The position numbers and the translations under genes are program-made. A model generated the notes under the pieces. It was not told where the DNA came from. It searched no databases and saw only the letters and a list, made by a program, of their open reading frames with translations. This document shows, piece by piece, positions 1-64,000 of a stretch of DNA of 64,000 bases (position 1 is its first letter; every line of letters begins with the position of its first letter). This stretch comes from Collinsella bouchesdurhonensis (GTDB taxonomy: Bacteria > Actinomycetota > Coriobacteriia > Coriobacteriales > Coriobacteriaceae): NCBI RefSeq assembly GCF_900155365.1, contig NZ_LT699739.1, positions 304,333-368,332 of the forward strand, given 5' to 3'.

Positions 1-1628
1 ATCTGCTCCATACGACCCTTGATAAAGGTGCAGATATTCTGTGCGACTTCAGACTTATTAAACGAGAGGCCCTGCTCAAGATAGGCATCAAGAGCAGCAT
101 CGACCAAGGCAACATAGCCGCAACGCAGACGATCTGCCAAGATGTTGATGACACCGATAGCGGAACGACGCAGCGCGAACGGATCTTTGGAACCGGTCGG
201 AGGCTCGCCAATAGCAAACATACCAGCGATGGTATCAAGCTTATCGGCAACGGCTACAACACAGCCGGCTAGACCGCAGGGAAGATCGTCGCCTGCAAAA
301 CGAGGACGATAGTGATCGCGGATAGCCTCAGCGACCTCATCGGATTCACCGGCAGCCTTCGCGTAATAACCGCCCATGACACCCTGCTGGTTAGTGAACT
401 CCACAACAGCGGAGGAAACGAGGTCGGCTTTGGCGAAATGAGCAGCGCGCTGAGCATCGGATGCAACATGTGCCCCGATACGCGCCTCACGGCAAATTGC
501 CAAAGAGAGCGACTCGATGCGCTCTGTCTTCTGCAAGACGTTGCCGAGCTTCTCCTGGAAGGCAACGCTTGCGAGACGGGAACGGAAGGTCTCAAGCGAA
601 ACCTTAAGATCCTCGTCATAGAAGAACTTGGCATCATAGAGGCGAGCGCGAACAACGCGCTCATTGCCATCGATAACTCGCTCGTTGTTTTCCGGCTTAG
701 TGTTGGAAACAACGACAAATTCGCGCGTCAGCTTTCCGTTCGCATCGTAAATGGGGAAATAACGCTGATTGGAGAGCATGGATTCGCAGATGATCTCATG
801 CGGGACAGCGAGGAATTCCTCGTCGAAAACACCAACGAGAACCGTAGGCCACTCGCAAAGATTGACAACTTCATCGAAGACCTTCTTGGGCGTGTCCACA
901 TGGGCACCAGCACGCTCCGCTTCAATCTGAGCAATGCCATCCAGGATAACCTTGCGACGGCGCTCGGCAGACAAAACGCCATTCTCCTCGAGGACATGCT
1001 CGTAATCGGCAGGAGAAGCGACAACGTGGTCCCCCGGACCTAAAACACGATGACCGCGAGTCGTATTGGAGCTATCGACATCCGCATAATGTACCGGAAT
1101 GACCTGGTTACCAAGAAGCGCGCAGATCCAACGAATAGGGCGAACAAACGTCGCGCTCTCGGAACCCCAGCGCTGGGAGCGGTAGTTTGGCCACTCAAGA
1201 GAGGAAATGACATTCTCGGCTAGTGCGGTCAAAATAGGCTGGGCAGGAGCCGCGGGAACGAAGCGCTCGGCAAAAACATACTCGCGTCCATCGGTGTCCT
1301 CACGACGTACAAGCTCAGAAGCATCAACGCCGCACTTGCGTGCAAAGCCGCACGCCGCCTTGGTGGGAGCACCAGACTCATCAAAAGCGATGTTCGCAGC
1401 GGGGCCGCGCTTAACCTCATGAACCTCTTCGGTCTCGATCGCTACATCGGCGATGACCGCGCCGAGCCTGCGCGGAGAGGTGATGATCTTGATATCACCA
1501 TGAGCGAGACCGGCATCATCAAGGCCCTTGGCCAAAAGCTCACGATACTGCTTCGAAGCGTGAATGAGCGGAGCGGAGGGCATCTCCTCGGTTCCGATCT
1601 CGAGCAAGAAGTCTTTCTTTTCAGACAT
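1..1628 (-). CDS. glyS: Glycine--tRNA ligase beta subunit (3' part cut by window edge)
   Basis: Large subunit of the tetrameric (alpha2beta2) glycyl-tRNA synthetase; it binds tRNA-Gly and works with GlyQ in the cytoplasm to charge it with glycine. The reading frame is open from an ATG at 1628 to the window edge, about 542 codons of a family usually near 690, so the C-terminal part (including the anticodon-binding region) is outside. The N-terminus reads MSEKKDFLLEIGTEEMP, the family hallmark, and the region near codons 200-260 (EEFLAVPHEII, then SNQRYFP) is typical. The start has a strong AAGGAGG site inside the end of glyQ, 5 bases after its stop, so the two are translated as a pair. Two-subunit GlyRS is the Firmicutes/Proteobacteria type; most Actinobacteria use a single-chain enzyme, which makes it a useful lineage clue. 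Confidence 0.95.
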   Translation of the reverse strand, partial: MSEKKDFLLEIGTEEMPSAPLIHASKQYRELLAKGLDDAGLAHGDIKIITSPRRLGAVIADVAIETEEVHEVKRGPAANIAFDESGAPTKAACGFARKCGVDASELVRREDTDGREYVFAERFVPAAPAQPILTALAENVISSLEWPNYRSQRWGSESATFVRPIRWICALLGNQVIPVHYADVDSSNTTRGHRVLGPGDHVVASPADYEHVLEENGVLSAERRRKVILDGIAQIEAERAGAHVDTPKKVFDEVVNLCEWPTVLVGVFDEEFLAVPHEIICESMLSNQRYFPIYDANGKLTREFVVVSNTKPENNERVIDGNERVVRARLYDAKFFYDEDLKVSLETFRSRLASVAFQEKLGNVLQKTERIESLSLAICREARIGAHVASDAQRAAHFAKADLVSSAVVEFTNQQGVMGGYYAKAAGESDEVAEAIRDHYRPRFAGDDLPCGLAGCVVAVADKLDTIAGMFAIGEPPTGSKDPFALRRSAIGVINILADRLRCGYVALVDAALDAYLEQGLSFNKSEVAQNICTFIKGRMEQ

Positions 1629-1633
1629 CGTTT

Positions 1634-2545
1634 CTATGCCTCCTTCTGGGACGAAGCGTTATCGGCGGAGCCACAGGCCACTTCGGCGAGATACGACTCG
1701 CAGCAGGCCTTCGCGACGGCGCGAACGCGAAGAATGTAATTGGCGCGCTCGACGGCGGACAGGGCTCCGCGAGCGTCAAGGATATTGAATGCATGACTGC
1801 ACTTCATGACACAGTCATAAGCGGGAAGCGGTAGCTTGCGATCGAGGCAGGAGTGGCACTCAGCCTCATAATCATCGAACTTCTGACGCATCATGTCGAT
1901 ATTTGCGACCTCGAAGTTATATGCCGAGAACTCACGCTCGTTTTCGAGGAAAACGTTTCCGTAGGTCATGGGCGTGCCGTCGGGCAAGTAGCTCCACACG
2001 ATGTCATATACGGAATTCACACCCTGAACATACATGGCGATACGCTCAAGACCATAGGTGATCTCGACGGGAACGGGGTTGACCTCGATTCCGCCCACCT
2101 GCTGGAAATAGGTGAACTGAGTAACCTCCATACCATTGAGCCAGACCTCCCAGCCAAGGCCCCAGGCACCAAGCGTCGGGCTCTCCCAGTCGTCTTCAAC
2201 GAACCGCACATCATGCTCGTTTGGATCCAAGCCGATAGCCGCCAAAGAATCAAGATAAAGTTCCTGGCTGTTTACAGGCGAAGGCTTAATAAGTACCTGG
2301 AACTGGTAATAGTGCTGCATACGGTTGGGGTTCTCGCCATAACGACCATCGGCTGGACGACGGCACGGCTGCGCATAGCAGGCCCTCCAGGAATCTTTGC
2401 CCAAGGAACGCAGCAGGGTTGCAGTATGGAACGTACCCGCACCGACCTCGGAGTCATACGGCTGCATGATGACACAGCCTTGTTTTCCCCAATACTGCTG
2501 GAGACGCAAGATGATTTCTTGGAACGTGAGAGCGTTTTTCTCCAT
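1634..2545 (-). CDS. glyQ: Glycine--tRNA ligase alpha subunit
   Basis: Catalytic class II subunit of tetrameric GlyRS: activates glycine with ATP and transfers it to tRNA-Gly with GlyS. The 303-residue product matches the family length (about 290-305). Near the N-terminus it has the highly conserved stretch [19 protein letters not shown] and then [11 protein letters not shown], a GlyQ signature. The ATG at 2545 is preferred because GAGGGG lies 9 bases upstream; a TTG at 2551 would be only 3 bases from that site. The gene follows lepB after about 110 bases in which no clear terminator or promoter was found, so it may belong to the rpsP-lepB transcript or have its own weak promoter. Confidence 0.96.
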
Positions 2546-2654
2546 ACCCAAAATCCCCTCGATTCACGATTGGTTCATACGGTTTGCTATGGTAGCCCAA
2601 GTGCAGAGCGAATACGCACGGCTCGGGTCAAACTTTTAAGATGATGCGTTATTT

Positions 2655-3215
2655 CTACAGGGTGCCGAAACGATTCAAGGGCCAGTAGCGCAAAACGACC
2701 ACGCCGATGATATTCTCCTGGCTCACCGCTCCAAAATAGCGAGAGTCGGCGGAGTTCTCACGGTTGTCGCCCATAACCCATACGCTGCCCTCGGGCACCG
2801 TATACGGAAACGTCACCGTTATCCCATCGGCCTGTGCGGCAAGCGGCCAAGACTCCCCTGCCACATACGGCTCATCGAGCACCTGGCCGTCAACATAAAG
2901 GACCCCATCTTTCATATCGACAGTTTGTCCTCCAAGCGCGACGACGCGCTTGACAAGCACGTCGTGCTCTGAGCTGGAGTCGGGGTTATGAAAGACGACG
3001 ATGTCACCCGTGCGCACTCCCCGACCAAGCTCAACCGTTACCTTTTCGGCAAGGACCTGATCGCCGATTTCGATGGTGGACTCCATCGATCCCGTGGGAA
3101 CCACGTACGGCTCAATGATAAAAGAACGGATGAGAAAGGTTGCGGCGCAGGCAATGACAATGACGATCAGCCATTCGGCAAAACCTCGGAGGAAAGAACC
3201 GTTATGCGGCGTCAC
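2655..3215 (-). CDS. lepB: Signal peptidase I
   Basis: Membrane serine protease (family S26) that removes signal peptides from exported proteins on the outer face of the membrane. One N-terminal transmembrane segment spans about residues 12-30. The nucleophile is Ser43 in PTGSMEST, the general base is Lys89 in DVLVKRVVALGG, and the conserved box GDNRENSADSRYFG begins at 149. The length of 186 aa is the compact Gram-positive type. The start is GTG at 3215 with GGAG 5 bases upstream. It is the last gene of the rpsP-khpA-rimM-trmD-lepB cluster, 17 bases after trmD, the order commonly seen in Gram-positive bacteria. Confidence 0.95.
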   Translation of the reverse strand: MTPHNGSFLRGFAEWLIVIVIACAATFLIRSFIIEPYVVPTGSMESTIEIGDQVLAEKVTVELGRGVRTGDIVVFHNPDSSSEHDVLVKRVVALGGQTVDMKDGVLYVDGQVLDEPYVAGESWPLAAQADGITVTFPYTVPEGSVWVMGDNRENSADSRYFGAVSQENIIGVVVLRYWPLNRFGTL

Positions 3216-3232
3216 GATGGCTCCAATTCTCG

Positions 3233-3991
3233 CTATTCAGAGGGAATAACATGATATCGCTCGATAAGCTCACGGGCAAAACGGGTCTCTTCAGGCGAAA
3301 GATCGGCGGTGTCGATAAGATCGGGGCGCCAACGACAAGTACGCTCGATAGCATTCTTCCGCCTCCACGCATCGACCTTCGCGTGATCGCCCGAAAGAAG
3401 GACATCGGGGACACTTTTGCCGTTAAACGTTGCAGGTCGCGTGTACTGCTCATATTCCAAGAGCCCGCCGCCCGCCTGCGTCGCAAAGGATTCATCGACA
3501 TTCGACATTTCGTCACCAAGTGCACCCGGTAAAAGTCGCACAACGGAGTCGGCAACAACCATTGCAGGAAGCTCGCCGCCCGTCAGAACATAATCACCAA
3601 TGCTCAAGCGCTCATCGGCATACTCATATGCACGCTCGTCCATGCCTTCATAACGCCCGCAAACCATCAAGATACGTTCCTCATGCGAGAGTCGCTCGGC
3701 AACTTGCTGGTTGAAAGGGGTGCCGCACGGTGTAAAGAAGACGACATGGGGACGAGGACCCGTGGAGGCGATATCCTCGATGGCTGTGGCCAGAGGCTCA
3801 ACTTTCATGAGCATGCCCTGTCCGCCGCCGTAAGGCTCGTCATCGACCGTACGATGGCGGTCGTGCGTCCAGTCGCGAAGGTTATATGCATGGAATTGAA
3901 AGAGGCCAGATGCCTTAGCACGTCCCAAAATGGATGTCGACATCACGGTATCGAACATCTCGGGGAAAACGGAAAGGGTTTCGATGATCAT
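3233..3991 (-). CDS. trmD: tRNA (guanine37-N1)-methyltransferase
   Basis: SPOUT-class methyltransferase that makes m1G at position 37 of tRNAs reading CNN codons, preventing +1 frameshifts. The 252-residue protein opens with IETLSVFPEMFD, carries the substrate loop motif DDEPYGGGQGM near residue 53, and the trefoil-knot SAM-binding region CGRYEGMDER followed by SIGDYVLTGGE. The ATG at 3991 overlaps the rimM stop as TGATG and has GAGG 7 bases upstream, giving translational coupling; a TTG one codon earlier is less likely. Standard position after rimM in the ribosomal protein S16 operon. Confidence 0.97.
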   Translation of the reverse strand: MIIETLSVFPEMFDTVMSTSILGRAKASGLFQFHAYNLRDWTHDRHRTVDDEPYGGGQGMLMKVEPLATAIEDIASTGPRPHVVFFTPCGTPFNQQVAERLSHEERILMVCGRYEGMDERAYEYADERLSIGDYVLTGGELPAMVVADSVVRLLPGALGDEMSNVDESFATQAGGGLLEYEQYTRPATFNGKSVPDVLLSGDHAKVDAWRRKNAIERTCRWRPDLIDTADLSPEETRFARELIERYHVIPSE

Positions 3992-4524
3992 CAAGCGTCC
4001 TCACGTTCGCTCTCGGTAACGATACCGTCCATGATAGAGGTATGGATGGGGCCGTCATCGGGAATCGAATCAATCACCTCATCGATGACAGGAATGAGGA
4101 GCTCCCCAAAAGGACCCTCGTCGATAGTCCAAACATCATTTGCCGGCGTGCAGATAACTTCGGTAACAACACCCAGATAGCCGTAACGGGAATCCTGGAC
4201 CTTTCTCCCAATCAAATCATCTATCGAATGATCAAGGGGCGAAAGATCGAGTTCATCTTCTGCTATAAGAACATAGCATCCGGCAATTGCCTCGGCAGCA
4301 TCGAGCGAATCGACACCGCTAAAAGAAACGAGCGCCTCAGAGCCACCACACGAAAGAGACCTGATGGAGCAGAATCGATCGCGGTCAAGCGCAGGCGGCG
4401 TCAGAGCGCAGGTGAGCCCTTTTTTCAAAAGGAAAGGAAGGCCTCGCAGCGGCGCCACGAGAACCTCCCCTTTTGACCCGTGCGGACGCACCACACGAGC
4501 TATGTTGCGATAACGAACAGCCAA
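3991..4524 (-). CDS. rimM: Ribosome maturation factor RimM
   Basis: Assembly factor that binds S19 and helps mature the 30S head. The 177-residue product has the N-terminal RimM beta-barrel (IARVVRPHGSKGEVLV, the conserved HG-x-K/R-GE core) and a C-terminal PRC-barrel with LIGRKVQDSRYGYLGVV and a later ELLIPVIDEVI. It starts with TTG at 4524, two bases after the khpA stop; no ATG or GTG in frame would preserve the conserved N-terminus. The Shine-Dalgarno is weak (GGGAT), so translation probably depends on coupling from khpA. It overlaps trmD at its stop. Confidence 0.94.
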   Translation of the reverse strand: MAVRYRNIARVVRPHGSKGEVLVAPLRGLPFLLKKGLTCALTPPALDRDRFCSIRSLSCGGSEALVSFSGVDSLDAAEAIAGCYVLIAEDELDLSPLDHSIDDLIGRKVQDSRYGYLGVVTEVICTPANDVWTIDEGPFGELLIPVIDEVIDSIPDDGPIHTSIMDGIVTESEREDA

Positions 4525-4527
4525 GGC

Positions 4528-4833
4528 TTATCCCAAGACTTCGACTTCGACTGACGTTTCAAGACGCGCAGCAAGTGCGCGCGCAAGCGTGCGAACCGCC
4601 TTGATGGTGCGACCATGACGGCCGATCACCTTCGCGACGTCAGGCTCGGCAACGCTAACTTCAATCGTGGATGAATCCTCGCCGTCGATAACCTCGAGGC
4701 TCACGGAATCGGCATCATCAACAATGCTGACAACAAGATATTCAACCAAATCGGCAATGCGATCGGAAACCATCTCTTCGTCAGTGCTCGAAACCTCAAG
4801 CTCATCCTCGATTGCGTTGAGCTCCTCGGACAA
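4528..4833 (-). CDS. khpA: KH-domain RNA-binding protein KhpA
   Basis: Small RNA-binding protein; in Gram-positive relatives KhpA pairs with KhpB/Jag and affects cell elongation and small-RNA function. The 101-residue protein ends in a type II KH domain whose core is VAKVIGRHGRTIKAVRTLAR (the GxxG loop reads GRHG). It has an unusually long acidic N-terminus of about 20 residues rich in Glu and Ser ahead of the usual start. The start codon is TTG at 4833 with GAGGAG 5 bases upstream. It lies between rpsP and rimM, its conserved location. Confidence 0.93.
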   Translation of the reverse strand: MSEELNAIEDELEVSSTDEEMVSDRIADLVEYLVVSIVDDADSVSLEVIDGEDSSTIEVSVAEPDVAKVIGRHGRTIKAVRTLARALAARLETSVEVEVLG

Positions 4834-4835
4834 CG

Positions 4836-5189
4836 TTACTCCTCGGTAGCCTCAGCGGCCTCAGCAGCAGCCTCGGCGGCCTTCTTGGCCTCCTCAGCCT
4901 CGCGAGCGAGCTGCTTCTTGGACTTCTTGGGGGCAGCAGCGGCCTTCTCGCCCTCGTTGGCGGCCTTCACCAGAGCGGCAACGGCGTCGGTGAGCTGAGC
5001 ACCCTTGGTCTGCCAGTCGGCGATCTTCTCGAGATCAAGATTGATGGTCTTGGGCGTGGTCAGCGGGTTGTAACGGCCGACCTCCTCGATCAGACGACCA
5101 TCGCGCGGGCTGCGAGAATCAGCAACGACTACGCGGTAGTACGGACGCTTTTTAGAACCATGACGAGCGAGGCGGATTTTGACTGCCAA
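4836..5189 (-). CDS. rpsP: 30S ribosomal protein S16
   Basis: Small-subunit assembly protein. The 117-residue product has the S16 core [20 protein letters not shown] at its N-terminus followed by [15 protein letters not shown]. After about residue 80 there is an extra Ala/Glu/Lys-rich helical tail, common in Actinobacteria. The start is TTG at 5189, supported by GGAGGAG 6 bases upstream and by the family N-terminus; a longer reading frame upstream has no support. First gene of the rpsP-khpA-rimM-trmD-lepB cluster. A 13-base palindrome (5209-5221) lies in its leader just before the ribosome binding site. Confidence 0.96.
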
Positions 5190-5208
5190 TGAAAACTCCT
5201 CCAACCAA

Positions 5209-5221
5209 GCAGCTGAGCTGC
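5209..5221 (-). promoter_or_regulatory. Palindrome in rpsP leader
   Basis: GCAGCTGAGCTGC reads as a six-base stem with one central base, located 13 bases before the GGAGGAG ribosome binding site of rpsP. It could form a short hairpin in the leader RNA and influence S16 synthesis; that role is inference. Confidence 0.3.
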
Positions 5222-5315
5222 AACAACAAACAAACGATTTGTAATGATACGCCATCGTTCGGAGCAGGTGAAGTCGTGAGAGAAACTTCTTCGGTATGAA
5301 CGACAGCGTTTTCAT

Positions 5316-5343
5316 ATCTTAACCATGAATCGACAAAATGCAA
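5316..5343 (-). promoter_or_regulatory. Candidate promoter of the rpsP operon
   Basis: On the minus strand TTGCAT (5338-5343) and TAAGAT (5316-5321) are spaced by 16 bases, which would give a leader of about 120 nt before the rpsP TTG. A second possibility nearer the gene is TTCACC-17-TATCAT. Neither is decisive. Confidence 0.35.
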
Positions 5344-5363
5344 GGGTTTCCACGTAATCGCGT

Positions 5364-5369
5364 TATACT
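5364..5369 (+). promoter_or_regulatory. -10 element of dinB (leaderless start likely)
   Basis: TATACT ends six bases before the dinB ATG (5376), which places the expected transcription start on or beside the A of the ATG. No Shine-Dalgarno sequence is present in the intervening bases. No good -35 hexamer is seen. Confidence 0.5.
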
Positions 5370-5375
5370 TGCTTC

Positions 5376-6665
5376 ATGGATACCGAACATACATACGATT
5401 TAGACAACGCATTTGATTCCCTCTTCGGTGCGTGGCGTGGACAAGCCATCGGGCTTTTGGACCTCGACGCTTTCTTTGCAAGCGTCGAGCAGCTCGACCA
5501 TCCCGAATGGCGCGGCAAACCCGTCATCGTCGGGGGGCCACCCGAGTCGCGCGGGGTGGTGTCGACCGCATCGTATGAGGCACGCATGTTCGGGGTTCAC
5601 TCCGCAATGTCCTCCGCGCAAGCCCAACGACTCTGTCCTCATGCCTTTTGGACTAAGGGGAATTTCGCTCGATATCGGGAGATGAGCGCTCAGGTTATGG
5701 CGATTCTCGCCGATGAGACACCCTATGTTGACCAGGTATCGATTGATGAAGCCTTCTTCGATGTCACCCCGGGCAGATTCAATACCGAAAACCCGGTCGA
5801 AATATGCAAGCGTATCTCGGCGCGTGTCTCCAAGCTGGGGATTACCTGCTCCATTGGCCTAGGATCAAGCAAAACAGTAGCCAAAATCGCAAGCGAGCGC
5901 GACAAACCCCATGGCCTGACAATTGTCATACCGGGAACCGAGCGAGCATTTTTGAGCCCTCTGCCAGTACGTGCGATGAGCGGAATCGGAGCCGCGGCAG
6001 AGCGAATGCTCAACGAACGTGGCATACGAACGCTTGGAGCCATTGCAAGTGCGCGGCAAAGCGATTTAATTGCAGTGTTTGGCGTAAACGCAGACCTCAT
6101 GCGCGAGCGCGCACAAGGCAGGGAGCTGAGTGCGGTCTCCCCTATCGATGCGCCTGAAGACGTCAAATCGGTAAGCAACGAGCGGACCTTTGCCCATGAT
6201 CTTATCGAACGTGCAGACATTGAAGCAGCCATTGTGCTGCTTGGTGAATCAATTGCACGCCGCATGCGCCGAAAAGCCCTATTAGGCAATACGGTCACCT
6301 TAAAGCTGAAATACAGCTGGGGCGCAGGAAAAACCATTCAACGAAGGCTTCCCCACCCTACCGATGACGAAAACGTCTTTGTGCCCGTAGCCCTTAGCTT
6401 GCTTTCGTCGGTTTGGTCTGAAGGCATGCATGTACGCCTGGCCGGCCTTGCCATGAGTGATTTCGACAGCCCTAAAGAAGTCCAAACCGACCTCTTTTGC
6501 ACGCTTGATGAGCGTGGAGCACAAACCTCTGAGCGCCGCAAGCTATCGGTGACGATAGACCAGGTGCGTGAAAAATTTGGCGAAGGGGCGGTAGGTTTTG
6601 GCCGTGCCGCCCGCTTCGATGGCGATATCGTGCGAAAAGATAAGTATATGCACAAAGAGGATTAG
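5376..6665 (+). CDS. dinB: DNA polymerase IV (Y-family translesion polymerase)
   Basis: Error-prone polymerase that bypasses lesions and extends mismatched ends. The 429-residue protein has the first catalytic carboxylate in LLDLDAFFASVEQ (Asp29, after an N-terminal extension of about 20 residues), the second pair in VSIDEAFFD (Asp124, Glu125), helix-hairpin-helix sequences near residues 200-225 and a C-terminal little-finger domain. QTDLF near residue 370 fits the QxxLF beta-clamp-binding motif and is placed internally rather than at the very end. It is one of few plus-strand genes here, divergent from rpsP and converging on rsfS with overlapping ends (6662-6665). No convincing LexA box was seen upstream. 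The ATG directly follows a -10 element, suggesting a leaderless mRNA. Confidence 0.95.
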   Translation: MDTEHTYDLDNAFDSLFGAWRGQAIGLLDLDAFFASVEQLDHPEWRGKPVIVGGPPESRGVVSTASYEARMFGVHSAMSSAQAQRLCPHAFWTKGNFARYREMSAQVMAILADETPYVDQVSIDEAFFDVTPGRFNTENPVEICKRISARVSKLGITCSIGLGSSKTVAKIASERDKPHGLTIVIPGTERAFLSPLPVRAMSGIGAAAERMLNERGIRTLGAIASARQSDLIAVFGVNADLMRERAQGRELSAVSPIDAPEDVKSVSNERTFAHDLIERADIEAAIVLLGESIARRMRRKALLGNTVTLKLKYSWGAGKTIQRRLPHPTDDENVFVPVALSLLSSVWSEGMHVRLAGLAMSDFDSPKEVQTDLFCTLDERGAQTSERRKLSVTIDQVREKFGEGAVGFGRAARFDGDIVRKDKYMHKED

Positions 6666-7108
6666 ACGAGCTCTACGTCGAGCTGGGGAGCATCTCCCCA
6701 AAGCTTTTCCAGGCGATAGAAGTCGCGAGCCTCAGGCGTGAAAACGTGAACGACGACCGAACCGTAGTCCATAAGAATCCAGGTCTTCTCGTCACGTCCT
6801 TCGATGGAGAAGGGGTGCTCACAAAATGCTTCGGCAACCTTCTCTTCAACCTCGTCAATCACCGCATCGCATTGACGGGCGTTGGAGCCCGTAGCGATAA
6901 CAAAGTAATCGCAGACATCGGAAAGCTCAGTAAGGTCAAGAACGCAGACATCTTCTGCCTTCTTATCAAATGCAGCTTGTGCTGCACGACGGGCAACGGA
7001 GGCAGCGTCGACACCCGAAGACGACAAAGAGGCGGCAGAGCGTTCGGAGTCTACGGCAAACTGGTCGGCGTCGGCAATGGGTGCAGACATATCGATCGAA
7101 TCGGTCAT
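6662..7108 (-). CDS. rsfS: Ribosomal silencing factor RsfS
   Basis: Binds L14 on the 50S subunit and blocks subunit joining when nutrients are scarce. The 148-residue protein contains the RsfS/Iojap core from about residue 36: VLDLTELSDVCDYFVIATG, then ARQCDAVIDEVEE, then WILMDYGSVVVHVF and FYRLEKLWGDA. An extra acidic, Ser/Ala-rich N-terminus of some 35 residues precedes the domain. The start at 7108 is supported by AAAGGA upstream and by ATGA overlap with the yqeK stop; a longer frame to 7207 runs back inside yqeK and has no domain content. Last gene of the obg-nadD-yqeK-rsfS run. Confidence 0.94.
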   Translation of the reverse strand: MTDSIDMSAPIADADQFAVDSERSAASLSSSGVDAASVARRAAQAAFDKKAEDVCVLDLTELSDVCDYFVIATGSNARQCDAVIDEVEEKVAEAFCEHPFSIEGRDEKTWILMDYGSVVVHVFTPEARDFYRLEKLWGDAPQLDVELV

Positions 7109-7731
7109 GCGAATCCTTTCGTAGCATAGGCATTGTAAATGGTAATGGCCGTGGGATAGAGGTAGCGGCCGGTAGAGATGACAAACGAGAGGCCTTGGGA
7201 AAAGCACTTGAAAAAAAGGCTTTCAAGGGAGATTTTACCCACAAGGGCACGAAGTTCATCGGCATAATCGCCCTGTCGCATGGGTTCAATAGCATCAGCA
7301 ATGAATACAACCATATCGAGTGGCGTCATATCAACGGCGGCAACGGTATGACGCGCAATCGCCTGCCAAACCTCTTCAGGGAGCTCGGGAAATATATGAG
7401 GCAGCTCTACAGCTGCAACAAGACCATGGAGCAAGGGAGTGCTATAGGTAGGCGATCCCGCAAGTCGAATGCGGTACTGAGCTGCACGCGCCAACAGCTC
7501 GCTGTCGTCGAGCACCTTGTCCCAGTCATGGACGAGCCCGGCGGCCTCGGCCAAAAATGAATCGACCCCATACACCTCAGCAAGGTGCGCGGCGGTTCGC
7601 GCAACACCAAGCGAGTGCTTATAGCGACGAGGCTTGACCTCTTCCATGCGAACGCTCAAAAGCTCACGCATGCGAGTCAAATAACGAAGCTTTTCATCTT
7701 CGGTCGCGTTTTGGATATCGGCCACGATCAT
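7105..7731 (-). CDS. yqeK: HD-domain phosphohydrolase YqeK (Ap4A hydrolase family)
   Basis: The YqeK family hydrolyses diadenosine tetraphosphate symmetrically to ADP. In the 208-residue product the HD metal site is visible: RYKHSLGVARTAAHLAEVYG (first His), GLVHDWDKV (His-Asp), LLHGLVAA, and IARHTVAAVDMTPLDMVVFIADAIEP. These match the YqeK HD arrangement with a carboxyl-terminal helical extension. It starts at an ATG preceded by GAGGGGTGA and follows nadD directly, the order known from many Gram-positive genomes. It overlaps rsfS by four bases. Confidence 0.9.
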   Translation of the reverse strand: MIVADIQNATEDEKLRYLTRMRELLSVRMEEVKPRRYKHSLGVARTAAHLAEVYGVDSFLAEAAGLVHDWDKVLDDSELLARAAQYRIRLAGSPTYSTPLLHGLVAAVELPHIFPELPEEVWQAIARHTVAAVDMTPLDMVVFIADAIEPMRQGDYADELRALVGKISLESLFFKCFSQGLSFVISTGRYLYPTAITIYNAYATKGFA

Positions 7732-9832
<2,101 letters not shown>

Positions 9833-9833
9833 T

Positions 9834-9871
9834 CATAAAAGAAAGACCCTTGTCCTTCGCGGGCAAGGGTC
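9834..9871 (-). terminator. Terminator or attenuator between rpmA and obg
   Basis: On the minus strand GACCCTTG pairs with CAAGGGTC around a short interrupted upper stem and a GCGAA loop, followed by TTTCTTTTAT. The hairpin itself spans 9845-9871. It sits 30 bases after rpmA, so it probably trims expression between ribosomal proteins and obg. Confidence 0.8.
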
Positions 9872-9901
9872 TCCCATAGATGCTTGAGATGAAGGGTGCG
9901 A

Positions 9902-10159
9902 TTAAGCCTCGACCAGCGGAAGAACGCTGACGCGATGCTTAACGCCATGCGAGTACTCAACGGTACCGTCGACGAGAGCAAACAGGGTATCATCCTTGCC
10001 ACGACCGACATTGGCGCCGGGGTGGATGTGCGTACCGCGCTGACGGACGAGGATAGTACCGGTGGTTACGGTCTGACCGGCAAAGCGCTTGCAGCCCAGA
10101 CGCTGACCACGGGAGTCGCGGCCGTTACGAGACGAGCCAAGACCTTTTTTGTGTGCCAT
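9902..10159 (-). CDS. rpmA: 50S ribosomal protein L27
   Basis: Large-subunit protein near the peptidyl-transferase centre. The 85 residues start [20 protein letters not shown] and include the conserved [18 protein letters not shown]. There is no N-terminal leader of the Firmicutes type and no Prp protease gene between rplU and rpmA, which argues against a Firmicute. It follows rplU by 36 bases in the usual rplU-rpmA-obg order. Confidence 0.97.
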
Positions 10160-10195
10160 GTCTATTACCTACTTTCTTACAGTTCTCGTGCGAGA

Positions 10196-10567
10196 CTACT
10201 CGGCTGCGGGTGCCTCAGCGGCTGCCTCGGTGGTGGCAGCGGCCTTGCGAGCACGCGTCGTGGCCTGGACCTTGGTGATCTTCAGACGGGTAAGCTGCTG
10301 ACGATGGCCCTTGAGGCGACGATAGCGCTTACGCTTGTGGAACTTGAAGACGAGCTGCTTCTCGCCCTTGAACTGCTCGACGATCTCAGCAGTGACCTTA
10401 GCCTTCGCAAGCTTGGCAGGATCGGTAACGATCTTCTTGCCGTCATTCAGGAAAACGACCGGCAGGGTGACCTTAGTGCCAACCTCGCCGTCGATCTTCT
10501 CGACGTTCAGAACATCATCGGTGGCGACCTTATACTGCTTGCCGCCAGTTGTAACGATTGCGTACAT
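10196..10567 (-). CDS. rplU: 50S ribosomal protein L21
   Basis: Binds 23S rRNA together with L20. The 123-residue protein begins MYAIVTTGGKQYKV and has the C-terminal KRRKRYRR-like box (FKFHKRKRYRRLKGHRQQLT). About 20 extra Ala/Thr/Glu residues follow the core. The ATG at 10567 is preferred over one five codons upstream because GAAGGG sits at the right distance from it. Transcribed from the strong promoter at 10608-10636. Confidence 0.96.
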   Translation of the reverse strand: MYAIVTTGGKQYKVATDDVLNVEKIDGEVGTKVTLPVVFLNDGKKIVTDPAKLAKAKVTAEIVEQFKGEKQLVFKFHKRKRYRRLKGHRQQLTRLKITKVQATTRARKAAATTEAAAEAPAAE

Positions 10568-10607
10568 TATTTTGCCCTTCATGCATCAGTTAGTGCAACA
10601 GCCGAAT

Positions 10608-10636
10608 ATAGTAACAGGTGCGTATGCACCCGTCAA
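10608..10636 (-). promoter_or_regulatory. Promoter of rplU-rpmA
   Basis: TTGACG (10631-10636) and TACTAT (10608-10613) are separated by exactly 17 bases, the best vegetative-type promoter in the window. The transcription start would be near 10601, giving a leader of about 34 nt. The spacer contains a perfect inverted repeat, GGTGC-ATAC-GCACC. Confidence 0.75.
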
Positions 10637-10665
10637 CGAATTGAGAGAAAGAATTCCCTGCTAAT

Positions 10666-11484
10666 TCACAAGGACGGCACATGCGTTGCCGCGACGGGTC
10701 TGGACGGCACATCGAACACCTCGAGTACGGGTCTCAGTGTAGCGTTTTCGTCCTCAATATGCTGAGAAATCCGACAAACATCATATCGTTCGATAGAAAT
10801 AAGGTCTTGAATACCCGTCGAGACAATCGGCTCGGACGCAAATGGTCCCCCAACAAGACGTCGATCGAGCGCGGCGAGAAGAATCTCGGGGCGAAGCGCC
10901 CCCTCATTGGAAACACGCGTGTCCAACGTGAGAACCATCGTTTTGGCATCTTCGCGGGCGACGTCAAACGAAGCGATGGTGCCCGCAAGATCAAGCTTCT
11001 TGAACTTGCGTCCGCGCTGATACTCGATCGGACCCTCCGAGAGCAACGTATCGATAATACCGGCAATGGCTTCGCCACGCGATTCGTAGGCGGCGGCCAT
11101 ATGGAGCATAACGCGATATTCGCAACGCGTAATCTGCGCCGTGAGCGCCGGTGCCTTGACATCGATATATGCAGCGAGGTCGGGAGCCAAATCGGCCGGA
11201 GAGGCCGCGTGAAGGCGCTCAAACGCCTCTGGGACAGGAATTAAGTCGGTCAAGAACAGGTCGTACCATTCACAGGTCGAACTCGTGCCCACGGGGAGTG
11301 CCGAGGAAAACCCGACACGCATATGGGGCGAGAAGCCCTGGGTCACCGCATAGGGCAACCCCGCCCTGCGCACAATACGCTCGATAGTATGAATGACCTC
11401 CAGGTGGCCCAGATAGGCCAGGCGCCCCGTCTTGCGATAGCGCACGCGCAAGCGGAACAGAGATTGTGCATTAGGGTCGCTCAT
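10666..11484 (-). CDS. TIGR03936-family radical-SAM-linked protein (DUF2344)
   Basis: The 272-residue protein belongs to the family found next to, or fused with, the TIGR03960 radical SAM enzyme; its reaction is not established. The N-terminus shows the family pattern FRLRVRYRKTGRLAYLGHLE then RRAGLPYAVTQGFSPHMRV and FSSALPVGTSS. No signal peptide, membrane segment or metal cluster motif is visible. It overlaps the upstream radical SAM gene by four bases (ATGA), so the two are made together. The pair sits between the rod-shape genes and rplU, its common location in Gram-positive bacteria. Confidence 0.88.
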   Translation of the reverse strand: MSDPNAQSLFRLRVRYRKTGRLAYLGHLEVIHTIERIVRRAGLPYAVTQGFSPHMRVGFSSALPVGTSSTCEWYDLFLTDLIPVPEAFERLHAASPADLAPDLAAYIDVKAPALTAQITRCEYRVMLHMAAAYESRGEAIAGIIDTLLSEGPIEYQRGRKFKKLDLAGTIASFDVAREDAKTMVLTLDTRVSNEGALRPEILLAALDRRLVGGPFASEPIVSTGIQDLISIERYDVCRISQHIEDENATLRPVLEVFDVPSRPVAATHVPSL

Positions 11485-13358
11485 CCGCGCTCACCCACCA
11501 AAACGTTCGAGGCATGAATCGTAGGACAGATTCCACAACCGGTGCACGAGGTACGCGTACAGTCGGGTGTGGTCTCACCCTCAAGGGACTTTCGGTATTC
11601 GCGTTCAAGAAAACCGCGTTTGACACCGGGGCTCACATGCTCCCAAGGAAGGCGCATGTCAAGATCGAACGGCGTCGAAGCCACGGCGCGAAGATCGATG
11701 CCAAGCTCGGCAGCCGCATCCTCCCAACGCGAAAGATCAAACTGCTCAGTCCAAGCGTCAAAGCGCGCACCGCGCTTCCAGGCACCGACGATAAGAGGCG
11801 TGATATCCCTGCCACCACGAGAAAGAACCGCCTCGAGAAGCGAAGTGTCCGCATCGTGATAGTGCACACGAACAGCACGGTTTCTAACACTGGCAAGCAG
11901 CAGCTGCTGGCGACGTTTGACCTCTTCGTCAGGCGTCTGAGCACACCACTGGAACGGAGTTTGCGCTTTGGGGATAAAAACGGAACATGAAATGGAAACG
12001 GATACATTTCCACGCTGGGCCTTAGGAACAACCTCGCGAGCGAGCTCATAGGTCTTATCGGCGAGATTCGCTATGGCGACGATATCCTCGTCACGCTCAC
12101 CAGGCAAACCCATCATGAAATAGAGCTTGACGCGACGCCAGCCGGCTTCAAAGGCGGCGCGAGTTGCGCGCTCAAGATCGTTCTCGGTCACGTTTTTATT
12201 GATAACATCGCGCAAGCGCTGACTACCCGCCTCGGGAGCAAAGGTGAGACCGCCCTTCTTCTCCCCCGCCACCTGCAGCGCCATGTCGACACCAAAGGAA
12301 TCAAGACGCTGGGAAGGAATGGACACACGAATACCGGTATCGGCAAGACGACGATTGAGACGCGCCAGAATCTGCGAGCAGCAAGAATGATCGGTCGTTG
12401 AAAGCGAGGTGAGAGAGACCTCATCGTAGCCGGTGTCCTTAAGGCCCCCCATGACAGCAGAGACAACCTGGTCGGGAGTGCGCTCGCGCACAGGTCGATA
12501 TGTGATGCCTGCCTGACAAAAACGACATCCACGGGCACAACCGCGCAGCACCTCAACGGAAAGACGGTCATGAACGAGCTGCGCATAGGGCATCACGGTT
12601 TGCGGGACCGGGTTTGTCGAGGAGAAATCGGCAATGACGCGCTTGTACACAACGGAGGGAACATCCTCCCCCTGCTTGGGCACCACGTATCCATGCTCTG
12701 TACAGGGACCATCATGGCATTCCTCGTAGAGTGCCGGTACGTAGGTGCCGGGCACAAGCGCAAGCGCACGAAGAATTTCGATACGAGAGGCGCCAGCATC
12801 TCTTAGGCGCTGATGTGTACGGCAAACTTCAACTAAGGATTCCTCGCCCTCGCCAATCAAGATGGCATCGAAAAAAGCCGCGACCGGCTCGGGATTGTAA
12901 ACGGAAGGGCCGCCCGCAATGATAAGCGGATCGTCTTCATCACGATCTTTGGCAAAAAGCGGAATGCCCGCAAGATCGAGCGCTTCAGGATAATTTGTAC
13001 AGGCCATTTCATGCGGAATATGAAAGCCCACGACATCAAACGAAGCGAGCGGTGCCGCCCCCTCAAGGGAAAGAAGGGGCACATTGGCTTCACGCATGGC
13101 ATCGGCCATATCGATCCAGGGCAGATAGGCGCGCTCGCAGGAAATGCCCTCCTGATGGTTCAAGATGTTATACAGGATGGTAAGACCTTGGTTGGGCAAA
13201 CCGACCTCGTAAACATCGGGATAGATCAAGCAGGCACGGTAATCGGCCTCTGCAGAACTAAGCGTGCCCCATTCATGATCGATATAGCGGCTCGGTTTTT
13301 CAACGCGAGCAAGCAGCGGTTCCAAGTCACTGAATCTGTCTTCGTATGGAATTCTCAC
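11481..13358 (-). CDS. TIGR03960-family B12-binding radical SAM protein
   Basis: A 625-residue radical SAM enzyme of unknown substrate. The N-terminal third resembles a B12-binding-like domain, and the 4Fe-4S site is in LRGCARGCRFCQAGITYRP (CxxxCxxC). Further radical-SAM features include EVSLTSLSTTDHSC and FAPEAGSQRLRDVINK. The C-terminus carries four more close cysteines (CTRTSCTGCGIC), suggesting an additional cluster or metal site. It starts with GTG at 13358 with GAGGAT upstream and overlaps the TIGR03936 gene by four bases. Confidence 0.9.
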   Translation of the reverse strand: MRIPYEDRFSDLEPLLARVEKPSRYIDHEWGTLSSAEADYRACLIYPDVYEVGLPNQGLTILYNILNHQEGISCERAYLPWIDMADAMREANVPLLSLEGAAPLASFDVVGFHIPHEMACTNYPEALDLAGIPLFAKDRDEDDPLIIAGGPSVYNPEPVAAFFDAILIGEGEESLVEVCRTHQRLRDAGASRIEILRALALVPGTYVPALYEECHDGPCTEHGYVVPKQGEDVPSVVYKRVIADFSSTNPVPQTVMPYAQLVHDRLSVEVLRGCARGCRFCQAGITYRPVRERTPDQVVSAVMGGLKDTGYDEVSLTSLSTTDHSCCSQILARLNRRLADTGIRVSIPSQRLDSFGVDMALQVAGEKKGGLTFAPEAGSQRLRDVINKNVTENDLERATRAAFEAGWRRVKLYFMMGLPGERDEDIVAIANLADKTYELAREVVPKAQRGNVSVSISCSVFIPKAQTPFQWCAQTPDEEVKRRQQLLLASVRNRAVRVHYHDADTSLLEAVLSRGGRDITPLIVGAWKRGARFDAWTEQFDLSRWEDAAAELGIDLRAVASTPFDLDMRLPWEHVSPGVKRGFLEREYRKSLEGETTPDCTRTSCTGCGICPTIHASNVLVGERG

Positions 13359-13369
13359 GATACAATCCT

Positions 13370-14278
13370 CTAGGCGGTCATGTCGACCGCGTCTTGCTGA
13401 ACATCCTTGGTCGATAGATTGCGTTTAACAAAAGAAACGAACGAAGACACAGCGTCATTCGCACGCGAATAATCGATATCGCTTTCGTACAGGGAGCAAA
13501 GCGCCCGACCCATAGCATAGGTGCCGCCAGCGGCCATAACGGCCTTGACAGCGAAGGCATAATGTCCGGCGCTACGACAGAGTTGGCGAGTAATCGCACG
13601 CACCCCCAAGCCGGATGCGAGAATGCCCGCCGCATCGTAGACACGATCAAAGGAAAGCGGCTTACCAAAGATCGAAGCAAGCTGGATCATCATGCCGATT
13701 TGGGCCGCCACCATAACGGGATAATCAGCCCCCGGAACAAAGACGAGGGCACCCGTCGCCATATTGGTGAGCATACTCGAGGTGACAACACGATTTGCGG
13801 CGGCAATGCGCATGAAGGGGAAGTTTGCCGCAAACGCCGTCTGCTTTTCCGTGTGATCGAGAATCCAGCGGGCGAGGGTTTCGAGAAGCGTGGTCTCATC
13901 CGTCGCCGAAACAAGACCGAGCATCTTTGTATCCTGTTCGATAAACGGCACCTCAACGCTCGATTCGCAGAGAACAGCCACAGGAGCACCGGCGATAACA
14001 ATGCGCTGCACGGCGTCTTGCAACGCATCGGACCCACACGTCAGAACAAGCACGATGTCGGTATCGCGTTTCAGCGCAGCATCAAAATCGGCAATACGCG
14101 ATACGCGAACGATAGCAGAGGTGGTTTGCGGGACAAACGCATCGCGCACCGTCTGGATAAGAAAAGGCGTCGCCGTATCGTCAACGATAACCGCAACACG
14201 TACGGGATCGTCAGATTGTTTAACCGTTGTAGCACCGAGCTTTGCCATATCGGCGATTTTATTCAAGGGAACACGCAT
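13370..14278 (-). CDS. DUF697-domain protein in the rod-shape operon
   Basis: Function unknown. Residues about 150-270 match the DUF697 pattern: FMRIAAANRVVTSSMLTN, then FVPGADYPVMVAAQIGMM, GLGVRAITRQL and GGTYAMGRAL, with two or three hydrophobic helices that may associate with the membrane. Other DUF697 proteins follow a GTPase domain; here the first 140 residues look like an alternating beta/alpha fold (VRVAVIVDDTATPFL, DIVLVLTCGSDA) but contain no P-loop. The start has a good GGAG site. It is 12 bases downstream of rodA, so a link to cell elongation or the membrane is plausible but unproved. Confidence 0.7.
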   Translation of the reverse strand: MRVPLNKIADMAKLGATTVKQSDDPVRVAVIVDDTATPFLIQTVRDAFVPQTTSAIVRVSRIADFDAALKRDTDIVLVLTCGSDALQDAVQRIVIAGAPVAVLCESSVEVPFIEQDTKMLGLVSATDETTLLETLARWILDHTEKQTAFAANFPFMRIAAANRVVTSSMLTNMATGALVFVPGADYPVMVAAQIGMMIQLASIFGKPLSFDRVYDAAGILASGLGVRAITRQLCRSAGHYAFAVKAVMAAGGTYAMGRALCSLYESDIDYSRANDAVSSFVSFVKRNLSTKDVQQDAVDMTA

Positions 14279-14290
14279 AAGCGCTCCTTT

Positions 14291-15490
14291 CTACCGGGCC
14301 TGCGTGCGATGTCTCCATATGGATTGTACGATACCGACGTTAGCAAGCTGCATCAGCATCGAACTCGAACCAAAGCTAATAAAAGGCAAAGGAATGCCGG
14401 TGATTGGCATAAGCCCAATGCACATGCCCACATTTTCAAGAACTTGAAACGTCCAAATGCCCACAATGCCAACGGCAACAAGGCGCAAGAATAAAGAGTC
14501 GCTCTTGTAGGCAACACGGATCGTCGAAAAAATCAAAAGGGCAAACAGAGAGAGCAGCAACAGGTCTCCAACAAATCCGAACTCTTCGGACGTAAGGGCA
14601 AAAATAAAGTCGGTGTGTGCTTCCGGAAGAAAACCCGAAGCAGACTGCGTCGCATTTCCGATACCCTTGCCAAAAAAGCCACCGGAGCCAACGGCGATAA
14701 GCGATTGCATCAGGTTGTAACCCGCACCCGTGGTATCAGCCGTAGGATCGAGAAAGACCAGCAAACGATTCATCTGATAGGCCTTAAGCAAGACATCGCG
14801 CCCCACAATGCTATCAACCAGCGAATCCGCAGCAAGCAGCAAGGCAACGAGGCCAATAAGGATGGCGATGGTCGAAAGCACCCACTCCCTACGCGGGCCG
14901 CTCATCATAATGATGATGGCACCAGAGAAAAAGACAACGAGGCCACTTCCAAGGTCGCCAGCGATAAGCACGCAGCAAAACGGAATGGCAAGCATGCCGC
15001 AGAGCTTCACATAATTACGAACGGAATCAATGCGACCGTTATACTGCGCTCCAAGCGCGGCCACGATAAAGACCGTGATGATTTTGACAAGCTCTACCGG
15101 CTGAAATGTCAAATGGATTAAAGGGATCTGAATCCATCCCGTCATGCCCTTCGCGCTGTAAGAAAGGCCAGGAACATAGGGCAAGAAAATGACGATGATA
15201 TCTATGACCATAAGGACGGTCGTGATATTGGAGAGGCCGCGAAAATCGGTCTTCCAGCAGAAAAGGGCAAGGATGGTACCCAAGCCAATACCAATCAGGT
15301 GCCGCGAAAAAGATGCGGCAGAAATGGTAAGAGAAGCAGTCCAGATAATAAGACAGCCAAATGCAACAAGGCCCGCGGCACCAAAGAGGACAGGAAGACT
15401 GATCTGACGACGCAGTGAACCGCGCGCCTGGCCTATTCGTTTATTGACATGCTTCAATGCATCTTTTGTCGAAACTGCGCGTTGAGCCAT
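14291..15490 (-). CDS. rodA: Peptidoglycan glycosyltransferase RodA
   Basis: SEDS-family polymerase that builds glycan strands of the lateral wall together with PBP2. The 399-residue protein is almost entirely membrane-spanning (about 10 segments) and contains SEDS landmarks: HLTFQPVELVKI near residue 125, the DLGSGLVVFFSGA box, and the C-terminal GIPLPFISFGSSSMLMQLANVGI. It starts at ATG with GGGGAG upstream and is preceded by the PBP2 gene at 17 bases, the standard pairing. Confidence 0.95.
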   Translation of the reverse strand: MAQRAVSTKDALKHVNKRIGQARGSLRRQISLPVLFGAAGLVAFGCLIIWTASLTISAASFSRHLIGIGLGTILALFCWKTDFRGLSNITTVLMVIDIIVIFLPYVPGLSYSAKGMTGWIQIPLIHLTFQPVELVKIITVFIVAALGAQYNGRIDSVRNYVKLCGMLAIPFCCVLIAGDLGSGLVVFFSGAIIIMMSGPRREWVLSTIAILIGLVALLLAADSLVDSIVGRDVLLKAYQMNRLLVFLDPTADTTGAGYNLMQSLIAVGSGGFFGKGIGNATQSASGFLPEAHTDFIFALTSEEFGFVGDLLLLSLFALLIFSTIRVAYKSDSLFLRLVAVGIVGIWTFQVLENVGMCIGLMPITGIPLPFISFGSSSMLMQLANVGIVQSIWRHRTQAR

Positions 15491-15507
15491 GGGTCTCCCC
15501 TCCTTCC

Positions 15508-17553
15508 TTATCGTGCGCCATCGCCTGCAGTAGTGCCTGCGGTATCGGGCTCGCCGTATATCACACCAAGGACATCGCGCACAGCATACAGTGAAGCTGT
15601 GGCACCGAAGCCGCCCTCCTCGACAAGCGAGGCAACGACATATTTAGGGTCATCATAGGGCGCATAGACAATAAACCAGGAATAATCATCCTCGTTCGTT
15701 TTCTGACCAGTACCGGATTTACCCGCCACAGTCGTGCTCAAGCTCGTGAAATGCGAGGCTTGATCAGAAGACTCCTCGTAGATAACGCCCTTCAGTCCAT
15801 CTCTCACAAGATTAAGATGGGACTCTTTTGCGAAATCTCCCTTTAGGCGCTCTTTTGGTTTATACGTCACAGTATCCCCTTCGCCGTCGCGAGAGACAGC
15901 AGACAGGAATACATGCGGCACATACTCCTTGCCCCCGTTTGCAATGCCAGCGTATACGCAAGCCATCTGCAAGGGAGTAACCAAGATGTCACCCTGGCCG
16001 ATAGCGATATTGGTCATATCGCCACCGTTCCAAGCACGGTCAGACTCGCTCCAGCTAGAGAAATACTCCGACTTCCACTCGGCATCGGGAACGCGGCCCG
16101 CGGCTTCTCCCCCCAGATCCACACCCGTCGAAGAGCCAAGTCCCCAGCTGCGATACATTTCCTGCAATCCCTCGGGATTATCTTTATCGTAGAAAAAGCC
16201 CTTTCCGATGTCGTAAAACACGGGGTCGCAAGAATGGACGATACCGTTACGAAGATTCATCGTGCCGTGACCGGAATGGAGCCAGCACCACTTGCCATCC
16301 GATTCGCCGAAACCAGTCCACCAGCCACTGCACACCGTTGTCTGTGTCTCGGTGAAAATGCCATGTTTGAGAGCAGCCAGCGCAGAAAGAGGCTTGATGG
16401 TCGACGCCGACATGTACTGACCGGAGATAGCACGATTGATCATAGGCAACCCGTTATCTTCGCTGTTCAGCTGGTTCCACACATCGTTTGAGACACCACC
16501 GATAAAGACCGAAGGATCGAGCTCAGGCGCGCTTGCCATTCCCAAGATCTCGCCATTGGTGCAATCGAGGCATACGCAGGCGCCACGATTCGTGTTATGC
16601 CCGTTTTGCTTCGCAATCTCAATTGCATGAGCAAGACCGTTCTCACAAGCCTGCTGAATCGAAAGATCAATGGTCAATTTAACGTCGCTGCCAGGTTCTG
16701 CCGGCACGGCACCGGAGCGACCGGTCACTGCACCTGCAGCATTCACCTGAACAGTCTGCTCGCCGCGAATGCCCTGAAGCAAGCGCTCGTACTGCAGCTC
16801 GACGCCGGTCTGACCAACGATATCACCCGATTTATAGGCAATCGTTCCAGCACTTTTGTTCTCATCATCATTTTGTTTTTCGAGCTGCTCGCTCGTAATG
16901 GTACCCGTATATCCAAGCAGATGACCGGCAAGCGATCCATACGGGTAGTAACGCTCGGTGCGCTCGACGACCTCGACATTATTGAAAAACGAGGCATGTT
17001 CTTGAATATATGCAACCGTGGATCGACGAACATCCGAGGCAACGGTATGCAGGCTCTGAGCGCTCTCGTTATAGTTTTGGATATTGCGCTTGACGGCGAT
17101 ATAGGGCATACCGAGCACATTTGCAAGATGCCGAACGGTGACGGTATCTTCGGCAAGCGAGCGATACGCGGCAACGGTCAAGCACGGACGATTGGTGACA
17201 AGAGGCGTACCGTTTCGGTCGAGAATGCGACCGCGCGGAGCGGGCGTCGTTACCGTACGGGTCTGATTTTGATTTGAAAGCCCCTCATAATAATCCGAGG
17301 AGACCATCTGCATGCTCCAAAGCTTTGCGAAGATCGCAGCAAAGACAGCACCGACGCCAGCGGCAAGCATGGTGAATCGACCCTTGAAGGCAACCTGGGA
17401 AGTATTGCCCTCCCCTTCCGAGGCACGCGGACGCGTACCGTGAGCGGTGTCGTACGTAAATCGGTTTGGATTGCGACGCATCATCACAAGCGAAACCAAA
17501 ATGGCAATCACCAGGATGGCACCGGTGATGATGACAAAAATTTTAGCATCCAC
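15508..17553 (-). CDS. mrdA: Penicillin-binding protein 2 (peptidoglycan transpeptidase)
   Basis: Class B transpeptidase that cross-links peptidoglycan with RodA in the elongasome. The 681-residue protein has a short N-terminal anchor (residues 3-25), a second hydrophobic stretch near 60-80, a dimerisation domain beginning with RGRILDRNGTPLVTN and the transpeptidase domain. The active serine lies in SASTIKP (SxxK), the second motif reads Ser-Cys-Asp in VHSCDPVFYD rather than the usual SxN, and the third is KSGT in VAGKSGTGQ. The start is GTG at 17553 with GGGG 8 bases upstream. The gene lies between mreD and rodA. Confidence 0.93.
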   Translation of the reverse strand: MDAKIFVIITGAILVIAILVSLVMMRRNPNRFTYDTAHGTRPRASEGEGNTSQVAFKGRFTMLAAGVGAVFAAIFAKLWSMQMVSSDYYEGLSNQNQTRTVTTPAPRGRILDRNGTPLVTNRPCLTVAAYRSLAEDTVTVRHLANVLGMPYIAVKRNIQNYNESAQSLHTVASDVRRSTVAYIQEHASFFNNVEVVERTERYYPYGSLAGHLLGYTGTITSEQLEKQNDDENKSAGTIAYKSGDIVGQTGVELQYERLLQGIRGEQTVQVNAAGAVTGRSGAVPAEPGSDVKLTIDLSIQQACENGLAHAIEIAKQNGHNTNRGACVCLDCTNGEILGMASAPELDPSVFIGGVSNDVWNQLNSEDNGLPMINRAISGQYMSASTIKPLSALAALKHGIFTETQTTVCSGWWTGFGESDGKWCWLHSGHGTMNLRNGIVHSCDPVFYDIGKGFFYDKDNPEGLQEMYRSWGLGSSTGVDLGGEAAGRVPDAEWKSEYFSSWSESDRAWNGGDMTNIAIGQGDILVTPLQMACVYAGIANGGKEYVPHVFLSAVSRDGEGDTVTYKPKERLKGDFAKESHLNLVRDGLKGVIYEESSDQASHFTSLSTTVAGKSGTGQKTNEDDYSWFIVYAPYDDPKYVVASLVEEGGFGATASLYAVRDVLGVIYGEPDTAGTTAGDGAR

Positions 17554-17564
17554 GATATGAGCCC

Positions 17565-18110
17565 CTAGCGAAGGCCCTTATAGCGCGTTCCGCGGGAACG
17601 GGCAGAAAAGCCGCCTTGGGAAAGTGCACTCCCGGCAAGGACAAAAAAGGGAACCGCAACAAGGAGCGAGAGGAGAGTGCTCGAAAGGCCGTGGCCGATA
17701 ATTGCCCAGAACAAATCGGTCTGCACATGCATGAAGAAGAGGAGCAGGCCGTAAAGAACGTTAACGGCAAACATCACGATTGCAGTACAGCGAAGCGCAT
17801 TGGGATTAAGGCCAATCTGAACACCACGGAACATACCGCTCGAGATAAAGCATGTCACCGTCAGAATAAGAGACATAAGGCCAACAGGAACCGATGCCGT
17901 CAAATCATATGCGATGCCGCAGAAAAAGCCAGCAATCGTTGCACGATGTGTATCGCCGCTTAAGATAAAAATGCATGCAAGGATAAGCATGAAATTGATT
18001 CTGCCGCCCATTACCTCAATCTGAGGGGCAAAACCGATCTGGAGGGCGACGGCGGCAATACAAAAGGCAACAGTAGCCGAACGAGTTTTGCCCGTGTCTT
18101 TGAGTTGCAT
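17565..18110 (-). CDS. mreD: Rod shape-determining protein MreD
   Basis: Small integral membrane partner of MreC and RodA. The 181 residues include about five or six hydrophobic segments and the family feature RINFMLILACIFILSGD followed by GFFCGIAYDLTA, where the conserved acidic residue of MreD lies. The ATG at 18110 has AGGGG eight bases upstream; a GTG two codons earlier is possible. Identification relies on position and membrane pattern because MreD is poorly conserved. Confidence 0.88.
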   Translation of the reverse strand: MQLKDTGKTRSATVAFCIAAVALQIGFAPQIEVMGGRINFMLILACIFILSGDTHRATIAGFFCGIAYDLTASVPVGLMSLILTVTCFISSGMFRGVQIGLNPNALRCTAIVMFAVNVLYGLLLFFMHVQTDLFWAIIGHGLSSTLLSLLVAVPFFVLAGSALSQGGFSARSRGTRYKGLR

Positions 18111-18125
18111 GTACACATCCCCTCT

Positions 18126-19091
18126 CTATTCCGAATCGTCAGACGAGTCTTCAGAAGAATCTTCGTCTTTTGTGCTGGCAGACGTAACCGCACCGCTCTT
18201 GTTTGCACTGGCAACGTCTTGATCGGATGCTATCTGGTCATCGGTGAGAGAAGTAATCACAAGGACTTCCTCGTTATTCTCCGCAGTAGATTGAGCCCTC
18301 ACCACAATGGTGTAATAGACATCATTGTCAGACTTCTCGACAGAAGAAACGGTACCGAGAGGCAAACCCTTGGGATACACGCCACCGATACCCGAGGTGA
18401 TAACGATGTCGCCCACCTTCACATCCGATTCGGTTGAAACGTACGAAAGGCGCAAGGAACCATCGGGCTGACCTTGCAACATACCCTGTGCACGTGTGCT
18501 TTGAATCATCGCCGAAACACCAGAGCCCTCGTCGGTGATGAGCTGAACGGTAGAAGTTGTAGCCGAAACCTCCACGATCTGTCCGATGACGCCACTGGAG
18601 TTGCACACGGCCATTCCGCACGAAAAACCGGCCGCCGTACCCTTGTCGATGGTGACAGCACGCGACCAGGCATCGGAAGAATTACCGATAATGCGGGCAG
18701 CGGTGGAGGTCAGACTGTACGTGGACTGAAGATTAAGCAAGGACTCCAGGCGCTCGGATGTCTTCTTGGACTCAGAAAGCTCGGCAACCTGAGCAGTCAG
18801 CTCGGCATTCTGTTCTCTAAGCTCTGAGAGGGTCTCCTGCGAGGCGGTGAGGTTGCCCATGACATTGCCTGCAGCATTAAAGGGCGTAGCGACAAGGGAA
18901 CCGAGGACCCGAACAGGAGTGGTCACCACGGAGACGGCACCACGAACCGAGTGAATAGGTCCGCTTTCGCCCTCACGAATATAAAACGTAAGGAGCAAAA
19001 TCGAAACCAGGCACAAAACAATCAACGGGCGAACCCCCGTTGATTGTCGCTGCGTATTCAGATGTGACGAAAACCCTTTAGACTTCGGCAA
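18126..19091 (-). CDS. mreC: Rod shape-determining protein MreC
   Basis: Bitopic scaffold that links MreB, PBP2 and RodA in the cell envelope. The 321-residue protein has an N-terminal transmembrane helix (about residues 22-42), a coiled coil (about 75-115, rich in Glu, Leu and Gln) and the paired beta-barrel MreC domain with ARIIGNSSDAW near 135 and the VITSGIGGVYPKGLPLGTV box near 235. A Ser/Asp/Glu-rich tail of roughly 35 residues ends the protein. The start is TTG at 19091, supported by AAGGG 6 bases upstream. Confidence 0.93.
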   Translation of the reverse strand: MPKSKGFSSHLNTQRQSTGVRPLIVLCLVSILLLTFYIREGESGPIHSVRGAVSVVTTPVRVLGSLVATPFNAAGNVMGNLTASQETLSELREQNAELTAQVAELSESKKTSERLESLLNLQSTYSLTSTAARIIGNSSDAWSRAVTIDKGTAAGFSCGMAVCNSSGVIGQIVEVSATTSTVQLITDEGSGVSAMIQSTRAQGMLQGQPDGSLRLSYVSTESDVKVGDIVITSGIGGVYPKGLPLGTVSSVEKSDNDVYYTIVVRAQSTAENNEEVLVITSLTDDQIASDQDVASANKSGAVTSASTKDEDSSEDSSDDSE

Positions 19092-19112
19092 AGATTACCC
19101 TTCTAAATCGAG

Positions 19113-20156
19113 CTAAGCGTTGCTCTGAACAAATCCACCGTCAAAGGCGTTAGCCTCGAGCACGCGCGCGCAACCATTGACAACGTTGTCAAGCGCAGTG
19201 GGGCTCACGTTAACGGCGACGCCGGTCTCATCGCGAAGACGAACATCCAGACCGCGTAGCAGTGCGCCGCCGCCGGTAAGAAGAATGCCGTAATACATAA
19301 GATCGGAAGCCAAATCGGGTGGCGTTGTGTCCAAAGCATCCTTGACGGCCTTCGTCATCTCATCAAGAGGCTTGTTGAGCGCACGTCGAATCTCTTCGCT
19401 CTCGATTCGGACGGTCTTGGGAAGACCACTGATCACGTCGCGACCATTGACCTCGACATCGAGCTCATCGCGCAGCGGAACAGCAGAACCGACCTTAATC
19501 TTGATATCCTCAGCCGTACGCTCGCCAATGGCGAGGTTATAGGCATCGCGGACATGCGTGAGAATGGCCTGGTCAAACTCATCGCCAGCAATGCGGATAG
19601 ATTGAGAGACAACAATACCGCCCATGGCAATAACGGCAACTTCGGTTGTGCCGCCGCCGATATCGATAACCATAGAACCCGTTGGCTCTTCAACGGGAAG
19701 ATCAGCACCGATGGCCGCCGCCATCGGCTCCTCGATAAGATAGGCCTGACGTGCGCCGGCAGAAATTGTCGCCTCGAAGACGGCGCGCTTCTCAACGCTC
19801 GTCACGCCAGAGGGCACGCAAACGACAACGCGAGGACGGGGCGTCCACGGGTAGCGTTTATCGCTTGCCTTGTCGATAAAGTACCGAAGCATGGCCTCGG
19901 TAACATCGAAATCGGCGATAACGCCATCTTTGAGAGGACGGACGGCAACGATATTGCCCGGCGTCCTGCCAAGCATGCGCTTAGCTTCGATACCGACAGC
20001 CAAAATGCGCTCATCGTTCTTGTCGATGGCGACAACGGACGGCTCGCGGATTACGATGCCCTTGCCGCGAACGGAAACAAGCGTGTTAGCGGTGCCCAGG
20101 TCGATAGCAAGGTCTCCCCCGTACTGACCAAAGAACATATCCATGAAAGAAAACAA
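19113..20156 (-). CDS. mreB: Rod shape-determining protein MreB (bacterial actin)
   Basis: Forms membrane-bound filaments that steer lateral wall synthesis. The 347-residue product has the actin-fold nucleotide motifs: phosphate 1 DLAIDLGTANTLV, phosphate 2 VIDIGGGTTEVAVI and the adenosine motif LLTGGGALLRGLD. The start is TTG at 20156, where GGAG lies five bases upstream; the next in-frame ATG is four codons on and too far from that site. A short amphipathic N-terminus (MFSFMDMFFG) may serve as a membrane anchor. First gene of the mreBCD-PBP2-rodA operon. Confidence 0.97.
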   Translation of the reverse strand: MFSFMDMFFGQYGGDLAIDLGTANTLVSVRGKGIVIREPSVVAIDKNDERILAVGIEAKRMLGRTPGNIVAVRPLKDGVIADFDVTEAMLRYFIDKASDKRYPWTPRPRVVVCVPSGVTSVEKRAVFEATISAGARQAYLIEEPMAAAIGADLPVEEPTGSMVIDIGGGTTEVAVIAMGGIVVSQSIRIAGDEFDQAILTHVRDAYNLAIGERTAEDIKIKVGSAVPLRDELDVEVNGRDVISGLPKTVRIESEEIRRALNKPLDEMTKAVKDALDTTPPDLASDLMYYGILLTGGGALLRGLDVRLRDETGVAVNVSPTALDNVVNGCARVLEANAFDGGFVQSNA

Positions 20157-20216
20157 GTCGACTCCTACGATAATCGTCGTGAAGACGAAGCATACTCGTG
20201 AGAAAGTTTACGTCAC

Positions 20217-20251
20217 CCTAAAGCGAGCGGAGGTGCCAAAGGCGCCTCCGC
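20217..20251 (-). terminator. Hairpin between the TPR gene and mreB
   Basis: GCGGAGGCGCC and GGCACCTCCGC form an 11-pair stem (one G-U) around a three-base loop at 20227-20251. The following bases on the minus strand (CGCTTTAGG) are only modestly T-rich, so termination may be partial. Confidence 0.6.
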
Positions 20252-20279
20252 GCAAAAGAACATATCAAGCAGTCACACG

Positions 20280-21737
20280 TTACTGTGCAGAATCGGTCGT
20301 AGAAGAAGCTTCAGAGTCGGTATCGGAAGACTGTTCTGAAGTACTATCCGAAGAACCCTGGTTCTCGTCGGTAGAAGCATCGCTAGATTCGCCCGTCGAA
20401 GAATCCGGCGCATTAGAGTCGTCAGAAGAGACGGTCGCCTCTCCCGTAGCCGAGCCGCCCGTGCCCGCCGTACCGAAATCTGCCGAAAGCGACTTGACAG
20501 TCCAACCGATATGATTGGAAGAACGATCGAATTCAACCTGGTAGACAATGGTTGCGCCCTTGGAGAGCTGAGCCGTAACCTTGGCGGTAGAGGTGGTCAT
20601 GTTCTGATCCATTGCCGAAATCGTCACCGTGGCGCCGGAAGGAATGGAAGAAACGATGGCGGACTTCGCATCGTCAGAAAGGGACGGAGAGAGATAAGCA
20701 GCAGTATCGGAACCATCCGTCACGGCTTGGAACAAACCGTTCACAGCATCCTGCTGCGAAGGGAAACCAAACCCGCGCGTATACGCGAATCCAAGACCGC
20801 CAGCAGTCAGAAGAAGGATGATGAGAATAACGAGGAACACCTTAAGACCGGTATGGCGATGCTTGCGACGAACCTTCATATCCTTCTTGTCCTGCTGGAT
20901 CATCTCAGATTCAGACAGCGTGAAGAAACCGGTATCGGAAGGATCGGGCATGAAGTTGCCAGATTTACCCAGCGGGTCCAGGGGATCTGCGCCGGTATCA
21001 AAAGCAGCCCCCCCTGCCTGCGTGGAAGCAATGGCACTCTGCGAGGAAACCGTCTCGCGAGCGCTATCGAACGCAGCCTGCTGGCTGGGGGTCAACTCAT
21101 ACAGGCCATCTGCGGTAGCACTCTGGAACGCATCGATGGCATCGGCGATTTTACCATCTGCAACGAGGGACTCGCCAAGACCGGCATTAATGGAACGGGT
21201 ATCGTCATGAGGCCCGACGTAATCCAAGGCGGTGCGATATGCCTCGATAGCGTCGGCGGGACGGCCAAGCTGCAGGAAGCAAGAGCCAAGACTAGAAAGC
21301 GCCGAAGCGGGAGCCGGATTTGTGCCATCGATGGCAGCGGCGCGAAACGCCACACCGGCGTCGGTAACATTTCCCAAGGTGAGCAAAGCGTTGCCAAGTC
21401 CGAGATAAGCCTTGTACGGCGTAGCGTAGGAGGCATCGCGGGTTGCCGCAGAAAATGCCTGAACGGCTCCGTTCAAGTCTCCTGCGGCAGAAAGCGCCTT
21501 ACCCTGATTCGTCAAAAGTGCGCCCTGTTTTCCATAGGAAGTGTCCTGAAGCGCATCGGCATATGCCGATGCGGCGTCAGCATACATTCCAAGCCTCATC
21601 AGGCAGTTACCACGGAGGTGATCGGCTTCACCGAGCAGCTCGCCGGGCTCCTTGGAGGCAAGAAACATGCTCGAAGCTGCCGAAAAATCACCAGCACGAT
21701 ACGCTGCACGTGCCTGTTCAAGATACTGAGCGTTCAC
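20280..21737 (-). CDS. TPR-repeat membrane protein with Ser/Asp-rich tail
   Basis: Unknown function. The 485-residue protein has a cytoplasmic N-terminal half of five or six tetratricopeptide repeats (residues about 1-215, such as ARAAYRAGDFSAASSMF and NQGKALSAAGDLNGAVQAF), a basic stretch, one transmembrane helix at about 300-320 and an outer domain of about 100 residues that looks like a small alpha/beta module. The last 60 residues are almost only Ser, Thr, Asp and Glu. It starts with GTG at 21737, sharing bases with the cyclophilin stop (TAGTG), so it is translationally coupled. Perhaps a membrane scaffold or sensor; no enzyme motif is visible. Confidence 0.75.
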   Translation of the reverse strand: MNAQYLEQARAAYRAGDFSAASSMFLASKEPGELLGEADHLRGNCLMRLGMYADAASAYADALQDTSYGKQGALLTNQGKALSAAGDLNGAVQAFSAATRDASYATPYKAYLGLGNALLTLGNVTDAGVAFRAAAIDGTNPAPASALSSLGSCFLQLGRPADAIEAYRTALDYVGPHDDTRSINAGLGESLVADGKIADAIDAFQSATADGLYELTPSQQAAFDSARETVSSQSAIASTQAGGAAFDTGADPLDPLGKSGNFMPDPSDTGFFTLSESEMIQQDKKDMKVRRKHRHTGLKVFLVILIILLLTAGGLGFAYTRGFGFPSQQDAVNGLFQAVTDGSDTAAYLSPSLSDDAKSAIVSSIPSGATVTISAMDQNMTTSTAKVTAQLSKGATIVYQVEFDRSSNHIGWTVKSLSADFGTAGTGGSATGEATVSSDDSNAPDSSTGESSDASTDENQGSSDSTSEQSSDTDSEASSTTDSAQ

Positions 21738-22279
21738 TATTGCTCCTTATGGACGATGTCGATGTGGACGATTTCGTCACCAGCGCGAAGCGCGGCGATA
21801 ACATCCTTGCCCTCAAGGGTTTGACCAAAGACGGTATACCCAGAATCGAGATTATGCTGAGCGCCAAGGCAGAAATAGAATTGGGAACCCGCAGAATCGG
21901 GATTCATGGAGCGGGCCATGGCAAGCGCGCCGTCATCATGGCTATTGCGGGGGTTGGTATTGAACTCCCCCTTGATGCAATAACCGGGTCCACCGGTTCC
22001 AGGCATGCCATCGGGGCCAGGAAGCCCAGCCGCAACCTGCTCTCCCGTCATATCGCGCGTATTGGGGTCTCCACCTTGAATCACGAAACCGGGAACATAG
22101 CGATGGAACTTAAGGCCATCGTAGAAACCCATGGTGGAAAGCTCACAGAAGTTAGCAACATGAATCGGAGCACCGGCGCCGTCAAGCTCAACTTTGATAG
22201 TGCCCTTAGAAGTCTCGACGATTGCCACCTCATCGCCGACAACGTTATATTCAGGTGTATACAGCTCGATACCGAACAT
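21737..22279 (-). CDS. Peptidyl-prolyl cis-trans isomerase, cyclophilin type
   Basis: Catalyses proline isomerisation during protein folding; no signal peptide, so cytoplasmic. The 180-residue protein has the cyclophilin core: FYDGLKFHRYVPGFVIQGGD (catalytic Arg in FHR), then ALAMARSMNPDSAGSQFYFC and YTVFGQTLEGKDV. The ATG at 22279 with AAGGGG upstream is favoured over a frame reaching 22342. A promoter-like TTGATG-18-TAAACT lies just upstream. It shares its stop with the GTG start of the TPR gene. Confidence 0.93.
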   Translation of the reverse strand: MFGIELYTPEYNVVGDEVAIVETSKGTIKVELDGAGAPIHVANFCELSTMGFYDGLKFHRYVPGFVIQGGDPNTRDMTGEQVAAGLPGPDGMPGTGGPGYCIKGEFNTNPRNSHDDGALAMARSMNPDSAGSQFYFCLGAQHNLDSGYTVFGQTLEGKDVIAALRAGDEIVHIDIVHKEQ

Positions 22280-22319
22280 ATTAAAACCCCTTGGAAATGA
22301 AGTTGGATATATCTCTCCT

Positions 22320-22349
22320 AGTTTAGCAAGAAGGGGCGCCATTCATCAA
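22320..22349 (-). promoter_or_regulatory. Candidate promoter of the cyclophilin-TPR pair
   Basis: TTGATG (22344-22349) and TAAACT (22320-22325) on the minus strand are spaced by 18 bases, with the cyclophilin ATG about 40 bases downstream. Confidence 0.45.
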
Positions 22350-22368
22350 TTCGGCATGCAAAGGGACA

Positions 22369-23469
22369 CTATTTGCGCTGAGGCTCCCATGCCTCGATAT
22401 TCTCATAGTAGGAATCGTAATCGCTACTTCCCGCTCGACGCATGGGCGCCAAGATTTCATCCTGATGATCGCTTGGCAACTCTCCGTCTTTATAGGAAAG
22501 AGAGACGTCCCAAGAAGCGCATATCTGATCGATACGACCGTACATCCACTGGGCAAGCTGCTTCATGTGCTCAATATCCTCGGTGTAAACAGAATTCTCG
22601 GGCGCTTGGAGCTGATTGAGCTCGTCGATCGTCTTTTGAACGCTGTCGCGAAGCTCATAGGCCGATGCAGATGCTTCTTCGCGATCGGCATACGATGAGG
22701 CTAGATATGCGCTATTGAAGGCATCGACACAAGAACCGAAACGATCAGAAGAGCCATAGTCGAGAATCTGTTGGTAAATGGTCGTCAGTTTATCAAACAC
22801 TTGATCATCGGTAAGGGGCTGAGAGTCCCGCTCGGCCTCTTCTTTTTTCGGCTTCGCTGGCGTTGCCGTCGCGGCATCATGGTCTTCAGGCAGCTGTCGG
22901 CTTGGAAACATCTCATGCGCCGCGTTTTGAAAAGACTCATAGAAGCCCGGCATGACATGCATGGGGTCAAAATAGATAAAAGCAGCGACGCTACCGACAA
23001 CAAGAAGAGAGATAAGCGAAACGACAAGCCCCTTGCGAGGGCGACGTCGAGAATGATAGGGGTCATCCTGTAAAGGTGCGGAAGCAAGTTTTCTTGCCTG
23101 CTGCTCAAGATCTGCCGCACGCAAAACCGAGGTCTCGGCGGGACTCATTGTATCGTTGAGAACCTCGGCAACCGAAACCGACGAGGAACGAGAGGTCTCG
23201 GTATCAATAAGCTCGGGAGTAAGGCGAGGAAAACTGGCAGTTCTTCCGGCAGCAAGATCTGAAGAGGCAGATTTAACGGAGAGGATGCCGGGAGCAGGCC
23301 TTCCACATTTAGGACAAGTTCGATCGTGAATGGAGAGGCGTGCTCCGCAACCTTCGCAAAAGACGAAGTCGGAACGGCTCTCCCCTGCCGTGCCACCCAT
23401 ATAGGCATGGCAGTGCGGACAAAACGTGGTGCCGTCTTCAACAGTCTTGAGGCAGTTCGGGCAGATCAC
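22369..23469 (-). CDS. Zinc-ribbon membrane protein
   Basis: Unknown function. Two zinc ribbons occupy the first 60 residues (CPNC...CPHC and CEGC...CPKC), followed by a Ser/Thr-rich linker, a basic patch, one transmembrane helix near residues 147-166 and an outer domain of about 200 residues, mainly helical with a Pro/Lys/Glu-rich start. The zinc ribbons would be cytoplasmic. The GTG at 23469 (protein start MICPNC) has GGAG six bases upstream, whereas the ATG four codons earlier has none, so GTG is chosen. It follows acnA by about 30 bases. Together with the TPR protein it forms a pair of single-pass proteins with cytoplasmic interaction modules. Confidence 0.7.
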   Translation of the reverse strand: MICPNCLKTVEDGTTFCPHCHAYMGGTAGESRSDFVFCEGCGARLSIHDRTCPKCGRPAPGILSVKSASSDLAAGRTASFPRLTPELIDTETSRSSSVSVAEVLNDTMSPAETSVLRAADLEQQARKLASAPLQDDPYHSRRRPRKGLVVSLISLLVVGSVAAFIYFDPMHVMPGFYESFQNAAHEMFPSRQLPEDHDAATATPAKPKKEEAERDSQPLTDDQVFDKLTTIYQQILDYGSSDRFGSCVDAFNSAYLASSYADREEASASAYELRDSVQKTIDELNQLQAPENSVYTEDIEHMKQLAQWMYGRIDQICASWDVSLSYKDGELPSDHQDEILAPMRRAGSSDYDSYYENIEAWEPQRK

Positions 23470-23501
23470 GCACAACTCCATTTCAGAATACGAACAAATA
23501 A

Positions 23502-26165
23502 CTACGCCATCAACGTATCGAGAACGAAAGGCAAAATGCCGCCGGCGCTAAAATACGCGCCCTCCGTCGGAGTATCGACGCGGACCTCAGCCTCAAACTC
23601 GACGGTAGATCCGTCCTGACGCAATGCCGTGATTCGAGCATACGACGGAGAAGGGAGCCCCTGCGAAAAATCCACGGGAGCGATGTCAAAAACCTCGTGG
23701 CCGTCCAAACCCAAGGAATCGGCGCTCTCACCCTCTTTGAACTGAAGCGGCAAGATGCCCATGCCCACCAGATTGGAGCGATGAATCCTCTCGAAGCTCT
23801 GCGCGATGACGGCACGAACACCAAGAAGCTGAGGCGCCTTGGCCGCCCAGTCACGGGAAGAGCCCGAGCCATACATCTTACCCGCCAAAATGACCAAAGG
23901 CGTGTTTTCGGCAGCAGCACGCTGGGAAACATCAAAAATAGTAGAGACGCAAGCGCCCCAATGGTCCCACGTGTATCCGCCAACCTTGCCTTCTGCAAGC
24001 TTATTGACGAGCTTCACGTTGGCAAGGCAACCTCGCATCATAACCTCATGGTTGCCGCGACGAGAACCATACGTGTTGAATTCGGACTCCTCGATGCCGT
24101 GTTCGCGCAGATAACGCGCCGCAGGAGAATCCGGCGCGATTGCCCCGGCAGGAGAAAGATGATCGGTTGTCACAAAGTCACCGAGATTGGCGAGGGCGCG
24201 GGCACCGGATAGTTCAAACACATCGCTAGCCACGGCGTCTTCAAAATAAGGCGGGCGACGAACGTAGGTCGAGCCGTCGTCCCACTCAAACGTAGAAGTC
24301 GCGTTGACGGTGAGGGAACGCCAATGCTCATCACCATCAAACAAGGTCTTGCCCGTTTCGGCAAAAAGATCGCTAGAAACGACCTCATGCAGAAGCGCCT
24401 CGACCTCCTCGTCCTGCGGAAGCAGGTCGGCAAGGTAAACCGGGCCAGCGCTCCCTGTGCACACGGGATCGTTTGAAAGGTCGATATCGAGCGTACCGGC
24501 AAGGGAGTAAGCCACCACAAACGCCGGGGCAGCAAGGTAATTTTGAGCCACATCGGGGCTGATGCGCCCGTCGAAGTTGCGGTTGCCCGAAAGGATACTC
24601 GTGAGCTCAAGCTCATCGGCGACCGCATGCATCGGCTCGAAAAGAGGACCGGAATTGCCGATACAACTCATGCAGCCCCAGCCGCAGACAGAAAAGCCCA
24701 TCTGCGCCAGCGGCTCAACGAGACCCGCACGAGAAAGAATCTCGGTGGTGCTGTGGGAACCAGGCGCCAAGACCTTCTTGACCCAGGGAAGCGGCACACA
24801 GCCAAGCTCCAGAGCCTTTTTCGCCACAAGACCGGCAGCGATCATCATGGCGGGATCTGTTGCCGTGGTGCAGCTCGTCACGGCGGCGATGCCAAGAGCA
24901 CCGTGCGTTAGCGCAAAATCCTCGCCATCAAACGAGACGGTCTTTACGGTGTCCTGCGGAGCACGCCCATGCTGCGTCAATGAATCGCGGAAGCGTTGCT
25001 GCAAACCAGAAACAGCAACACGATTATGCGGGCGCGAGGGACCGGCCAAAGAGGGTTCAATCGAAGAAAGATCAATATCGATAACCTGCGAGTAAACGAT
25101 ATCGGCACCGTCAAGCGATTCGGCGTCGACACCTTGGGCGCGCAAGAAGGCCTGAACCCGCTCGATAGAAGCCTTATCCGTGCCGGAAAGCTCAAGCTGG
25201 GCAAACGTCTTATCATCCGCCGGGAAAAACGTTGAGGTGCAGCCGTACTCGGGAGTCATATTGGCGACGGTCGCACGCTGCGTGGCTGTCAAAGTGGAGA
25301 CGCCCTCGCCAAAGCACTCGACAAGCTTGCCGACGACGCCGACCGAGCGAAGGCGCTCGGCAAAGGTCAGAGCCAGATCCATGGCGGTAACACCGGCGGA
25401 AAGCGAACCGGTAAGGTGAACGCCCACAACAGGGGGAACGAGCATCGTGATCGGCTGCCCCAAAGCAGCCGCTTCCGCCTCGATGCCGCCTACGCCCCAC
25501 CCAAGCACGCCCATGCCGTTTGCGGTCGTGGTATGGGAATCGGTGCCCACAAGTGAATCAAAGTACATGACAGGTGCCTGATCGCCACCGGTTATCGCAA
25601 CCTGGCAAAAACGCTCGATATTCAGCTGGTGGCAAATACCCACACCGGGCGGCACGATCTGCACATTATCGAAGCTCTTGGCGCTCCATTTGAGAAAGGA
25701 GAAGCGCTCCGCATTGCGCTCGGCTTCGATACGGGCATTTTCGAGGGCAGCACGGGAGCACGAAACGACATCGGCGGCTACGGAGTGATCAACTACGAGC
25801 GTGCAGGGAATCTGCGGGTTGATGCGGTTGGGATCCCCGCCTTTATCTGAAGCGGCGTCGCGCATGGCAGCAAAATCAACGAATACGGGGACGCCGGTAA
25901 AGTCCTGAAAAAGGACGCGAGCGGGCATGAACTCGATCTCGCCGCCAGCCTCACCAGCAAGGCCGGCATCGACGATGCACCGAGCGGCAGCTTGGGCTTG
26001 CTGCTCGCTTGTCGCGCGGCGCAAGACGTTTTCCAACAGGACGCGCAAGCACACAGGAAGACGATCCACACCGGGAATATCCAGCACGCGCGCATACGCG
26101 ATAGATTCGCCCCCGCAGGAAAACTCATTGCGCGCACAACCGATGCGCATCCCCTCTTTGCTCAT
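23502..26165 (-). CDS. acnA: Aconitate hydratase (AcnA type)
   Basis: Iron-sulphur enzyme converting citrate to isocitrate, here probably serving glutamate synthesis or a partial citric acid cycle. The 887-residue length fits the AcnA/IRP class. The cluster cysteines appear in AVTSCTTATDP and WGCMSCIGNSGP, and the substrate region LVGTDSHTTTANGMGVLGWGVGGIEAEA is clear. The swivelling C-terminal domain includes ILAGKMYGSGSSRDWAAKAP. The ATG at 26165 with GAGAG six bases upstream is preferred to a TTG two codons earlier. Members of this class can also bind mRNA when the cluster is lost; whether this one does is unknown. Confidence 0.96.
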   Translation of the reverse strand: MSKEGMRIGCARNEFSCGGESIAYARVLDIPGVDRLPVCLRVLLENVLRRATSEQQAQAAARCIVDAGLAGEAGGEIEFMPARVLFQDFTGVPVFVDFAAMRDAASDKGGDPNRINPQIPCTLVVDHSVAADVVSCSRAALENARIEAERNAERFSFLKWSAKSFDNVQIVPPGVGICHQLNIERFCQVAITGGDQAPVMYFDSLVGTDSHTTTANGMGVLGWGVGGIEAEAAALGQPITMLVPPVVGVHLTGSLSAGVTAMDLALTFAERLRSVGVVGKLVECFGEGVSTLTATQRATVANMTPEYGCTSTFFPADDKTFAQLELSGTDKASIERVQAFLRAQGVDAESLDGADIVYSQVIDIDLSSIEPSLAGPSRPHNRVAVSGLQQRFRDSLTQHGRAPQDTVKTVSFDGEDFALTHGALGIAAVTSCTTATDPAMMIAAGLVAKKALELGCVPLPWVKKVLAPGSHSTTEILSRAGLVEPLAQMGFSVCGWGCMSCIGNSGPLFEPMHAVADELELTSILSGNRNFDGRISPDVAQNYLAAPAFVVAYSLAGTLDIDLSNDPVCTGSAGPVYLADLLPQDEEVEALLHEVVSSDLFAETGKTLFDGDEHWRSLTVNATSTFEWDDGSTYVRRPPYFEDAVASDVFELSGARALANLGDFVTTDHLSPAGAIAPDSPAARYLREHGIEESEFNTYGSRRGNHEVMMRGCLANVKLVNKLAEGKVGGYTWDHWGACVSTIFDVSQRAAAENTPLVILAGKMYGSGSSRDWAAKAPQLLGVRAVIAQSFERIHRSNLVGMGILPLQFKEGESADSLGLDGHEVFDIAPVDFSQGLPSPSYARITALRQDGSTVEFEAEVRVDTPTEGAYFSAGGILPFVLDTLMA

Positions 26166-26218
26166 ATTCAACTCTCTTTCGTCGTTGGTGGGTAACCGTC
26201 GATACTACGTGCTGTTTG

Positions 26219-28990
26219 TTACCGTTTGGTGTCCGGTTTTCTTTTTTTAGAGGAGGGCATGGCGACGCGAATCCCGCCGCCGGCCTTGGTGACGCGCTTG
26301 AGAACCCGAGCGGTTGGCGTCGCATCATCCACCGCACGTCGAGCGGATGCCTGGGCGCGGGACAGCTCACGCTCTTCATGAACACGCGACACCCTTCGCG
26401 CAATCGCGCCCGCCCTTCTCTCTAACGAGGAGCCTGTAGAGCTCACGGTGCGCTTTCCTCCCCGAAGAGACATCCGCACGCCGCGGCCGAATCCCGTGGC
26501 ACGCTTGGTCACGCGTTGCGGAACCCTATCAAACACATCCGCAAGCAAGAAGAAGAGCAGACAGCCGAGCACCGCAACGACAACCGAACCGAGAAGCTGC
26601 CCTAAACCAAGAGCCGCAATGGAGAAAAACGTTGGGAAGAAGACAACGCCCACCACAAGACCTGCGGTGACGAAAATGAACACAGCGAGTCGCAATGGCG
26701 AAAACGGGAACGAAATACGCCAGATCAAACTGCAGCCGATTGCGCTGGTAGAAATGAGGCACATCGTAGATAGCACCGGTTTGCTGAACCCAAAAACGGA
26801 AGCGGCGAACATACAAAGGCACGAAGCGATGAGCACAGCCACCGAAGCAGGGACGGCGCGCCTGAGCACGTTGACGAGAAAGCTGCCCTTGATACGTGAT
26901 TTATTGGGCTCCAGCGCAAGCACGAAACTCGGAAACCCGATGCAGAAGAAGTTGATGAGCGTCATCGTGATGGGCTGGAAAGGGTAAGGCGGAAAGAAGA
27001 TGCAAAGCGCGGCAAGCCCCATGGAAAACAACGTCTTTGTCAAAAAGAGCGAGGCAGAACGCTGCAGGTTATTGATGGAGCGACGCCCCTCTGCCACAAC
27101 GGCTGGCATAGATGCGAAGTCGTTGTCGATCAAGACGATCTCTGCCACGTTACGCGCGGCGTCGGAACCAGCCGCCATAGCGACAGAGCAGTCCGCCTCC
27201 TTGAGCGCCAATACGTCATTGACGCCGTCGCCGGTCATGGCAACAGTATGGCCACGCGATTTGAGGGCAACGACAAGCTCGCGTTTCTGCTGGGGCGTCA
27301 CTCGACCAAAGACATGATACTTATCGACAGCGGCGTCGATTTTCGAAGGCGTATCGAGCGTAGTCGCATCGACAAACGCTTCGGCGCCGGGAACGCCAAC
27401 CACCTTTGCGATGGACGAAACCGTGCGAGGATCGTCGCCCGAGATGACGTTGAGCGTAACGCCCTGGTCGCAGAAATACGCAATGGTATCGGCTGCAGAA
27501 GATCGGATCTCGTCGCGGATCGTCACGAAACCCAGGGGGTTTGCCCCGCCTTCCATATCCCCCTCATCGGTAAAACCATCAACGGAAGCGATAACGAGAA
27601 CGCGGCAGGTATCGGCAAGAGCGTTCACTGCTCCCTCAAAGGTTTTATAGACATCGGGGGCCAAGACAAACTGCGCAGCCCCCATCACATAAGAACCCTG
27701 CTTGAACGAAGCACCGCTCCATTTCTTGGCAGAAGAGAAGGGAACAACGGCAAGAGGCTCGGCAAGAGAAATGTCGGTGCCAGAATAGTAGGAAATAACA
27801 GCCTGACATGTCTCGTTGGCGTCTGCCGAAGTTGCCTTGGCAATGTTCGCAAGAGCGAAGTCGACCAGCGCAGCACGTTCGGCATCAGAGTTCTCGAGCG
27901 GCACGGCACGGCCATCATCCGCAGCGGTGTAAACGCCAGCTACCTGCATTTTTCCAGATGTAATAGTGCCCGTCTTGTCCAAGCAAAGAACATCGACACG
28001 AGCAAGCGTTTCGATACAGTACAGCTGTTGCGCCAAGACTCGGCGGCGAGCCAGGCGAATCGTCGCAATTGCGAGAACAGATGAGGTGAGCAAGACGAGG
28101 CCCTGCGGAATCATGCCCAGAAGTGCACCCACCGTCGAAAGGATCGCAGCCGAGACGTCAGACCATGCCCGAGAGCCCGAGAAAGCCCAAGCCCAAAACG
28201 TCATCGAGGCGCCATCTTGCTCATATGCCACATGCACGCTCGAATAGAACAGGGCAATGCCCAGCGGAAGCATGATGACGCTCGCAAAACGCACAATGGC
28301 ATTGAGTGCCTTCATGATCTCGGAATTGACTTTTTTTACGTACTTAGCCTCGTTGTTAATCTTTGCAACGTAGTTATCGGCGCCAACATGGATCACACGA
28401 GCATAGATCAAGCCGGAATCAACAAAGCTGCCGCTCATGAGCTCGGCGCCGGGCTGCTTGCGAATCAAATTGCTTTCGCCGGTAAGAAGGCTTTCGTTGA
28501 TTTGGGCATCGCCCGCAACCACGACGGAGTCGGCGGGAATCTGGTCACCACGGCCCAAGCGGACGACATCGTCAAGAACGATTTGGTCCAAATCCACCTC
28601 GATCTCAGAACCGCCACGAACCACCGTCGCACGCTTGCTTGCAAGAAGCGTCAGTTTATCGACCATACGCTTCGAACGCCAAGACTGGACGATGCCAATT
28701 CCCGTATTGAGCACGACAATGCAAAGAAAGCTCAGGTTCTTTATGGAACCGGTAAGGATGACAAGAATGGCCAGGACAAGATTGATGAGGTTGAAAAGCG
28801 TGCAGAGGTTTTCGATGATCAGCTCTTTGACCGACTTGGATTTTAAATCGGTGTTGACATTGACCTTGCCCGCAGCGATCCGCTCGGAAACCTCAGCACT
28901 CGACAATCCCAACAAAGGTTCCGCAACTGCCATGGAAGAAGTCTTCGCGACTCCATTTGCTTCCGAGACGTTTACGGTGTTATCGATCAT
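26219..28990 (-). CDS. CtpE-like cation (probably Ca2+) P-type ATPase
   Basis: Membrane pump that uses an aspartyl-phosphate cycle. The sequence follows the mycobacterial CtpE pattern (LDDVVRLGRGDQIPADSVVV), and CtpE is a calcium transporter; the cation here is inference. Motifs: actuator TGES, phosphorylation site DKTGTITSG, hinge MTGDGVNDVLALKEADCSVA. About ten membrane helices. A cationic tail of about 100 residues (29 Lys/Arg against 8 Asp/Glu) follows the last helix and is unusual for the family. The ATG at 28990 follows a weak GGCGG; one at 29002 is possible. The longer open frame runs back through tRNA-Arg and is not real. Confidence 0.88.
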   Translation of the reverse strand: MIDNTVNVSEANGVAKTSSMAVAEPLLGLSSAEVSERIAAGKVNVNTDLKSKSVKELIIENLCTLFNLINLVLAILVILTGSIKNLSFLCIVVLNTGIGIVQSWRSKRMVDKLTLLASKRATVVRGGSEIEVDLDQIVLDDVVRLGRGDQIPADSVVVAGDAQINESLLTGESNLIRKQPGAELMSGSFVDSGLIYARVIHVGADNYVAKINNEAKYVKKVNSEIMKALNAIVRFASVIMLPLGIALFYSSVHVAYEQDGASMTFWAWAFSGSRAWSDVSAAILSTVGALLGMIPQGLVLLTSSVLAIATIRLARRRVLAQQLYCIETLARVDVLCLDKTGTITSGKMQVAGVYTAADDGRAVPLENSDAERAALVDFALANIAKATSADANETCQAVISYYSGTDISLAEPLAVVPFSSAKKWSGASFKQGSYVMGAAQFVLAPDVYKTFEGAVNALADTCRVLVIASVDGFTDEGDMEGGANPLGFVTIRDEIRSSAADTIAYFCDQGVTLNVISGDDPRTVSSIAKVVGVPGAEAFVDATTLDTPSKIDAAVDKYHVFGRVTPQQKRELVVALKSRGHTVAMTGDGVNDVLALKEADCSVAMAAGSDAARNVAEIVLIDNDFASMPAVVAEGRRSINNLQRSASLFLTKTLFSMGLAALCIFFPPYPFQPITMTLINFFCIGFPSFVLALEPNKSRIKGSFLVNVLRRAVPASVAVLIASCLCMFAASVFGFSKPVLSTMCLISTSAIGCSLIWRISFPFSPLRLAVFIFVTAGLVVGVVFFPTFFSIAALGLGQLLGSVVVAVLGCLLFFLLADVFDRVPQRVTKRATGFGRGVRMSLRGGKRTVSSTGSSLERRAGAIARRVSRVHEERELSRAQASARRAVDDATPTARVLKRVTKAGGGIRVAMPSSKKRKPDTKR

Positions 28991-29013
28991 GGTTACCGCC
29001 ATTCGATCGTGGC

Positions 29014-29055
29014 ATATAAAAAGAGGATCGACGAGGCGTACCTCAATCGATCCTC
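29014..29055 (-). terminator. Terminator after tRNA-Arg
   Basis: GAGGATCGA and TCGATCCTC form a perfect nine-base stem (29023-29055), with a smaller GAGG/CCTC stem inside, followed on the minus strand by TTTTTATA. It ends the tRNA transcript and lies only about 12-25 bases before the ATPase start. Confidence 0.88.
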
Positions 29056-29066
29056 GCATACGCAGG

Positions 29067-29143
29067 TGGCGCCCCATGTTGGGTTCGAACCAACGGCCTT
29101 CTGCTCCGGAGGCAGACGCTCTAATCCCCTGAGCTAATGGGGC
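29067..29143 (-). tRNA. tRNA-Arg (anticodon CCG)
   Basis: A full cloverleaf can be drawn: acceptor GCCCCAT/ATGGGGC (7 pairs), D arm GCTC/GAGC, anticodon stem TCTGC/GCAGA with loop CTCCGGA (anticodon CCG, reading CGG), T arm GTTGG-TTCGAAC-CCAAC, discriminator G and an encoded CCA (29067-29069). Preceded by a -10-like TATACT and followed by a strong terminator. Confidence 0.96.
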
Positions 29144-29155
29144 CAACGAGCAGAT

Positions 29156-29161
29156 AGTATA
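29156..29161 (-). promoter_or_regulatory. -10 element of tRNA-Arg
   Basis: TATACT on the minus strand lies 12 bases before the tRNA 5' end. No close match to TTGACA is found at the expected spacing (GTTAAC is the nearest candidate). Confidence 0.5.
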
Positions 29162-29252
29162 CAACGGTTACCCCATTGTTAACGAGCTTGCGGCAGCACC
29201 ACGTTACAGATTGCATAACTTGTTCATCTGACCAGATATATACGGTTTTTGG

Positions 29253-29266
29253 TATACACTCGAGTG
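29253..29266 (+). promoter_or_regulatory. Candidate promoter and palindrome before the aro operon
   Basis: TATACA (29253-29258) could be the -10 element; CTGACC about 19 bases upstream is a weak -35. The perfect 10-base palindrome CACTCGAGTG (29257-29266) covers the expected transcription start, about 45 bases before the aroF ATG, and might be an operator for a repressor. No T-box or tryptophan-leader-like structure was recognised in this short leader. Confidence 0.4.
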
Positions 29267-29308
29267 CTACGCATTGCTCGAATTATTACAGAACAGGAAA
29301 CCGTCGAC

Positions 29309-30334
29309 ATGATTGCCATTCTCAAAAAAGGAGCCTCCGATCAGTCCGTCTCCCACCTCGTGAGCTGGATTCACAAAAAAGGCCTCGATACGCACATCAG
29401 CCGCGGCAAGGAGGAGACGATCATCGGACTCGTGGGCGACACGAGTCGAATTGATCCGTTCCTACTTGAATCCATGGATATCGTCGACCAGGTCAAACGC
29501 GTCTCCGAACCTTTCAAAAAAGCAAACCGCAAGTTTCATCCCGAAGACACCGCGGTCGACTGCGGCCATGGAGTGAAGATCGGCGCCGGGCACTTCCAGG
29601 TTATCGCAGGCCCTTGCTCCGTTGAGGGTGAAAACCTCATCCGCATTGCCCGACGCGTCAAAACGGCCGGTGCGACCATGCTGCGCGGCGGCGCCTTTAA
29701 GCCTCGCACCTCCCCATATGCCTACCAGGGAATGGGCGCCGAGGGCCTCGACCTTCTGCGCGAAGCAGCCGATGAACTCGACATGCCTATCGTCACTGAA
29801 ATCATGGACCCTCGCGACGTCCAGCTCTTTTTGGACAAGAATATCGAGGTCATGCAGATCGGTGCCCGCAATGCGCAAAACTTCCCCCTCCTCAAAGAGG
29901 TCGGTAAAACCCAAACCCCCGTTCTTCTTAAGCGCGGAATGTCCGGCACGCTCGACGAGCTGCTTATGGCTGCCGAGTACATCATGAGCGAGGGCAACGA
30001 AAATGTGATCCTTTGCGAGCGCGGCATTCGCACCTTTGAAACGCGCACGCGCAACACGTTCGACCTCAACGCCGTACCCGTGCTTCACCACCTCTCACAC
30101 CTTCCCGTCGTGGCCGACCCCAGTCACGCCACCGGCTACACCCGCTATGTTGAGCCTATGGCGCTTGCCGCCACGGCAGCCGGCGCTGATGGTTTGGAGA
30201 TCGAGGTTCACGACAATCCCAGCAAGGCATGGTCTGACGGCGCCCAGGCACTCACTCCCGATCAGTTTGACGACACCATGCGCCGCATCCGCGCTATCCG
30301 GGAAGTCATCTGCCAACAGACCGTGCAGGAGTAG
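29309..30334 (+). CDS. aroF: 3-deoxy-7-phosphoheptulonate synthase (DAHP synthase)
   Basis: First step of the shikimate pathway: condenses phosphoenolpyruvate and erythrose-4-phosphate. The 341-residue protein has an N-terminal ferredoxin-like regulatory domain (about 70 residues, MIAILKKGASDQSV) and the TIM barrel of the type I-beta class, with IAGPCSVEG, MLRGGAFKPRTSPYAYQG, IGARNAQNFPLL, VLLKRGM and VADPSHATG. The ATG at 29309 has AGGA about ten bases upstream and matches the family start; a longer frame from 29249 lies over the promoter. It opens the eight-gene aro operon. The N-terminal domain is a likely feedback site for an aromatic amino acid. Confidence 0.95.
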   Translation: MIAILKKGASDQSVSHLVSWIHKKGLDTHISRGKEETIIGLVGDTSRIDPFLLESMDIVDQVKRVSEPFKKANRKFHPEDTAVDCGHGVKIGAGHFQVIAGPCSVEGENLIRIARRVKTAGATMLRGGAFKPRTSPYAYQGMGAEGLDLLREAADELDMPIVTEIMDPRDVQLFLDKNIEVMQIGARNAQNFPLLKEVGKTQTPVLLKRGMSGTLDELLMAAEYIMSEGNENVILCERGIRTFETRTRNTFDLNAVPVLHHLSHLPVVADPSHATGYTRYVEPMALAATAAGADGLEIEVHDNPSKAWSDGAQALTPDQFDDTMRRIRAIREVICQQTVQE

Positions 30335-30337
30335 GCC

Positions 30338-31258
30338 ATGGGGACGGTGAGAAACGCGCGCGTTAACCAAGGTGGGCCCAGGTGTGCAGGCATCGTGGGA
30401 TTGGGCCTTATTGGCGGAAGCTTTGCCCGAGGCTATGCGCAGGCAGGCGTTCGCGTACTGGCATGGGATCCCGATGAAGACGTTATGGTGGCCGCCAGCA
30501 TGGGCACCGTCTCCGGCGAGCTTAACGACGAAACACTCGGCGAGTGCGACATCATCGTCCTTGCTTGCTACCCCGAAGCCTGTATCGAATGGCTTGAGGC
30601 ACACGCCCAAGCGCTCGCCGATGCCACCGATACCGAGGCCATAATGGGCCCCGTGGTGATCGATACCGTAGGCATCAAAGGCATTGTGTGCGAGCGTGCC
30701 TTTAACCTGGCGCGTGAGAACGGCTTTTACTTTGTGGGAGCACACCCCATGGCGGGCACGCAATTCTCGGGCTACGCGCACTCCCGTGCCGACTTATTTG
30801 AGGGTGCGCCGCTCGTGCTCGTGCCGCCCGCGGTGGATGATTCCCTTAAGCTGGAACTCCTGAGTCAAGTACGCGAGATGGTGCGTCCTTTGGGCTTTGG
30901 GAAGTTTAGCGTTACGAGCGCCGAGGAGCACGACCACGTAATTGCTTTTACGAGTCAGCTTGCGCATGTGGTGTCCAACGCCTATGTAAAGAGCCCGACT
31001 GCGCAAGAGCACCACGGCTTCTCGGCAGGAAGCTATCGTGACCTCACACGCGTCGCGCACCTCAATGCGTCCATGTGGGCCGAGCTCATGACCGATAACG
31101 CGCAATATCTCAGCCAAGAGCTGACCTATCTCATCGATTCCCTCGCAGCCTATCGCGATGCACTCGAGAAGAAGGACGAAGGGCAGCTCGAAGAGCTTCT
31201 CGCCGAGGGAGATCGCATCAAGCGCGCTCTCGACGCCAACACCCCCGACAACGATTAG
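30338..31258 (+). CDS. tyrA: Prephenate dehydrogenase
   Basis: Oxidises prephenate to 4-hydroxyphenylpyruvate for tyrosine. The 306-residue protein has an N-terminal NAD-binding fold with GIVGLGLIGGSFARG near residue 18, the catalytic-region HPMAGTQFSGY near 145, and the helical dimer domain with AFTSQLAHVVSNAY. No chorismate mutase or ACT domain is attached, so mutase activity must come from PheA in the same operon. The start is ATG three bases after the aroF stop, with AGGAG upstream in the aroF end. Confidence 0.93.
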   Translation: MGTVRNARVNQGGPRCAGIVGLGLIGGSFARGYAQAGVRVLAWDPDEDVMVAASMGTVSGELNDETLGECDIIVLACYPEACIEWLEAHAQALADATDTEAIMGPVVIDTVGIKGIVCERAFNLARENGFYFVGAHPMAGTQFSGYAHSRADLFEGAPLVLVPPAVDDSLKLELLSQVREMVRPLGFGKFSVTSAEEHDHVIAFTSQLAHVVSNAYVKSPTAQEHHGFSAGSYRDLTRVAHLNASMWAELMTDNAQYLSQELTYLIDSLAAYRDALEKKDEGQLEELLAEGDRIKRALDANTPDND

Positions 31259-31276
31259 CCATCAGGAGGAAGCCTC

Positions 31277-32350
31277 GTGCACACGATAGAAGTTGCCACC
31301 TCATCGAGGACATATAACGTCCACATTGCGTGTGGGCTGTTTCCGCGTGTGGGCGAAATCACACGCGGCACCGCCGGTGGCTCCCGGGCCATGGTCGTAT
31401 CGAACACCGATGTGGCCCCGCTCTACTCTGCTGCTGTTCTCGAGTCACTGAACGCTGCCGGGTACAAAACGGATATCCATATCGTAGAGTCGAGTGAGAC
31501 CGTTAAGAACATGTCCGAACTCGCGCTCCTCCTTGAGCACTGCGCCGAGGCAGAACTCACCCGCGATGACGTTGTAGTAGCGCTTGGCGGTGGCGTCGTC
31601 GGCGACCTCGCCGGCTTTGCCGCCGCAACCTACATGCGCGGTTGTAAACTCGTGCAGGTGCCCACAAGCTTACTCGCAATGGTCGATTCTTCCGTTGGAG
31701 GAAAAACGGCGGTCGACCTTGAACACGGAAAGAATCTTGCTGGCGCCTTCTTCCAGCCGCGCGCCGTTGTCGCCAGCGTCGAAGCGCTCGACACCATTGC
31801 CCCCAACTTGTTTGCCGACAGCTGCGGCGAAGTTATCAAATACGGCGTGCTGTGCAATCCCGGCCTTTTCGCTTCGCTCGAAAAAACTCCGCTCACCGAG
31901 TCGTGCGATGATCACGAGCGGCTCGAAGAAGTAATCGCGCGTTGCGTCGAAATCAAACGCGATGTTGTTTCAAATGACGAATGCGAGCGCGGGCTGCGCC
32001 AGACCCTTAACCTTGGGCACACCATCGGACACGCCGTCGAGAGCGCAAACGAATACCGTCTTGGCCATGGGTCTTCAGTTGCAGCGGGCATGTGCATCAT
32101 GGCGCGCGCCTGCGCAAAACGCGGTTGGTGCGACCAAGATGTCGCCCATCGCATCGAAGCGACCGTTGCCGCCCACGGCCTTCCCACCTCAACCGATTTC
32201 GATGTCGACACGCTCTTCAGGCATGCCAAGGCCGATAAGAAACGCCATGGCGACACGATGAATATCGTGGCCATAGAGGCTATCGGATCTGTAAGCATCA
32301 AAACGCTTCCCCTCAATGAGTTCCGCACGCTCATCGAACAGGGACTGTAG
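31277..32350 (+). CDS. aroB: 3-dehydroquinate synthase (intact copy)
   Basis: Converts DAHP to 3-dehydroquinate using NAD and a divalent metal. The 357-residue protein keeps every key motif: the NAD loop VVALGGGVVGDLAGFAAATYMRG, VDSSVGGKTAVD with the catalytic Lys, CGEVIKYG with the metal-binding Glu, and LNLGHTIGHAVESAN followed by LGHGSSVAAG supplying the metal-binding His residues. The start is GTG at 31277 behind AGGAGGA. Compare the degenerate paralogue at 47372-48472. Confidence 0.96.
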   Translation: MHTIEVATSSRTYNVHIACGLFPRVGEITRGTAGGSRAMVVSNTDVAPLYSAAVLESLNAAGYKTDIHIVESSETVKNMSELALLLEHCAEAELTRDDVVVALGGGVVGDLAGFAAATYMRGCKLVQVPTSLLAMVDSSVGGKTAVDLEHGKNLAGAFFQPRAVVASVEALDTIAPNLFADSCGEVIKYGVLCNPGLFASLEKTPLTESCDDHERLEEVIARCVEIKRDVVSNDECERGLRQTLNLGHTIGHAVESANEYRLGHGSSVAAGMCIMARACAKRGWCDQDVAHRIEATVAAHGLPTSTDFDVDTLFRHAKADKKRHGDTMNIVAIEAIGSVSIKTLPLNEFRTLIEQGL

Positions 32351-32365
32351 ACATAAGGCAGGAAC

Positions 32366-33685
32366 ATGAAAGCGATCATCAATCCTCGTCCACTCGCCGG
32401 CACTGTGCCCGCAATCGCATCGAAGTCGATGGCTCACCGCCTGATCATCGCCGCGGCGCTTGCAAACGACCCCACTCACGTGGTCTGCAATACGACCTGC
32501 GCCGATATCGAGGCGACGGTTCGCTGTCTTGCTGCGCTGGGCGCAAAGATCGAAGCCACCGAAAACGGCTTCTCGGTACGGCCCGCGCCGAGAAGCGTCG
32601 AGCTCGGTCTCCTCAAAGCTCTTCATGGAGGCACGCTGGATTGTGGCGAATCCGGCTCCACCCTTCGCTTCATGCTCCCCGTAGCTTGCGCTCTGGGCGC
32701 CGAAGCATCCTTCATCGGAGCCGGAAGGCTCGGTTCCCGCCCGTTGGCCCCGCTGTCCGACGAGATCATCGCCGCTGGATGTAACCTGGATGGTTTGGGA
32801 GGCTTCCCACTCAAGACCTCCGGGCGTATGCGAGCCGGCCGCTTCGTGCTTCCGGGAAATGTAAGCTCCCAGTATATCTCCGGCCTTCTGCTCTCCTTCC
32901 CCCTGCTTGACGGGGCAAGCGAGGTTGCCGTGATGGGAAAGATCGAAAGTCGTCCATATATCAATCTCACCATCCAGGCAATGAAAGAATTCGGCGTAGA
33001 GGTTGCCGTTCGCCACGCGGACGCAACGTCCGCCCAGCCCGAAACAACGACGTTTTCGGTCAATGCCAGGGGCTACCGCTCCCCTGGAACCGTGCAAGTA
33101 GAGGGCGATTGGTCTAACGCCGCATTCTGGCTCTGCGCCGGAGCCCTGAGCAATGCTCCCATTTCCGTTGAGGGAGTCTCACTCAACTCGGCTCAAGGAG
33201 ACAGAAATGTCATGGCAGCCCTTTCGCGCTTTGGGGCACGGATCCAGCGCGCACCGAAGCGCGCAACAGCCCAGCCCGATGCGCTCAACGGGTTTGAGAT
33301 GAGTGCGCAAGATATCCCCGACCTTGTTCCCGTCATCTCGGCAGTAGCATCTTGCGCACAGGGAACAACCGTAATCCGAGATTGCGCGCGCCTACGCATC
33401 AAAGAATCCGATCGACTCGCCACAACAGCCTCCGAGCTCACCGCGTTGGGCGCCCATGTTGAAATTGACGCCGACAGCTTGATCATTCAAGGCACGACCG
33501 AGCTCAACGGCGGCACCGTCGACTCCCATAACGACCATCGCATCGCCATGATGGCCGCTGTCGCGGCCTCGCGCTGCACATCCCAAGTTGTCATCAACGG
33601 AGCCGAAGCAGTCAACAAATCCTACCCCGATTTCTTCGATCACTACCGACTTCTGGGCGGCGACGTTACGCTCATTGAGGAGTAA
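32366..33685 (+). CDS. aroA: 3-phosphoshikimate 1-carboxyvinyltransferase (EPSP synthase)
   Basis: Adds the enolpyruvyl group of PEP to shikimate-3-phosphate. The 439-residue protein shows the two-domain EPSP synthase pattern: ASKSMAHRLIIAAALA near residue 20, LDCGESGSTLRFMLPVACAL near 90, SSQYISGLLLS near 170, DLVPVISAVASCAQG, and the C-terminal RIKESDRLATTASEL and DSHNDHRIAMM. The substrate-binding loop reads GESGSTLRF where many class I enzymes have G-N-A-G-T, which is closer to class II; tolerance to inhibitors cannot be judged by eye. Sixteen bases after aroB. Confidence 0.95.
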   Translation: MKAIINPRPLAGTVPAIASKSMAHRLIIAAALANDPTHVVCNTTCADIEATVRCLAALGAKIEATENGFSVRPAPRSVELGLLKALHGGTLDCGESGSTLRFMLPVACALGAEASFIGAGRLGSRPLAPLSDEIIAAGCNLDGLGGFPLKTSGRMRAGRFVLPGNVSSQYISGLLLSFPLLDGASEVAVMGKIESRPYINLTIQAMKEFGVEVAVRHADATSAQPETTTFSVNARGYRSPGTVQVEGDWSNAAFWLCAGALSNAPISVEGVSLNSAQGDRNVMAALSRFGARIQRAPKRATAQPDALNGFEMSAQDIPDLVPVISAVASCAQGTTVIRDCARLRIKESDRLATTASELTALGAHVEIDADSLIIQGTTELNGGTVDSHNDHRIAMMAAVAASRCTSQVVINGAEAVNKSYPDFFDHYRLLGGDVTLIEE

Positions 33686-33688
33686 CCT

Positions 33689-34822
33689 ATGTCTTCGACC
33701 TTCGGAAATCGCATTCATCTGAGTATTTTTGGACAATCGCATTCCACGGCCATCGGTTGCTCGTTGGACGGCTTGCCGGCCGGAATTCCCATTGACCTGG
33801 AGGCGCTTCAGGCGTTTTGCGATCGCCGTGCGCCAGGCAAAAACGATACCTCGACCCCCCGCCGCGAAGCGGATGTCGTCCATGTATTGAGCGGAATCGC
33901 CAACGGACACACGTGCGGAGCGCCCTTTGCCGCCGTCATCGAAAACACCAACACCCGTTCTAGAGATTACAGCGAACTGCGCCGTGTTCCTCGCCCTGGT
34001 CATGCCGATTGGCCTGCATATATACGCTACGGAAACTGGCACGATGTCGCTGGCGGCGGCCATTTTTCCGGACGACTCACCGCCCCTCTCTGCGTTGCCG
34101 GCGGTCTTGCCCTGCAGGCCCTCGCGCAGCTTGGCATCATCGTCTGCGCCCATATGCAACAGGTGGGAGACGTCACAGACGTACATCTAAACGACTTGTT
34201 TCTTGAAACGTCTCAAGCCAAGGCAATCCTTCAAAACGAGCTCCCCTGCATCGACCCTCAAGCAGCCGCACTGATACACACGACCATTCTTTCGGCAAAA
34301 AAACGCCTCGACTCTGTGGGTGGCGCGGTGGAATGTGCGGTCTACGGTGTTCCCGCAGGCATTGGCGACCCTATGTTTGATGGTATCGAAAACCGCATTG
34401 CGCACATCGCATTTGGCATACCGGCGGTAAAGGGACTTGAATTCGGCGCAGGCTTCAAGGTGGCCTCCATGTACGGGAGCCAAAACAACGACGCTTACCG
34501 CATGAGCAACGGGCGCGTATGCTGCCAAACCAATCATGCAGGCGGTGCCCTCGGCGGAATCACCACCGGCGCGCCGATTGTCTTTCGAGTCGCACTCAAA
34601 CCCACTCCGTCCATCGCCCAGGAGCAGCAAAGCGTAAGCTTGCCCGATGGGACAGACACGCCTCTTTCTGTCAAAGGGAGGCACGACCCCTGTATCGTCG
34701 CGCGCGCCGTACCGGTCGTGGAGGCCGCAGCCGCCCTTGCCGTGCTCGATGCACTTCTTGAAGACGGTCGTTTTGAAGTCCCGCCTTCGCCCGATTTCTG
34801 CCCCCAACGTTGCCGCCAATAG
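33689..34822 (+). CDS. aroC: Chorismate synthase
   Basis: Flavin-dependent enzyme that makes chorismate from EPSP. The 377 residues begin STFGNRIHLSIFGQSHSTAIG (family motif GESHG is here GQSHS), continue with PGHADWPAYIRYGN (usual PGHADY) and RDYSELRRVPRPG, and end with a GRHDPCIVARAVPVVEA motif. The two small departures from the usual signatures (Glu to Gln, Gly to Ser near residue 14) are worth noting but all histidines thought to act in catalysis appear present. Starts at ATG behind GAGGAG, three bases after aroA. Confidence 0.94.
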   Translation: MSSTFGNRIHLSIFGQSHSTAIGCSLDGLPAGIPIDLEALQAFCDRRAPGKNDTSTPRREADVVHVLSGIANGHTCGAPFAAVIENTNTRSRDYSELRRVPRPGHADWPAYIRYGNWHDVAGGGHFSGRLTAPLCVAGGLALQALAQLGIIVCAHMQQVGDVTDVHLNDLFLETSQAKAILQNELPCIDPQAAALIHTTILSAKKRLDSVGGAVECAVYGVPAGIGDPMFDGIENRIAHIAFGIPAVKGLEFGAGFKVASMYGSQNNDAYRMSNGRVCCQTNHAGGALGGITTGAPIVFRVALKPTPSIAQEQQSVSLPDGTDTPLSVKGRHDPCIVARAVPVVEAAAALAVLDALLEDGRFEVPPSPDFCPQRCRQ

Positions 34823-34852
34823 CCGCAATCACCACTCGCTCAAGGATGCTCG

Positions 34853-35998
34853 ATGGAACTTACCGATGTCAGAACCCAAATAGACTCAATCGATTCGCAA
34901 CTGCTCGAACTCTTCTGCCGTCGTATGGACCTGGCACAAGAAGTTGCCGCAGCAAAAAAGGGTATGAAAAAAGCGGTCTTCGACCCAGCTCGCGAGCGCG
35001 CAAAGCTCGCTGATATCATGGGCCGCGCGCCTGCGCGCTACTCCGCGCAAGCCGTCTCGCTCTTCTCGCTTCTCATGACCATGAACAAGGCGGAACAGCA
35101 AAAGATACTTCATTCAGACGACGCGGAAAGCCTTTCCTCACGCGCTCGCGCTTCGCTTCTTCCCTCATCGGAAGCCTTCCCCAGCACCGCGCACGTAGCC
35201 TGTCAGGGCGTTGAGGGGGCATATAGCCAAATTGCAGCATGTCGCCTGTTCAGGGTCCCTGTCATATCGTACTTCACCACGTTCGAAGGCGTATTTCGCG
35301 CCGTCCAAAGCGGACTTTGCGAATATGGCGTACTTCCCATCGAAAACTCCACGGCGGGTTCGGTCAACCAAGTCTATGACCTTATGGCGCAATACCGCGT
35401 TTCCATCGTCAAGAGCCTGCGACAAAAGATCGACCATCAACTCCTGGTCACACCAGGAACAGAACTTGAGAATATTACCGAGATCTGCTCCCACCAACAG
35501 GCAATTGCTCAATGCTCCGACATCATTGAACGTCTTGGCGCCCAGGTGACGGTTACCGAAAATACGGCCATGGCCGCTCAGATGGTCGCCGAATCCGATC
35601 GAGACGATATCGCCGCGATCTCGTCTCAAAGCTGTGCGGAACTCTATGGACTTGAAGTGGCCGCACGCGATGTCCAAAATGCCGACTCCAACTACACTAG
35701 GTTTGTCGTTATTTCCGCCGAACCTAAAATCTACCCCGGTGCCAACAGGACTTCGCTGATGGTCACGCTCAAGCATGAACCAGGTTCGCTGTATCGCATG
35801 CTCGAGCGCTTCTATGCCCTGGGAATCAATATGGTCAAACTTGAAAGCCGCCCCATCCCTGGTCGTGATTTTGAGTTTGTTTTCTATTTTGATCTTGAAG
35901 CCCCTGCGGCGAGCAACGAACTCGACACACTGCTGGATTCCCTCGATGACATCTGCGATTCCTATGTCTACTTTGGCACATATACGGAGGTCCTCTAA
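34853..35998 (+). CDS. pheA: Bifunctional chorismate mutase / prephenate dehydratase
   Basis: Makes phenylpyruvate for phenylalanine and supplies prephenate to TyrA. The 381-residue protein has an AroQ-type helical mutase domain at residues 1-90 (VRTQIDSIDSQLLELFCRRM), a prephenate dehydratase domain at about 105-290 (CQGVEGAYSQIAA, PIENSTAGSVN, and the catalytic SNYTRFVVIS) and a C-terminal ACT domain (LKHEPGSLYRMLERF, then KLESRP) that normally senses phenylalanine. The stop TAA overlaps the next ATG as TAATG. Confidence 0.95.
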   Translation: MELTDVRTQIDSIDSQLLELFCRRMDLAQEVAAAKKGMKKAVFDPARERAKLADIMGRAPARYSAQAVSLFSLLMTMNKAEQQKILHSDDAESLSSRARASLLPSSEAFPSTAHVACQGVEGAYSQIAACRLFRVPVISYFTTFEGVFRAVQSGLCEYGVLPIENSTAGSVNQVYDLMAQYRVSIVKSLRQKIDHQLLVTPGTELENITEICSHQQAIAQCSDIIERLGAQVTVTENTAMAAQMVAESDRDDIAAISSQSCAELYGLEVAARDVQNADSNYTRFVVISAEPKIYPGANRTSLMVTLKHEPGSLYRMLERFYALGINMVKLESRPIPGRDFEFVFYFDLEAPAASNELDTLLDSLDDICDSYVYFGTYTEVL

Positions 35999-37236
35999 TG
36001 ACATCAAGACCATATGGCGTTTTGGGCCGTGTGTTAGGCCATTCCTACACCCCTACCATTTACAGGGAACTTGCTGGACTTGACTATCGACGCTTTGAGC
36101 GTGAACCCGAAGAGCTCGAAACCTTTCTCAAAAGCGATGAATGGGAAGGCGTCAACGTCACCATCCCCTATAAGCGCTCCGTCATCCCCTATCTCGCCGG
36201 CATGAGCGATATAGCCCGCCGCTTGGGTAACGTCAACACCATCACGCGCCGCGAAGATGGCACGCTCTATGGCGACAACACCGATTACTACGGATTCAAG
36301 TGCCTCGTAGAATCACTCGGTATCGATGTTGCGGGGATGCGAGCCGTTGTCTTTGGCGGAACAGGTGGTGCCGGTGCAACCGTCATGGCTGTACTGGCCG
36401 ATATGAATGTCGAGGCAATCTCTATCAGCCGACACGGAGAGCACACGTACGAGGACCTCAAAAACCTTTCCGATATTGAGCTGGCCGTCAACTGCACACC
36501 CGTAGGAATGTACCCGAACTGTCCCGATTCGCCCTGCGACCTTGATGTCCTTCCCGATCTTAAGGCTGTTGTAGACATTGTCTACAACCCAGCACGAACT
36601 GGAATCATCCTCGAGGCCGAAAAGCGCGGCATTCCCTGCACAAGTGGCCTTTTGATGCTTGTCGCCCAGGCGGCGCAGGCCGTCGAGCGCTACACCGGCA
36701 GAGCTATCGAGCTCTCTCGCACGTATGAGGTAAGCGAGCGACTAGCCACCACAGAGCAAAATATCGCAATTATCGGTATGCCAGGATGCGGCAAGACACG
36801 CGGCGGCAAGGCCCTAGCCTCGATTCTCGACAGATCATTTGTTGATATCGATCAAGAACTCGAATCGCGCCTTGGATGCAGCTGCTCAGAATACATCAAA
36901 TGGGAAGGCGAAGGAGCATTTCGTCAGCAGGAAACCGCCTGCCTTGCCGATATCGCCAAGCGTAGCGGTCAGGTCATCTCCTGCGGAGGCGGCGTCGTCA
37001 CTCGTCCCGAAAACTACCCGCTTCTACATCAGAACAGTGTGATTGTCATGATCGATCGCGACCTCTCGCAGCTCGCAACCCATGGCCGCCCCATCACTGC
37101 GCGAGACGGCATACAAGCGCTGGCAGCCGCACGCATGCCGCTCTACCACGCTTGGGCTGATTATGAGGTCGACTCGCAAGAGACCCCGATGCTCACGGCG
37201 TCGCTGATTCGCGACACCCTGCCGCCCATGATTTAG
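35998..37236 (+). CDS. Shikimate dehydrogenase-shikimate kinase fusion
   Basis: One 412-residue chain catalyses two successive steps: reduction of 3-dehydroshikimate and phosphorylation of shikimate. Residues 1-245 are AroE: HSYTPTIY near 15, VNVTIPYKR with the catalytic Lys59, DNTDYYG with Asp96, the nucleotide loop FGGTGGAGAT near 119 and VNCTPVGMYP. Residues 255-412 are AroK: Walker A GMPGCGKT (Lys266), FVDIDQELE with the shikimate Asp pair, GEGAFRQQE, SCGGGVV and the lid GRPITA. Both halves look complete. A separate AroK gene occurs at 48472-49005, so the organism has two kinase copies. Confidence 0.94.
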   Translation: MTSRPYGVLGRVLGHSYTPTIYRELAGLDYRRFEREPEELETFLKSDEWEGVNVTIPYKRSVIPYLAGMSDIARRLGNVNTITRREDGTLYGDNTDYYGFKCLVESLGIDVAGMRAVVFGGTGGAGATVMAVLADMNVEAISISRHGEHTYEDLKNLSDIELAVNCTPVGMYPNCPDSPCDLDVLPDLKAVVDIVYNPARTGIILEAEKRGIPCTSGLLMLVAQAAQAVERYTGRAIELSRTYEVSERLATTEQNIAIIGMPGCGKTRGGKALASILDRSFVDIDQELESRLGCSCSEYIKWEGEGAFRQQETACLADIAKRSGQVISCGGGVVTRPENYPLLHQNSVIVMIDRDLSQLATHGRPITARDGIQALAAARMPLYHAWADYEVDSQETPMLTASLIRDTLPPMI

Positions 37237-37251
37237 CAGAAGGTTGTAACC

Positions 37252-37686
37252 ATGAACGCACTCGTTATCAACGGACCAAACCTCAATATGCTCGGCATCA
37301 GAGAACCCGATATCTACGGTCGTCAAACCTATGATGACCTTATCGAACTATGTCGAGCCGCAGGAGAAAAAGAGGGTTTTGATACCGTCGACGTCTACCA
37401 ATCCAATCATGAGGGAGACCTGATCGACACCATCCAACAGGCCCTTGGAGTCTATGATGGCATCGTTATCAATCCAGCGGCCTATACGCATACAAGCGTC
37501 GGCATTCTCGATGCACTCAAGGCAGTTCAGATTCCCGCGGTTGAGGTACACATCTCGGCGGTCGACGAGCGCGAGGGTTTCCGACAAATTTCATACGCAG
37601 GCATGGCCTGCTTTGATCGCGTAGTTGGAGAGGGCCTTACGGGCTACGCACACGCGCTGCATATCCTCAAAGAGCATCTTTCATGA
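37252..37686 (+). CDS. aroQ: 3-dehydroquinate dehydratase, type II
   Basis: Dehydrates 3-dehydroquinate to 3-dehydroshikimate. The 144-residue protein is the dodecameric type II class: INGPNLNMLGIREPDIYG at the start (with the catalytic Tyr), QSNHEGDLIDTIQQA near 45, INPAAYTHTSVGILDAL near 75 and VEVHIS near 100. Starts at ATG with AAGG upstream, 15 bases after the fusion gene. It completes the pathway and is the last gene of the operon, ending at a hairpin. Confidence 0.96.
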   Translation: MNALVINGPNLNMLGIREPDIYGRQTYDDLIELCRAAGEKEGFDTVDVYQSNHEGDLIDTIQQALGVYDGIVINPAAYTHTSVGILDALKAVQIPAVEVHISAVDEREGFRQISYAGMACFDRVVGEGLTGYAHALHILKEHLS

Positions 37687-37695
37687 TAAGCAACT

Positions 37696-37733
37696 AGCGG
37701 GCATCGGGTTAATCCAGGGTGCCCGCTTCTTCT
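37696..37733 (+). terminator. Shared terminator between aroQ and recN
   Basis: AGCGGGCA (37696-37703) pairs with TGCCCGCT (37720-37727), followed by TCTTCT. It separates two convergent genes and the right arm runs into the last codons of recN, so it may serve both strands; the T-tract is short. Confidence 0.55.
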
Positions 37734-39346
37734 AGAAGAGCTCGAGCATGATCGATTGACACTTGCTCGGTATCTCCCGAAAGCATACGCGCAATTTCCT
37801 CGATGCGGCCATCCCCAGTAATCGGCGCGATCGAGGTAACGGGAACCTCTGCGCCGCTATTCTTCGTGACCAGGTAATGCCGCGATGCCGCAACGGCAAT
37901 CTGTGCGGTATGCGTAACCACAATAACCTGATGCGTGCGGGCAAGATCGGAAAGAACAGACGCAAGGGAACGAGCGGTTGCTCCGCCCACGCCAGCATCG
38001 ATTTCATCAAAGACCATTGTCGAGACGCCATCGGCCTCTCCAAGAACAACGCTGCAGGCAAGCATGACTCGCGAAAGCTCACCGCCCGAAGCGACGCGGC
38101 GCAAAGGGCGCGGCGTTAAACCAGCACCGCTTCGATACAGCAGCTCATACGAACAGGAACCCGATTCGGTCCATGCCTTGCGATCGAGGTCGCGAACCTG
38201 CCAAACAAGCTCGGCACTTCCCATCTCAAGACGTGCAAGTTGCTTTCCCACCTCTCGACAGAATCGAGGGCCGGCCGCCGCGCGGCGGCGGGCAAGCTTT
38301 TTCGCCGCATCTTGAAGGGCGCGCTCAGAATCATCTACAAGACGCTTAGCCCGAGCAAGGCGCGCATCGGAATCGTTTACGAGACTCAATAGCTCGGAAC
38401 TTTGACGATACCGCTCAAAGACGTCATCCATCGAAGGCCCAAATTGACGCTTCAAAGCGTTGAGCGCACCTAGACGCTCATGCTTCGAAGCAAGATCGGC
38501 AGGATCGAAATCAACGGAATCGCGATAGCGGCGGAGCTCAGCGGCAGCATCCTCCATGGTAATGGCAGCACCACTTAGCTCATCGGCAAATCCAGCAAGA
38601 GCCGCATCGACACTTCCCATACGTGAAAGCTCAGCAATAGCACTGTTGAGAGTATCGAGCGCTCCTCCTTCGCCCGACAGATATTCCTGGGCATCATTTG
38701 CAGAGGTAGCAAGCGCTTCTGCATGCTCAGCACGAGGAAGGATCTCTTCCAATTCCTCTAGCTCACCGGGCTTGGGATCGACTTCTTCGATTCTCTCAAC
38801 ACAAAAACGAGCTTCTTCAAGACGTGAGCCCTGAGTACGCGCGGCTCGCTCGAGCTCCTCATATTCCCTTAACTGACGCTTATGTTCACGAAAAGCAGCA
38901 ATATAGGCAGCGTGTGCAGGAGCGATGGTGTCTCGCGACCAGGTATCGACCATGGTCAGGTGATATGCAGTGTCAAGCAGATGCTGATGTTCATGCTGAC
39001 CGCATATATCGACGAGTGGACGCACCTGAGACGCAAGCTCCGAAACGCTTGCCAAGGAGCCGTCGATCTTAACACGGCTACGACCGTCGGCGGAAAGCCG
39101 CCGCTCAACAACAAAACCCTCGACATCAGCATCACTGCGATAGAGTCGACCTTGAACAAGGGCTCCCGCCTCGCCCTCTCGCACACAAGAGGAGTCTGCG
39201 CGCTCACCCATCAAGAGCTTTAAAGCCGAGAGAAGTGCCGTCTTGCCAGCACCCGTCTCACCGGTAAGAGCCGTCAGACCTGGAGCGAACGAAATCTGTG
39301 CATCGCTAATCAGCGCGATATTGCGGACAAGCAACTCATCAATCAT
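37709..39346 (-). CDS. recN: DNA repair protein RecN
   Basis: SMC-like ATPase that acts early at double-strand breaks. The 545-residue protein has Walker A GETGAGKTALLSAL near residue 30, an N-terminal SMC head, a central coiled coil of about 200 residues, the signature RVASGGELSRVMLA and Walker B MVFDEIDAGVGG. The ATG at 39346 gives the family N-terminus (MIDELLVRNIALI); an upstream extension to 39418 lies inside nadK and is rejected. It overlaps nadK by eight bases. The tlyA-nadK-recN order is conserved among Gram-positive bacteria, where argR often sits in between; argR is absent here. Confidence 0.96.
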   Translation of the reverse strand: MIDELLVRNIALISDAQISFAPGLTALTGETGAGKTALLSALKLLMGERADSSCVREGEAGALVQGRLYRSDADVEGFVVERRLSADGRSRVKIDGSLASVSELASQVRPLVDICGQHEHQHLLDTAYHLTMVDTWSRDTIAPAHAAYIAAFREHKRQLREYEELERAARTQGSRLEEARFCVERIEEVDPKPGELEELEEILPRAEHAEALATSANDAQEYLSGEGGALDTLNSAIAELSRMGSVDAALAGFADELSGAAITMEDAAAELRRYRDSVDFDPADLASKHERLGALNALKRQFGPSMDDVFERYRQSSELLSLVNDSDARLARAKRLVDDSERALQDAAKKLARRRAAAGPRFCREVGKQLARLEMGSAELVWQVRDLDRKAWTESGSCSYELLYRSGAGLTPRPLRRVASGGELSRVMLACSVVLGEADGVSTMVFDEIDAGVGGATARSLASVLSDLARTHQVIVVTHTAQIAVAASRHYLVTKNSGAEVPVTSIAPITGDGRIEEIARMLSGDTEQVSIDHARALLEEAGTLD

Positions 39347-40196
39347 GACGAACACCGTAAAAAACGCGAGAAACGGAATTATAGAAGCTTTCGGGTCCAT
39401 AATCGAGCAGCAAAACATCGGCGTCGCCGCGTCTCACGGCAACATACTCCACGTCGCCCTCTGGATTCAAGAACTGGCCGTCCACCGCAATAGCGGGAAC
39501 AGAAGGGCGGTCATGTGACATGGCAATTTCCACAACATCGGAAGGTGACGTGAGGAAGGCTCGGGCCTGGATGGTATGAGGCGCGATGGGAACACAGACC
39601 ATACCCGAAAAATCGGGACTGACAATGGGTCCACCGGCCGAAAGCGCATAGCCCGTAGAGCCTGTCGCCGTAGATACGACAACGCCATCGCCACGAAGGC
39701 GATCGATATGATGGCCCGAAACGCAGATATCGAACTCGACCATGTCGGAAAGCGGTCCACGCGTGAGAGCCAGATCGTTAAGGGCCTGAGCGACGATAAC
39801 GCGCTCCTCACCATTTGGCAGCACGCTGTGAACCTCGCAGCAAAGCGTAGCGCGACGGCTTACATGCATCTCATCTGCAAGCGCATCGGAAACAACGCGC
39901 AATATATCGCCTTCCTCGGGATTCGCCGCTGTGAGGAAGCCAACATGGCCATAGGAAAGGCCTAAGATAGGAATCTCGTTTGTGCCAACGAGATGGGCCG
40001 CTCGCAGCAACGTGCCATCGCCGCCAAGCGAGATAACAAGATCAAAATCGGAGATATCGGTTTCGTCTTTAATGCCAGATCGCTGATCGACCGCCCAAGC
40101 GACCTCGACACCTTGGCGAGTAAGCCAAAGCTCAAGGGTCAAGCCGCTTTGGATCGCCTCGTCCTTGTAATAATTGGGGACCAAAAAGACTTTCAT
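39339..40196 (-). CDS. nadK: NAD kinase
   Basis: Phosphorylates NAD to NADP. The 285-residue protein contains the kinase core ISLGGDGTLLRAAH near residue 55, NEIPILGLSYGHVGFLT near 90, and LRGDGVVVSTATGSTGYALSAGGPIV near 165. Its ATG overlaps the tlyA stop (ATGA), with GGAG only two bases away, so translation is probably coupled. Its 3' end overlaps recN. Confidence 0.96.
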   Translation of the reverse strand: MKVFLVPNYYKDEAIQSGLTLELWLTRQGVEVAWAVDQRSGIKDETDISDFDLVISLGGDGTLLRAAHLVGTNEIPILGLSYGHVGFLTAANPEEGDILRVVSDALADEMHVSRRATLCCEVHSVLPNGEERVIVAQALNDLALTRGPLSDMVEFDICVSGHHIDRLRGDGVVVSTATGSTGYALSAGGPIVSPDFSGMVCVPIAPHTIQARAFLTSPSDVVEIAMSHDRPSVPAIAVDGQFLNPEGDVEYVAVRRGDADVLLLDYGPESFYNSVSRVFYGVRHD

Positions 40197-40996
40197 AGCT
40201 CCTCAGTCTTCTCCTTGAGCCTCGAAACCTGTAACCTCACGTCATCAGACGAGCCGTCATTAAAGCGAACTCGATCACCGTAAATGAAAAACTCACGATT
40301 GCCCTTAGCCCCATGAATGGGCGAGGCACAGATATCGACCGGATACAAACCGTGAGCGGCAAATAAATCGATGGTCTGCGCAAGAACGCGTGCATGTACC
40401 TTCGGATCGCGAACGATACCGCCTTCCCCCACCTCATGGGTCTGTGCCTCAAACTGAGGTTTTACAAGGGAAACAAACGCACCATGCGGCGCGAGCAATT
40501 CAAGCGTTGCAGGAAGAATAGTCCGAATGCTCGTAAAGGATACGTCGCAGACAGCAAGATCGAAAGAGGAATTAAATCCTTGAGCGGGAAGGTCCACTAT
40601 GTTGGTTCGCTCGTGCAGGTCAACGCGTTCATCGTTTCGAAGCGACCAGTCAAACTGGGCATGGCCGACATCGACCGAAACCACGCGACGAGCGCCGCGT
40701 TTAAGCAGGCAATCGGTAAAACCGCCGGAAGAACAACCGATATCAAGGCAATAGAGATCATGCACGTCAACACGAAAGGCATCTAAAGCCCCAGATAGCT
40801 TAAGACCGCCTCGACTTACATAGGGAATACGGCCCTTAACATGCAAGTCGCACCCAATCTCAACCCGTACCGCGGGGGAAGAAAAACGCTCCCCCGCACA
40901 GGACACAAGGCCCGCCATGCACATACGCAAGGCATCATCGCGCGTCTGGCAAATACCCTGCGCAATCATCTCATCATCTAAACGGCGCCGCTTCAT
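40193..40996 (-). CDS. tlyA: TlyA-family rRNA 2'-O-methyltransferase
   Basis: TlyA methylates ribose at 16S C1409 and 23S C1920 in mycobacteria, affecting capreomycin sensitivity; some members methylate only one site. The 267-residue protein has an N-terminal S4 RNA-binding domain (KRRRLDDEMIAQGICQTRDD) and an FtsJ-like Rossmann domain with YVSRGGLKLSGALDAF, DIGCSSGGFTDCLLKRGA and LVKPQFEA. The old name hemolysin is misleading. No clear Shine-Dalgarno site precedes the ATG, eight bases after xseB. Confidence 0.93.
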   Translation of the reverse strand: MKRRRLDDEMIAQGICQTRDDALRMCMAGLVSCAGERFSSPAVRVEIGCDLHVKGRIPYVSRGGLKLSGALDAFRVDVHDLYCLDIGCSSGGFTDCLLKRGARRVVSVDVGHAQFDWSLRNDERVDLHERTNIVDLPAQGFNSSFDLAVCDVSFTSIRTILPATLELLAPHGAFVSLVKPQFEAQTHEVGEGGIVRDPKVHARVLAQTIDLFAAHGLYPVDICASPIHGAKGNREFFIYGDRVRFNDGSSDDVRLQVSRLKEKTEEL

Positions 40997-41004
40997 GCGA
41001 GCAA

Positions 41005-41247
41005 CTATTCTACGGCAGATTCGGAATGCGAATCGTCCTTCGCCGAAGTCTCTTCAAGTTGAGCGGCTTCGCGATCGGATAGCTCAAAGTTATCCACCAT
41101 CTCGACTGCCTTAGAGCCCAAAGCGATAGCCTCGTCAAAAAGATCGAGGCTATGCTCAAGAGAAGCGTCTTTCGCGCGCACAGCAGCGACGATATCGTCC
41201 ATGCGCGCCATAACGTCATCAAACGTATGGACTGTTGACTCAGACAT
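41005..41247 (-). CDS. xseB: Exodeoxyribonuclease VII small subunit
   Basis: Small helical partner of XseA in the single-strand exonuclease. The 80-residue product has the family pattern FDDVMARMDDIVAAVRAKDASLEHSLDLFDEAIALG (split here by reading: the core LEHSLDLFDEAI lies at about 34-45) and an acidic tail. The large subunit gene xseA, usually directly upstream, is not in this cluster: xseB follows nusB by two bases. Confidence 0.88.
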   Translation of the reverse strand: MSESTVHTFDDVMARMDDIVAAVRAKDASLEHSLDLFDEAIALGSKAVEMVDNFELSDREAAQLEETSAKDDSHSESAVE

Positions 41248-41249
41248 GG

Positions 41250-41783
41250 TTAGTCGTCCATATCCGTCGTATCGAGGACAATGGAATCGTCGCTGTCAGT
41301 CTCATCGGCCGACTCATCCACACGAGGAGTGAGGGCCGCGTCAAAGGCGGCATCGGCTGGCAGCTGAGTTTGACGAGCGATACGACCGAGAACGCCGTTG
41401 ACGAACTTCGCAGACTCATCGGTTCCGTATGCCTTGGCAATCTCCACCGCCTCATTGATCACGACAGCAGCATCCAGGCGATCGCTCGGATCGGCACAGC
41501 GAAGTTCAAAAACAGCGATGCGCAGCAAATTCCTGTCGGAAGCGGGCATGCGATTAAGATCCCAGTTCTTGGAGCACGCAACGAGAGCAGAATCGATCTC
41601 GTCGATATGCTCATATGCACCGCGAGCAAGCTCAACGGCATAATCGTCCAAGGGACCCTTGGACAGAAGATAGTCGCCAGCGAGAACAGCATCAACGGGC
41701 TTATCGAGAGCCTCGGCCTGGAACAGAATCTGAAGAGCCTGGCTACGCGCAAGCGTACGGCCGCGATTGACTTTAGAGCTCAA
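41250..41783 (-). CDS. nusB: Transcription antitermination protein NusB
   Basis: Binds boxA RNA with S10 and supports rRNA antitermination. The 177-residue protein is the all-helical NusB fold: RTLARSQALQILFQAEALD at the start, MPASDRNLLRIAVFELR near 80 and AVVINEAVEIAKAYGTDESAKFVNGVLG near 105, then an acidic Asp/Ser-rich tail of about 35 residues that is longer than usual. The start is TTG at 41783 with AAGGAG six bases upstream, three bases after the Asp23-family gene. Confidence 0.94.
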   Translation of the reverse strand: MSSKVNRGRTLARSQALQILFQAEALDKPVDAVLAGDYLLSKGPLDDYAVELARGAYEHIDEIDSALVACSKNWDLNRMPASDRNLLRIAVFELRCADPSDRLDAAVVINEAVEIAKAYGTDESAKFVNGVLGRIARQTQLPADAAFDAALTPRVDESADETDSDDSIVLDTTDMDD

Positions 41784-41786
41784 AAG

Positions 41787-42149
41787 CTACTCCTTGGGGA
41801 ATACCAGGTTGTCGATGCAAACATCGACAGCACAAACAGCAACGCCTACCTGCGCATCAATCGCCTTGGAAACGGCGACGCGCACAGCCTCGGCAAGCTT
41901 TTTAAACGGATAGCCAAAAAATACGGTCAAGCGGACGACGATATGAAGAGCGTCGTCTTCGACCGTAGCTTCGACCGCAGGAAGAGACGGAGAAGAAGTC
42001 TTGGACGAGAACATCGAAACAAGGTTTGCAGCAAGGTCGTTATTACCGACCGAGGCAACACCCTCAATGTCAGCAAGGGAACGAACGACTATTGTGGTCA
42101 GAACGTCCGGTGCGATAGCGATGCCATCAATCTTGATCTCTTGACTCAT
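41787..42149 (-). CDS. Asp23/Gls24 family envelope-stress protein
   Basis: The 120-residue protein matches the Asp23/Gls24 family: residues begin with KIDGIAIAPDVLTTIVVRSLADIEGVASVG, followed by the conserved later stretch LTVFFGYPFKKLAEAVRVAVSKAI. Family members are linked to alkaline or cell-envelope stress, and one (the relative of AmaP/Asp23 in staphylococci) lines the membrane. The ATG at 42149 has GGGTGAG upstream, so it is preferred over a GTG three codons earlier. Its place between accC and nusB is widely conserved in Firmicutes and Coriobacteriia. Confidence 0.88.
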   Translation of the reverse strand: MSQEIKIDGIAIAPDVLTTIVVRSLADIEGVASVGNNDLAANLVSMFSSKTSSPSLPAVEATVEDDALHIVVRLTVFFGYPFKKLAEAVRVAVSKAIDAQVGVAVCAVDVCIDNLVFPKE

Positions 42150-42164
42150 ATGACTCACCCATTT

Positions 42165-43520
42165 CTAGCAAAGATACTCGGGCATATGCTCAGGAATGAA
42201 ATCAGTGTACACGATTCCAGACGCAAACTGAGCGTTTCGCACAACATCCCGATGGAATGGAAGCGTTGTGGCGATTCCCTCGATCTCGCACTCATCAAGA
42301 GCGCGGCGAGCACGGGCAAGAGCCTGTGCACGGTCGGCACCCCAAACGATGATCTTGGCTACAAGAGAATCATACGTAGGTGGAATCGTATAGCCCTCAT
42401 ATACATGCGTCTCCACGCGCACGCCGGGTCCACCAGGCAAACGAAGGTGCTTGATGGTACCAGGACAAGGCCTGAATCCATGTGCAGGATCCTCTGCATT
42501 AATACGGAACTCGAACGCGTGGCCGGAAGGCACCGTAATGCCCCCATCGGGAACCGTCATGGGCTCACCGGATGCGATACGCAGCTGCTCACACACAAGA
42601 TCGGTACGCGTGATCTCCTCGGTCACCGGATGTTCCACTTGGATGCGGGTATTCATCTCCATAAAGTAGAAGCTGCCATCCTCATCGAGGAGAAACTCTA
42701 TGGTACCGGCATTGACGTAGCCAACTTCACGGACAGCGGTAATGGCGACCTTGCACATCTGGGCGCGCTGCTCATCGGAAAGCGCCGGGCTCGGAGCCTC
42801 CTCAACAAGCTTTTGATGACGGCGCTGAACGGAGCAATCGCGCTCGCAAAGGGCAGCAGCATGACCAAAAGAATCGGCCAGAACCTGAATCTCAACGTGG
42901 CGAGGGCGCAAGATGAGCTTTTCGAGATACACCTCATCGTTGCCAAAGGCGACACGCGCTTCGGAACGGGCGGCGTCGAATTCCTTCTGAAGATCTGCCG
43001 GATCATGCACCTCGCGCATACCCTTGCCGCCGCCGCCAGCGGACGCCTTGATGAGAACGGGATACCCGACAGCCTCCGCAAAGGCGCGCGCTTGCTCGAC
43101 GGACTCAACGGGGCCGTCGCTGCCAGGAACGGTAGGGACACCTGCAGCCTTCATGGTCTGCTTGGCATTGCTCTTCTCGCCCATCGCATCGATAACCTCG
43201 GGAGCGGGACCTATGAACACCAGATCGTTGTCGGCACAGGCGCGTGCAAATTCGGCGTTCTCGGACAAAAAGCCATAACCGGGATGAACCGCTTCGCATC
43301 CGCGCGAGACTGCAGCTCCGATGATGCGAGCATAGTCGAGATAGCTCTTGGCAGAAGGAGCCGGTCCAATGCAAACGCGCTCGTCAGCCTCAAGGACAGC
43401 TGTAGTATTCGTATCCGCCTCGGAATACGCAATGCAGCTTTTCACGCCTAGATCTTTGCAAGCACGAACGATACGCAACGCAATCTCGCCGCGGTTGGCG
43501 ATCAAAATCTTCTTGAACAT
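42165..43520 (-). CDS. accC: Biotin carboxylase
   Basis: Carboxylates the biotin of the carrier protein using ATP and bicarbonate. The 451-residue protein has the ATP-grasp enzyme layout: FKKILIANRGEIALRIVRAC at the start, GYGFLSENAEFA, the glycine loop SAGGGGKGMREV near 165, and FYFMEMNTRIQVEHPVTEEI near 285, all intact. It lies 48 bases after the carboxyltransferase-biotin-carrier fusion, so the pair together contains all three functions of a pyruvate-type carboxylase, and the carrier may also serve acetyl-CoA carboxylase. Confidence 0.96.
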   Translation of the reverse strand: MFKKILIANRGEIALRIVRACKDLGVKSCIAYSEADTNTTAVLEADERVCIGPAPSAKSYLDYARIIGAAVSRGCEAVHPGYGFLSENAEFARACADNDLVFIGPAPEVIDAMGEKSNAKQTMKAAGVPTVPGSDGPVESVEQARAFAEAVGYPVLIKASAGGGGKGMREVHDPADLQKEFDAARSEARVAFGNDEVYLEKLILRPRHVEIQVLADSFGHAAALCERDCSVQRRHQKLVEEAPSPALSDEQRAQMCKVAITAVREVGYVNAGTIEFLLDEDGSFYFMEMNTRIQVEHPVTEEITRTDLVCEQLRIASGEPMTVPDGGITVPSGHAFEFRINAEDPAHGFRPCPGTIKHLRLPGGPGVRVETHVYEGYTIPPTYDSLVAKIIVWGADRAQALARARRALDECEIEGIATTLPFHRDVVRNAQFASGIVYTDFIPEHMPEYLC

Positions 43521-43568
43521 CCGGATATCGGCCTTTCATAATACGAACAGGACAGAGCGAACAAAATC

Positions 43569-45440
43569 CTATTTCGAAGTAATAGGCTCCAGATAGAACA
43601 TCACCTGGCCGTACTCGACAGCATCGCCATTCTCGACGCACACCTCGCGAATCGTACCCATCTCGTCGGCAGCGATTTCGTTCATGAGCTTCATAGCTTC
43701 AACGATGCACAAGGTGGAGCCAGCCATGACCTCATCGCCCACGGCGACAAAGTCGGGATCGTCGGGGCTAGGCGCCGAATAGAACGTGCCGACCATGGGG
43801 CTCTTAACGGGCTTCCAACTCAAAGGACGCTTGGCGTCATCGGCCTCGGACTGCTCGGCGGGAGCAGCAGCCGCGGGAGGAGCGGCGGGAGCGGCCTGTG
43901 CGGCTGCGAGATTCGCCGCAAGGGCAACCTCAGGCTTACGAACGGTGATTTCGCTGCCGGCATCCTTGATGCTGATCTCGCCGATCTTGCTCTCCTCAAC
44001 AGCGCGAATAAGCTCGCGAATCTGATTCATATCCACGTAATCATCCTCCTTGGTCTGACTTGCGTCCTCATCGTGCAAGAACTCAACCGATTCGTTCGAG
44101 GGATGCTTGGACAAAAAGGCCCTAGCCTCCACCGGGAACATTGCATACATCAAGACATCTTCATCGCTATGTGCTAGCTCGCCGATCTCCTCCGCACACT
44201 GAGCAAAGGTCGGCGGTTCGTCGAGTGCCAACTCATTTCCAATCGTGGCGAGGTCGACGTTTTCGCCAAAGACCTTATGCATAATCTCAGAGTTAAACGG
44301 CGCGGGAGCATGACCATACGCACCAAGCAGATAGTCGCGCATCTCTTTGGACACGATGCTCCAGCGCTTGCCAGTAAGCACGTTCATGACAGCCTGGGTA
44401 CCGACGATTTGGCTCATAGGAGTAACGAGCGGCGGGAAACCGACCTCAGCGCGAACGCGCGGAATTTCAGCCACGACATCTTCCAGACGGTCAGTCGCAT
44501 GCTGGACCTCAAGCTGGCTCATGAGGTTGCTCATCATGCCGCCGGGAATCTGATGCTTATAGACCTGCATGTGAATGAGCGAGGAGACGCCGCGCTTATA
44601 GTGGCCGCGACGGCGCACCTCCTCCCAGTAGTTCGCGATCTCAAAGAGAAGGTTAAGATCGAATCCGGTATCGAAAGCAGATTCCTTGAAGGAAGCCGCG
44701 ACCATCTCAACTGCAGGATGGGAATTGCCCGAAGCAAGCGGAGCAGAAGCCGTATCGACAATCGAGGCGCCTGCTTCGGCGCCCTTGATAAAGCACGAAG
44801 GGGCCATGCCGCCAACATAGTGACTATGCAGATGGATCGGCACGTCAACAGCAGCACGCAAAGCATTCACAAGCTTCTCGGTGCGATACGGCGTGAGCAG
44901 GCCGGCCATATCCTTGATGCAGATGGTGTCTGCACCGAGCTCGGCAAGCTTACAGGCATAGTCGACATAGGAATCAAGGGTATGGACCGGGCTGGTCGTG
45001 TAAGAAATGGCAGGCTCAAAATGCGCACCGCAGGCTTTTACGGCACGGGCGCAATCGCGCATGTTATCGATATCGTTCAAAGCGTCGAAGACACGGAAGA
45101 CATCGATGCCGTTCTTGTGCGCACAGGCAATGAAGCGGTCGACAACATCGGAGGAATAATGGCGATAGCCAACGAGGTTCTGACCGCGCACGAGCATCGC
45201 GAGCGGAGTCTTGGGCGTAGCGGCTTTTATCTGACGAAGACGGTCCCAAGGGTTCTCATCTAGAAACCTCAGGCACGAATCGAACGTGGCACCGCCCCAC
45301 GCCTCGATGGCCCAATATCCAACTTCGTCCATCTTGGGCAAGATGGGAAGGATATCGCCGATAGTCATGCGCGTCGCCCAGAGCGACTGCTGTCCGTCAC
45401 GGATGGTCGTGTCCATCACGCGGAGGCGTTTATCAGCCAT
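43569..45440 (-). CDS. Carboxyltransferase (PycB/OadA type) fused to AccB-type biotin carrier
   Basis: The 623-residue chain joins two modules. Residues 1-460 are a carboxyltransferase of the pyruvate carboxylase subunit B / oxaloacetate decarboxylase alpha class: [16 protein letters not shown] near 10, [12 protein letters not shown] near 180 and the metal-binding [11 protein letters not shown] near 208. Residues 470-623 are a complete AccB-like carrier with its own N-terminal region ([19 protein letters not shown]), Ala/Pro linker, [13 protein letters not shown] thumb-type loop and biotin site EAMKLMN (Lys584). AccB normally occupies exactly this place before accC. An AAGGAGG site followed by in-frame GTG at 44036 could give a separate AccB. 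Confidence 0.93.
44034..44049 (-). promoter_or_regulatory. Internal ribosome binding site and GTG for a free AccB
   Basis: On the minus strand AAGGAGG is followed after eight bases by an in-frame GTG (codon 469 of the fusion; 44034-44036), then ATG two codons on (44030). Initiation would yield a product of about 153-155 residues, the length of a normal AccB. Confidence 0.55.
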
Positions 45441-45466
45441 GTGAACCCCAATCTACGTGCTCTCGG

Positions 45467-45497
45467 TATAAAAAGGGCGGGGTAAATTCCCCCGCCC
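45467..45497 (-). terminator. Terminator after efp
   Basis: GGGCGGGG and CCCCGCCC form a perfect eight-base GC stem (45475-45497) around a short loop, followed on the minus strand by TTTTTATA. It lies about 25 bases after efp and separates it from the carboxylase genes. Confidence 0.92.
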
Positions 45498-45522
45498 GAT
45501 GCGGAATCGATGTACGCCGAAA

Positions 45523-46086
45523 TTAAACGCGGGAAACGAACTTGCCGTCGCGCGTATCGACCTTGATCCTCTCGCCCACGTTGAGATACATGGGAACCTG
45601 CACGATAGCACCGGTGTCGATGGTCGCGGGCTTGGAACCACCCTGAACGGTATCGCCCTTGAAGCCAGGGTCGGTCTCGGTGATCTCGGCCTCGATGAAC
45701 ATGGGCGGATTAACACCCATGAGGTCCTCATCTGCATACAGAAGCTGGCAAACGTCATTCTCGCGCAGCCACTTCGCGTTATCGCCGATGAAATCGGACG
45801 AGACGGGGATCTGATCGTAGGTCTCCATATTCATGAAGTAGTAGTTATCGCCATCGTTGTAGAGATACTGCATCTCGGTAGTGGTGAGGGTAACGCTCTC
45901 GAACTTAGAGCCAGCGTTGCAGGTCTGCTCGACAACACGACCAGTCCTGAGGTCCTTGGTCTTATAGCGAACGAACGCACCGCCCTTGCCCGGCTTGACA
46001 TGCTGGAACTCGACGATAGTGCAGATCTTGTCCTTAATCTTAAGACCGAGGCCGTTCTTAAAATCGGCAGTGGTGATGCTAGCCAT
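45523..46086 (-). CDS. efp: Elongation factor P
   Basis: Relieves ribosome stalling at proline runs. The 187-residue protein has the three beta-barrel domains of EF-P. The tip of domain I reads HVKPGKGGAF with Lys34 as the possible modification site; no EpmA or EarP gene is visible here. DIGDNAKWLRENDV and a C-terminal GERIKVDTRDGKFVSR fit the family. The ATG at 46086 has AAAGG upstream; an upstream frame to 46185 crosses the promoter and is not real. It has a -10 element 52 bases upstream and a strong terminator downstream, so it is probably monocistronic despite following pepP. Confidence 0.96.
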   Translation of the reverse strand: MASITTADFKNGLGLKIKDKICTIVEFQHVKPGKGGAFVRYKTKDLRTGRVVEQTCNAGSKFESVTLTTTEMQYLYNDGDNYYFMNMETYDQIPVSSDFIGDNAKWLRENDVCQLLYADEDLMGVNPPMFIEAEITETDPGFKGDTVQGGSKPATIDTGAIVQVPMYLNVGERIKVDTRDGKFVSRV

Positions 46087-46137
46087 GATTACCTTTCTAA
46101 CACTGAGCGGCAAAACGCTCCATACAGACAGTTTAAA

Positions 46138-46143
46138 AGTATA
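46138..46143 (-). promoter_or_regulatory. -10 element of efp
   Basis: TATACT on the minus strand would start transcription near 46131, giving a leader of about 45 nt. A -35 element is not evident. A short GAGCG/CGCTC stem lies in the leader. Confidence 0.45.
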
Positions 46144-46210
46144 CACGTTTCTTGGTTTCCCACGGTAAAGTACGCAAGGAAACACGACGTGTTGCAGGCT
46201 TGTTTCGACG

Positions 46211-47341
46211 TTAGCAGTCGATAACCTGAAGCTCGTGCGAGGACTTGGTGAACGGCTCGTACCCGTCCTCGGTCACCACACCGTAATCCTCAAGACGCAC
46301 GCCACCGATGCCGGGTAGATAGACACCAGGCTCGATGGTGATGACGGAGCCGGCCTCGATGATATTCATCGAACGATTGAAGTTCGGCATCTCGTGGATG
46401 TCGATACCCACACCGTGGCCAAGGCCGTGGTTGTAGTAGTCGCCATAGCCGGCATCGCCGATGATCTTGCGCGAGAGTTTGAAGATGTCGTTGCCCTCGA
46501 CGCCGGCATGAACGGCTGCGGCACACTCCTCATGCGTACGGCGCACAAGCGCATACAGATCAAGCTGCTCGGGCGTGGGCTCACCTACTACCACGGTACG
46601 GGTCATATCGCTGCGATAATCGCAATAACCCGCACCGTAATCCATCAGCACGAAGTCGCCGCGCTGAACAACGCGATCGGAAGGCACGGCGTGCGGATTG
46701 GCCGTATTGGGACCAGAAGCCACGATAGAACCAAATGCAAGGGAATCGGCGCCGTTGCTGAACATAAAGTTCTCGAGCTCGGTACGAATCTCCTTCTCGG
46801 TCAAGCCAGGCTTGATGAAGGTGAGCATGTGCTGGAAGGCGGCATCGGTGATCGACTGCGCTTGGCGCATGAGAGCGATCTCCTCATCGTCCTTCACAGC
46901 GCGCATGCGCTGAAGGTCATGATGAAGCTGCGGCAGACTCGCCGTGATGGAGAGGTCCTCAAGGGCGCGCATGATTCCAAAATAGAAGGAAATCTGCATG
47001 TCATCCTCCACGGCAATCACACGAGAGCGCGTATCGCGGGCGCGTTCGGCGACCCAACGGGGCATAGTGCCCTCATTCATGTCGAGCTTCCAGGGGGAAT
47101 CGGCCGGGAGATTCTCCTGGAAGGTATTGAAGTAGCGCGAATCGGTATGGAAATAGCACTCGTCTGCCGTGATAAAGGTGACGTGCGGGAACTCAAAGGT
47201 ATAGTCGAACGTACCCTTTGCGCCCGTGAGCCAACGAAGGTTAGCTTCGTCGCGAATGACCACGGCGTCGTAGCCGCGCTCCTCCATCATCTTGCGCACG
47301 CGCGCGATACGACCAAGAGGCCCGTTAAGCTTAGTATCCAT
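46211..47341 (-). CDS. pepP: M24-family Xaa-Pro aminopeptidase
   Basis: Creatinase-fold metallopeptidase that removes N-terminal residues before proline. The 376-residue protein has an N-terminal substrate domain (ARVRKMMEERGYDAVVIRD) and a pita-bread catalytic domain with the metal ligands: DYGAGYCDYRSDMTRT (two Asp), HGLGHGVGIDIHEMP (His), ITIEPGVYLPG (Glu) and VRLEDYGVV (Glu). The ATG at 47341 is chosen because AAAGGTG lies about six bases upstream; two TTG codons precede it. Its place between the aroB-like gene and efp is the common Gram-positive order. Confidence 0.94.
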   Translation of the reverse strand: MDTKLNGPLGRIARVRKMMEERGYDAVVIRDEANLRWLTGAKGTFDYTFEFPHVTFITADECYFHTDSRYFNTFQENLPADSPWKLDMNEGTMPRWVAERARDTRSRVIAVEDDMQISFYFGIMRALEDLSITASLPQLHHDLQRMRAVKDDEEIALMRQAQSITDAAFQHMLTFIKPGLTEKEIRTELENFMFSNGADSLAFGSIVASGPNTANPHAVPSDRVVQRGDFVLMDYGAGYCDYRSDMTRTVVVGEPTPEQLDLYALVRRTHEECAAAVHAGVEGNDIFKLSRKIIGDAGYGDYYNHGLGHGVGIDIHEMPNFNRSMNIIEAGSVITIEPGVYLPGIGGVRLEDYGVVTEDGYEPFTKSSHELQVIDC

Positions 47342-47371
47342 CAACAATCACCTTTCCAAAACGAGGTTGAA

Positions 47372-48472
47372 TTACCCATTGATCAAATCGGCACGCGAGG
47401 AAAGATACGCCTTCGCGTGGCGCTCGAGCACATCATCGTCAACAGTTGCGAGGCGAATGGTGCCGGAAGCCTTGGGGATAGAGAGCATGAAACGGTTGGC
47501 GAGTCGATACGCTTCGCGTTTTAGCGCGGCGATAAAGACATCGACATCCAAATCGAAAGCGATTTCCTCAATTCCCAAGTCATCCAAACGATCATCCTGA
47601 TCAAAAACCGTGTCCAAATCAAGACCAAAGACCTCATGAGCAAGACGCGCCTCGAAGCGCAAGCCTTCAGCAAGATACTGAGCGGGGGCAAACGAATCCC
47701 CAAGGCACGACGCAAGCGCACGAGCCGTGGGCTGGCCGTAATTGAAAGCCTTGCGCGCAGAAGGATTAGATGCCTTGAGAACACCGCTCCAAGCGGTTTG
47801 AGCCATGCCGAGCATATCGATATAGGCAACCTCTTCGCCCGCAAGATAACCGGGGATCTTCTTGGCGAAGTTCTCCCAAGAACGAGTGGATTCGGTCATT
47901 GCGGCTGCAACGAGGTAAACCAAGCCGAGCATTTTATCGTCAGCGCTCTGCCCCATCACCAGATCAAGGTCGCAAACTACAAGTGAAACATGAGGATGGA
48001 AAGAGACAAGCTCATGAGCCGAAGAAAGGCCGAGGGGACGCATGCGCGTAGCGGCAAGGCACATGGCATCAAACGTCGTGGGCACATGGGCGCAGGCGCA
48101 ACCGCCGCACCAGCTCATGGCAACATAATCGACGACCGATGCTACATCCATGCCTCCAACCGAAACGATAACGTCATCGCAGGTGAGCTGGGACTCGGCA
48201 CAGAATTCCTGAATCCTCAGGGCGCAATCAACCGTACAAACCGAATCATCGGGCGCAAATTGCATTGTGTAGACTCGAAAGCCAGCATCGATCAGGCCGC
48301 GGTTAACAAGTGTAAGAGTCGAATCAACAGCTCCAGCTTCGATGACGAGAACTGCGCGCTTAGGGGTGGCCACGACATTGGAGGCGAAACGCGAAAAATC
48401 ACCAAGAGCACCGCATCCGATTCGATAATCGCAACCAAAGCCGCCAAGGTTCACAAGCTGACGACGAATCAT
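47372..48472 (-). CDS. 3-dehydroquinate synthase-like protein without active-site residues
   Basis: A 366-residue relative of AroB in the usual place of aroB, just after aroK. The overall fold can be followed: a CAHVPTTFDAM stretch matches AroB QVPTSLLAM, and a C-terminal KREAYRLANRFMLSIPKASG matches the KKDKK...G segment. But the NAD loop GGGVVGDL is here GGMDVASV, DSSVGGKT is LAATRMRP, EVIKYG is LVYLVA, and the LGHTxGHA metal box is YGQPTARA. So the catalytic Lys, metal ligands and NAD loop are gone. A regulatory, scaffold or altered-substrate role is possible; DHQ synthesis is not expected. It starts TAATG-coupled to aroK. Confidence 0.8.
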   Translation of the reverse strand: MIRRQLVNLGGFGCDYRIGCGALGDFSRFASNVVATPKRAVLVIEAGAVDSTLTLVNRGLIDAGFRVYTMQFAPDDSVCTVDCALRIQEFCAESQLTCDDVIVSVGGMDVASVVDYVAMSWCGGCACAHVPTTFDAMCLAATRMRPLGLSSAHELVSFHPHVSLVVCDLDLVMGQSADDKMLGLVYLVAAAMTESTRSWENFAKKIPGYLAGEEVAYIDMLGMAQTAWSGVLKASNPSARKAFNYGQPTARALASCLGDSFAPAQYLAEGLRFEARLAHEVFGLDLDTVFDQDDRLDDLGIEEIAFDLDVDVFIAALKREAYRLANRFMLSIPKASGTIRLATVDDDVLERHAKAYLSSRADLING

Positions 48473-49005
48473 TACAACAACCCACTTTCTAGCAAGAGTT
48501 CGGCACATTCAAAGCCGACTTCCGAAAAGCTCTTTCCACGGATATCGAGCGTCAGATCGGCCGCCTGCTGATAGAGCGGTCTGCGATGTCGCAAAAGATC
48601 GGCGGCATGGGATTCTGAGCGAAAATCGGGACGCGTATCGCTTCTGCGTATCTGCCTCAACGAGTCGTCGATGTCACCGTCAAGGTATACGCAATAGCCA
48701 AGCTCATGGATGAGTTCGATATTGCGCGGCGTCTCCACAATGCCGCCCCCGCAGGAAACAAGCAAGCTACGGCCCGTAGAAAGCGACTTCAAAACCTTGG
48801 TCTCGAGAATGCGAAACGCCGCTTCCCCATCGGACTCGAAAATCTGCGTAACGGTTTTACCTGCCCGACGTTCCACCAAACGATCGGTGTCGACATAGCG
48901 CCGATTAAACATGTGCCCGAGGTTTCGAGCCAAGGTAGATTTTCCCGCGCCGAGGAACCCAACGAAGAAAATATGGTCGCAGCCTCGTTTTTCAAGCGAT
49001 GGCAT
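48472..49005 (-). CDS. aroK: Shikimate kinase (stand-alone copy)
   Basis: Phosphorylates shikimate at O3. The 177-residue protein is intact: Walker A VGFLGAGKSTLARNL, RYVDTDRLVERRAG with the substrate Asp pair, ESDGEAAFR, VSCGGGIVETPRN and the lid and adenine region RRSDTRPDF and HRRPLYQQAADLTL. The ATG at 49005 has GAGGAG eight bases upstream and lies six bases after yqeG. The pathway already has a kinase in the aroE fusion, and the downstream AroB-like protein has lost its active site, so this copy may act on another substrate or be redundant. Confidence 0.92.
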   Translation of the reverse strand: MPSLEKRGCDHIFFVGFLGAGKSTLARNLGHMFNRRYVDTDRLVERRAGKTVTQIFESDGEAAFRILETKVLKSLSTGRSLLVSCGGGIVETPRNIELIHELGYCVYLDGDIDDSLRQIRRSDTRPDFRSESHAADLLRHRRPLYQQAADLTLDIRGKSFSEVGFECAELLLESGLL

Positions 49006-49010
49006 GCCAG

Positions 49011-49508
49011 CTACTCCTCGCAGGGAACATGCGCAAGGGCACGGCGCTCGAAGATACGAAAGATTTGCGTGTACCAAAGGTCAACATGAGTCTGCGGCTT
49101 CACGAGAATGCTATCGACCCCGGCAAAATTACCGGCCCAGACATCCGTATAGAGCTGGTCACCAATCATAACCGCCTGCTCATTCGGCACCCCCATGCGA
49201 TCGAGAGCACGGTGAATAGCGAAAGGAAGCGGTTTGCAGGCAAAACAGATTGCCGTCATGCCCAACTCACGACTGGAACGAGCGACTTGGTTTTTATGCC
49301 AATTATTAGAGACCATATAAAGGGAGAACCCAAGTTCCCGCGCATGGTCAAGCCAGGCAGCAACCGATTCGGGAGCGCTTTTCATGTCGCGCGGCACCAG
49401 CGTGTTATCGCGATCGAGCATAATTGCGCGCTTCCCTTGAGCCCAAAGCTCATCGAGGTCGATGCGCTCGACGCGGGAAACGTAGCGGGTGGGAGAAAAC
49501 CAACTCAT
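49011..49508 (-). CDS. yqeG: YqeG-family HAD phosphatase
   Basis: HAD superfamily class IIIA; the natural substrate of YqeG proteins is not settled. The 165-residue protein has motif I AIMLDRDNTLVP (Asp nucleophile), motif II LYMVSNNWHKN, motif III KPLPFAIHRAL and motif IV MIGDQLYTDVWAGNFAG. It overlaps mltG by four bases (ATGA). In Bacillus yqeG opens the yqeG-yqeH-aroE-yhbY-nadD cluster; here it stands before aroK instead. Confidence 0.9.
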   Translation of the reverse strand: MSWFSPTRYVSRVERIDLDELWAQGKRAIMLDRDNTLVPRDMKSAPESVAAWLDHARELGFSLYMVSNNWHKNQVARSSRELGMTAICFACKPLPFAIHRALDRMGVPNEQAVMIGDQLYTDVWAGNFAGVDSILVKPQTHVDLWYTQIFRIFERRALAHVPCEE

Positions 49509-50770
49509 GATGATAGGGACTCCGAGTACTCTTGACTGTCTTTTTCAAACTGTTCGTAATCAGAAGAGAATTTATGGGTGCCATCGCCTGTCGCCGAGGC
49601 AACATAATACAGATAGTCGGTTTTATCGGGATTAAGCGCAGCCTTGATCGAAGAGATACTCGGGCTGCAGATGGGTCCCGGAGTAAGACCGTAGTTCTTG
49701 TACACGTTGTAGGGCGAATCAATCTCAAGGTCGCTATAGGTCACGGCCTGGTTCCCACCGCCGCGCGCATAGACGATAGCAGCGTCGATCTGAAGCGGCA
49801 TGTCGGCGTCAAGACGATTGTAGATAACGCTCGCAATGGTCGGGCGTTCAGAATCGACAGCGGTCTCTCGCTCGATAAGAGATGCCATGGTCACGATCTG
49901 CTGAGCAGAAAGACCGTTTGCCCCCTTATCCAAGTTGAGAGATGCGGTCTCGGACACAAATTGGTCGAGAAGTTTGCGAATGATGTCGTCTGCCGAAGGA
50001 GCACCCGTAAACGTATAGGTTTTCGGGTAGAGATAACCCTCGAGAGAATCGTTATATGCGCCCTCTAAGAACGGATAGTCATCGGCATACTTCGATGCCT
50101 TAGCTTGAGCGAGGAACTCATCTTTCGAAATCCCATAGGCCGCTTCGACGCGTTCGGCGGTCTGCTCCAGCGTGAGCCCCTCCTGAATCGTGAGGACCGC
50201 ACCGGAATTGGGACCCGCAACGAGCTGCCTTACGACATCGACAGCATCCATACCGGTCTTAAGCGCATAATCGCCTGGTTTGAGGGACATCTCGGCGCCC
50301 TCTTTGGCGACGGCAGCATAATAGTCCTTCGGATTCTCGATAACGTGATTCTTCGAAAGGATCGAGGCGATGTCATCGCCCGAAGCGCCCTCGGGAATCG
50401 TGATGCTCACATCTTGGCCAGCCGCAACCGTCTGCCCCTGCTGAGGCGCAAACATCGATTTGACAGCTGGAACCACAAAGAAGTATGCGATGACAGCGAT
50501 AGCCAAGAGAGAGACAATCGCCGCGATCAACGGAGTTTTCGAGCGACGTTGCTGCTGAGGACGACGACGTGCTGCGCTTCGAGAATGCGTAGCGCTCGAA
50601 TAGGGCGAAGGCGCATAAGGACGCGGCGAATGAACCCCACGGGATGCATGCGAAGCGCATCGCGCCTGAGGCACCTGCCGATGCGCGGACGCCTCAGCAC
50701 GACGAGTGGGCGTTGCCCTACGATGTCCATCGCGAGGAGAAGGTCCTTTAGGGGTGTTAGCCACGTTCAT
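49505..50770 (-). CDS. mltG: Endolytic murein transglycosylase MltG
   Basis: Membrane lytic transglycosylase that cuts nascent glycan strands. The 421-residue protein has one transmembrane helix at about 80-100, a LysM-like part (VSITIPEGASGDDIASILSKNHV) and the YceG catalytic domain with Glu in ASLIERETAVDSERPTIASV and NRLDADMPLQIDAAIVYA. The first 80 residues are an unusual Arg/Pro/Ser-rich, presumably cytoplasmic segment. A GTG two codons into the frame (50764) is an alternative start. It overlaps the end of ruvX. Gene order alaS-ruvX-mltG is common in Gram-positive bacteria. Confidence 0.92.
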   Translation of the reverse strand: MNVANTPKGPSPRDGHRRATPTRRAEASAHRQVPQARCASHASRGVHSPRPYAPSPYSSATHSRSAARRRPQQQRRSKTPLIAAIVSLLAIAVIAYFFVVPAVKSMFAPQQGQTVAAGQDVSITIPEGASGDDIASILSKNHVIENPKDYYAAVAKEGAEMSLKPGDYALKTGMDAVDVVRQLVAGPNSGAVLTIQEGLTLEQTAERVEAAYGISKDEFLAQAKASKYADDYPFLEGAYNDSLEGYLYPKTYTFTGAPSADDIIRKLLDQFVSETASLNLDKGANGLSAQQIVTMASLIERETAVDSERPTIASVIYNRLDADMPLQIDAAIVYARGGGNQAVTYSDLEIDSPYNVYKNYGLTPGPICSPSISSIKAALNPDKTDYLYYVASATGDGTHKFSSDYEQFEKDSQEYSESLSS

Positions 50771-51185
50771 CCCTTTCCTGTCGAGAGTCGAGCCATGATT
50801 GCAAAAAGAGCGATGCGGCTATCATATCCACCTTGCCGCGCATCTGCTTTTCAGAAAGCCCCTGCTCTCGCAAGATGCGTTTCGCTTCAGCCGAACTCAA
50901 GCGCTCGTCTTCAAAATATAAGGGGAGATCGAGGGCATCGGCGATTTTTTGAGCCTGCACCTCGACGCGCTCGGCCTGCGGCCCGCGTTCCCCCGCCATA
51001 GTCATGGGACGTCCGGACACCAAGACATCGGGCTCATAGTCCTCCACGATATAGAGAAAGGACTTCGCAAGCCCGATGACCTCGGCAGCAGGAAGCACCT
51101 TGACCGGCGAGGCAACGCGGCCGCTACGGTCCGACACCGCAATGCCGATTCGTGTCTCGCCGATATCAAGAGCCAGTGCAACCAC
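50757..51185 (-). CDS. ruvX: RuvX/YqgF Holliday-junction-resolvase-like protein
   Basis: RNase H-fold nuclease implicated in 16S rRNA end processing and, in some bacteria, Holliday junction resolution. The 142-residue protein starts with ALALDIGETRIGIAVSD (first catalytic Asp), has VSGRPMTMAGERGPQAERVE, a LPLYFEDERLSSAEAKRIL (Glu-Asp region) and GKVDMIAASLFLQSWL (C-terminal Asp). Follows alaS by eleven bases. Confidence 0.92.
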   Translation of the reverse strand: MVALALDIGETRIGIAVSDRSGRVASPVKVLPAAEVIGLAKSFLYIVEDYEPDVLVSGRPMTMAGERGPQAERVEVQAQKIADALDLPLYFEDERLSSAEAKRILREQGLSEKQMRGKVDMIAASLFLQSWLDSRQERDERG

Positions 51186-51196
51186 GTTGATGCCTC

Positions 51197-53851
51197 TTAG
51201 GCGCCAAGCTCGGTACGGGCAAGATCGAGGGCAGCAGAGAGGCCCTTTGCGTTTTTGCCACCAGCCTGAGCCATATTGGGTCGACCGCCGCCACGGCCAT
51301 CAACAGCAGGGGCAATCGTCTTGATCAAATTACCCGCATGGAAACCCGCGGCAACGGCATCTTCGGCAGCAGCAGCAAGCAGAGCAGGCGTGCCCTTCTC
51401 GGTAACCGTGGCGATAACGCAAGCGGCCTGGGAGCCGAACTTAGTATGAATGGTGTCCCAAACGTTACGAAGGTCTGCAGCCTCAAGACCAGGAACCTCG
51501 GCGACAACGAGCTTATAGGCACCCATATCGGTAGCAGCCTCGATAGCAGAACCAATCGCATCGGAGGAACCGCCGGTCAAAGCCTTCTTGAGCTTGGAGT
51601 TTGCCTCGCGAAGCTCCTGGCTCAGCATCTCAACGCGGGCAGGGACCTCCTCGGCACGGCACTTGAGCGTTGCGGCAGCAGAATCGACAAGAGCTGCACG
51701 ATCGGAGAGGTATGCGACGGCGCCCTCGGAGGTTACAGCCTCGATACGGCGCACGTTCGAGCCAGTAGAGGACTCGTTGACAATCTTAAAGAAACCAAGC
51801 TCGGCAGTATTGCGAGCATGTGTACCGCCGCAAAGCTCACGCGAGAACGGCTTATCTTCGGCACCGACGGAAACAACGCGCACGACGTCACCGTACTTCT
51901 CACCAAACAGGGCGACAGCACCAGAAGCCTTCGCATCCTCGATATTCATCTCGACAGTGACGACCGGCTTGGCGGCAAAAATCTGCTCGTTAACAAGATC
52001 CTCGACGCGCTTAAGCTGCTCGTCGCTGAGCGCCTCAAAGTGAGTGAAGTCGAAACGCAGGTGCTCGGGCGCAACAAGCGATCCGGCCTGGGAAACGTGA
52101 TCGCCTAAAACCGCCTTAAGAGCAGCGTCAAGCAAGTGGGTTGCAGTGTGGTTGCGGCGAAGCAGCTCTCGACGATGAGCGCATACGGCAGCGCAAACGG
52201 TATCGCCCACATGAATCTCGCCCGACACGACATGGGAAACGTGCGCATACAGACCGTTATGATTCTTAGTATCGGAAACTTCAAGATTGGCGGAGCCCGT
52301 CAACGAGCCCGCATCGCCCATCTGGCCGCCCATCTCGGCATAAAACGGCGTGCGGTCGAGAACGACCTCAACATCCTGGCCAGCAGCAGCCGAGTCAACC
52401 GAAGCGCCGTCGGCTACAAGAGCGACAACGTGAGCGTCATCGAGGGTGCAGTCATCATAGCCGCAAAACTCAGTGACGGCACAGGTGTCGGAAAGCTCGA
52501 CCCAGACATCGTTGAACGATCCCCAAGCGTCGCCCTTGACGGCTGCGCGAGCTCGGTCCTTCTGGGCAGCCATAGCGGCATCAAAGCCGTCCATGTCAAC
52601 CTCATGGCCGGCAGAACGAGAAATCTCAACCGTCAGGTCAATGGGGAAACCAAAGGTATCGTGCAGCTTAAAAGCGGTCTCACCGCCAAGAACGGCACCG
52701 TCCTCAAGCTGAGAGAGAGCCTCGTCCAGATAAACGCGACCGTTATCAAGCGTAGTGGAGAAACGCTCTTCCTCGGCAGCAACGATACCGCGCACAAGCG
52801 TGACGTTCTTCAAAAGCTCGGGATAGGCCTCGCCCATCAGCTCGTTCACGGCGTCGATGAACTTGTTGAGGAAAGCCCCCTCGATACCAAGCAGACGACC
52901 ATGGAAAACAGCGCGACGCAAAAGGCGACGAAGGACATACTCCCTACCCTCGTTGCCGGGAAGAACGCCGTCGGAAATCATGAAATCAACCGCGCGAGCA
53001 TGATCGGCGATGATGCGCAGCGAGCGCGATGCGCCTTCATAGCTCTCAGGATCATACGCCTTACCCGAGATTTTCTCGCCCAGTGCAATAAGGCCCTGCA
53101 TAAGGTCGCCATCATAGTTGGCGCTCTTGTGCTGCATGATCGCGGCCATGCGCTCAAGACCCATACCGGTATCAAGGTTGCGATGCGGAAGCTCGGGCAT
53201 AGAGCCGTCTTCCTGGCGATCAAACTGCGTAAACACAAGATTCCAGAACTCAAGGAAGCGATCGCAGTCGCAGCCAGGGGCGCAATCGGGCTCGCCGCAC
53301 CCTACTTCCTCGCCCTGATCAAAATAGATCTCGGAGCACGGGCCGCACGGACCGGTGGGGCCTGCCGCCCAGAAGTTATCGTCCTCGCCCAGACGGGAAA
53401 TATGATCCTCGGGAACACCAAGCGAGCGCCAAATGTCATGGGTCTCGTCGTCATCGGTAAAGACAGTGAAATACAAGCGATCGAGCGGAAGCTTGAAGAC
53501 ATCAGTGATGAGCTCGAAGGCCCAAGCGCATGCCTGCTCCTTGGAAACGCCGCCAAAAGAAAAATCGCCAAGCATCTCGAAGAAGGAGAGGTGGCGGCCA
53601 TCCTCGCCGATGACATCGATATCATTGGTGCGCACGCATTTCTGACAAGAGCAAGCACCGATCTCCTTCATGGTCTTCTTGCCCTGGTAATACTCCTTGA
53701 ACTGGTTCATACCCGCATTGGCAAGCAGCAAAGAGGGATCATCAGGCACCAAGCTCGAAGAAGGATAGAGCTTAAGCCCGCGCTCCTCAAAGAACTTGAG
53801 GAAAGCTGAGCGAATCTCAGCGGTGGTCATCTTAGGGAAGTCTACAGCCAT
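51197..53851 (-). CDS. alaS: Alanine--tRNA ligase
   Basis: Charges tRNA-Ala with alanine and edits mischarged Ser and Gly. The 884-residue length is complete. The class II aminoacylation domain has FFEERGLKLYPSSSLVPDDPSLLLANAGMNQFK, the editing domain has RNHTATHLLDAALKAVLG and the CGGTHARNTAELG metal box near 665, and the C-terminal dimerisation region includes DGRGGGRPNMAQAGG. The ATG at 53851 with GAGGAG upstream fits; another ATG seven codons on is possible. It heads the alaS-ruvX-mltG-yqeG-aroK cluster. Confidence 0.97.
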   Translation of the reverse strand: MAVDFPKMTTAEIRSAFLKFFEERGLKLYPSSSLVPDDPSLLLANAGMNQFKEYYQGKKTMKEIGACSCQKCVRTNDIDVIGEDGRHLSFFEMLGDFSFGGVSKEQACAWAFELITDVFKLPLDRLYFTVFTDDDETHDIWRSLGVPEDHISRLGEDDNFWAAGPTGPCGPCSEIYFDQGEEVGCGEPDCAPGCDCDRFLEFWNLVFTQFDRQEDGSMPELPHRNLDTGMGLERMAAIMQHKSANYDGDLMQGLIALGEKISGKAYDPESYEGASRSLRIIADHARAVDFMISDGVLPGNEGREYVLRRLLRRAVFHGRLLGIEGAFLNKFIDAVNELMGEAYPELLKNVTLVRGIVAAEEERFSTTLDNGRVYLDEALSQLEDGAVLGGETAFKLHDTFGFPIDLTVEISRSAGHEVDMDGFDAAMAAQKDRARAAVKGDAWGSFNDVWVELSDTCAVTEFCGYDDCTLDDAHVVALVADGASVDSAAAGQDVEVVLDRTPFYAEMGGQMGDAGSLTGSANLEVSDTKNHNGLYAHVSHVVSGEIHVGDTVCAAVCAHRRELLRRNHTATHLLDAALKAVLGDHVSQAGSLVAPEHLRFDFTHFEALSDEQLKRVEDLVNEQIFAAKPVVTVEMNIEDAKASGAVALFGEKYGDVVRVVSVGAEDKPFSRELCGGTHARNTAELGFFKIVNESSTGSNVRRIEAVTSEGAVAYLSDRAALVDSAAATLKCRAEEVPARVEMLSQELREANSKLKKALTGGSSDAIGSAIEAATDMGAYKLVVAEVPGLEAADLRNVWDTIHTKFGSQAACVIATVTEKGTPALLAAAAEDAVAAGFHAGNLIKTIAPAVDGRGGGRPNMAQAGGKNAKGLSAALDLARTELGA

Positions 53852-53878
53852 GGTAAGAAAACTCCTCGATCAGTATAG

Positions 53879-53920
53879 GGCGCCGTCATCGGGCGCCTCT
53901 GTTCAAACAGAGTGATTGTA
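53879..53920 (-). promoter_or_regulatory. alaS promoter region with palindromes
   Basis: TACAAT (53915-53920) is a good -10 on the minus strand; no -35 match is visible. Just downstream lies CTCTGTT-TG-AACAGAG (53897-53912), a seven-base inverted repeat, and after it a GGCGCC pair (53879-53884 and 53892-53897). The first covers the expected transcription start and could be an operator or RNA hairpin. Confidence 0.4.
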
Positions 53921-54025
53921 GCAGCTAACATGCAGTGTGTATGCCGTCGAAAAGCGACGGCGCGCAGCAAGGGTTAAATCGACACAGAGAACCGGAAAAG
54001 AGCGGGCAAAGACGGGGAAGCCGCT

Positions 54026-55465
54026 CTACTCGTCAGCATCGTCATTCTCAGGCGGCTCCATAGTGTCCCGCTCGTCCGCGCTGCCCTCAGCATGGTTTTC
54101 ATCCACGCGAGGCATGCGGAAGATACCGGTTTGCGAAGGCAGTGCGCCTGTTTGCAATATAGACAGCGCCGACCAGGGATTATCCAAGTCGGGGCGCGGC
54201 TTTGCCTGCGCGTCGGGCATGTGATCTTCCTTGATAATCTCGGAATCCGAAGCGAATTTATCGTCGCCCAGCGCATCGAACGCGGCGACCGGCATGCCCT
54301 CCTTATCAACAAAAGGCGTACCTTTGAAAAGGGCTCCATCGTAGGAGACGATCTGGCGATTCGTATCGTTCTCGAAATAAAAGATGAACAGTCCCTTCAG
54401 CGCTGCGCACAGGGGAATAGCAATCACCATGCCAAGCGGTCCCATAAGGGCGCTGCCCACGACAAGTGCCGCAAGGCTCATAGCGGGATGGACCTGCACG
54501 GCAGATTGCATCACCTTTGGCGAAACAACGTTATCGGTGATATTTTGCGCAACGACTGTCACTAGCAAGGTCCAAAGAGCCAAGAAGGGGTTGATAAAAA
54601 ATGCCAAAATCGTCGCTGCGGCAGCAGAAACCCAGGGACCGACAACGGGGACGAGATGCATGATGCCCGTCAGAACTCCCATGAGCGAGGCGTAAGGATG
54701 GCCAATAAGCAAAAAGCCCATGAAGGCAAGGAAGCCGCCAACGATCGACGTGATAACCATGCCGCGCATATAACCGCCAATAGAGCGAGAGAAGATGGCA
54801 ACCATAAAACGGTAGCTCGTCTCCTTCTCCTCGCCCACGATGGTGCTGATCTCGCGATGGATGCGCGGATAGTCGCAAGCAAGCCAATAAGCGAGCACCA
54901 AGCCCAAAAAGACGACGAAAAACTGCGATGCGATAGCGGTAATGAAAGGGAGCATCCCTTTGCCAAGGTCACCGGCGATCTGCTTGCCGTACACCTGAAC
55001 GATGTTTGCGAGCGAAGCGAAAACGGAATCGATATCAAGCGCCCAAGACCCTTGTGAGAAGGAGCGGAAGCGCTGCAGGGCAGAAGTGATAAGGGTACCG
55101 AGCTCGCGTAGCTGTGCAGGCAAGTTGGACAAAATCTCCAGGCACTGCTCAAAGAACATGGGAACGACAACCATGACAACGCAGGCAATAATAGCGATGA
55201 CTACGATTAAGCCGATAAGAGCACCCAAGCCGCGTGGAACGCCGCGATGTTCCAAGCCGTTGACGATAGGCGACTCGACAAAGGCGATAAGCGAGCCGAC
55301 GGCCAAAAACTCGATAACGGGAGAAAGGACGCCCAAGACATTGAGAACCGTTGCGGCGATAACGATCGCACCCACAACGGACCAAATGCGGATGAGCGTC
55401 AGGCGGGCGGTGGGAAGCCGGAGTTCGGCGGCCTCACGACGACGCGCAGAGGTATCCCGTGCCAT
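54026..55465 (-). CDS. AI-2E family (PerM-type) transporter
   Basis: Multi-spanning membrane protein of 479 residues with about eight hydrophobic segments between residues 22 and 365. The family name comes from an autoinducer-2 exporter (TqsA), but many members export other solutes or Na+; the substrate here is unknown. Typical pieces are GHPYASLMGVLTGIMHLVPVVGPWVSA, QNITDNVVSPKVMQSAVQVHP and VVGSALMGPLGMVIAIP. A hydrophilic acidic tail of about 100 residues follows. Its ATG overlaps the sigma factor stop as TAATG, so it is made together with that regulator. Confidence 0.87.
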   Translation of the reverse strand: MARDTSARRREAAELRLPTARLTLIRIWSVVGAIVIAATVLNVLGVLSPVIEFLAVGSLIAFVESPIVNGLEHRGVPRGLGALIGLIVVIAIIACVVMVVVPMFFEQCLEILSNLPAQLRELGTLITSALQRFRSFSQGSWALDIDSVFASLANIVQVYGKQIAGDLGKGMLPFITAIASQFFVVFLGLVLAYWLACDYPRIHREISTIVGEEKETSYRFMVAIFSRSIGGYMRGMVITSIVGGFLAFMGFLLIGHPYASLMGVLTGIMHLVPVVGPWVSAAAATILAFFINPFLALWTLLVTVVAQNITDNVVSPKVMQSAVQVHPAMSLAALVVGSALMGPLGMVIAIPLCAALKGLFIFYFENDTNRQIVSYDGALFKGTPFVDKEGMPVAAFDALGDDKFASDSEIIKEDHMPDAQAKPRPDLDNPWSALSILQTGALPSQTGIFRMPRVDENHAEGSADERDTMEPPENDDADE

Positions 55466-56256
55466 TACTTCCCCATCACTCCTTCGGGATCGATCTTATC
55501 CTGAACCTTCTTAAGGGTACGGCGTAGCAGACGAGACACCTGTACTTGAGAAATCCCCAGCTCCTTGGCAATCTCGATCTGCGTCATCCCCTTGAGGAAA
55601 CGCATCTCGATGATCTCTTTCTCACGGGGAGTAAAGTCACGCAGAGCCTCTTCTAGAATCAAGCGGTCGTCAGTGAAATCAAGCTCAGAATCTTCGGTGG
55701 CGTAGCGATCAAGAACGGAAGGCGCATCCTCGGAATCGGCTCCGCCGGCGGGGGCCTCAAGCGGAACGGAGCTGTAGGCGCTAGAAGACTCCATGGCCTC
55801 GAGGACCTCGTCTACCGTGGCGCCAAGATATTCGGCAATCTCTTCGACCTTCGGAGAACGCTGAAGCTGTATGGTCAACGCATCGGTTGCCTGGTTCACC
55901 TTGGCAGAAAGCTCCTGAAGACGACGTGGGACGCGCACGCTCCAGCCCTTATCCCTAAAGTGACGCTTGATTTCGCCCAAAATGGTAGGGGTCGCATACG
56001 TTGTAAACTCAAGACCGCGATCGGGATCGAATCGATCGATAGCCTTGAGCAAACCCAAATAGCCAACCTGAATCAGATCGTCGAGGGGCTCACCGCGATT
56101 CTTGAATTTATTTGCAAGGAAGCGGACGAGATTCATATGGGACATGACAAGCTTCTCGCGAGCATCCGTGTCACCATCTTCCTTAAGACGGCGAAAGAGC
56201 TCACGGGTGCGCTCCTTATCCCATGCGACCTTGCCCGTAGAGGACTTTTCGGCCAT
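55465..56256 (-). CDS. SigB/SigF-type alternative sigma factor
   Basis: The 263-residue protein is a group 3 sigma-70 factor of the SigB/SigF/SigG kind. Region 2 shows LVMSHMNLVRFLANKFKNRG, DLIQVGYLGLLKAIDRFDP and FTTYATPTILGEIKRHFRDKGW; region 3 begins RVPRRLQELSAKVNQA; region 4 has REKEIIEMRFLKGMTQIEIAKELGISQVQVSRLLRR. It starts at ATG overlapping the RsbW-like stop (TAATG) and ends overlapping the transporter. Such factors normally are held by an RsbW kinase/anti-sigma and freed by RsbV; an RsbV gene is not in this window. Confidence 0.93.
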   Translation of the reverse strand: MAEKSSTGKVAWDKERTRELFRRLKEDGDTDAREKLVMSHMNLVRFLANKFKNRGEPLDDLIQVGYLGLLKAIDRFDPDRGLEFTTYATPTILGEIKRHFRDKGWSVRVPRRLQELSAKVNQATDALTIQLQRSPKVEEIAEYLGATVDEVLEAMESSSAYSSVPLEAPAGGADSEDAPSVLDRYATEDSELDFTDDRLILEEALRDFTPREKEIIEMRFLKGMTQIEIAKELGISQVQVSRLLRRTLKKVQDKIDPEGVMGK

Positions 56257-56618
56257 TAAACATCCGCCTTCATATCGAGCACGAGACGAGTGGGATTGCT
56301 GAGCTTTTCATACGAATCGCAAACAGAGGTCAGGATAAGGTCAGCATACGTGGATGCAGAGTCATCGCCCTCAACAATCGGTGCATCGCCCATATCGAAG
56401 GTCATGCCCACATGCTGATCATCGGCATCAAAATCAACCGTTACCATTTGTCCCGGGATGCAAGAGCACGCAAGAACGAATGCCTCCTCTGCCGCCATGC
56501 GAAGGTCCTCGACACGGTCTACCGACATGGAGGACAGGACAGCGATATTTGCGGCAGTCATGCGCACAAGACGCGCGAGGGCGGGTGTCGCCTCAAGACG
56601 AAGGCTCACGCTATTCAT
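56256..56618 (-). CDS. RsbW-like anti-sigma protein lacking ATP-binding motifs
   Basis: A 120-residue protein directly before the sigma factor. It follows the RsbW/SpoIIAB (HATPase) outline: LRLEATPALARLVRMTAANIA at the start and DRVEDLRMAAEEAFVLACSC at the place of the N box, where the family reads EACTNA; the Mg-binding Asn is absent (Leu instead). The G box GLGL is missing too (ADLILTSV). So ATP binding and serine-kinase action look lost, while sigma binding may remain. The ATG at 56618 lies six bases after GGAGG. Eight-base overlap with the previous gene. Identification rests on fold pattern plus context. Confidence 0.7.
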   Translation of the reverse strand: MNSVSLRLEATPALARLVRMTAANIAVLSSMSVDRVEDLRMAAEEAFVLACSCIPGQMVTVDFDADDQHVGMTFDMGDAPIVEGDDSASTYADLILTSVCDSYEKLSNPTRLVLDMKADV

Positions 56619-57198
56619 GGTCATCCTCCGAACCAGCCGCTGCACCATCGGCACCATAGGTGTAATAGGACTTGCAAGACGCCGCGGCATCGGGCATCTC
56701 ATCTTGATGCTCATCCGTGTTCTCCACGGAGTTATCAGCATGCGAGCCGTCGACCCCGGCAGACTCGGTCAGGGTGCGATCGTGCGAAACAGCCTCGCCG
56801 TGATGCTTCTTATTAAACAGTTTTTGCACCTTCTCGCTCGCGGCACCAGCGATGTTGGACATAGCGCCAGAGGCAGTCGAAACGCCGCCGGTAATTTGCG
56901 AGACATCGCGCAAGACGCCATTTACCTCGATCAGATCGGCAGAAAGGGCCTCGACCGCAATCGTCGAACGCTGGAGTAACGGCTCAATCTGCTGAATAGC
57001 GGGTTGGAGGTTCTCGACGGTCTCATCGAGCTTATTGATAACGGGACGCACATCATCGATCGTATCGTTAAGCTTTCCCACCGTCTTGTCGAGTGTGTCA
57101 ACCGTTCCGCGCGTACGGCGTAAAACGAGGGCAAGCTCAACCACAGCCCACACGCCGGCCACAATCAAAACGATAAGAGCGATCTGCATGGGATCCAT
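56611..57198 (-). CDS. DUF948-type membrane-anchored coiled-coil protein
   Basis: The 195-residue protein has an N-terminal transmembrane helix (about residues 4-24), a coiled region of about 90 residues (LDKTVGKLNDTIDDVRPVIN and similar heptads) and a hydrophilic acidic tail. This layout fits DUF948, whose Bacillus member YtxG is a sigma-B-dependent general stress protein, so its position at the head of the sigma operon is fitting. Function unknown. The ATG at 57198 has AGGAGG five bases upstream. Confidence 0.75.
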   Translation of the reverse strand: MDPMQIALIVLIVAGVWAVVELALVLRRTRGTVDTLDKTVGKLNDTIDDVRPVINKLDETVENLQPAIQQIEPLLQRSTIAVEALSADLIEVNGVLRDVSQITGGVSTASGAMSNIAGAASEKVQKLFNKKHHGEAVSHDRTLTESAGVDGSHADNSVENTDEHQDEMPDAAASCKSYYTYGADGAAAGSEDDHE

Positions 57199-57250
57199 CA
57201 ATGCCTCCTGCAACAAACGGTCGTCAAAAAAGATATACCGATAGACAAGG

Positions 57251-57296
57251 ATACCCCCGATGCGGGGACGCTAGACAAATGAGCATGGATATACCC
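57251..57296 (-). promoter_or_regulatory. Two GGGTAT elements before the sigma operon
   Basis: SigB/SigF-type -10 sequences are GGGTAT. Two occur on the minus strand upstream of the DUF948 gene (57251-57256 and 57291-57296). GTTT is found 11 bases before the second and GTCT 16 bases before the first; neither spacing is ideal. They suggest the sigma factor may feed back on its own operon. Confidence 0.35.
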
Positions 57297-57314
57297 GAAG
57301 CGAAAAGAAACCTT

Positions 57315-58685
57315 CTACTCCGCCGAATCCGAAACATCGGGCGCCAGACCAGTACGATCTCGCTCGCTCTGCTCAAAACGCCATTGCTCCCATCCCCTGC
57401 CGTCGGGTTTCCAAAACGCCCCTCGATCAAGTCCCTCGGGAAGATAGCGCTGATCGACCCAGCCCTCTGGGAAGTCATGAGGATACAGGTAAGGCCCGTA
57501 GGAATCGGAACCGGGACGATGGCGATCACGCAAATGAGAGGGCACCTCGCGAAGACCGCTCGAATGAACATCGGCCAAGGCAGCATCTATCGCCGCCTCG
57601 CAAGCATTCGACTTGGGCGCAAGCGCCACATAGAGCGCAGCCTGTGCAAGGTTGATACGACACTCTGGATACCCAATGACCTCGGCAGACTTAAAAGCTG
57701 CCTCGGCAATCAAAAATGCTTGGGGGTCGGCGTTGCCCACGTCCTCGGATGCCTGGATCATAATGCGTCGTGCGATAAACTTGGGGTCCTCCCCCGCATC
57801 GATCATTCGCGCCAGCCAGTAGACCGTCGCGTCAGGATCGCTTCCGCGCATAGACTTAATGAAGGCCGAGATGATGTCATAGTGCATATCGCCGTCTTTA
57901 TCGTAGGTAAAACCCCGACGCGGATTCGCGATTTTCACATCATCAACGGTAATGGGAATGGGGTTCGAAGAGCCCTCCGCGCTGTCTTGTCCATGGTCGG
58001 ACGTAAGCGAAACCTCGCTTGCAAGCTCAAGCGTCGTGAGCGCCGAGCGCGCATCGCCCGCAGCAAGCATGCAGATGGCCTCGATAGCGTCGTCCGAAAC
58101 GGCGAACGCGCCATCAAGGCCCTTAGGCGAGACGATGGCGTGACGAACAATGCGAGCGATGTCCTCATTGGTGAGGTGTTCAAGCTCCACGACACGCCCG
58201 CGCGAAAGAAGTGCAGAATTGACCTCAAAGTAGGGATTTTCCGTCGTGGCACCGATCATGACCACGGTACGGTCCTCAACTGCATGGAGCAAGGCGTCTT
58301 GCTGTGAGCGAGAAAAGCGATGGATTTCATCGATAAACAAGATGGTGCGCCGGTCATAGGTGAGCAAGCGGTGCTTAGCTTCCTCTATTTCGCGGCGTAG
58401 ATCCTTGACCGAACCGGTGACGGCAGAGACCTCTACAAACTCGCTCCTCGTGTGTTTGGCGATAATATGCGCAAGTGTTGTCTTGCCTGTACCGGCCGGA
58501 CCATACAAAATCACACTGGACAAAACATCGTGCTCAATGGCGCGACGCAACCAGGAACCGGGGCCGACTGCCTTATCCTGACCGACATACTCGTCCAGCG
58601 ATTCCGGGCGCATCCGAACGGCGAGAGGCGCATGCTTAAGCGAGCGCTCCCGCTGGGCAGAAGAAAACAAAGTGTCCATAATCAT
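57315..58685 (-). CDS. rarA: Replication-associated recombination protein RarA/MgsA
   Basis: AAA+ ATPase of the clamp-loader family that acts at stalled replication forks. The 456-residue protein has RPESLDEYVGQ near 27, Walker A GPAGTGKTTLAHII near 60, Walker B LFIDEIHRFSRSQQDALLHAVE near 113, sensor motif GATTENPYFEVN and a C-terminal oligomerisation domain (ISAFIKSMRGSDPDATVYWLARMIDAGED, split by eye into two conserved parts). It overlaps dgt by four bases (ATGA). A second ATG two codons on is possible. Confidence 0.93.
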   Translation of the reverse strand: MIMDTLFSSAQRERSLKHAPLAVRMRPESLDEYVGQDKAVGPGSWLRRAIEHDVLSSVILYGPAGTGKTTLAHIIAKHTRSEFVEVSAVTGSVKDLRREIEEAKHRLLTYDRRTILFIDEIHRFSRSQQDALLHAVEDRTVVMIGATTENPYFEVNSALLSRGRVVELEHLTNEDIARIVRHAIVSPKGLDGAFAVSDDAIEAICMLAAGDARSALTTLELASEVSLTSDHGQDSAEGSSNPIPITVDDVKIANPRRGFTYDKDGDMHYDIISAFIKSMRGSDPDATVYWLARMIDAGEDPKFIARRIMIQASEDVGNADPQAFLIAEAAFKSAEVIGYPECRINLAQAALYVALAPKSNACEAAIDAALADVHSSGLREVPSHLRDRHRPGSDSYGPYLYPHDFPEGWVDQRYLPEGLDRGAFWKPDGRGWEQWRFEQSERDRTGLAPDVSDSAE

Positions 58686-59923
58686 TGCTCGTTAATATAG
58701 GTTCGACCAGGTAATTCAAGTTCGGGGAAGAGCTTGCAAGCAAGCTCAGTGAAGTAGCCATCCGTCATGCTCGCAATATAGTCCACAACCGTCTGGTTAA
58801 GGTCACTTTGCCAATCGTAAGAGCGACCGTAATGAGACAAGGCGCGGTCGATGCGGGCGATATGGTGACGATATATAAAGCTCGACTCGTCTCGGTGCAA
58901 AAGATCGGCAAGGAAATGCTCATACATGAGCTCAAATGCGCGCGTAAGCATCTCGGAACGTTCTTCCTCGACTCCCGCCGAAAGATAAATCTTGCTATAG
59001 TTCTCGGCTTTTGCGCGCGAAAGCTCACGGAAGAGCCCCTCGCTCATCTCGATATGATCCTTGCCATAGCTGTTTTCGATAATATCGACCGAAGCGTGCG
59101 ACAAAATCCAAGAATTATATAGGCTCCCAAGCCCATCATCGAAAGCGTCTTCGTCTAACAGACCAGCCTCGATGGCATCTTGCCGGTCGCGTCCAACGTA
59201 GGCGATAATATCGGAAATGCGCACAACGCAGCCCTCGAGAGTCGCCGGACAAAGCGTCTTGATATAGCCGAAATCCTCGGTATAGCACGACTCCATGACG
59301 GAATCGAAGGCATCGAAAGAAGAAAGTCCCGACAAGCGAAACGCGCGCTGTTCGTACTCACCGTTATGCGTAAGGACGCCATCAAGCGTTTGGAGCGACA
59401 CGTTACGGCCAAAGAGCGTATCGAGAACACGAACCGAATGAACATTATGGTAAAACGACCGCCCCGTATGGGTTTGCAGCAGCTCGTGCAAACGGCGCTC
59501 CCCCGCATGGCCAAATGGCGTATGGCCAAGGTCATGTCCAAGCGCTATTGCTTCGATAAGATCGCAGTTAAGGCCCAAAGCGGCGCCGATATCACGGGCA
59601 ATGCGCGAAACGAGCTGTACATGTAGGCCACGGCGAGACAGATCATCGTTGCTACGAAGGCTAAAGACCTGGGTTTTGCCGTTTAGGCGATTATAGGCAG
59701 GAAGATGGATGATCTTCTCGATATCACGTACGAACGGCGGACGAAAGATGGTGGAAGCATCCTGAGAACGAGGGAAACGACGAATGACATCGCCATCATC
59801 GCAGCGGTACGGATTGACCCAACCGCTAGCACGGTTCTCCTCCATTTGCTCAAGCAGATCGTCGCTGAGCGTCTCGGACATGTCTAGAAGACGGGCATGC
59901 AAGCCCTGTGCAGAATCACCCAT
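58682..59923 (-). CDS. dgt: dGTP triphosphohydrolase-like HD protein
   Basis: HD-domain enzyme that splits dNTPs to nucleoside and triphosphate. The 413-residue protein shows the metal-binding set: RLNGKTQVF and LTRxLHVQLVSRIAR-like part (RGLHVQLVSRIARDIG), AIALGHDLGHTPFGHAGER (His-Asp pair), LQTLDGVLTHNGEYE and VRISDIIAYVGRDRQDA. The ATG at 59923 with AAGGGA upstream gives the usual length. In many genomes dgt is beside dnaG; here it is between a prepilin-type peptidase and rarA. Confidence 0.9.
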   Translation of the reverse strand: MGDSAQGLHARLLDMSETLSDDLLEQMEENRASGWVNPYRCDDGDVIRRFPRSQDASTIFRPPFVRDIEKIIHLPAYNRLNGKTQVFSLRSNDDLSRRGLHVQLVSRIARDIGAALGLNCDLIEAIALGHDLGHTPFGHAGERRLHELLQTHTGRSFYHNVHSVRVLDTLFGRNVSLQTLDGVLTHNGEYEQRAFRLSGLSSFDAFDSVMESCYTEDFGYIKTLCPATLEGCVVRISDIIAYVGRDRQDAIEAGLLDEDAFDDGLGSLYNSWILSHASVDIIENSYGKDHIEMSEGLFRELSRAKAENYSKIYLSAGVEEERSEMLTRAFELMYEHFLADLLHRDESSFIYRHHIARIDRALSHYGRSYDWQSDLNQTVVDYIASMTDGYFTELACKLFPELELPGRTYINEQ

Positions 59924-59956
59924 GAACCATCCCTTCGTTTGAACCATCATCGCATA

Positions 59957-60418
59957 TCAAAGAATCAATGCACAGGATTCAAACAATATGAGGACCAAGA
60001 CGAAAGACGGTACGAGAAACGGAAGGAAGGGAGCGTGCGTGCGCGAACGAACCAAACAGAACAAGCAGAGAAATACGCATGCGATGCCGAGCGCTGTAAA
60101 TGCACACAGTGGGTGAATCAACAGCATGGAAAAGAATACCTTGATGTCCCCCATGCCAAAGCCAGCGTTGCCCCTTACACGACGCCACAGAAGTTCGAAG
60201 ATCACTAGCAGCAACAGGGGCACCGCGGCAAAAATGAGGCGATGAACGAATGCGCGTTCAGAAATCGAAAAGCCCACGAGCACCGACGACGATAGAGCCA
60301 AAGCGAAGGCGAGAGCGTTAGGACAACGGTTCGTCCTGGCGTCACAGACAGCCGCCGCAGTTGCTAGGCACAAATAGATGAAGAAAAAGATCAGTCGCAA
60401 TGCCCCGACGGTCATCAT
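59957..60418 (-). CDS. Prepilin-peptidase-type membrane protease (A24), catalytic half only
   Basis: The 153-residue protein has about four hydrophobic segments and the two aspartates of the A24 family: AAVCDARTNRCPN (Asp26) and GFGMGDIKVFF (Asp91, the GxGD motif). The N-terminal methylase domain of full prepilin peptidases is missing, as in archaeal and TadV-type enzymes. No pilin, secretion ATPase or tad gene is nearby, so its substrate is unknown. It starts at ATG with GGAGGAG nine bases upstream. Confidence 0.82.
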   Translation of the reverse strand: MMTVGALRLIFFFIYLCLATAAAVCDARTNRCPNALAFALALSSSVLVGFSISERAFVHRLIFAAVPLLLLVIFELLWRRVRGNAGFGMGDIKVFFSMLLIHPLCAFTALGIACVFLCLFCLVRSRTHAPFLPFLVPSFVLVLILFESCALIL

Positions 60419-60504
60419 GCCTGCTTGCTCCTCCCGACATACTCACAAAACTGCACGGTATGTACCCCGAAGACGCAGACAGAGACAGACGGACCTTCAA
60501 AATA

Positions 60505-61800
60505 CTACTGAGCGCCTTCCATAACTTCGTCCAGCGTAACAGCAACCTCATGAGGCGTGGGGACCCAGTCAACCTTAAGGAACAAGGCAGCGACCGTAAG
60601 GGGAATGTAGGAAAACATGAACAGTGGGAACGTGAAGAGATTCGTGATGATGCGCCACTTCTGTTTGCAATGAATATGACGGTACTCAACGACCGTCGTG
60701 AGCAGGCCCATTACAAAAAACGTTCCATACATGTAGAGAAGCGTCATGAGAATCGAACCGAAGCACATACCGAGTTCGCGATCGGTAGCCAAAAAGCCAT
60801 GTGAAAGCGAGCCTACAAGCATAAACGTACCATTGGCGAGAATCGAGATGAGCGTCAGCAGCATGCCTGGAGCGATCGTCATCATGAGGTCGTAGGCAGC
60901 AAAACGCCTAAAGTGGACAATTGATTTGAGCAAATGTCCTCCATAGGTGAAAAAGACCTGATAAAAGCCCTTAGTCCAACGCATACGCTGCTTCCAGGAC
61001 GCCGAAAACGTCACCGGCTGCTCATCGTAGAACTCTGCGGGCGCATACCCGATGCGAACACCGTGAACGGCGCAGAACGTGGAGAATTGAATATCCTCGG
61101 TCAGGGTGTGGAAATCCCAACCATGCATGCCCTCGACGATCTTGGAAGAAACCAGGTAGCCCGAGCCAGAAACGGCGCACGATGTCTTGCAGATCATGCG
61201 CGCGTTGTTAAGGAAGCGCGCCTCGCGCAAAAACCATGTTGCATAAGCAGCGGAAATCCAAGAGCTTCCAAAATTCTTGGAGTTGCGGTAGCTCGTAAGC
61301 GCAAGATATCCCTGATCAAAGGCATCGTTCATGATGCTCACGTAATTGGGCGAAAGAAGGTTGTCGGCATCAAAGATAAAAAATGCCTCATACGTATCGG
61401 GATACTCGCTGAGGATGCGGTCGAAACCATAGTCCATAACCCAGCTTTTACCCTTGCGCGCAAGGTCGTTTCGCTCGTAGACGATGGCGCCCGCGTCGCG
61501 TGCAGCCTGAGCGGTATTGTCGGTGCACGCATCCGCTACAACAAAAATATCGATGAGCTCGGAAGGGTAATCCTGCTGCTTGATAGACTTCACCAGGTTG
61601 GCGATAACGGGCTCCTCGTTGTGAGCCGCGATAAAGAACGCATAGCGGTGCTGCTTGCGGGCGGGAGGAAGCTTGACCTCGCCATGAAAAAGGCCGATAA
61701 GAAAGAAAACGACCTGGTAGAGGAAGCACAATCCAAATAGAGTGCCAACGATGAAATTGAACGCGACAATGGGGGTCATACCAGAAAAATCAAAAGCCAT
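60505..61800 (-). CDS. Membrane glycosyltransferase family 2
   Basis: Processive-type GT2 enzyme resembling hyaluronan/cellulose synthases. The 431-residue protein has an N-terminal membrane helix (about 12-35), then FFIAAHNEEPVIANLVKSI (nucleotide-sugar site), AFFIFDADNLLSP (DxD-type metal site), LTEDIQFS (the catalytic TED motif) and KQRMRWTKGF (the QxxRW motif), and about four membrane helices at the C-terminus (from residue 300). The product polysaccharide is unknown; no partner export gene is visible. The ATG at 61800 has GAGG about seven bases upstream, and a TTAGAC-17-TATTTG promoter-like pair lies before it. Confidence 0.88.
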   Translation of the reverse strand: MAFDFSGMTPIVAFNFIVGTLFGLCFLYQVVFFLIGLFHGEVKLPPARKQHRYAFFIAAHNEEPVIANLVKSIKQQDYPSELIDIFVVADACTDNTAQAARDAGAIVYERNDLARKGKSWVMDYGFDRILSEYPDTYEAFFIFDADNLLSPNYVSIMNDAFDQGYLALTSYRNSKNFGSSWISAAYATWFLREARFLNNARMICKTSCAVSGSGYLVSSKIVEGMHGWDFHTLTEDIQFSTFCAVHGVRIGYAPAEFYDEQPVTFSASWKQRMRWTKGFYQVFFTYGGHLLKSIVHFRRFAAYDLMMTIAPGMLLTLISILANGTFMLVGSLSHGFLATDRELGMCFGSILMTLLYMYGTFFVMGLLTTVVEYRHIHCKQKWRIITNLFTFPLFMFSYIPLTVAALFLKVDWVPTPHEVAVTLDEVMEGAQ

Positions 61801-61819
61801 CGAGAACCTCGAGATCATT

Positions 61820-61848
61820 CAAATAAAGACAAACAGCAAAGAGTCTAA
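61820..61848 (-). promoter_or_regulatory. Candidate promoter of the glycosyltransferase
   Basis: TTAGAC (61843-61848) and TATTTG (61820-61825) on the minus strand are separated by 17 bases, about 20 bases ahead of the ATG. Confidence 0.4.
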
Positions 61849-61887
61849 CGCAGGGCTCAGTGCAGATGGTGAAGCTTATGTGCTCAC

Positions 61888-62901
61888 TTAAACATACATG
61901 TTGAGCTGCGGAATGATACGCTCCCCCGCCTCCGTGCGGCCCATTGAGCGATCTTCGAGCTCATCGAGGGCGGCAGCAAGGTCCCAGGGCAGCCCATCGG
62001 TACAGGCGATATTCTCCCCCGTCACCGGATGCGTAAAGCGAACGCTCCAGGAATGAAGGAACTGGCGATCGAGCCCTAGGTCAGCGTGACCCGCATTGCG
62101 CTTGCCGTAAAGCGGGTCGCCCACAAGCGGATGATTGATATGACGCATGTGCACGCGAATCTGATGCGTGCGCCCGGTATACAGATGGCATTCAACAAGC
62201 GTGTAGCCATCGTCTCCGCGCTGCGCCTCAAAGCGTTCGAGCACCTGAAACGTGGTAATGGCCTGGCGTGCAAACGGGTCATCGGATACGGCCATCTTCA
62301 CGCGGTCGCGCGTGGAGCGAGCGATACCGGTGTTGATGGTTCCAGAATCAAGCGAAATGTATCCGTGGCACAAGGCGATATAGCGACGGTCAAGCGTGCG
62401 CGTGCGAATAAGATTTTGCAATTCGCGTTGAGTGTCATCGTCCTTAGCGGCAAGCATGAGACCCGAAGTATCGCGGTCCAAGCGGTGCACAATGCCAGGA
62501 CGGTCCTCTCCCTGAACGGTACCCAAATGATCGATTCCGCAATGATATACAAGCGCATTGGCAAGCGTACCCGAATCATGTCCATGAGCTGGATGGCATA
62601 CGAGACCACGCTGCTTGGACAAAACAATCAGGTAATCATCCTCATAGCGAATATCCAGAGGAATCGCCTGAGGCACAATCTCGGTAGATTCGTCAACTTC
62701 GGGCAGCTCAACAGAAATTCGGTCGCCAGCAGAAACAGCGTATTTCTTAGAAGCGCAGGTCTCACCGTTCACATCGACGGAGCCTGCCTCGAGCAAACGC
62801 GCGCAAGCAGAACGCGAGGGCATGCCTGACTGAGCGCCAAGATAGGCATCGATACGCGAGCCGGCATCGGATATATCGACCAAATAATGCATGTCGGCCA
62901 T
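61888..62901 (-). CDS. rluD: RluD-family 23S rRNA pseudouridine synthase
   Basis: Converts uridines in 23S rRNA (helix 69 in the best known case) to pseudouridine; the exact targets cannot be told from sequence. The 337-residue protein has an N-terminal S4 domain (RSACARLLEAGSVDVNGE) and the catalytic core with the essential Asp in GIVHRLDRDTSGLMLAAK, then YTLVECHLYTGRTHQIRVHM. The ATG at 62901 shares a base with the lspA stop (TGATG). The lspA-rluD order is common. Confidence 0.94.
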   Translation of the reverse strand: MADMHYLVDISDAGSRIDAYLGAQSGMPSRSACARLLEAGSVDVNGETCASKKYAVSAGDRISVELPEVDESTEIVPQAIPLDIRYEDDYLIVLSKQRGLVCHPAHGHDSGTLANALVYHCGIDHLGTVQGEDRPGIVHRLDRDTSGLMLAAKDDDTQRELQNLIRTRTLDRRYIALCHGYISLDSGTINTGIARSTRDRVKMAVSDDPFARQAITTFQVLERFEAQRGDDGYTLVECHLYTGRTHQIRVHMRHINHPLVGDPLYGKRNAGHADLGLDRQFLHSWSVRFTHPVTGENIACTDGLPWDLAAALDELEDRSMGRTEAGERIIPQLNMYV

Positions 62902-63491
62902 CAAGAGTCACCCTTCTTACGAGCTGCACGCTTTGCTTCGCGCTTGGCGCGCGCCTGGGCATCGCGACGGTTGAGTTCCTCTGTCGCATCGATCTTATTG
63001 GCGGGAGAAAAGAACGTGAACCCGATGAATGCCAAAACAACTCCAACGGTGATGCCGATATCGGCAACATTGAAGACAGGGAAATCGATGAACTCCGTGG
63101 CAAAAAAATCAACAACATAGCCGCACGTCAAGCGATCGATTGCATTGCCCACAGCGCCGCCTACAACCATGGCGAGACCAACAACTTCAAGATGCGAAAG
63201 CAACGGGGTCTTCCATAGGTACCATACCGTAGCAGCGATTACCGCCAAGGCGAGCAGAACAAAAGCTCCGCCCAGGCCCTCACCAAGAGAAAACGCTGCA
63301 CCCACGTTTTGCACATAGAACAGACGAATCACACCTGGTATGAGCTCGGGGCCGGGCACGCCCAAGGCAAGAGCGTTACGCACGACCGCCTTGGTGATCT
63401 GGTCGAGCACCAAAAAGAGAGCGGAAATGCCGGCGGCAGCGGCAAAGCGCCACACACGACTAGGACTCATCTCGGGCTGTTGCTGTTTCAT
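62901..63491 (-). CDS. lspA: Lipoprotein signal peptidase
   Basis: Aspartyl protease that cleaves the signal peptide of diacylated prolipoproteins in the membrane. The 196-residue protein has four transmembrane helices and the conserved sequences FLVLDQITKAVV, QNVGAAFS, GNAIDRLTCGYVVDF (Asp128) and FNVADIGITVG (Asp144), the latter two carrying the catalytic Asp residues. A basic C-terminal tail of about 30 residues extends the protein. The ATG at 63491 has AAGGAG five bases upstream. ileS lies upstream, as often found. Confidence 0.95.
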   Translation of the reverse strand: MKQQQPEMSPSRVWRFAAAAGISALFLVLDQITKAVVRNALALGVPGPELIPGVIRLFYVQNVGAAFSLGEGLGGAFVLLALAVIAATVWYLWKTPLLSHLEVVGLAMVVGGAVGNAIDRLTCGYVVDFFATEFIDFPVFNVADIGITVGVVLAFIGFTFFSPANKIDATEELNRRDAQARAKREAKRAARKKGDS

Positions 63492-63530
63492 TCGTACTCC
63501 TTGCCAGCAGTTTTTCTGCAAAACCATATC

Positions 63531-63566
63531 ACACAAAAGGGGGTCACCGATGAAATCGATGACCCC
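63531..63566 (-). terminator. Terminator after ileS
   Basis: GGGGTCATCGAT and ATCGGTGACCCC form a 12-pair stem with one mismatch (T-G) around TTC, spanning 63540-63566, followed on the minus strand by TTTTGTGTG. Confidence 0.85.
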
Positions 63567-63602
63567 TCGACACGCACATGAAAGGATGCGGATACGGTAC
63601 CG

Positions 63603-64000
63603 CTATTCCCCCAGCGCGGCGGCGCAACGAGCGCAGATATGCTCATGAGCGCCGTACGTCGCAACATCGGTACGATAGTTCCAGCAGCGGTTACAGCACT
63701 CGCCATCGGCAGGCTCGATCGTAGCGGTCAGCTCGTCACCGGACGTCAGCTCAACGGCAGAGACGATGTAGAACTCGGCAAGGTCGACGGCCTTGTCGCC
63801 GCAAAGCAGCTCATACATCTCGGCAGGAACGGTCGCCTTGACCTTGACCTGTTGGCTCTTGGTGAAGGTACCGGCAGCGCGCGCCTCCTCGAGCGCCTTG
63901 GTGACAACGGAACGAAGCTCAAGCGAAGCCTCGAGAATGCCCTCGAACTCATTAGCCTCTTCAAAAGTGATGGGGCTCTTGTACCAATCGAGCAGTGCAG
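63603..64000 (-). CDS. ileS: Isoleucine--tRNA ligase, C-terminal end (start outside window)
   Basis: The frame is open to the right edge and ends at 63603. The C-terminal zinc finger of class I IleRS is seen as CCNRCWNYRTDV and CARCAAALGE, preceded by ASLELRSVVTKALEEARAAG, the usual pre-finger helix. About 132 residues of roughly 930 are inside the window. Upstream of lspA and separated from it by a terminator. Confidence 0.88.
   Translation of the reverse strand, partial: ALLDWYKSPITFEEANEFEGILEASLELRSVVTKALEEARAAGTFTKSQQVKVKATVPAEMYELLCGDKAVDLAEFYIVSAVELTSGDELTATIEPADGECCNRCWNYRTDVATYGAHEHICARCAAALGE

Follow-up and report, generated by a model that had tools for sequence, protein, structure and literature searches.

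A nested AccB behind a conserved internal start codon in the pycB gene of Coriobacteriia

Introduction

AccB is normally needed to make malonyl-CoA, and the AccB of bacterial acetyl-CoA carboxylase (ACC), represented by the model TIGR00531, is found next to accC. In the two-subunit pyruvate carboxylase (PycA/PycB; a 5ks8 chain is pyruvate carboxylase subunit beta), the carboxyltransferase, the PYC_OADA domain and the carrier are in one chain and the biotin carboxylase is in another. A related domain order is found in the alpha subunit (OadA) of Na+-pumping oxaloacetate decarboxylase (OAD). Both the two-subunit enzyme and internal in-frame initiation are already known; in Cas11b genes and those of two-product endolysins, a second start gives a shorter product with the same C-terminus.

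We have analyzed a stretch of 64,000 nucleotides from Collinsella bouchesdurhonensis (hereafter the window), in which these features are brought together. As in PycB, carboxyltransferase, PYC_OADA and carrier are in one chain, but here a full AccB, N-terminal region included, forms the carrier and has an internal start. As in ACC, the AccB gives a full-length match above the cut-off and lies next to accC; unlike an AccB with a separate gene, it is in frame inside pycB and has the stop codon in common with it. In contrast to the Cas11b and endolysin cases, the predicted short product would serve a second, different enzyme. In the open-licence PMC literature, searched by titles and abstracts, no report of an AccB nested in pycB was found.

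Data Sources

The following data have been used for the present analysis: 149 genomes of Coriobacteriia (the class sample), with 100 fetched loci having a readable codon at the junction between the carboxyltransferase part and AccB, 98 of these with upstream sequence; 135 aligned junctions, which comprise the class loci and individually named loci, some loci being counted twice; and a tree of 113 tips. L190 and L191, which start at a contig edge where the fused state is not visible, were excluded from the 98 upstream-readable loci, and three rows were dropped, namely L071 and L193, which lack a junction residue, and L192, which gave no carrier match.

Structure of the Fusion Gene

The features of the locus, with window coordinates, are as follows.

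43569..45440, minus strand: PycB-AccB fusion ORF, 623 aa, 623 codons (ORF call, Pfam, NCBIfam)
44631..45425, minus strand: HMGL-like carboxyltransferase domain, residues 6-270 (Pfam PF00682)
44061..44564, minus strand: PYC_OADA conserved carboxylase domain, residues 293-460 (Pfam PF02436)
44045..44051, minus strand: internal Shine-Dalgarno (SD) sequence AAGGAGG, 8 bases 5' of GTG (sequence)
44034..44036, minus strand: conserved internal start codon GTG, fusion residue 469 (sequence and comparison across loci)
43569..44036, minus strand: nested AccB, 155 aa, stop codon common with the fusion (TIGR00531; free product predicted)
43590..43811, minus strand: biotinyl domain (Biotin_lipoyl), residues 544-617 (Pfam PF00364)
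43689..43691, minus strand: lysine codon of EAMK, Lys584, predicted to be biotinylated (sequence)
42165..43520, minus strand: biotin carboxylase accC/pycA, 451 aa, next gene downstream (TIGR00514, 650.6 bits, cut-off 626.5)

An earlier reading made from the sequence only had described a 623-residue protein in which a PycB carboxyltransferase is joined to a complete AccB, N-terminal region included, and this description was borne out by profile searches and alignment. The NCBIfam model for PycB, PRK09282, spans fusion residues 4-618 (737 bits, cut-off 402), and TIGR00531 spans residues 470-618 (152.9 bits, cut-off 115.2). The 155-residue piece beginning at the GTG gave 158.8 bits with the TIGR00531 equivalog, again above 115.2, and since the match extends over model positions 1-155 of 156, the piece includes the N-terminal region proper to AccB. 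The C-terminal part of the fusion could also be aligned with E. coli AccB (4hr7 chain B) from its first residues to its end, and 5ks8 did not appear among the matches that the C-terminal 208 residues of the fusion gave at E 1e-10. The EAMK that holds Lys584 is taken by us to be the biotinylation motif. With a PycB-type carboxyltransferase, PYC_OADA and a carrier in one chain and a separate biotin carboxylase in the adjacent gene, the locus has the composition of a two-subunit pyruvate carboxylase.

In comparison with OadA, the fusion scores below the equivalog cut-off (643.1 vs 756.5 bits) and is paired with a biotin carboxylase. A search for OAD beta gave no match in 14 of 18 genomes examined, the genome of the window being one of the 14, and a sodium-pump reading was rejected for this genome on that ground. 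A role as oxaloacetate decarboxylase appears unlikely from these comparisons.

After accC, the gene order continues with an Asp23-family gene (Pfam) and an ORF at 41250-41783, which from its look is presumably nusB. A 738-codon ORF lies antisense to accC (window 41235-43451, plus strand) and probably results from codon usage.

Conservation of the Internal Start

At the junction, the minus strand reads AAGGAGG (44051-44045), 8 bases, GTG (44036-44034), GAT and ATG (44030), just as the sequence-only reading had reported. Over the 135 aligned loci, the junction codon is GTG in 97, ATG in 31, TTG in 2 and a non-start codon in 5 (L068, with GTA, and L074, L075, L076, and L077). Valine at the junction is encoded by GTG in 84 of 84 class loci, as compared with 38% of the valine codons elsewhere in the same genes and with a GTG share that peaks at 72% among 44 other conserved valine columns of the class, and methionine at the junction is encoded by ATG in 16 of 16. 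In the 98 class loci whose upstream sequence could be read, the junction codon is without exception GTG or ATG and stands behind an SD core (GGAGG in 74 and GAGG in 24), and in the control such a core preceded 14.9% of 4577 other in-frame start codons. Codon choice within the SD sequence is similarly restricted: the arginine at this position is AGG or AGA in 43 of 48 class loci (8.3% elsewhere), and the glutamate next to it is GAG in 97 of 98. When 598 columns were ranked by synonymous identity beyond codon usage, the start column was first and the glutamate column 8th. Judged by SD hybridization alone, the junction is the best SD-start pair of the ORF in 46 of the 98 loci and among the top two in 77, and the strength of the median junction is reached by 1.3% of 4619 other in-frame start codons.

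These comparisons strongly support that the internal start codon and its SD sequence have been kept at the nucleotide level beyond what the protein sequence needs. A conserved ribosome-binding site with a start codon, by which internal initiation is recognized, lies inside this ORF. Of the two starts proposed in the earlier reading, only GTG 44036 is conserved in this alignment; the codon aligned with ATG 44030 is mostly one for Val or Ile and encodes Met in just 2 of 100 class loci. Two further candidates were tried and set aside: AT-rich codons after the start, as an additional signal, were not exceptional, and a second patch of excess synonymous identity (residues 274-287, window 44580-44640, minus strand) consists mainly of preferred CGC and AAG codons.

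AccB Genes in Related Genomes

In 80 of the 100 class genomes with the carrier, there is one TIGR00531 match at E 1e-10, which is the carrier itself. An accD match is present in 65 of these 80, and there the nested carrier is the only AccB found; no accD was found in the other 15, several of which are incomplete. In all 10 sole-AccB genomes checked for it, accA lies beside accD, as it does in two free-accB genomes taken for comparison. Of the 65, 61 gave one accC match and four gave two or three partial matches; a single accC would be expected if two enzymes used it in common. When biotinyl domains were searched for with PF00364 at E 0.001, no other match was found in 15 of the 65, and the second matches in 41 further genomes (40 among the 100) are weak, 20-29 bits, except in G036 and G052, which have 74-codon frames of 55 bits; further matches in 11 of the 65 were counted without individual listing. 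A search of 14 genomes from outside the class that have the internal start, completeness not stated, gave a single biotinyl domain at E 1e-6 in seven, six of these with accD.

Thirteen genomes of the class sample, all of family f2, gave no PF00364, accD or accC match; these microbes may be without ACC and take up fatty acids.

Proposed Mechanism

We consider it likely that two proteins come from one gene: PycB-AccB, as part of a two-subunit pyruvate carboxylase, and a free AccB of 155 residues, which would serve ACC in the sole-AccB relatives. Initiation at 45440 would give the full-length PycB-AccB, the carboxyltransferase and carrier of pyruvate carboxylase, which would combine with the biotin carboxylase encoded downstream (PycA/AccC) into the two-subunit enzyme. 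From an independent start at GTG 44036, preceded by AAGGAGG, the free AccB would be made from the same messenger and with the same C-terminus. In the sole-AccB relatives, free AccB and the single AccC would serve ACC together with AccD and AccA, so that pyruvate and acetyl-CoA carboxylation would have one biotin carboxylase and one biotinyl domain in common, and the ratio of the two products would be set by the two initiation sites. The idea of dual products had been put forward in the earlier reading, and it gains support from the nucleotide-level conservation of start and SD and from the sole AccB beside accD in 65 of 100 genomes.

In its general form, the proposal is that accB occurs solely as a gene nested in frame in pycB in much of Coriobacteriia, as well as in some other Actinomycetota and Clostridia, and that an internal ribosome-binding site apportions a single biotinyl domain and a single biotin carboxylase to pyruvate carboxylase and ACC, translation thereby setting the balance between anaplerosis and fatty-acid synthesis; we favor this with moderate confidence. 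If this is true, a separate gene for AccB is missing from much of a bacterial class, including some gut Eggerthellaceae, and an annotation showing just a pyruvate carboxylase subunit would make ACC look incomplete. The nested gene would also tie two central carboxylases to one biotin carboxylase.

The Genome of the Window

The genome of C. bouchesdurhonensis (G000; 1.88 Mb, 15 contigs, rated 99.77% complete) was matched by PF00364 in three places: the fusion, a second AccB (170-codon frame, contig C14) and a weak match in an efflux-adaptor-like ORF. In the C14 operon (L006), the second accB is flanked on one side by an acpP-like gene and on the other by accC, accD, accA and genes like fabH, fabK and fabD, the names acpP, fabH, fabK and fabD being our assumption from their sequences. 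Unlike in the 65 relatives, therefore, the nested AccB is not the sole AccB beside accD and accA, and sharing one carrier is unneeded in this genome because of the separate accB-accC-accD-accA operon. The use of one biotin carboxylase for both carboxylations, which the sequence-only reading had suggested for this locus, is not supported for G000, where a second accB and accC lie with accD and accA; the gene content that it would predict is seen in 65 of 100 relatives, most of which have a single accC. That reading had also stated that a separate accB elsewhere, together with an internal site not conserved in relatives, would speak against it; the former half is what the search of G000 returned, with accC-accD-accA on another contig, while the site itself proved to be conserved in 98 of 98 class loci.

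The free form from the nested start, which G000 may still make despite its ACC operon, would here be redundant or have another role. It is possible, though on balance unlikely, that the site in G000 is a relic or redundant, ACC using the operon AccB and the nested start no longer mattering there. The complete cluster on C14 is in agreement with this, as is the distribution of the fusion, a full-length match having been found in 1 of 19 sampled genomes of the genus group g1, namely G000 itself (among the others, nine have a 46-48% carboxyltransferase match alone, eight a carrier match alone and one none). On the other hand, AAGGAGG and GTG are intact in G000 despite its long branch (0.49 changes per column). 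The fusion gene groups with those of its own family with a support of 99, as vertical inheritance would predict. Horizontal acquisition from Eggerthellaceae, suspected because the matches of the fusion are at 66-69% in Eggerthellaceae and at 63-66% in the family of G000, is not supported.

Genomes with a Second AccB

More than one AccB was found in 20 of the 100 carrier genomes: twelve of family f3, G116, and seven in which accB, accC, and accD are together (G000, G018, G027, G050, G066, G017, and G035). We take f3 to be Eggerthellaceae, since, over the stretch that was compared, two members have the same proteins as Enteroscipio rubneri and Adlercreutzia caecimuris. The second accB-accC pair of f3, examined in 6 of the 12 genomes (L206-L211), lies in all six beside CT_A_B and CT_C_D genes, presumably of the PxpB/PxpC type, with D-glutamate cyclase or LamB/YcsF genes nearby in five; the stretches around the six pairs gave no match to accD or accA. 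These neighbors, together with the lack of an accD or accA match in 6 of 6 loci, rule against an ACC pair, and the pair probably serves another carboxylase. In G116, the other biotinyl domain adjoins an OAD beta gene and would be its second TIGR00531 match.

An 844-codon AccD-AccA fusion was noticed in one f3 genome (L195, 6897-9431, minus strand), with an N-terminal stretch matching PF00289, the model of the biotin carboxylase N-terminal domain (28.4 bits, cut-off 25.5), and accD frames of 784-996 codons in other f3 genomes may resemble it. A separate pycB beside a free accB, as an ancestral arrangement, was also looked for, and was rejected: no carboxyltransferase match at E 1e-10 was found in 44 of 44 free-AccB loci with flanks of up to 4 kb.

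Among the seven genomes with accB, accC and accD together, the internal site is intact in all six where the SD is readable. Since it is retained in genomes with their own accB-accC-accD, ACC supply alone fails to explain its retention, and either the free AccB still has a function in them or the site is slow to decay. These six genomes are also consistent with the reading that free AccB is made but is everywhere a part of pyruvate carboxylase, as an assembly or regulatory subunit, and not the ACC carrier. Internal products that join the long product are known, and by analogy with Cas11 and truncated endolysin products free AccB might behave likewise. We regard this as improbable, because it leaves the source of malonyl-CoA unexplained where accA and accD are present but no other AccB was found, unless the full-length protein serves ACC.

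Loci without the Start Codon

The junction codon on the 113-tip tree has undergone 6 changes, always among GTG, ATG, and TTG, and 0 switches between start and non-start codons, a count which holds only for the clade left once the five start-less loci were set aside (L068, L074, L075, and L077 by removal, L076 because its sequence was too short for the tree). On the same tree, 51 control valine columns have 11-33 such switches (median 24). An SD core precedes the junction in 112 of the 113 tips, the exception in the range tested being L055.

Such a pattern is hardly expected if only the full-length fusion is made, its tethered carrier serving both enzymes, and the start-like codon is structural or a coincidence. 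The ORF is indeed open through the junction, and acid- and lysine-rich stretches yield SD-like sequences elsewhere in it too. But the junction valine is always GTG in the class, changes among Val, Met, and Leu pass through start codons only, the SD arginines use otherwise rare AGR codons, and five distant relatives have a non-start codon there, showing that the residue is not structurally fixed; we regard this explanation as very improbable. SD-like sequences inside genes can slow ribosomes, and the conserved element might act as a pause or coupling signal and not as a start, but this would not need a start codon at exactly the first AccB position and is the least credible of the explanations considered.

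The start codon is absent in L068 and in the distant Actinomycetota L074-L077. A search of four of these five genomes showed additional biotin-carrier frames in each, one being a separate frame of 153 codons; these few and distant sequences fit a loss of the internal start where another carrier exists.
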